Shown here piece after piece: positions 1 through 20,830 of a DNA stretch of 20,830 nucleotides (the first letter of the stretch is position 1; the number at the start of each line of letters is the position of its first letter). The position numbers and the translations under genes are program-made. Below the pieces are notes generated by a model. That model had not been told where the DNA came from, searched no databases, and was given only the letters and a program-made list of their open reading frames with translations. This stretch comes from a virus: IMG/VR virus record IMGVR_UViG_3300041809_000135, positions 1-20,830 of that record, one strand, 5' to 3'.

Positions 1-105
1 GACCGACTCCACGTTCCCTATGCAGTATGGCCCTAGTAGCGAACCTGAATCCGTTAGGATGCGTCGGCCAAAGAAATAAGGCCTGCACATATATGCAGTC
101 CTTGT

Positions 106-182
106 GGGCGTGTAGCTCAGCTAGGGAGAGCGGGAGCTTTGCAAGCTCAAGGTCGCAGGTTCAATTCCTGTCATGTCCACCA
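106..182 (+). tRNA. tRNA-Ala (anticodon TGC)
   Basis: A full cloverleaf can be folded. The acceptor strand GGGCGTG pairs with CATGTCC (two G-U pairs), the D stem is GCTC/GAGC, and the anticodon loop is TTTGCAA with TGC at the anticodon. The T arm is GCAGG, TTCAATT, CCTGT. The discriminator is A and the CCA end is encoded (180-182). The only blemish is a mismatch at the outermost anticodon-stem pair. It lies directly upstream of a small protein gene, and an open frame reading into its 3' end from 173 is not a credible start. Phage tRNAs usually supplement host decoding; that role is inferred here. Confidence 0.93.
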
Positions 183-205
183 AAATTCAAAGGGGAGCAA
201 AAGCA

Positions 206-550
206 ATGGCAAATGTAATTAATGAAGTTGAGGACTTCTTGAAGAAAGTCGGAGCTGAGGCACGAAAGATTGAAGCGAAGGTTCCAAGTGTGGTTGACAC
301 AATTCAGAAAGACCTTACGAACTATGCTCAGCCTCTTGAGGCTATGTTGGTCACCGAGTTCCCAGGAGCGGCAGTTCCAGCTGCATTCAGTACAGCGTTG
401 CTCCAAGCCGGTCTTACTTGTGTTGCAGACGTGACCAAGGCAGCAGATGCCAATGGATTGAACCCTACAACCGATCAGGCGTTCATCCTTGCAGTTAAAA
501 CTTTGATTTCGCTGTTTAAGTCAAAGCCAGCGGTTCCGGCAGCGAAGTAA
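206..550 (+). CDS. Hypothetical protein, 114 aa
   Basis: I do not recognise this protein. The ATG at 206 is preferred because a GGGGAG ribosome-binding site lies about 7 bases upstream, and because the longer frame from 173 would start inside the tRNA-Ala. The N-terminal half looks helical and charged (an EVEDFLKKVGAEARKIEAK-type stretch). The middle and C-terminal parts are Ala/Val/Leu-rich, followed by a short Pro/Ala/Lys tail. I see no signal peptide and no clear catalytic motif. The hydrophobic patches are broken by charged residues, so a membrane role is not supported. It sits between a tRNA and an HNH gene, outside the morphogenesis core. Confidence 0.7.
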   Translation: MANVINEVEDFLKKVGAEARKIEAKVPSVVDTIQKDLTNYAQPLEAMLVTEFPGAAVPAAFSTALLQAGLTCVADVTKAADANGLNPTTDQAFILAVKTLISLFKSKPAVPAAK

Positions 551-597
551 TTCCCTATAAATAGGGCTTGTTTCATCAACGGTCTAGGAGATCAACG

Positions 598-1086
598 ATG
601 ACTATAAGTGAAAAAAGCAGAGCTAAAAATTTGGCTAGTTTTCTTGGTATGTCACATGGTGCAGCCAATAATAGACTTCGCAAATCACTTTTATTTAAGT
701 ATGTGAAGTTGGCTGGCGAGGATGTTTGTTTTAGATGTAATAAACAAATAAACTCTCTGGAAGAGTTCAGTATTGAGCATAAATTGCCATGGGAAAATAA
801 GGAAGCTAGTTTGTTTTGGGATTTGGATAACATAGCTTTCAGCCATTTAACTTGCAATTGTGGCGCAGCATTTAAGCCGGGGAAAATGATTCCTGTTGAT
901 GGTGAATCATGGTGTACGAATTGTAAGAAGTTTCATCCTGTTGATGAGTTTAGTAAGGCTACTGATCCTAAACATAGTAGAAACGGTTTGTCTGAGGAAT
1001 GCAAAGCTTCTCATGTTAAAAGGACTCAGCAGTACAGAGAATTATTGCGGGGTAGACTGGAGCCCGGTCCCAGCGCGGCCCCATAA
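598..1086 (+). CDS. HNH homing-type endonuclease (HNH-1), 162 aa
   Basis: A DNA endonuclease of the HNH family, probably a free-standing homing endonuclease. The core runs from about residue 44 to 88: a CxxC pair (C44, C47), then E60-H61, N78 and H83, then C86 and C88, which is the metal-binding layout of zinc-ribbon HNH nucleases. A second CxxC (C106, C109) followed by C135 looks like an added zinc finger. The ATG at 598 follows an AGGAG site at 586-590; a frame extending 30 bases further upstream lacks that spacing. Its last 13 codons run into the tRNA-Met-like gene, and its TAA stop (1084-1086) lies in the anticodon loop. This looks like insertion beside the tRNA with capture of a stop codon from it. 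It differs from the three paralogous HNH genes further on. Confidence 0.85.
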   Translation: MTISEKSRAKNLASFLGMSHGAANNRLRKSLLFKYVKLAGEDVCFRCNKQINSLEEFSIEHKLPWENKEASLFWDLDNIAFSHLTCNCGAAFKPGKMIPVDGESWCTNCKKFHPVDEFSKATDPKHSRNGLSEECKASHVKRTQQYRELLRGRLEPGPSAAP

Positions 1087-1124
1087 GCCGATCACGAGAG
1101 TTCAAATCTCTCCCACCGCAACCA
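1046..1124 (+). tRNA. tRNA-Met-like (anticodon CAT), slightly irregular
   Basis: The acceptor strand TGCGGGG pairs with CACCGCA with one G-A mismatch. The anticodon stem CGGC/GCCG holds the loop CCCATAA, giving anticodon CAT. The T arm is a perfect GAGAG, TTCAAAT, CTCTC. The discriminator is A and the CCA end (1122-1124) is encoded. Oddities are C instead of T before the anticodon, a D region about three bases long by comparison, and one extra C between the T stem and the acceptor stem. It could be elongator or initiator Met, or an Ile tRNA needing lysidine modification, or it could be decaying. The 5' half overlaps the 3' end of the HNH-1 gene. Confidence 0.62.
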
Positions 1125-1203
1125 ATTTTAAGAAGTAGGTTTGGGCAAGACTCTGCGCCCATATAGGAGGCAGCAGACAAGCGACGATGAAAGCGTACAA
1201 GTA

Positions 1204-1238
1204 GGGCAGGGTTGGTTGCCTAGCTTCCACCCCTGCCC
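1204..1238 (+). promoter_or_regulatory. Strong hairpin in the groEL leader
   Basis: Bases 1204-1215 pair with 1227-1238: GGGCAGGG pairs with CCCTGCCC, then one T-C mismatch, then TGG pairs with CCA. The loop is the 11-base TTGCCTAGCTT. It lies 24 bases before the groEL start and is followed by ATTTATTTT, so it could be a terminator of the tRNA unit, an RNA processing or stability element, or a control element for the chaperonin genes. The remaining bases from 1125 to 1203 hold no convincing gene; a five-codon ATG frame at 1187 has badly spaced Shine-Dalgarno sequence. Confidence 0.4.
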
Positions 1239-1262
1239 ACATTTATTTTGGGGGAGTTGTTC

Positions 1263-2876
1263 GTGGCAAAGGAACTTCATTTTGACAAAGAAGCTCGCGA
1301 AAAGATGATGGTGGGTATTGACGCGGTGACCAAGCTTGTAGGAAGCAGCTTGGGTCCAAAAGGACGCTGCGTCGTAGTTGAGCGCACAGTAACTAACCCG
1401 GCCACCAAGGAAATAATTCGCCTAACCCCGGTAACCACAAAAGATGGGGTGAGTATAGCGAGGGCAATATCTTTATCTGACCCAACCGAGAACATGGGTT
1501 GTGATCTTATTCGCGAGGCTGCATCGCAGACGGTGAACAAGGCCGGTGATGGTACGACAGCGAGTGTTGTTTTGGCCAGGGCTCTGATTCATGAGGGTAT
1601 GTCTGCATTGGATAATGGTTCAAGCCCGGTGTTTATCCGATATGGTATTGATAAAGGAGTTGCCAGGGTCATTGAAGTTCTTGATGAAATGAAACAGCCT
1701 TGTAATGGCAGAGAGCTTCAAATAGCACGCATTGCGGCTAACGGTGATGAAGAGATTGCTGCAACAGTTGTCAGAGCGATTGAAATGGCTGGTGAGAACG
1801 GAATAGTTTCTGTTGAAGCTTCTCGTAGTGATAAAACAGAAGTTGATTTTTCACCAGGAATGAGGCTTGATAGTGGTCTTCGCTACCAGGATTTTGTTAC
1901 GGATGGTTCTCGTGGAGAATGTGTTCTGGACAATCCTTATATTTTATTGCATGAGAGACGTATTCCGAACTTTGCAGCGGTTGGAAAGCTTATAGAAGCG
2001 GTAGCTGAGAGTGGCCGGTCTATTCTGATTCTTTCTGAGGAATTTGAAGTACCGTTCATTGCTTTTTTGTTAACTAACCTTGCTAAGTTAAAGTCGTGTG
2101 CTGTAGTAGCTCCGTATTTTGGTGAGCGTAGGAAGGACATGCTAAAAGACCTCGCGGTATTTACCGGAGGCACGGCAATTACAGATGAACTTGGATTAGA
2201 CACTAAAACATTGGGTCTAGAAGTTTTGGGGCAGGCTGATAAGGTAGTTGTCACAAAGGGACATACTACAATTATTGGTGGCAAGCCTTCTTCTACTGAG
2301 TTAACGGATCGCATCAATTACTTGAAGCTGGCTATTCAGAGGACAGAAAACCCATATGAGAAAGAAGTCTTCGCGGATAGGCTAGCCAAGTTAGATGGAG
2401 GAGTTGCGGTAATTAAGATTGCAGCCGCGACGGAATCCGAGTCCAAGGAAAAGAGGGACAGAACAGAAGATGCGGTCCTATCTGTGAAATGTGCTAGGGC
2501 AGAAGGAATTGTTCCTGGTGGAGGGGTTGCATTGTTGAGATGTGCCCAGGATGAGGCTCTGTTGTCTATGGCCGATCAAGGCTATCCTGAGTCTGATGGT
2601 GTAAAAGTTTTAATTGCTGCTTTATATTCTCCTATTACACAATTACTGAATAACGGGGGATATGATACTAATGATATTATAGAGTATCTTAAAGCTGCTC
2701 CTAAAGAAATTGGTTATGATGCGTTGGGCGGAAAATTTGAGAATATGTTTGAGGCTGGGATTGTTGATCCAGTTAAAGTAGTTAAGGAAAGTTTGAAGAA
2801 CGCAGCATCTCTGGCTGGTACATTTTTAACGGCCTCTGGTACGATTACAAATCTCCAAGACGGAGAAAAAAAGTGA
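1263..2876 (+). CDS. groEL: Phage-encoded GroEL chaperonin, 537 aa
   Basis: A group I chaperonin subunit, expected to form rings that fold proteins with ATP in the host cytoplasm. Full equatorial-intermediate-apical organisation is visible. The phosphate-binding LGPKG is at 30-34, the aspartate equivalent to E. coli D52 is D61 in TKDGVS, GDGTT is at 95-99 with D96 matching D87, RTEDA is at 400-404 with D403 matching D398, and GGGVAL starts at 419. The apical stretch aligns well with bacterial GroEL through APYFGERRKDML (283-294). The GTG at 1263 is chosen because GGGGGAG (1250-1256) lies six bases upstream and MAKELHF matches the family N-terminus; a TTG at 1248 would put that site inside the gene. 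Oddities are an extra 8-9 residues around 43-57 and the absence of a C-terminal GGM tail. Its stop overlaps the groES start by four bases. Confidence 0.97.
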   Translation: MAKELHFDKEAREKMMVGIDAVTKLVGSSLGPKGRCVVVERTVTNPATKEIIRLTPVTTKDGVSIARAISLSDPTENMGCDLIREAASQTVNKAGDGTTASVVLARALIHEGMSALDNGSSPVFIRYGIDKGVARVIEVLDEMKQPCNGRELQIARIAANGDEEIAATVVRAIEMAGENGIVSVEASRSDKTEVDFSPGMRLDSGLRYQDFVTDGSRGECVLDNPYILLHERRIPNFAAVGKLIEAVAESGRSILILSEEFEVPFIAFLLTNLAKLKSCAVVAPYFGERRKDMLKDLAVFTGGTAITDELGLDTKTLGLEVLGQADKVVVTKGHTTIIGGKPSSTELTDRINYLKLAIQRTENPYEKEVFADRLAKLDGGVAVIKIAAATESESKEKRDRTEDAVLSVKCARAEGIVPGGGVALLRCAQDEALLSMADQGYPESDGVKVLIAALYSPITQLLNNGGYDTNDIIEYLKAAPKEIGYDALGGKFENMFEAGIVDPVKVVKESLKNAASLAGTFLTASGTITNLQDGEKK

Positions 2877-3145
2877 AACTAGGAAGCGATAAAGTTTTAA
2901 TTGAACGTACTGATGCACCGGCTACAACAGAAGGTGGGCTTTTAAAGATTCCTGATGCAATGCGGGAGAAGCCTGATTTTGGTATTGTACTTGAGGTTGG
3001 TTCAAAGGTTACTGATTGGGAAAAAGGTGATCGAGTGCTGTACCCTAAATGGTCTGGTTTCGTAGTGAACGTTCCTAATGATAAGCGCGACCTTCTTGTT
3101 CTTTTCGCAGATGAAATCTGGCTGGCTTTAGAGGTTACTCTGTAA
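2873..3145 (+). CDS. groES: Phage-encoded GroES co-chaperonin, 90 aa
   Basis: The lid co-chaperonin for the upstream GroEL. The family layout is present: an N-terminal LGSDKVLIERTD strand, a flexible mobile loop at about 14-34 with the hydrophobic GGLLKIP segment that contacts GroEL apical domains, FGIVLEVG at 36-43, and KGDRVLYP at 51-58. It is slightly shorter than the roughly 97 residues of bacterial GroES. It starts with GTG inside the overlap GTGA, with GGAG a few bases upstream (about 2862-2865), so translation is probably coupled to groEL. The gene order groEL then groES is the reverse of the usual bacterial operon. The clear mobile loop suggests a working pair rather than a relic. Confidence 0.93.
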   Translation: MKLGSDKVLIERTDAPATTEGGLLKIPDAMREKPDFGIVLEVGSKVTDWEKGDRVLYPKWSGFVVNVPNDKRDLLVLFADEIWLALEVTL

Positions 3146-3417
3146 TGGATGCTTCTAAGTTTTCAGGAAAAGCTGTTTCTAAGAAAGATGCCGGATTTAT
3201 TGGTTTTCGCATCATTGAAATTCCTCTTGGACTTGTTAGAGAGATGGTTGCTAAAGGAATGGGCGGTGAAGGGTCTAAGAAACTGTGTAAAGACTACCCT
3301 CCTAATGGACCTTGTTCTGATCTAACAGCGGTTCAGGTTAATGAATTTGATGGGGCTCTTACTATTATGAAGAACCCTGATGGAACGTACAAGCAATTAA
3401 CTAAACAAGGAATGTAA
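3145..3417 (+). CDS. Hypothetical protein, 90 aa
   Basis: Not recognised. The ATG overlaps the groES stop by one base (TAATG), and GAGGT (3131-3135) lies nine bases upstream, so it is almost certainly co-translated with the chaperonin pair. The protein is small and soluble-looking, Gly/Lys-rich, with two cysteines near the centre (KLCKDYPPNGPCSD) and no membrane segment. It could be an accessory of the chaperonins or simply a neighbour; nothing in the sequence decides this. Confidence 0.75.
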   Translation: MDASKFSGKAVSKKDAGFIGFRIIEIPLGLVREMVAKGMGGEGSKKLCKDYPPNGPCSDLTAVQVNEFDGALTIMKNPDGTYKQLTKQGM

Positions 3418-3418
3418 T

Positions 3419-3622
3419 ATGAGAGAAGAGGAACGCAAGGACAAGAAAGAATGCCCCACAGCTTGTTGTGAAGCAGGGACAGCGGCTACTATTGCTATTA
3501 TTTCTGGAGTTCAACTACGTCCAGTTTCCACAAATAAGAAAAATGATAACATCATTGTTCGCGGCAAGGTGATTGGTGCTTGCGATCATCCCGGCGTGGA
3601 AGAGGACTGTGGTGGGATGTAA
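3419..3622 (+). CDS. Hypothetical Cys-containing small protein, 67 aa
   Basis: Not recognised. It starts one base after the preceding stop, with AAGGAA about seven bases upstream of the ATG. The N-terminus is strongly charged (MREEERKDKKE). Cysteines at 12, 16, 17, 55 and 64 could bind metal or form disulphides. The central TAATIAIISGV stretch is mildly hydrophobic but too short for a confident membrane span. It belongs to the same tightly packed run of genes as groEL and groES. Confidence 0.7.
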   Translation: MREEERKDKKECPTACCEAGTAATIAIISGVQLRPVSTNKKNDNIIVRGKVIGACDHPGVEEDCGGM

Positions 3623-3624
3623 AA

Positions 3625-4011
3625 GTGACTAAGGAAGAGAATGCTAAGCGCCAGCGAATATGGCAGTTTAAGAGAAAGTTGAAGTCCATCTTCGCATATT
3701 GGAAGATCATGAAAAAGATTGGCAGCGAAAAAGGATTTAGGTTAATTAAAACCATGTTGAGGTCCGTAGGTAATCCTAAGAAACATCCCGAGGCTACTGC
3801 TAGGGAAGTTTTGCGAGCATCAGAATGGTTGATCTACTTAGAAACAGGTGCAAAGAAGGCATCCTCACCTAAAGAATTAACACCTGTTTCCGCAGAAGAG
3901 GTTGATACTAATTCCATAATTGTTAATCCTGAAATTGGTCCCGATGCTGCTGATATTGAGTTAACTGGGCTATTGAACAAGCTCAAGGATCGACAAAATG
4001 CAAGTTCCTAG
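3625..4011 (+). CDS. Hypothetical protein upstream of the packaging genes, 128 aa
   Basis: Not recognised with confidence. The GTG at 3625 is chosen because GGTGGGA (3611-3617) lies seven bases upstream and it starts just after the previous stop; an ATG at 3580 would overlap the previous gene by 43 bases. The first 55 residues are very basic and probably helical (KRQRIWQFKRKLKS), followed by a segment HPEATAREVLRASEWLIYLE and an acidic tail. A small basic DNA-binding protein upstream of terL could be a terminase small subunit, but I see no diagnostic motif, so this is only a possibility. Confidence 0.72.
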   Translation: MTKEENAKRQRIWQFKRKLKSIFAYWKIMKKIGSEKGFRLIKTMLRSVGNPKKHPEATAREVLRASEWLIYLETGAKKASSPKELTPVSAEEVDTNSIIVNPEIGPDAADIELTGLLNKLKDRQNASS

Positions 4012-4393
4012 AAACTGGAAAGATGTGGCTATTGGAGTTTCAATACTCTTAATAGCGTGGACTATAGGTTGGACTGCTAGTGATTATGTTACAATTCACA
4101 GCAAAGTTGTAAATCTTCCAGACATAAGTGATATTGTAACTTCTAAGTCGATTGATGAAAGATTCAAATCTACTAATGATAAGATAGATCGTAATTTTGA
4201 TGTTAATACTAAGAGACTTGATCAGATAGAAGGTAAGATTGATAAGTTGCTTTTAAGCATGGCTATAAAACAACGACAGCCATCTATTAAAAATGACGAT
4301 AGTATTTATCCATCAGACCTTCCATCTATAATTAGTCCCAAGAAAGAACACACTAAGGTAGCCCAAGTTCCGAAAGAACAGAAAGTTCAGTAA
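3998..4393 (+). CDS. Membrane-anchored coiled-coil protein, 131 aa
   Basis: A single membrane segment lies at about residues 11-27 (AIGVSILLIAWTIGW), preceded by a short charged N-terminus and followed by a predicted coiled coil at about 50-90 with regular Ile/Leu spacing (IDERF, KIDRNF, RLDQIEGKIDKLLLSM), then a Lys/Pro-rich tail. The architecture, N-terminal anchor plus external coiled coil, resembles inner-membrane spanins (Rz-like) that act in lysis, but no lysis partner is visible beside it. The ATG overlaps the previous gene by 14 bases, and AAGGA lies about eight bases upstream. The 69 bases after it contain no recognisable element. Confidence 0.75.
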   Translation: MQVPRNWKDVAIGVSILLIAWTIGWTASDYVTIHSKVVNLPDISDIVTSKSIDERFKSTNDKIDRNFDVNTKRLDQIEGKIDKLLLSMAIKQRQPSIKNDDSIYPSDLPSIISPKKEHTKVAQVPKEQKVQ

Positions 4394-4462
4394 GACACCG
4401 TTTCTCACCGCTTGGTCAGAGACGTGTTGTTGTAAGTCTGGGTAAGTTAGAGGGTAATTAAT

Positions 4463-4885
4463 ATGAGTATGCCAAATCAAAGTGGCATTTCAACATTCTT
4501 CATTGCTACTTGTTCTAAAGCCGCTGGTCCTCAAGCAATTGAGCTTCCAGTGACTTCTACAGGCCAGCAACCAAGCGGCACCTCTGCATTTGAAGGTGGG
4601 TTAACATCACTTCCTACTGTTCCGGTTATGCAATCTCTTGGTGAGGTTCATCCGGGGGCAGCGGGTGCTAATACTACACCAACTATTTATGCAGAAATTG
4701 AGGAAGCAGTTCCTACTGCTGGTGTTCCTCCTACTCCTCAACCAACTGTTAAAAATAGTCAAGCATGGGCAAGTACAGGTGCTCAGCCATCTGTTACAAC
4801 TCCATTCACCGGCTCGGATTATGAGACAGATACTACGCATCCAGTCCCGGCTGCATCTGGAGTTACCCCTGGCCAGAATGTGTAA
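4463..4885 (+). CDS. Pro/Thr-rich hypothetical protein, 140 aa
   Basis: Not recognised. GAGGG lies eight bases before the ATG. The protein is low in complexity: rich in Pro, Thr, Ser, Ala and Gly, almost without basic residues, with no membrane segment. This composition fits a flexible or decorating virion protein, but that is inference from composition only. A second frame over 4638-4901 is a shadow that shares no start signal. Confidence 0.65.
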   Translation: MSMPNQSGISTFFIATCSKAAGPQAIELPVTSTGQQPSGTSAFEGGLTSLPTVPVMQSLGEVHPGAAGANTTPTIYAEIEEAVPTAGVPPTPQPTVKNSQAWASTGAQPSVTTPFTGSDYETDTTHPVPAASGVTPGQNV

Positions 4886-4893
4886 GATTAGGT

Positions 4894-5325
4894 ATGTCTG
4901 ACTACCATATTAGGAAATTTTATAAATGCCCCTACTGTGATAAGGAAAGAGGCCGCAATATTCAACCGGACGGTAGGAATAAAGGTATTTATAAAACCTG
5001 TGGTTCTTTGGGGTGTATTTTGAAGGGTAGAAGTAAGCCAAATCCTTTAAAGGCACATCATGGATGTAATCATCCTAAATGGTTAACTGATAGGAGTAAG
5101 GTAAAGTACAGACCAAGATATGAAATGACTATATGGACTAGGGAAGTATTTGAACGTGATAATTACACTTGCCGAGCATGTGGTCAAAAGGGCGGTAATC
5201 TTCAAGCTCATCATATCTTAAGTTATGCTAAATTTCCTAAACAACGTTGGAATTTAGCTAACGGTATGACACTTTGTTTATCTTGTCATAAAAAGACAGA
5301 TAGCTATGCAAGAAATTCTGTTTAG
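4894..5325 (+). CDS. HNH endonuclease (HNH-2), 143 aa
   Basis: An HNH-family DNA endonuclease. The catalytic domain fills residues 81-135: a WTREVFERDNYTCRACG opening with C93 and C96, the catalytic H106-H107, asparagines at 120 and 123, and a closing CLSCHKK with C128, C131 and H132. The N-terminus carries CPYC (12-15) and further cysteines at 36 and 41, which may be a second zinc site for DNA binding. Such stand-alone genes normally behave as homing endonucleases. The end of the gene overlaps the ribosome-binding site of the next small gene (AGGGG at 5324-5328). It is not close to the three paralogous HNH genes. Confidence 0.9.
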   Translation: MSDYHIRKFYKCPYCDKERGRNIQPDGRNKGIYKTCGSLGCILKGRSKPNPLKAHHGCNHPKWLTDRSKVKYRPRYEMTIWTREVFERDNYTCRACGQKGGNLQAHHILSYAKFPKQRWNLANGMTLCLSCHKKTDSYARNSV

Positions 5326-5336
5326 GGGATACTAAA

Positions 5337-5510
5337 ATTCCTTTCGTTTCGCAAGCACAAGCCGCATTTCTTATTCACCATCCTGAAAAGATTGGTGGAG
5401 AGGCTAAGTTGGAGGAATGGAAAGAAGCTACGAAGGGCAAGCATTTACCTCCTCGCGTAAGCAACGGGAAACCTCTGCGTGCGAGAGGAAAGTTTCACAC
5501 ACATAAGTAA
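5337..5510 (+). CDS. Small conserved-type phage protein with apparent ATT start, 57 aa
   Basis: The frame reads PFVSQAQAAFLIHHPEK, then a charged middle, then LPPRVSNGKPLRARGKF. The opening resembles a common short phage protein type beginning MP(F/L)VSKAQ; that recognition is from memory. No ATG, GTG or TTG exists between the upstream in-frame stop and this region. The only credible initiator is ATT at 5337, eight bases after AGGGG (5324-5328). Either this is a genuine rare AUU start, or an ATG was lost by a G-to-T change, perhaps after insertion of HNH-2 immediately upstream. The function of this family is not known to me. Confidence 0.6.
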   Translation: MPFVSQAQAAFLIHHPEKIGGEAKLEEWKEATKGKHLPPRVSNGKPLRARGKFHTHK

Positions 5511-5522
5511 AGGGGTATTATT

Positions 5523-5882
5523 ATGGAAGACCTTTCCAAAGAAATGACTACTGGTTTGGCGGGTAAATCAAAAGCAGGAGCGGCAAAGAAACCTGCTGGT
5601 GAGCGCCCAAAATACCATAGTACCCATATTCGACATACTCCCACAGGGCATCATGTGGTTCATTATCATGAGAAAGGTAGTTCTTCTCATTTTGTTCCCC
5701 ATGGTCCTGCTGGAGAAGGCGATCTTGACAATCTTCATGCCCATCTTGAGCATCACCTAGGCGCTCCTAACGCCGGTGAGGAAGGTTTGGGCGAAGGGGT
5801 TGTTGGTGAGCCAAATCCTGCCGGTGGTATGGCGAATCTTGGTCCAGAAGCGGCACCCGCTGCAACTCCTGCGGCTGCATAG
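5523..5882 (+). CDS. His-rich hypothetical protein, 119 aa
   Basis: Not recognised. The ATG follows AAGGGG (5510-5515). Residues about 31-80 contain many histidines (HSTHIRHTPTGHHVVHYHEK, then HFVPHGP and HAHLEHHLG), flanked by a Lys/Ala-rich N-terminus and a Gly/Ala/Pro-rich C-terminal tail. The spacing could bind divalent metal, but no known metalloenzyme motif is evident. It forms a tandem with another His-rich small protein immediately downstream. Confidence 0.75.
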   Translation: MEDLSKEMTTGLAGKSKAGAAKKPAGERPKYHSTHIRHTPTGHHVVHYHEKGSSSHFVPHGPAGEGDLDNLHAHLEHHLGAPNAGEEGLGEGVVGEPNPAGGMANLGPEAAPAATPAAA

Positions 5883-5908
5883 CACGAATTTTGAATTGGA
5901 GAATTAAC

Positions 5909-6127
5909 ATGGCAAAAGAGCATTACACTCCTGCTGAAAGACATTCGTTTTCTCGTGCTATGGGCCATTTGCACGGTGGAGCACTTCACCGCCATTTTGG
6001 TATAGCCGAAGATAAGCCTATTCCTCATGAAAAGAAAGTTGAAGCAGCAAATAGTGATAATCCACATGTTGCAAAAATGGGGCATATGGCTTTGGCTTTT
6101 GAAAAATGGAATCATGGTAAAAAGTAG
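5909..6127 (+). CDS. Small His-rich hypothetical protein, 72 aa
   Basis: Not recognised. The ATG at 5909 is preferred over an in-frame start at 5891 because TTGGAGAA sits about eight bases upstream. The protein is soluble and charged, with a central MGHLHGGALHRHFG segment and HVAKMGHMALAFEKWNHG near the end. It follows another His-rich gene, and both lie just upstream of terL, where small virion or head proteins are often found. Confidence 0.72.
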   Translation: MAKEHYTPAERHSFSRAMGHLHGGALHRHFGIAEDKPIPHEKKVEAANSDNPHVAKMGHMALAFEKWNHGKK

Positions 6128-6305
6128 GACGATTTTAGAGTTCTTCATTCGTCCTCTTCCTTGCTGGTATTCAAGATCGGCAATGGTTGCCGTCTTAATA
6201 TTGAATGCTTTACTCACAGCCCAGGTGTATATACAAGGTAAGATTATTTGGGCGCAAAAGTTAGGAATTGATTACCTTCTACAATTGTTGCAGGATCACA
6301 AATGA
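6114..6305 (+). CDS. Possible small membrane protein overlapping terL, 63 aa
   Basis: This frame fills the otherwise empty 170 bases before terL. It has a likely membrane segment at about residues 23-42 (SAMVAVLILNALLTAQVYI) and ends in TGA that overlaps the terL ATG as ATGA, a typical translational-coupling junction. The start is uncertain: ATG at 6114 overlaps the previous gene by 14 bases, and ATG at 6183 would leave only 40 residues. Neither has a strong ribosome-binding site. A holin-like or spanin role would be guesswork. Confidence 0.5.
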   Translation: MVKSRTILEFFIRPLPCWYSRSAMVAVLILNALLTAQVYIQGKIIWAQKLGIDYLLQLLQDHK

Positions 6306-8188
6306 TTTCATTTACAACGTTCCATCCAAAATCTGATGAGGTATGGAACGCTGAAGAGAGGTTAAAGCTTCTTAAGCACCTTGATGAGGGACAAGAATTA
6401 CCTTCAGAGGCACTTAAGGTACTCAGAGGTATTTATCAGCGCGATTTGTGGTTGATGTCTACTGAGTTATGTGATGTTCCTCTTCGTGACCCGATGCATC
6501 GGATGATGTGTGAGTTCTTCATCCAGAAAGACCCAAGCAAGCCAATTCACTTGCAGTCTGACATTAGAGAGCGGCTGCTCTTAATGCCCAGGTTTGCATG
6601 GAAAACTACAATTGATGCGCTGGATGCTGTCAATTGGATTATTTGTTTCCCGTTAACTACTATTGCAATACAAACTGGAGATGGGGGTCTTGCAGATTCA
6701 ATCGTTGGTTTGATTAAGAGCTATTTTATTGTTCCTGGTTGGGATGGTGGAGTAGATGCCAATATGGTTCCAATATGGAACGAAATGGCCAAGCCTACTA
6801 AATTACATCGTCTGTTCCCTGAGCACTGTTGCAAAGAGTCAGATCAAGGTGCCATGGATTACTGGACTACGCCAGCCAGGAAAAATCCATGGTTCAATTC
6901 TACTCGCAGGCATATTAAAGACCCTAGCGTTTATGCTATCTCAATTGGGTCAAACCAATCTGGTTGGCGTTGTGAGGTTTTGAAGAACGACGATATTCAT
7001 ACTGATAAGAACAGCCTTAATGTTACAGCAGAGGCTTTTAACAAAATCTATAGCCGGTTTAACTTCACCCATAAGCTGCTTCCTTGGTGGGGATTTCGTG
7101 ATACCATAGGCACTCGTTATGACAATGATGATACTTATGGCCGAATGATGAGGAAGCTTGGTATTGGTGATGAGGCGGTCTATGGATTCATTGAAGTACC
7201 AGGAAAAATTAAGTACTTGTGTTATCCGTCCTGGTGGATGAAGGGCACAGGACCAGACGGCGAAGGGGAGCTTAAAAATAAATTCTTTCCTCCAACACTT
7301 GATGCTACGGAGGATATGTGTGACTTTTTAGATACTGATATTTGGCCATTTGAGGCTATGCATTCTGATCTTTTGATGGACCAGAAATCGCATTCTTCTC
7401 AGTACTTGAACAACCCCGTATTGGCAAGCGAGTCTGATTTTACAGCGGAGGGATTAAGAAAGTGCTTCGTTGAATGGACTAGAATGCCAGTAGAGGCCGA
7501 CACATGGATAATTTTTGACCTTGCTTATTCAGATAAGAAGGGCAGAGATTTCACGGTTGGCGCAGTAGGGGCTTGGTATAACGACGCACTCTGGATTAAG
7601 GATATCATCTGCGGTAGATTTAAGCCAGAAGAAATGCCTTCTACTATTGTTGGTCTTCCCGCTGAATACCCTGAAACAAAAGGTATGGCAGTTGAGGAGT
7701 CGGTAGGAGCCAGATGGCTGCAAACCGATATATACGCAGAAGCGGAGCATCGTGGAATTTCTCTTCCATCTATAGAATGGATTTCTCTAGGACAGGGAGA
7801 ATTGAATGCTAAGCAAACGCGCATTCATGGCCTTGTTCCTCTTTATAAAAGTAATAGGTTATTCTTTCTTAATAACATGCGCACTTCTCAAGAGGAAGTG
7901 ATTAAGCAATTTACTTCTACGCATGGTAAGAAAGATATTCCTGATGCAATATCAAGGTTTTTGAGGTATCAAGTCTCTGCGCAGCGACCAGAGGAAAAAC
8001 AAGCTCAGATTGAGCGTAGGCAGCAAATGCGTGAGCAAGCTACTTATGATATGATTTTTGGACAAGGCAAGTACGCTTACGTAGAGCCTCCTAAACCAGT
8101 ATCTATTGAGGAGCCGGAGCCTGAAGCACCTTGTGATCCATGCACCGGACTTCCAACGGGAGACTTCTACGGTAGTAGACAATATTAG
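6302..8188 (+). CDS. terL: Terminase large subunit, 628 aa
   Basis: The ATP-driven DNA-packaging motor and nuclease. The N-terminal ATPase has a deviant Walker A at about 96-103 (PRFAWKTT, preceded by LLLM), and a Walker-B-like acidic cluster follows WRCEVLK at 222-231 (NDD). The C-terminal RNase-H-fold nuclease shows the three acidic motifs: D406 in WIIFDLAYSD, E465/E466 in MAVEES, and D545/D548 in KKDIPDAIS. Length is slightly above the usual 450-600 residues. The start overlaps the upstream frame as ATGA. The C-terminal tail is Pro/Glu-rich with two cysteines. It is followed by a hairpin and an inserted HNH gene before the portal. Confidence 0.93.
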   Translation: MISFTTFHPKSDEVWNAEERLKLLKHLDEGQELPSEALKVLRGIYQRDLWLMSTELCDVPLRDPMHRMMCEFFIQKDPSKPIHLQSDIRERLLLMPRFAWKTTIDALDAVNWIICFPLTTIAIQTGDGGLADSIVGLIKSYFIVPGWDGGVDANMVPIWNEMAKPTKLHRLFPEHCCKESDQGAMDYWTTPARKNPWFNSTRRHIKDPSVYAISIGSNQSGWRCEVLKNDDIHTDKNSLNVTAEAFNKIYSRFNFTHKLLPWWGFRDTIGTRYDNDDTYGRMMRKLGIGDEAVYGFIEVPGKIKYLCYPSWWMKGTGPDGEGELKNKFFPPTLDATEDMCDFLDTDIWPFEAMHSDLLMDQKSHSSQYLNNPVLASESDFTAEGLRKCFVEWTRMPVEADTWIIFDLAYSDKKGRDFTVGAVGAWYNDALWIKDIICGRFKPEEMPSTIVGLPAEYPETKGMAVEESVGARWLQTDIYAEAEHRGISLPSIEWISLGQGELNAKQTRIHGLVPLYKSNRLFFLNNMRTSQEEVIKQFTSTHGKKDIPDAISRFLRYQVSAQRPEEKQAQIERRQQMREQATYDMIFGQGKYAYVEPPKPVSIEEPEPEAPCDPCTGLPTGDFYGSRQY

Positions 8189-8191
8189 ATC

Positions 8192-8226
8192 AGCCTCCTG
8201 TGACCTTTGATGGTAGGAGGCTTTCC
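8192..8226 (+). terminator. Terminator-like hairpin after terL
   Basis: AGCCTCCT (8192-8199) pairs perfectly with AGGAGGCT (8215-8222), and ACC/GGT can extend pairing inside the loop. It is followed by TTCCCC, so the U tract is poor. It starts three bases after the terL stop. It may be a weak intrinsic terminator, or an RNA structure that came with the HNH-3 insertion. Confidence 0.45.
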
Positions 8227-8254
8227 CCGAGGCCGGTGGGTTAATAAGGCCAAT

Positions 8255-8284
8255 GCAGGGCCGTTGCCTCCACAGCGGCTCTGC
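8255..8284 (+). promoter_or_regulatory. Hairpin with anti-Shine-Dalgarno loop before HNH-3
   Basis: Ten bases, 8255-8264, pair with 8275-8284 (with G-U pairs), leaving the loop TGCCTCCACA. The loop bases CCTCCA (8267-8272) are an exact complement of TGGAGG (8293-8298), the ribosome-binding site of HNH-3. Base pairing between loop and site could lower translation of the endonuclease; this is inferred from complementarity only. Confidence 0.4.
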
Positions 8285-8304
8285 ATATCTCATGGAGGTG
8301 GGAT

Positions 8305-8715
8305 ATGAAAAAGTGTTTACGTGGTCATTTGATGACTACTAGAAATACTTGGTTAAAGAAATGCAAGGATGGTTATACAAGGACTCTTTGCAGAGCTTGT
8401 GAAAGAATAAGAAATAACAGGATAAAGTTAGAACTTAAAATTGAAGTTCTTTCTCATTATGGCAAGGATGAGAAATTGCAGTGTTGTTGGCCTGGGTGTG
8501 AAGTTAATGACATTGATGTTTTGACTTTAGACCATGTAAATGATGATGGAGCAAAACACAGACGAAGTAAAGGGTATGGTCAAGGTGGAGGATCATTCCT
8601 TTATTGGGAAGTTAGGAAATTAGATTTTCCAAAAGGTTATCAAACACTGTGTTGTAATCATCAATGGAAAAAAGAAATTTTAAGACGCCGAAATATGCGT
8701 TTTGATGAGGAATAA
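8305..8715 (+). CDS. HNH endonuclease (HNH-3), 136 aa, paralogue of HNH-4 and HNH-5
   Basis: A free-standing HNH endonuclease. An N-terminal zinc-finger-like region has cysteines at 4, 20, 29 and 32 (CLRGH ... CKDG ... CRAC). The core has CCWPGC at 60-65, the catalytic D76-H77 in LTLDHVN, and GYQTLCCNHQWKK at 111-123 with C116, N118 and H119. The second half is very close to HNH-5, including an identical 17-base DNA run (8446-8462 and 18304-18320), which indicates recent copying within this lineage. TGGAGG precedes the ATG. The 3' end encodes GATGAGGAATAA, whose GAGGAA is the ribosome-binding site of the portal gene two bases on. Confidence 0.92.
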   Translation: MKKCLRGHLMTTRNTWLKKCKDGYTRTLCRACERIRNNRIKLELKIEVLSHYGKDEKLQCCWPGCEVNDIDVLTLDHVNDDGAKHRRSKGYGQGGGSFLYWEVRKLDFPKGYQTLCCNHQWKKEILRRRNMRFDEE

Positions 8716-8717
8716 CC

Positions 8718-10817
8718 ATGGCTCTTATAGAAGACCAAAGCCAAGCTAAACCGGGGCCGGTAGAAGTTAAAGATGTTAAGAGTGATGGTTCGTGCTCAGA
8801 TGAAACTGCTCTCCAAATTGTAAAAAGAGATATGCGCTTGGACGAGCAGTATATGGGCGAAAAGATGTGGAATTTGCGTTGGCGCGAGATTGATGCATTG
8901 TACCAATCACCGAGGCCAATTAGCACATGGGAGGGCACAACGACTCCGGAAGCAAATGTTCAATCTTTTCTTGTTGCTAAGCATACTAATAGCATAGTCC
9001 CTGCTGTTATGAATGGGGTATTCTTTCAATCACCATTCTTTCTTTTGAAAACAACCCCAGGATGTGATGAGGAAGTTGTTCGACAAAAGACTTCTTTGTT
9101 CTCTTCTTTGTTCCGAGAGATGGAGTTTGAAGAGGAATGTTGGGATGGTTGGTTCTATACAGTTCTGTTTGGAACAGCCATTTATAAATGGGGAACTAAA
9201 ACTTCTCCTAAACAGCGCCCACTTTATAAGAGAACTGGAAAGAAAGTTCCTATCTCAGGAAAGTATACCCAGTTTAATCTTAAGACTGAGGAAAGTGAAA
9301 GCTATTTGGTTGATGATAGGGAATCAGATTTCTGGACTCCTTATATTGAGCATATTCCGAATGAAGATGTGCTTGTTGATTGCACATTGAAAAAGCCTGA
9401 TATTCGCAAGGCAAAGCACGTCATACATGTTAAGTACATGACTGGTTATCAGTTGCTTGAGATGGCCAGGGAACACCAGGACGAAAAAGGAAAGTGGGAA
9501 GAGGGCTGGGTTCCGATTGACGAGTCTACGATTCGTAGCTGGTTTGAGACTCCTAAGGAAGCTCCTGCTTCTCCAGATGCGCCTCAAGCGAACATGTCAA
9601 CGTCCACGATCTTAACGCACGCTCGCGAGGAATGGCGTGCCGATCAGGGTGACCCGCTTGAAAATGTTTTGAAAGTTGCGGAACATACAACTAATAAGCG
9701 AGTCATATTGGTTATTCAAGACAAGTTTGTTCTACGCAATGGATTCAACCCTTGGGGAAGAATCAATTATTTCTCATCACACTGGTGGAGGATTCCACGT
9801 TCCTTTTGGTCAATTGGTATTGGCCATCTAGCAGGCCAAGAACAACGTGTTGACCAAGGTACAAGGAACGCTGCTCTTAATCTTTTGTCCATGGCTGTTA
9901 ATCCTCCTATGTTGAGGGCTAGTACTCAGAATCAGCCGGGTCAGAATATTAGGTTGAGACGTGGTGCGATTATTACAGTTGAAGGCGATGATGTTAGGAA
10001 AGGTTTCGGCATAATGGAAATGCCGAGAATTCCTACCGAGTTATGGCCTGTGTTGCAGAACGCTAATCAATCTGCGGAGGAGGCTACAGGTGCAGATCAA
10101 AGATTGGCTCAAGGCAATACTGGCGGTTCTGGCACTAGTATGGGTAGGACTGCTTCTGGTGCTATTCAGCTTGCTAGCGCTCAGTCTAACCGTTTACAAG
10201 GCCCTATCTCGCGCTTTGTCAAAACTGTTCTGGAGCCTTTTATATACACAGTAGACGAGTTGATTAATGAGGAGATGCCTGAAAAGGAGATTGTTGAAAT
10301 CCTTGGTGACGAACTTGGTGCAGATTATGTCAAGCACTTTGATATGGAAAAGTACTTGAATGGCCGAACTAAGTTTGAAGTTCTAGCTGCTCAGCATATG
10401 GCTGCTAAGAAAGGCATGGCTCAGATGCTACCGTTGATTTCTCAGATTTTTGAGAATCAACAGTTATTGCAGCAATTGAATAAGACGGGATGGACAATCG
10501 ACGCTGTTGAATTAGTTAGTATGTTCATGGAAATCTCTGAATGGACGAATCGCAAGAACTTGATTCGCCGCATGAACAAACAAGAAATATCATTCATGAC
10601 TGGCATGGCGCAAATGGGCCAGCAAGGACAGCTACAAGGTAAGATGGCTCTGCAAGCACAGAAAGGTCAACAACAGTCTGATTTGAACATGGAAAAGAAT
10701 GATGCTCGTGCAACAGATATAGCTTTGAGACGAGTTATGGAATCAGCTATAGGTCCAGAGCTATTGACGGGTCAAACAGGTGGCGGATTTGGGCAAGAGT
10801 TAGCAACGGGAGAATAA
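8718..10817 (+). CDS. Portal protein (head-tail connector), 699 aa
   Basis: The dodecameric portal through which DNA is packaged and to which the tail attaches. It follows terL in the canonical order, with only an HNH gene between. Visible portal traits are an N-terminal segment with RWREIDALY, the long clip/wing region with WFYTVLFGTAIYKWG (about 145-160), a central GIGHLAGQEQRVDQGTRNAALNL, a helix-rich C-terminal stem region, and a Gln/Met-rich tail (QMGQQGQLQGK). The size and pattern fit large P22/T7-type portals of podovirus-like phages. GAGGAA within the end of HNH-3 provides the ribosome-binding site. Confidence 0.88.
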   Translation: MALIEDQSQAKPGPVEVKDVKSDGSCSDETALQIVKRDMRLDEQYMGEKMWNLRWREIDALYQSPRPISTWEGTTTPEANVQSFLVAKHTNSIVPAVMNGVFFQSPFFLLKTTPGCDEEVVRQKTSLFSSLFREMEFEEECWDGWFYTVLFGTAIYKWGTKTSPKQRPLYKRTGKKVPISGKYTQFNLKTEESESYLVDDRESDFWTPYIEHIPNEDVLVDCTLKKPDIRKAKHVIHVKYMTGYQLLEMAREHQDEKGKWEEGWVPIDESTIRSWFETPKEAPASPDAPQANMSTSTILTHAREEWRADQGDPLENVLKVAEHTTNKRVILVIQDKFVLRNGFNPWGRINYFSSHWWRIPRSFWSIGIGHLAGQEQRVDQGTRNAALNLLSMAVNPPMLRASTQNQPGQNIRLRRGAIITVEGDDVRKGFGIMEMPRIPTELWPVLQNANQSAEEATGADQRLAQGNTGGSGTSMGRTASGAIQLASAQSNRLQGPISRFVKTVLEPFIYTVDELINEEMPEKEIVEILGDELGADYVKHFDMEKYLNGRTKFEVLAAQHMAAKKGMAQMLPLISQIFENQQLLQQLNKTGWTIDAVELVSMFMEISEWTNRKNLIRRMNKQEISFMTGMAQMGQQGQLQGKMALQAQKGQQQSDLNMEKNDARATDIALRRVMESAIGPELLTGQTGGGFGQELATGE

Positions 10818-10818
10818 G

Positions 10819-11076
10819 ATGGCGAAATCTTATACGGTTCAATTGTTAGTTGTTGATGATGAAACAAAACAGACTGTACATACTATGCAGTTTGCTGCGA
10901 CTGATATTGTTCCTGTAGTTGTTGCAACAGCGGCTACCGTTGCTAAGCCAGTGGCTCCTAAAGCTACTATTCCTTTTGAGCCAACACCTAAACGACCAGT
11001 AGTTGCAGTTATAACTGGGCCAGAGGCACCTGTAGCACCTATAAGGCCGGGAACTACTGCCCCAGTTAAAAAGTAA
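10819..11076 (+). CDS. Ala/Val/Pro-rich hypothetical protein, 85 aa
   Basis: Not recognised. It starts one base after the portal stop, with GGGAGAA about six bases upstream. The N-terminal 25 residues look like beta strands (SYTVQLLVVDDETKQ), followed by a long Ala/Val/Pro/Thr-rich low-complexity tail. It probably accompanies the portal as a small virion or assembly protein. Larger minus-strand frames over the same bases reflect its skewed composition and are not genes. Confidence 0.65.
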   Translation: MAKSYTVQLLVVDDETKQTVHTMQFAATDIVPVVVATAATVAKPVAPKATIPFEPTPKRPVVAVITGPEAPVAPIRPGTTAPVKK

Positions 11077-11077
11077 T

Positions 11078-11152
11078 TGCGGTGTAGCCAAACGGTAAGG
11101 CAACGCACTGTTAATGCGATCATTGGAGGTCCGACTCCTTCCGCCGCAGCCA
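11078..11152 (+). tRNA. tRNA-Asn (anticodon GTT)
   Basis: Acceptor TGCGGTG pairs with CGCCGCA, D stem GCC pairs with GGC, and the anticodon loop CTGTTAA carries GTT. The T arm is GGAGG, TCCGACT, CCTTC, with one weak T-stem pair. The discriminator is G and CCA is encoded (11150-11152). The outermost anticodon-stem pair is an A-A mismatch. It is embedded in the structural operon, two bases after one gene and about ten before the next, whose ribosome-binding site lies just past the CCA end. It must therefore be excised from, or co-exist with, a structural mRNA. Confidence 0.93.
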
Positions 11153-11162
11153 AGAGGTAATG

Positions 11163-11708
11163 ATGGGGAAATTGTGGGATAGGTTCAAAGACAAATTGGC
11201 AGAGATGGCTGAGAATCAAAATGTTACTGTGGAGATGGTTCCAGCTCAACAAAAACCAATGCGTTCTTGGCGTAATGAACTTTTATCTGACGAGCAACGA
11301 CGCGACCTAGAAGAAGTTGTTAATCTTCCAGGCTATGAAGTGCTTCAAGATTTGGGAGAAAATGTTTTAGAAGGGTTCATTACTTATCTTGTGCAGCTTG
11401 ATCCTTCCGAAACTCAGAAGGTATTAGCAGCGCATAAGCTGGTTCATGCCGGTTATCTATTTCAGAAGTCTGTGCAGACCCAGGTTTCTGCATACATGGA
11501 ACTGGCTAAGGCTGAGAACGAAGAGGCGGCGGAACTTAAAGCTGCTTTGCTTCCTCCGTCTGGTAATCCTTTAGATAATCAGGATAGATTGGCTAAACTT
11601 TTGAATCCTATTCATGTTCCTACTCAGGAGGTTTCTAAAGAATTGACAGCAAAACAGAAAAGAATTATAGAACGTCCTTTAGATACTATGCTTAAGGAGA
11701 GAGAATAA
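11163..11708 (+). CDS. Hypothetical helical protein between portal and scaffold, 181 aa
   Basis: Not recognised. Two adjacent ATGs exist (11160 and 11163); the second is better spaced from AGAGG (11153-11157). The protein is highly charged and mostly helical, with a central stretch from about 60 to 130 rich in Leu, Glu and Gln (DLGENVLEGFITYLVQLDPS) and a basic C-terminus. The position between portal and scaffold suggests a head-assembly or protease-like role, but no catalytic motif is visible. It ends in an overlap TAATG with the next gene. Confidence 0.78.
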   Translation: MGKLWDRFKDKLAEMAENQNVTVEMVPAQQKPMRSWRNELLSDEQRRDLEEVVNLPGYEVLQDLGENVLEGFITYLVQLDPSETQKVLAAHKLVHAGYLFQKSVQTQVSAYMELAKAENEEAAELKAALLPPSGNPLDNQDRLAKLLNPIHVPTQEVSKELTAKQKRIIERPLDTMLKERE

Positions 11709-11962
11709 TGAGACAGTTGATCGGTTGTATTTGTGATGAGATGAAAGCAAAGGCGTGCATAGGAGCGGCGTTGACATTCAAGTGTCCTAAGCACGGTCAA
11801 ATAACCGTGGATATGCGGGTGCTTCCTTTGCCAATTTCTTATCCTATAATAGTCCCGAATCCTTTGACTCAACCATTTCCTTATACACCTCCTGACTTTG
11901 GTGATCCTCCGATAACAAGTGGTAGTGGCACGATAGGTAGTGATTGTAGCGGCGGGGGCTAA
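11708..11962 (+). CDS. Small Cys/Pro-rich hypothetical protein, 84 aa
   Basis: Not recognised. Its ATG overlaps the previous stop by one base, with GGAGAGA upstream. The N-terminal half has cysteines at 7, 9, 17 and 26 together with a CPKHG segment, suggestive of a small zinc-binding fold. The C-terminal half is Pro-rich and ends in a Gly/Ser tail. An NUMOD3-type frame begins inside its last 23 bases. Confidence 0.68.
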   Translation: MRQLIGCICDEMKAKACIGAALTFKCPKHGQITVDMRVLPLPISYPIIVPNPLTQPFPYTPPDFGDPPITSGSGTIGSDCSGGG

Positions 11963-12170
11963 CCACACTGTAAGTGAGGAAACAAGGATTAACCAGAGGA
12001 GAGCACACTTAGGAAAAACTATTCCGGCTGAGCAAAGAGTGTTAATGAGTAAATCTCACACCGGAAATAAAAATCATTTCTTTGGTAAGAAGCATAGTGA
12101 AGAATCACGAAGAAAGATGCGGTTGTCAAGATTAAATTTTTTAGAACGACAGTCTCAGAATGGAGACTGA
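11940..12170 (+). CDS. Orphan NUMOD3-repeat protein, homing-endonuclease remnant, 76 aa
   Basis: The protein consists almost only of three NUMOD3-like DNA-binding repeats, each with the pattern S/P-x-E-x-R...M/A..S/A-H-x-G-K. They are about residues 11-26 (VSEETRINQRRAHLGK), 26-45 (TIPAEQRVLMSKSHTGNK), and 46-66 (FFGKKHSEESRRKMRLSRL). NUMOD3 modules normally sit downstream of a GIY-YIG or HNH catalytic domain in homing endonucleases; none is present here or in the bases upstream. It is either a truncated endonuclease or a stand-alone DNA-binding protein. The GTG start at 11940 overlaps the previous gene by 23 bases and has a poor ribosome-binding site, so the start is uncertain. Confidence 0.6.
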   Translation: MIVAAGANHTVSEETRINQRRAHLGKTIPAEQRVLMSKSHTGNKNHFFGKKHSEESRRKMRLSRLNFLERQSQNGD

Positions 12171-12210
12171 ATTCCAAAGTCCTACAGAATGGTAGGAGAA
12201 GGATAATAAG

Positions 12211-13365
12211 ATGGATGTCATGGACGTGATGGAGACTAGAAATATAACTAAAAGTGACGATGTTGCAACACCTCAACCTGAGGTTTTGCCCAGGACGGCA
12301 CGAAGGATTCCTTCTAAAGAAGAGTGGGATGCGGCTCATGCTGCTCCTCCTGTTCCAGGGCCTATTCCTGCTGTTGTAGAACCTACACCGGAAGAACCAG
12401 TACCGGCCCCGGTTCCTACACCGCCTGCTCCAGTGCAACAGGAAATTGTTGTAAGCGAGCAGTGGCAGGCTACAGATGATGAAGGAACGCCTGTAGGACC
12501 ACCTAGCAAGGTTTTTGGAAAGGGGGCTACTGAGGTTGAAGCTTTAAGAGATTTGTCTAAGAAGTTAAAAGAGCTTAACATCATAGCTGCCAGGAAGATT
12601 AAGGAATATCGAGATAAGTATCGAACATACGATAGGGCTACCAATACTTTTATGTTGGTTGAGCCAAAAGCTTTAACATCAGAGGAAAAGGTTAGTATTG
12701 CTCGATTACTTGCAGACCCCGACACAATTGATCAAGGCTATGCTGAGCTATATAAGGCTCAATTTGGGGAATCGCCTGACCAAGCACGCAAGAGAATGGC
12801 AAAAGAAGCGGAAGCTGCTTCTATTTTGGAAGGTAAAAGGCAAGTTTCTAAGTTTCTTTCTGATCATCCAGATTTTCCTCAGAATCCTACTTCACAACAG
12901 GTTATGTTGGATGAGATGGATGTTATGAAAGCAGAAGCCGAGGCTGCTGGTGCAACATTTGGTTTCACAGCACACAATCTTGAGATTGCTTACGACAATC
13001 TCGTTGAAAAAGGAATTTTAATTCCAATTCAGTTAACAGTTTCAGAGCCGACAACTAAGAGCCAAATAGCTCCTATAAGTCGAAACTCTCAGGAGACACC
13101 ACCTCAAGTGGCCACTCCTGCACAACCTGTAGCTCCAACCGCAAATACGGACGTAGCGAACGGTAATCTCAGGCCGAGGGGAACGAGACATTCAAATATG
13201 TCTGCCGAGCATGGTGAGGCACCGCCTACCACTCATCAGGCTGATGATGTCGAGTTTCTAAAGCAAGTGGACTCAATGCCCCTTGAAGTATTGAAACGAA
13301 AGATCGGAAGCGATAGAGCATTCCGAGATCGTCTTAATTCCATAAAGCGGCGTTCGTCTGAGTAG
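12211..13365 (+). CDS. Putative scaffold protein, 384 aa
   Basis: It lies directly before the major capsid gene, the standard position of a scaffold. Composition also fits: very charged, helix-forming, with a Pro/Ala/Glu-rich disordered region (about 20-85), a basic helical segment (LRDLSKKLKELNIIAARKIKEYR), a central EARKRMAKEAEAA-type stretch, a Gln/Pro-rich linker and a short basic C-terminal helix (LNSIKRRSS), the part that binds coat protein in known scaffolds. No enzymatic motif is visible. GGAGAAGG lies about nine bases before the ATG. Function is inferred from position and composition, not from a recognised family. Confidence 0.7.
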   Translation: MDVMDVMETRNITKSDDVATPQPEVLPRTARRIPSKEEWDAAHAAPPVPGPIPAVVEPTPEEPVPAPVPTPPAPVQQEIVVSEQWQATDDEGTPVGPPSKVFGKGATEVEALRDLSKKLKELNIIAARKIKEYRDKYRTYDRATNTFMLVEPKALTSEEKVSIARLLADPDTIDQGYAELYKAQFGESPDQARKRMAKEAEAASILEGKRQVSKFLSDHPDFPQNPTSQQVMLDEMDVMKAEAEAAGATFGFTAHNLEIAYDNLVEKGILIPIQLTVSEPTTKSQIAPISRNSQETPPQVATPAQPVAPTANTDVANGNLRPRGTRHSNMSAEHGEAPPTTHQADDVEFLKQVDSMPLEVLKRKIGSDRAFRDRLNSIKRRSSE

Positions 13366-13397
13366 CGTAGCAATACGCTATTAGAGGTTATCCTTAT

Positions 13398-13682
13398 ATG
13401 AGTTATTCACCCACATCAGGGCTGGTGAGCAATCTTCCCCAGGCACAAGCGACCTATTTCGATAGGGACTTTGTGCAAAACCTCAAACAAGTCACCCCTT
13501 TCTACCGCTGTGTAGAGAGGCGTGAATTGCCGCCCCAGTCTGGTCAGAACCACAGGCTGTATATGTATGCGGCAGGTTTGGGGATCGCTTTTAACGTCAA
13601 TCAGGCATCAGAAGGTACGGTGGTTGCAGGTATCGCTCCGGCAGTTAGCACTGATAGTGCAGTAATCGGGCAATACGCCGAT
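13398..13682 (+). CDS. Major capsid protein, N4-gp56 family, exon 1 (95 codons)
   Basis: The N-terminal part of the coat protein that builds the icosahedral shell. AGAGG lies ten bases before the ATG. The exon ends with the codons for GQYAD, and the following intron immediately gives AAA TAA in frame, so unspliced RNA would yield only a 96-residue fragment. Joining 13682 to 14292 restores GQYAD-YVNVSDYALE, the conserved region of N4-gp56-type capsid proteins, and a total of 343 residues, within the usual length for the family. The family call rests on this motif context recalled from known proteins. Confidence 0.87.
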
Positions 13683-14291
13683 AAATAAAACATTGTTGGC
13701 GTTAAATTCTACTATATCCGTCAAAGGCTTTTGAAAGGAAAGCAGAGACGGAGGAAAGATTTCATCATGGAAAGAAAAGCGTACTGTTATGCCGCTGGCA
13801 TACTGGACGGTGAAGGAACAATAGGGATATACAGGTGTAAACAAGGAAAGGCTATTTTAGATTTTAAGCTGTGTATTCATATTGCAAATACCTCGTTAAA
13901 ATTGATGTATTGGCTTGTAAGGAATTTTGGTGGAAACTATTATCAAAGCAATTCGGGTTTTCAAAAGAGAAATCCAACATCAAAAACCTTATATACTTGG
14001 GTAGTTAGTGGTGCTAAAAATAGGGAAAAGTTTCTACTTGGTATTATTCCTTATTTGTTGCTTAAAAAAGAACAAGCAAAAATAGCATTAGAATTTGTTA
14101 GGTTAAATGGGGTTCGGTGCCCAGAAAAACGGCAAGAACTTGTTGAACGTTGTTATAAAGCCAACCATCAAGATGAAAAATCCCCAGAGGCCATACGTAG
14201 AACACAGGAAATACCTGTGAAGATATGGTCCGAACTGCATAGTGATATGCAGAGCGCTCTATTGGAGACAATAGAAGCCTAAACAAAATTG
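13683..14291 (+). ncRNA. Group I intron interrupting the capsid gene
   Basis: A self-splicing ribozyme with recognisable helices. P1: exon GCCGAT (13677-13682) pairs with GTTGGC (13695-13700), ending in the required U-G pair at the splice site. P3: 13707-13712 with 14197-14202. P4: 13717-13722 with 13747-13752. P5: 13727-13731 with 13739-13743. P6: 13758-13766 with 14172-14182 (two-base bulge). P7: GGCCA (14189-14193) with TGGTC (14226-14230) inside the S-like AAGATATGGTCC. P8: 14204-14208 with 14214-14218. P9: 14235-14240 with 14247-14252, plus a further hairpin at 14259-14274. A four-base P10 joins ACAT (13690-13693) to exon-2 ATGT. The last intron base is G. The LAGLIDADG gene occupies the P6 loop and reads on through the 3' core. 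Confidence 0.9.
13767..14282 (+). CDS. LAGLIDADG homing endonuclease in the capsid intron, 171 aa
   Basis: An intron-encoded site-specific DNA endonuclease that spreads the intron into intronless capsid alleles. The family helix is clear at residues 8-20 (AAGILDGEGTIGI), with one motif only, so the enzyme probably works as a homodimer. The C-terminal half has the expected basic, hydrophobic pattern (LLGIIPYLLLKKEQAKIALEF). The ATG at 13767 directly follows the 5' strand of intron helix P6, and its GGAGGA ribosome-binding site (13750-13755) overlaps the P4 strand. The last third of the gene encodes both protein and the ribozyme core P7-P9. The gene stops nine bases before the intron end. Confidence 0.92.
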   Translation: MERKAYCYAAGILDGEGTIGIYRCKQGKAILDFKLCIHIANTSLKLMYWLVRNFGGNYYQSNSGFQKRNPTSKTLYTWVVSGAKNREKFLLGIIPYLLLKKEQAKIALEFVRLNGVRCPEKRQELVERCYKANHQDEKSPEAIRRTQEIPVKIWSELHSDMQSALLETIEA

Positions 14292-15038
14292 TATGTCAAC
14301 GTCAGTGACTATGCTCTAGAAACTGCAATTGATCCATGTGTGGAGAACTTGGAACGTGAGATGTGCTACCGTTTGGCTGGCACTATTTCAACCCTAGTTC
14401 GCACCGTGGCGAATGGTGCGTCAAGCGTCGATACGACTGCCTTGACTCAGTTGTCTTCTGGCACAGTTCTAGCTCGCCAGAATTTGACTGCTGCTACCCA
14501 AGAACTACGTCAGCGTTCAGTTCTGCCGTTTGACCCCGGTGAAAACCGTTTTGTCGGCGTCATCAGTCCGTTGTCAATTGGAGACACGTTGAATCAAACG
14601 ACTCCTAGCAACGACTTGGTTGACGTCTACAAACACACCAAGGAAGGCTTGGATCGTTTGCTTGAGCTTCCTGGTGGGGATGGCAAGGACCACGTTGCCC
14701 CTGTGCTGGAATTTGGTGGAATGCGATTCTACGAGAGTCCTATCGTTACCACAACTTCTAGCTATCTATCGTCTGCTGCGACTGCATACCGAACCTATTT
14801 GTTTGGTCATCAGGCCGTGATTGGAATTTCTCTTGGAGTTAAAGAGAATTCTCAGATCGGTGAAGGTGACTGGAGCAATATGAAGGTTTGGATTATGAAG
14901 CCGACAGAGCCTAGCGTTGGCGATCCTACGAGGGTAATCGGCGGCTGGGCCTCGTACAATGTGAAGCTTGTCTTTACCCTCCCCCCGGATACGATCTCTC
15001 GGTTGAGGATGATTGATGCAACTAGTAATCTTAGCTAA
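14292..15038 (+). CDS. Major capsid protein, N4-gp56 family, exon 2 (248 codons plus stop)
   Basis: The main body of the coat protein, continuing the exon-1 frame exactly at a codon boundary. It begins YVNVSDYALETAIDPCVENL, typical of N4-gp56-family capsid proteins, followed by LAGTISTLVRTVANGASSVD, LPFDPGENRFVGVISPLSI, and a C-terminal beta-rich part ending RVIGGWASYNVKLVFTLPP. A TTG at 14289 is not a gene start; the base before TAT at 14292 is the terminal G of the intron. It is the best substrate candidate for the viral chaperonins. Downstream come a hairpin and an HNH gene. Confidence 0.88.
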   Translation, partial: YVNVSDYALETAIDPCVENLEREMCYRLAGTISTLVRTVANGASSVDTTALTQLSSGTVLARQNLTAATQELRQRSVLPFDPGENRFVGVISPLSIGDTLNQTTPSNDLVDVYKHTKEGLDRLLELPGGDGKDHVAPVLEFGGMRFYESPIVTTTSSYLSSAATAYRTYLFGHQAVIGISLGVKENSQIGEGDWSNMKVWIMKPTEPSVGDPTRVIGGWASYNVKLVFTLPPDTISRLRMIDATSNLS

Positions 15039-15094
15039 GGTATTACTAAGGTTATTAACACTAATTCTGAGCTAATTACACCGGCTCACAAATA

Positions 15095-15122
15095 GGGAGG
15101 GCTAGCCGATACTAGCTCTCCC
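15095..15122 (+). terminator. Hairpin after the capsid gene
   Basis: An 11-pair stem, 15095-15105 with 15112-15122 (one G-U pair), closes the six-base loop CCGATA. It lies 57 bases after the capsid stop. The following AATTCTCTT is only moderately T-rich, so this may be a weak terminator, a 3' mRNA-stabilising structure for the abundant capsid message, or part of the HNH-4 leader. Nothing else is recognisable from 15039 to 15143. Confidence 0.45.
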
Positions 15123-15143
15123 AATTCTCTTATCGGAGGGAAT

Positions 15144-15608
15144 ATGCCATTAAAAGACCCAGTAGCACGAAGAAAGTATGATCGCGAAAGACCTCATAGG
15201 TACAATAAAGAAACTCAAAAGACTTATGAGCAATTGGCTTCTACGAGAATAGCTCGTCGTAATGCAAGGGAAGTTTTGAAAAAGGAAGTTCTAGCCCATT
15301 ATAGTTTCAACCCTATTCCTCGCTGTGTTTGGCCTGAGTGTGACATAGTTGATCTTGATATGCTCACCCTTGATCATGTGAACGGTGGAGGAACAGAGCA
15401 TAGGCGAGCTGGAGGATGCAATTTTGGTGTTATCCTCTATCGCAAGTTGAGACGCGCAGGTTATCCGGTTGGTTATCAAACATTGTGCTTCAATCATCAG
15501 TGGAAGAAACAATTGACTCTGTTGAAGCAGGATTTTGATAGCAGAAATGATTTACATGCAATGGGTCCGAGAGTGCCCACAGTGTCACCGGGAGTTAAGA
15601 AAGCATAA
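15144..15608 (+). CDS. HNH endonuclease (HNH-4), 154 aa, paralogue of HNH-3 and HNH-5
   Basis: A free-standing HNH endonuclease. It opens MPLKDPVARRKYDRER, the same style as HNH-5, with a basic helical N-terminus. The core has CVWPEC (61-66), the catalytic D77-H78 in LTLDHVNGGG, R87-R88, and GYQTLCFNHQWKK (110-122) with C115, N117 and H118. CGGAGGG precedes the ATG. The last 20 residues look unlike the paralogues and overlap, in another frame, a zinc-ribbon mini-gene, which suggests the gene was inserted into that upstream region and extended until a stop was met. It lies just after the capsid gene. Confidence 0.92.
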   Translation: MPLKDPVARRKYDRERPHRYNKETQKTYEQLASTRIARRNAREVLKKEVLAHYSFNPIPRCVWPECDIVDLDMLTLDHVNGGGTEHRRAGGCNFGVILYRKLRRAGYPVGYQTLCFNHQWKKQLTLLKQDFDSRNDLHAMGPRVPTVSPGVKKA

Positions 15609-15678
15609 CGCCTGGGATACAGTAAAATGTATTTGCGGTTGGATTTGGAGAGGTTACTATGTGTTGCGTTGGAAGTGA
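15547..15678 (+). CDS. Zinc-ribbon mini-protein, 40-43 aa
   Basis: A short frame overlapping the 3' end of HNH-4. It carries CPQC early and CIC later (with 40-residue numbering C7, C10, C25, C27), separated by a basic linker, and is rich in Trp and Tyr. This is the pattern of tiny zinc-ribbon phage proteins. Start is uncertain: ATG at 15547 or 15556, neither with a good ribosome-binding site, perhaps because the upstream HNH-4 insertion removed it. Metal binding is inferred from the cysteine pairs. The stop overlaps the start of the next mini-gene. Confidence 0.6.
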   Translation: MIYMQWVRECPQCHRELRKHNAWDTVKCICGWIWRGYYVLRWK

Positions 15679-15830
15679 TTTGGAAGGCAGGACAGTAATC
15701 CACAGCGGCGTTGACAAGAACACTTTGTAAGAAATACATCTCTGGAAAGTATCGTAAAGGACACCACAGAACACCACACAGCAAGCGCACCAAGAAGAAT
15801 CGCCAGTCTCTTAAGATTGGTTTGCAGTAA
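15659..15830 (+). pseudogene. Basic mini-gene broken or joined by a +1 frameshift
   Basis: An ATG at 15659 with an excellent ribosome-binding site (GGAGAGG, 15647-15653) opens a frame of 23 codons that ends TTG TAA (15728-15730). From that point the +1 frame continues without stop to 15830 as KKYISGKYRKGHHRTPH and SKRTKKNRQSLKIGLQ, a strongly basic tail that has no good start of its own (only TTG at 15711). Either a two-base loss in a TG repeat broke a gene of about 57 codons, or the stop is bypassed by +1 frameshifting as in release factor 2. Two separate tiny genes are the third option. The bases to 15867 hold only the next gene's leader. Confidence 0.42.
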
Positions 15831-15867
15831 AATTAAATAGGGCAGAATGGCCCAAAGGAGAAATACC

Positions 15868-16425
15868 ATGGCTGAGGAGAAGAATGTCTCTCAGGCAGTA
15901 AGACAGCAAATTAGTGAAACTACACAGAAAGAAATCGACAGGCTAGCATTAGAGACGGCAGAGTTAGAACGACAACTTGCCGCAGCTACCCTGGAAGAAA
16001 AGAAACTTCAGTTGCAGGACTTGCAATTTAAGAACGAGGAAACTCGCCAGCGTAGGCTAGCTGAGGCTCAAAGGCGCAAGAACTCAGTTGAGGATGCAAA
16101 GCGGCTGGAAGAGAATACCCGACGTAAACAGTCATATTGCAACCATACTCAGGGTGGAGAAGGTTTGGAAGGATTGTTTAGAGGCGATGGTCTTCAAACC
16201 ACATATCAGTTAGAGAGTACTGTTCTTGATGAAAAGTATTTTCGCTGTATTCGTTGTGGTTTTGAAGTTAAACAGGAAGAAAATCCTAAAGAATTCAATC
16301 GTATCTTCCAGTTGGCCCACAAGGGTCTTCGACCTCCTATCCCTGTCACCTTTAAGTTTATAAATGAAAAGGGTGAGATTGTTTCTGTTAAAGCAGTTCT
16401 TGAAGCTCGTAAAGCAACTGCATAG
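15868..16425 (+). CDS. Coiled-coil protein with C-terminal zinc site, 185 aa
   Basis: Not recognised by name. The ATG at 15868 follows AAAGGAG at eight bases; the ATG at 15847 lies upstream of that site and is rejected. Residues about 15-88 form a long, highly charged coiled coil (RQLAAATLEEKKLQLQDLQF and similar). The C-terminal third has CNH (C91, H93) and CIRC (127-130), consistent with one zinc-binding module, then a beta-rich tail. The location between capsid and connector genes suggests an assembly or virion role. It is followed at once by a strong terminator. Confidence 0.78.
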   Translation: MAEEKNVSQAVRQQISETTQKEIDRLALETAELERQLAAATLEEKKLQLQDLQFKNEETRQRRLAEAQRRKNSVEDAKRLEENTRRKQSYCNHTQGGEGLEGLFRGDGLQTTYQLESTVLDEKYFRCIRCGFEVKQEENPKEFNRIFQLAHKGLRPPIPVTFKFINEKGEIVSVKAVLEARKATA

Positions 16426-16436
16426 GTATGCAGAAT

Positions 16437-16472
16437 AGGGCTAGCCTAAAGGGTTGGCCCTTTCTTATTTTT
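16437..16472 (+). terminator. Rho-independent terminator
   Basis: The stem AGGGCTAGCC (16437-16446) pairs with GGTTGGCCCT (16452-16461) over ten pairs, two of them G-U, with loop TAAAG, and runs into TTTCTTATTTTT. It ends the transcription unit that contains the capsid gene, 11 bases after a stop codon. It is the most convincing terminator in the window. Confidence 0.85.
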
Positions 16473-16493
16473 AGTTCTGCCCACACTACATCT

Positions 16494-16820
16494 ATGGATT
16501 CACTTTCTTCTCCCACAATTTTAATGCCTACATTGCCATTCACTATGATGGCAGTCTATGCTCCCCCTGGGCCGCGACTTGTTAACTACATTGCATATCA
16601 TGGCTTAGTAAATCTTTTAAATAGTGTTACAGTTGAACCTTTGGAGTCTGATACTTCTTATGACCCACCATCTCCCCCTGTTGAAGTATACGCTCTTGGT
16701 CCTTCACCTGCCCCTGCCATATATTTTGCTGCTTTTGCTTTTCAAGCATTAAGCCTTTTGACTTTATGGTTAGCACCCCCGCCTCCGGTAGTTGGTTGGG
16801 CTGGCTATTGGGACACATAG
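16494..16820 (+). CDS. Pro-rich hypothetical protein, 108 aa
   Basis: Not recognised. The frame is open from 16428, but the terminator lies inside that extension, so the first ATG downstream (16494) is preferred even though no ribosome-binding site is visible. The protein has many Pro, Leu and aromatic residues (PSPPVEVYALGPSPAPAIYF), with a hydrophobic segment at about 80-98 (FAAFAFQALSLLTLWLAP) that might span a membrane. The stop codon overlaps the ribosome-binding site of the next gene (TAGGAG), and third positions are T-rich like its neighbours, which supports it being coding. Confidence 0.5.
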   Translation: MDSLSSPTILMPTLPFTMMAVYAPPGPRLVNYIAYHGLVNLLNSVTVEPLESDTSYDPPSPPVEVYALGPSPAPAIYFAAFAFQALSLLTLWLAPPPPVVGWAGYWDT

Positions 16821-16827
16821 GAGATTT

Positions 16828-18129
16828 ATGGCTGCACCAGCATTTACTACAATTAATGTTACCTCTCCAGTTATTAACCCAGGCCAATTTACACAATACC
16901 ATGGTTTAGGTGTTGTTCCTGTCAAAGTTGATATTACCATGACCAGCCCTGGAAGTATGTGGGAATATCAGCCAGCCGACGCTAATAATATATACCTGGG
17001 AGCTTCTGATGTAAATTTAACTGCTGTTATTAATGTTTGGACAGTTATTCCTGCAATTAGCTTTGCAACTAATATAGGTAACTCAACTACTCAAATTCAG
17101 GATTGCTTGGATTATTGTCAAACTTTTGCTGATCTTAATTCTTCAATTCCTGTAGCTGGCTACTCTGTTAAAAAAGTTATTCAAGTTGCTAATGCGGTTA
17201 TGAAGCAGTTTTTAAGTTCTCGCTTGAAGTGGCTATTCAATCGTAGGACACTTCCTATAGGTATTACGAATAGCTGGCAGCAAGACTATGCTACTAATCT
17301 TTCGGATGTTGCATTTTTACAGGACAGCTTCTTACTGGAAATAAACAATACTTCAAATCCTCGACCTATTTGGCCTGTTGAAGTTGTTCAGAATGCTCCT
17401 GAAACAACACACCAATATGGTAGGCCGGGACAGATGGCTGTGATGTACAATCGTGACCTTCAATATGGTTTTTGGGGAGCTAGTGGAATTGGTACAGGAG
17501 GCATTCAAAACCCTCAACCTAACCAAACTATATTGAGTATGGTTGGAGTAGTTGTTACTCCTCAAAATCCTCGTTTGCAAGTGCGTGATGCTTTTGGTAA
17601 TCTTTGGGTTCTTACACAGTTTGGAACTACAGGGCCGGTTAATCCTTTCTTGACTAATTTGAATCCAGTTTATCCAAGCTATGCAAACCCAACTGTAATT
17701 CCTACTACGGTTGTAGACGGTACTCCTCCAAATAATGTGGTATGGACAGCGGTTAATCCGATGAATTTTGGTTTCAGGCTTTTGCCTCTTCCCCCAGCTA
17801 CAGGAGTTCCTTACCAGATTCATCCTGTGTATCAACGTCGTCCTCCTATGATTACTGCAATGACTCAGTTCATTGACCCTATTCCTGATGACTATGCACT
17901 TTCATTTATGGACGGGATGGTTGCACATTTCTATCAATCAGTCACAGATCCTAAGATAAGGGCAAAGCATTCGGACGCTATTAATCTTTGGATGAAGTCT
18001 TTGATTGAGTCAAAGGAGTCTCAGGACCGCACACGAGACGCGAGTATTATGTATCCGGCTACATCTGTACTTCAGGGCGGAGATATATATTACCCGAACG
18101 CTGCGATGCCGTATGGGCCAAGTTATTGA
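16828..18129 (+). CDS. Structural protein, putative head-tail connector or tail protein, 433 aa
   Basis: I do not know an exact family name. GGAG lies six bases before the ATG. The first 80 residues look like a beta-sandwich (INVTSPVINPGQFTQYHGLG, then VKVDITMTSPGS and LTAVINVW). The centre contains SDVAFLQDSFLLEINNTSNP and RPIWPVEVVQNAPETTHQYG. The C-terminal 90 residues (about 340-430) form a helical domain starting IPDDYALSFMDGMVAHFYQS and ending with a YPATS segment, which resembles phage head-completion or connector proteins as I remember them. The location after the capsid gene fits. It has an almost neutral, Asn/Pro-rich composition typical of virion proteins. Confidence 0.65.
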   Translation: MAAPAFTTINVTSPVINPGQFTQYHGLGVVPVKVDITMTSPGSMWEYQPADANNIYLGASDVNLTAVINVWTVIPAISFATNIGNSTTQIQDCLDYCQTFADLNSSIPVAGYSVKKVIQVANAVMKQFLSSRLKWLFNRRTLPIGITNSWQQDYATNLSDVAFLQDSFLLEINNTSNPRPIWPVEVVQNAPETTHQYGRPGQMAVMYNRDLQYGFWGASGIGTGGIQNPQPNQTILSMVGVVVTPQNPRLQVRDAFGNLWVLTQFGTTGPVNPFLTNLNPVYPSYANPTVIPTTVVDGTPPNNVVWTAVNPMNFGFRLLPLPPATGVPYQIHPVYQRRPPMITAMTQFIDPIPDDYALSFMDGMVAHFYQSVTDPKIRAKHSDAINLWMKSLIESKESQDRTRDASIMYPATSVLQGGDIYYPNAAMPYGPSY

Positions 18130-18156
18130 TATCTACTTTATAAATAGGAGAAGTTA

Positions 18157-18555
18157 ATGCCTTATAAAGACCCTGCTGAACAAAAGAAATATACAGAGGA
18201 GCATCGTAAAGAAGCTAATGCACGAGCTAGAAAGTGGAGAGAAGAAAATCCCGAAAGAGCTAAGAAAGTTCAGCGTGAATACCAGATGAGAGTTAAGATT
18301 GATGTTCTTTCTCATTATGGATCTAATGGAAAACTTCAATGTTGTTGGCCCGGATGTGAAGTTACTGATATTGATATTTTGACTTTAGACCACGTAAACA
18401 ACGATGGGGCCGAGGATCGTAAAGGACATGGTAAAGGCGGGGCATATTTTTATTCTCGTGTTAGGAAAAACTTATACCCCGAAGGCTTCCAAACCCTGTG
18501 TGCTAATCATCAGTTAAAGAAAGAGATTCTTCGTAGGAGAGCAGAGGAAATATAA
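18157..18555 (+). CDS. HNH endonuclease (HNH-5), 132 aa, paralogue of HNH-3 and HNH-4
   Basis: A free-standing HNH endonuclease. A basic helical N-terminus (MPYKDPAEQKKYTEEHRKEA) leads to CCWPGC (62-67), catalytic D78-H79 in LTLDHVNNDG, and GFQTLCANHQLKK (110-122) with C115, N117 and H118. The core is nearly the same as in HNH-3, down to an identical 17-base DNA run, whereas the N-terminus matches HNH-4, so the copies look mosaic. AGGAGA precedes the ATG. The 3' end supplies GAGGAAA as ribosome-binding site, and the stop overlaps the ATG of the next gene by one base. Confidence 0.92.
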   Translation: MPYKDPAEQKKYTEEHRKEANARARKWREENPERAKKVQREYQMRVKIDVLSHYGSNGKLQCCWPGCEVTDIDILTLDHVNNDGAEDRKGHGKGGAYFYSRVRKNLYPEGFQTLCANHQLKKEILRRRAEEI

Positions 18556-19502
18556 TGTCAACTACAGTTACTATACCCCCATATAGCAATAACCCATACA
18601 TTGATTTTACAACGTTTAAAGTGTCAACTGATAGTGATTATACAAATGCATGGGCTAAGGCTATTCAGTATGCTAACTCTAACGGAGGAACCTTGTTTCT
18701 TCCTCCTGGCATTTTTCTTATTAGTGAGACTCCTCCGGCTATTAATAGTAAGTCTGTAAATATTCAAGGTTGTGGAAAGTCTAGTATTCTTGCTTGTAAT
18801 GTTCCATCTGGTGTATCTCTTATACCTCTGGCTATTAATTACGTTGATCGTTATCAGCAGAATGGTTTTATTCGTGATCTTGTTCTTGAAGGTAATATGG
18901 GAGCACCGGCAGGAGGTACAGGTCGGCAGAACGTAGGAATTTATATGATTGATACAGGTGCCATATTAGTTGAGAACGTTCAACTAGCCGATTTTAATAC
19001 CGGGGTGTTTTTAGAGAATAAAACGTCTTGGTCTGAGCGCCACTCTTTTAACCACATGACTTTTGAAAATTGTCATGAGGGGTTTAGGTTTCAAAAAGAT
19101 TCTGGCGGCGCTGTTTCGTTTGAGCATAACTTTTGGTCAGACATCAAGTTTAATATGTATTTGGGCGGCTCTACTATAGCGGCTCCTGGTGATTCTTTGT
19201 TTCACTTAGTTGGAGGGGCAGCTTTGGGAAATGCTGTTATCTTAAATCTTAATGGTAATTTTTCTCAACCATCTGGAACTGCTTATATTTTCTTGCTTGA
19301 TAATAATGCACCAACACAAAACTCAATTACTGGGTTTATTGTTGGCTTTCCTGAACAGAATGGTGGACCTTCTTTTGCTTTCTTTTCTGGTGGCACATCG
19401 AATTGGGTTACTGCATCAGGAGCATTGTCAATAAATAGTGGTGGTATGCAAGGGGGTCTTTGGGCCTCTAAAGCATTTCAGTTTACGAGCCTACCTGGAT
19501 AG
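18555..19502 (+). CDS. Beta-helix (pectate-lyase-like) tailspike-type protein, 315 aa
   Basis: Residues 24-52 carry the signature of the pectate-lyase-3 / tailspike fold: a TDSDYTNAWAKAIQYANSN helix followed by GGTLFLPPG. After it comes a series of short strands rich in Asn, Gly and Ser (SVNIQGCGKSS, NVGIYMIDTGAILVENVQL, FNTGVFLENKT), as in right-handed beta-helices. Such phage proteins bind or cleave host surface polysaccharides. No catalytic residues can be assigned from sequence alone. It is short for a whole tailspike, so it may act with the larger relative that follows. Its ATG overlaps the HNH-5 stop. Confidence 0.8.
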   Translation: MSTTVTIPPYSNNPYIDFTTFKVSTDSDYTNAWAKAIQYANSNGGTLFLPPGIFLISETPPAINSKSVNIQGCGKSSILACNVPSGVSLIPLAINYVDRYQQNGFIRDLVLEGNMGAPAGGTGRQNVGIYMIDTGAILVENVQLADFNTGVFLENKTSWSERHSFNHMTFENCHEGFRFQKDSGGAVSFEHNFWSDIKFNMYLGGSTIAAPGDSLFHLVGGAALGNAVILNLNGNFSQPSGTAYIFLLDNNAPTQNSITGFIVGFPEQNGGPSFAFFSGGTSNWVTASGALSINSGGMQGGLWASKAFQFTSLPG

Positions 19503-19509
19503 GTGAATT

Positions 19510-20830
19510 ATGAAAAAGAAAATCTTAGGGCTTTTGTTTGCACTTTTGATGGCTATTCCTGTCTTCGGGCAGCAGCCGCAGGCGAGTATGGGCCAGACTT
19601 TATACTCAGCTAATTCTAAATACACGAATGGTATAGCTCCCGGCTATTGGCCGCAAACTCAAGACACACCTCCTGATTCCCTGGGAGTGAATATAGGACC
19701 AGGAACCTCAAATTGTGGTGGGGGAGATGTGTTCTATGCAGGTGGCCAGCTTACGATGACAAATAATACCACTAACTATATTGACCTTTCAGCAACTAAT
19801 TGTGTTCCCGAGGTAAGTATAGTTGGCTACCAATCAAATATGCATATAGCCCTTGTTGTTACATCAGAGTTTGCTGTAACAAGCCTTACTGATACTAGAA
19901 CCTTGTTTTTTAGGGGCGGCGGTCCTACAGGTGGTGGGCAGAACTATTTTAATGTTAAGCTTTATGGCTCTATATGTGACGGTGTAACCCGAGTGCCGGA
20001 TGATGGTCCTGGAATTATGGCAGCGGCGTCTGCGGCAGCGATATCTGGTCCTTATTCTACTGTGCTTATTCCTGCTGGATCAAATTGTATTGTAAATAGC
20101 TATCCAACCTTTAATGAGGCCGGATTGAATATTGAGGGGTATGGTTCTCAGATTACAAGCACCAATGCTGATTGGATTTTGCAGTTTTCTGGTGAGAATC
20201 AAGCTTTTCGTGGGGTTATGTTTAGAGACGATACTCCAGGAGCAACTAATCATAATGCTATTCAGCTTGTAGCGGTTAACGGGTTCTTGCTTGAAGACTC
20301 AGGCATTATAAGCAATGCTGCAATTACTCCTTATGGAAATTCTGGTATAGGATTATTGTATACTAATAGGACTCCATATACTTATGACCAGTTGATTCCC
20401 ATGTATCTTGCAGACCCTTCTATGAATACTAACGGGTCTGGTGGAGCTAGCCCATTTTCTAGGAATGTGCGAGTTTTTAATTGCAAGTGCATTGAAAAGC
20501 AAGGCATTCCTATGGTTACGGGCCTTGTGTCTGTTATTAATGCAGGTGGGACGGCTACTGTTACTCTTATTTCAGGACAGCCTTTTAATACGGCATGGGC
20601 GTTAGGAGCAATTCAAATTGGCTCTGTTAGTTATCCTTTGAGCAATACAACTATACAAAGTTCAACACAAATGAAGATTACTAGTGGTCCTGCGACTATA
20701 GCTGAAGCGACTTATAATTATAGTCTCCAGGGAGCCGATCAATGCATTCAATATGCTTTTACAAAGAGTGGTCAGGCGTCTGGAAATTATATTTTTGGCT
20801 ATGCAACAGGCATTCAATTTTGGGGTGGAG
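19510..20830 (+). CDS. Beta-helix tailspike-like protein with signal peptide, partial (at least 440 aa)
   Basis: The frame is open from ATG 19510 to the end of the window, so the C-terminus is missing. The N-terminus is a textbook secretion signal: MKKK, a hydrophobic core ILGLLFALLMAIPV, then FGQQPQA with likely cleavage near residue 20. After a beta-rich lead domain, residues about 154-185 read FNVKLYGSICDGVTRVPDDG, followed by a helix and VLIPAGSNCIV, matching the start of pectate-lyase-3 / tailspike beta-helices. The protein has few charged residues and many Asn, Gly, Ser and Thr. No clear ribosome-binding site precedes it beyond AGGTGAA. A leader peptide is unusual for a virion protein, which must assemble in the cytoplasm. 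Confidence 0.8.
   Translation, partial: MKKKILGLLFALLMAIPVFGQQPQASMGQTLYSANSKYTNGIAPGYWPQTQDTPPDSLGVNIGPGTSNCGGGDVFYAGGQLTMTNNTTNYIDLSATNCVPEVSIVGYQSNMHIALVVTSEFAVTSLTDTRTLFFRGGGPTGGGQNYFNVKLYGSICDGVTRVPDDGPGIMAAASAAAISGPYSTVLIPAGSNCIVNSYPTFNEAGLNIEGYGSQITSTNADWILQFSGENQAFRGVMFRDDTPGATNHNAIQLVAVNGFLLEDSGIISNAAITPYGNSGIGLLYTNRTPYTYDQLIPMYLADPSMNTNGSGGASPFSRNVRVFNCKCIEKQGIPMVTGLVSVINAGGTATVTLISGQPFNTAWALGAIQIGSVSYPLSNTTIQSSTQMKITSGPATIAEATYNYSLQGADQCIQYAFTKSGQASGNYIFGYATGIQFWGG

Follow-up and report, generated by a model that had tools for sequence, protein, structure and literature searches.

A probable mobile group I intron in the major capsid gene of a soil phage and its capsid-linked relatives

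The major capsid protein (MCP) gene of a phage from soil bacteria is interrupted by a 609-nt group I intron that carries an open reading frame for a LAGLIDADG homing endonuclease. The DNA analysed here, called the window, is a 20,830-bp IMG/VR virus record, a fragment represented by a single metagenomic contig. Established below are the anatomy of the intron, the covariation of its helices, the existence of empty and filled alleles, a pattern that fits co-conversion, the selection on its endonuclease and the preference of related elements for capsid genes. The best explanation of these data as a whole is a mobile, spliced group I intron with a homing endonuclease, which belongs to a capsid-linked lineage; we put the probability of this reading at about 0.93. 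An earlier note on the same DNA had recognised the intron, its site, its phase and its splice pairs; it omitted the endonuclease frame, the intron-minus alleles and the capsid-linked lineage.

Results

The two exons form one capsid gene

The main features of the interrupted gene are as follows.

13398-13682, plus strand: MCP exon 1, 95 codons, ending in GQYAD with U as final base; aligned with intronless MCPs
13683-14291, plus strand: group I intron, 609 nt, final base G14291
13686-13688, plus strand: in-frame UAA, which ends the unspliced reading after one intron codon (AAA)
13767-14282, plus strand: LAGLIDADG homing endonuclease frame, 171 aa, motif GILDGEGTIG
14292-15038, plus strand: MCP exon 2, 248 codons and stop, beginning YVNVSD; aligned with intronless MCPs

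The joining of exons 1 and 2 in silico generates an open frame of 343 aa. As the earlier note had proposed, this restores an in-frame capsid protein at GQYAD-YVNVSD; the joined protein aligns with its intronless relatives through the junction without a gap and with 81-82% amino acid identity. The note had also placed a stop two codons past exon 1, and this is what the RNA reads (AAA, then UAA), so the predicted unspliced product is a piece of 96 aa. An intein was considered as a reading of the insert and is ruled out by the stop at the second intron codon. That full-length coat protein depends on splicing follows from the sequence of this gene; extended to the phage, the statement has to allow for the fact that the window is a 20.8-kb fragment and that a second capsid gene may lie elsewhere.

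Compared with the PHROG families, the joined protein falls to 1357, 'major head protein' (E 5e-7). Over its full length it has 41.5% amino acid identity to the protein annotated as major head protein in Tunturiibacter phage Tunturi_3. A Pfam search with the capsid protein gave no match. The match to the N4-gp56 type named in the earlier note is remote (TIGR04387, 34.2 bits with a cut-off of 60). A portal gene of the SU10 type and scaffold-like genes lie upstream of the MCP gene. Tunturi_3 is a podovirus infecting an acidobacterium (PMC11924767); because of the likeness between the two head proteins, an acidobacterial host is plausible, but no more than that, for the window phage.

The insert has a covarying group I core

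The insert had been placed at 13677-14296. It does lie there; the intron proper is 13683-14291, and the remainder is exon sequence that contributes one strand each to P1 and P10. The elements of the ribozyme are listed below.

13677-13682, plus strand: P1 exon strand GCCGAU, pairs with 13695-13700 with U.G at the splice site; recovered unprompted in the fold
13690-13693, plus strand: P10 guide strand ACAU, pairs with exon 2 AUGU at 14293-14296; four pairs with a U.U adjoining
13695-13700, plus strand: P1 internal guide strand GUUGGC, G13695 opposite U13682
13707-13712, plus strand: P3 5' strand UUCUAC, partner GUAGAA at 14197-14202; six of six pairs double-changed in relatives
13717-13722, plus strand: P4 5' strand UCCGUC, partner 13747-13752; four of six pairs double-changed, 100% paired
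13727-13743, plus strand: P5 hairpin, 13727-13731 with 13739-13743; from covariation alignment and fold
13750-13754, plus strand: GGAGG within P4/P6, a likely Shine-Dalgarno sequence of the endonuclease
13760-13766, plus strand: P6a 5' strand UUUCAUC, partner GAUGAAA at 14172-14178
14186-14192, plus strand: P7 5' strand with bulge, partner in the 14227-14231 region of AUGGUCC; 100% paired, two of five pairs double-changed
14203-14219, plus strand: P8 hairpin CACAGG/CCUGUG
14220-14231, plus strand: J8/7 and P7 3' strand, AAGAUAUGGUCC
14235-14252, plus strand: P9 hairpin, 100% paired, four of six pairs double-changed
14258-14275, plus strand: P9.1 hairpin, sequence different and pairing largely retained in the sister intron L007 (see below)

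P1 with its U-G splice pair, P3 to P9, a short P10 and the terminal G could thus all be located, as had been claimed; P6/P6a was also placed by hand among the core helices. P2 and P7.1/P7.2 are absent from the hand-placed structure. The strands of P7 and P3 are separated by four bases (14193-14196), and the intron lacks the P7.1/P7.2 between P7 and P3 by which T4-like introns of group IA are recognised.

The fold of 13683-14291 as a group I intron is far from chance. The intron RNA without its reading frame folded at -67.3 kcal/mol compared with -40.6 for shuffled sequences (z -6.8), and the unconstrained fold recovered P1 and P4 to P9.1. The evidence from covariation is overwhelming. In an alignment of 20 related cores 97.6% of the helix cells are paired, compared with 75.0% after shuffling and 30-43% when strands are slid; 25 of the 36 core pairs are changed on both sides, and double changes occupy 166 cells versus 55.5 in shuffled alignments. 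The P3/P7 pseudoknot is strongly supported, since all six P3 pairs covary. Rfam model RF00028 matched the window in a covariance search, the check proposed in the earlier note, with 28.7 bits, which is below the gathering score of 50 (E 8e-4 over 4227 families, 1.8e-7 for RF00028 alone). The ORF-less introns of related loci reach 57.8-76 bits, and the low score of the window is probably due to some 400 nt of coding sequence in the P6a loop. Together, the helices, the borders and the covariation in 20 relatives bear out the claim that a group I intron splits the capsid gene.

Free-standing nucleases next to split genes are common in phages (PMC10448857), and the relatives in StenR_269, L083 and L097 look like free-standing genes beside an intact MCP. 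StenR_269 is an isolated Stenotrophomonas phage, and its family endonuclease lies immediately upstream of the MCP. It could be argued that a free-standing endonuclease gene has split the MCP gene here and that, in place of splicing, each half is made and functions as a protein in its own right. This is very improbable, because the covarying group I core flanks the endonuclease frame on both sides, the junction preserves the phase exactly and comes with P1 and P10 guide pairs and a terminal G, and the junction offers exon 2 no good start codon.

Empty and filled alleles of the capsid gene

Seven loci without the intron (L001-L004, L006, L009 and L010) contain an unbroken MCP across GQYAD/YVN. 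A sister phage from another sample (L007) has a 608-nt intron at the identical nucleotide of a different MCP. Minus its intron, L007 differs from the intronless L001 at only 2 positions in 6,133 bp (99.967% identity). Both differences are synonymous; they are at +3 and +6 of exon 2, i.e. within 6 nt 3' of the insertion. Intron-plus and intron-minus alleles, the mark of a mobile intron, thus occur in near-identical backgrounds. In sequence terms L007 and L001 behave as a filled and an empty allele, and the pattern fits exon co-conversion in homing; it lends indirect support to cutting of the intron-minus allele by the endonuclease. P10 has five pairs in L007 and would be broken by the bases TACGTC of the empty allele in L001.

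The introns of the window and L007 are identical in 528 of 600 aligned bases, and two helices have changed on both sides. P6a changes from UUUCAUC/GAUGAAA in the window to CUCAUC/GAUGAG in L007, with one base fewer per strand, and P8 from CACAGG/CCUGUG to CACAAC/GUUGUG. Exon 2 begins TATGTT in L007 and TATGTC in the window; because of this difference the donor of the L007 intron would be a phage other than that of the window.

The window is a single metagenomic contig, and an identical copy is present in one other record (L005), which is perhaps from the same population. An assembly artefact or chimera is nevertheless extremely improbable, given that the intron of L007, which comes from a separate sample, differs in sequence and interrupts a different MCP at the matching nucleotide, and that the Rfam-positive family was found repeatedly, in many samples.

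The empty site was also inspected for symmetry. Its palindromy is weak (6/11 at best), and no convincing palindromic cleavage site was found there; judged from the sequence, the symmetry is below what a symmetric dimer of the I-CreI type would ideally want.

The endonuclease is under selection and predicted to be I-CreI-like

The endonuclease frame starts beside P6a, fills the P6a loop and extends across P7, P3, P8, P9 and P9.1. In the GGAGG region, GAGGAAAG is retained in most of the aligned relatives. Six of eight members of the family match PF00961 (best 2.4e-8); the window endonuclease alone scores 14.4 bits, with a cut-off of 23.1. I-CreI comes from a chloroplast rRNA intron. An AlphaFold model of the window endonuclease (pLDDT 70.6) has I-CreI variants as its top PDB matches (E 2.9e-5), and an I-CreI-like, single-motif LAGLIDADG fold is predicted. 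The two enzymes share 17-21% identity, and the window motif, GILDGEG, has E at the position of the usual catalytic D. A scan of 84,980 cell genomes with the endonuclease detected no relative.

Between the window and L007 the endonuclease has a dN of 0.092 and a dS of 0.75 (dN/dS ~0.12), and by these substitution rates it is under purifying selection. At synonymous sites of the exons the same two loci differ far more (exon 1 dS 2.8, exon 2 saturated). Because the dS of the endonuclease is 0.75 and the exons are near or at saturation, the intron lineage is of more recent origin than the divergence of the capsid genes it interrupts; on this comparison it has moved between phage lineages after the capsid genes had diverged. 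The L007 frame has a frameshift downstream of the endonuclease domain, so the part of the frame over P7-P9 is dispensable.

These data also bear on the idea that the insert is a dead former intron that no longer splices and that the phage record is defective. The window is a metagenomic fragment and its Rfam score is below gathering, which would suit this idea; the core helices, however, are all intact, P6a and P8 show paired changes relative to L007, dN/dS of the endonuclease is ~0.12, and the exons are open and conserved. We therefore regard decay as very unlikely.

Relatives of the endonuclease are concentrated in capsid genes

A search with the window endonuclease as sole query added four independent loci to that of the window: L007, L017, L018-20 and L021. 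Each interrupts a capsid or capsid-like gene, and four different sites are represented. A search with an alignment of eight endonucleases resulted in 244 relatives, the best 80 of which form 63 clusters at 90% identity. In or within ~0.3 kb of MCP sequence on at least one side are 57 of these 63 clusters, a count obtained with a seed that holds only endonuclease peptides, but all from capsid or capsid-like genes, and with MCP reference proteins that come partly from the same loci and are mostly typed by PHROG. MCP sequence is present on both sides in 34 of the 63. Among the best 80 the neighbouring MCP families are PHROGs 1357, 267, 1005, 14242, 283, 1328, 371 and 752, and the association persists without the five clusters of the L121 type described below (52/58).

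The intron core is common to the sense-strand members of the lineage. Nine clusters among the best 80 are antisense to the MCP; in L077, L085, L086, L088, L101, L102, L104, L106 and L114 the endonuclease is antisense in or beside the MCP, a layout like that of phage LittleE (see Discussion). The insertion sites in MCPs of the 1357 type are near residues 20, 50-60, 92-96, 187 and 209 of L001; the window insertion and about ten others are at residues 92-96. Two further arrangements were observed. In L018 (3400-3620) P8 of the capsid-gene intron is enlarged, and the endonuclease frame runs through P8 and ends in a cysteine-rich, zinc-ribbon-like tail (CTKCNHLVSEHTSTGCNVKVCDAAGDLDFCPCG). In L099 (3-631) the endonuclease gene comes directly after an MCP gene end of the PHROG 1005 type; behind it, 16 aa from the C-terminus of that MCP are repeated with 100% identity.

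Some relatives in named phages (25-35% identity) have no capsid link where the context was checked; these are Anedea (beside ThyX), CcrRogue and OneUp. The capsid bias is therefore a property of the window's sublineage and not of all such endonucleases. Since the closest relatives are mostly capsid-linked, coat genes look like a favoured home of such introns.

A putative capsid gene with up to four insertions

A conserved gene (L121 type), which from its position after a scaffold-like frame is probably an MCP gene, has anything from no insertion to 4 insertions, which are spread over about nine sites. The inserts measure ~190-245 nt (ORF-less) or ~630-970 nt. In the L145 copy (775-4400) three of the inserts are group I introns with endonuclease frames and the fourth, of 201 nt, is ORF-less, and L160 gives three RF00028 matches at gathering level. 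L163 and L156 also carry the gene with insertions. The L121-type gene had no match in PHROG, Pfam, PDB or named phages, and its fold prediction has a pLDDT of 29.

Other genes in the window

The window contains at least five free-standing nuclease-like genes in addition to the endonuclease of the intron. Three related HNH-like frames (8305-8715, 15144-15608 and 18157-18555) share the motif CCWPxC...DxLTLDHVNxxGxxxRR...FQTLC.NHQ.KKE; the first two had no match in Pfam, the third none in PHROG. Relatives of these are present in L018 (500-1021) and L145 (6299-6859). Two more genes for HNH-type endonucleases are at 568-1086 and 4894-5325. Adjacent GroEL-like (542 aa) and GroES-like (90 aa) genes were recognised by sequence at 1248-3145. 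A tRNA-Ala(TGC) is at 106-182, and a tRNA-Asn(GTT) at 11078-11152 is within the structural gene cluster.

Discussion

For splicing, cleavage, active homing and translation of the endonuclease from unspliced RNA we infer the following course. In the transcript the intron would fold around the P3-P7 pseudoknot and guanosine would attack after U13682. Exon 1, released by this step and kept in place through P1 and P10, would then attack after G14291, and the joined exons would encode the 343-aa capsid protein. The endonuclease, translated from unspliced RNA, would cut the MCP gene of a co-infecting phage at GQYAD/YVN if that allele has no intron; repair of the break would install the intron together with a few exon bases, which keeps P10 paired. 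Because the putative Shine-Dalgarno sequence is in P4/P6 and the 3' part of the frame covers P7-P9.1, folding of the ribozyme and translation of the endonuclease should compete and be mutually exclusive.

Sense-strand endonuclease frames in the P6a loop, an early in-frame stop and homing with co-conversion are known from the T4 introns in td, nrdB and nrdD. The window intron resembles these in its P6a-loop frame, its early stop and, as seen in L007, a pattern that fits co-conversion; the T4 introns differ in their enzyme families, in their host genes, which serve DNA metabolism, and in having P7.1/P7.2.

Introns in phage capsid genes are already known. The cluster J mycobacteriophage LittleE has a probable group I intron of 819 bp in its major capsid gene, the splicing of which was proven by RT-PCR and protein sequencing (PMC3706429). 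LittleE shares with the window the capsid-gene location, U/G splice sites, an I-CreI-related LAGLIDADG frame and presumed mobility. Its frame, however, is antisense, the capsid family and site are others, and it is one intron in one phage, whereas the window intron has a sense-strand frame that runs from the P6a loop into P7-P9 and belongs to a large lineage; the nine antisense clusters resemble LittleE in layout. Lactococcal phage Tuc2009, as described in the paper that cites it, is a further example with a group I intron in a capsid subunit gene (cited in PMC3706429).

The usual sites of phage introns according to reviews are genes for polymerases, ribonucleotide reductase (RNR) and terminases (PMC3984707). 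The introns of Bastillevirinae are in genes for DNA polymerase, terminase, RNR and thymidylate synthase (PMC11878797), and Twort orf142 is cited there as a gene with three introns. The window lineage is similar in that one phage gene can have several group I introns with endonuclease frames in their loops; the difference is that in Bastillevirinae DNA-metabolism and terminase genes are the hosts, and here capsid genes.

A search of the literature, mostly of openly accessible papers, found no description of a capsid-specialised intron lineage, and this capsid tropism, which appears undescribed, is the new part. It is likely that group I introns and endonucleases of the LAGLIDADG kind include an undescribed lineage, that of the window intron, which is specialised in phage MCP genes and moves among at least eight families that are unrelated by profile. 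With the same good confidence we read the lineage as occupying at least five sites in one family, and as accumulating in a single putative capsid gene to as many as three introns with endonuclease frames and one that is ORF-less.

A recent survey asks what confines phage introns to genes of nucleotide and DNA metabolism (2025; PMC11878797); the capsid-linked lineage is a counter-example to this premise. It targets the structural protein that a phage needs in the greatest amount, and there inefficient splicing should be at its most costly. L001 and L007, near-identical phages which are one intron and two apparently co-converted bases apart, are a ready-made test of homing. Gene callers will call such coat proteins truncated, and surveys of soil phages that rely on the MCP will overlook them or count them in pieces.

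Faustovirus is a giant virus of amoebae, and its capsid fold and virus realm are unrelated to those of the window phage. Homing endonucleases have spread type-I introns in its MCP gene, which contains 13-18 of them (PMC7290515), and the likeness is that of a capsid gene repeatedly invaded via intron-encoded homing endonucleases. If the lineage is as we propose, capsid genes would be a homing hot spot in phages too, in parallel to the MCP gene of Faustovirus.
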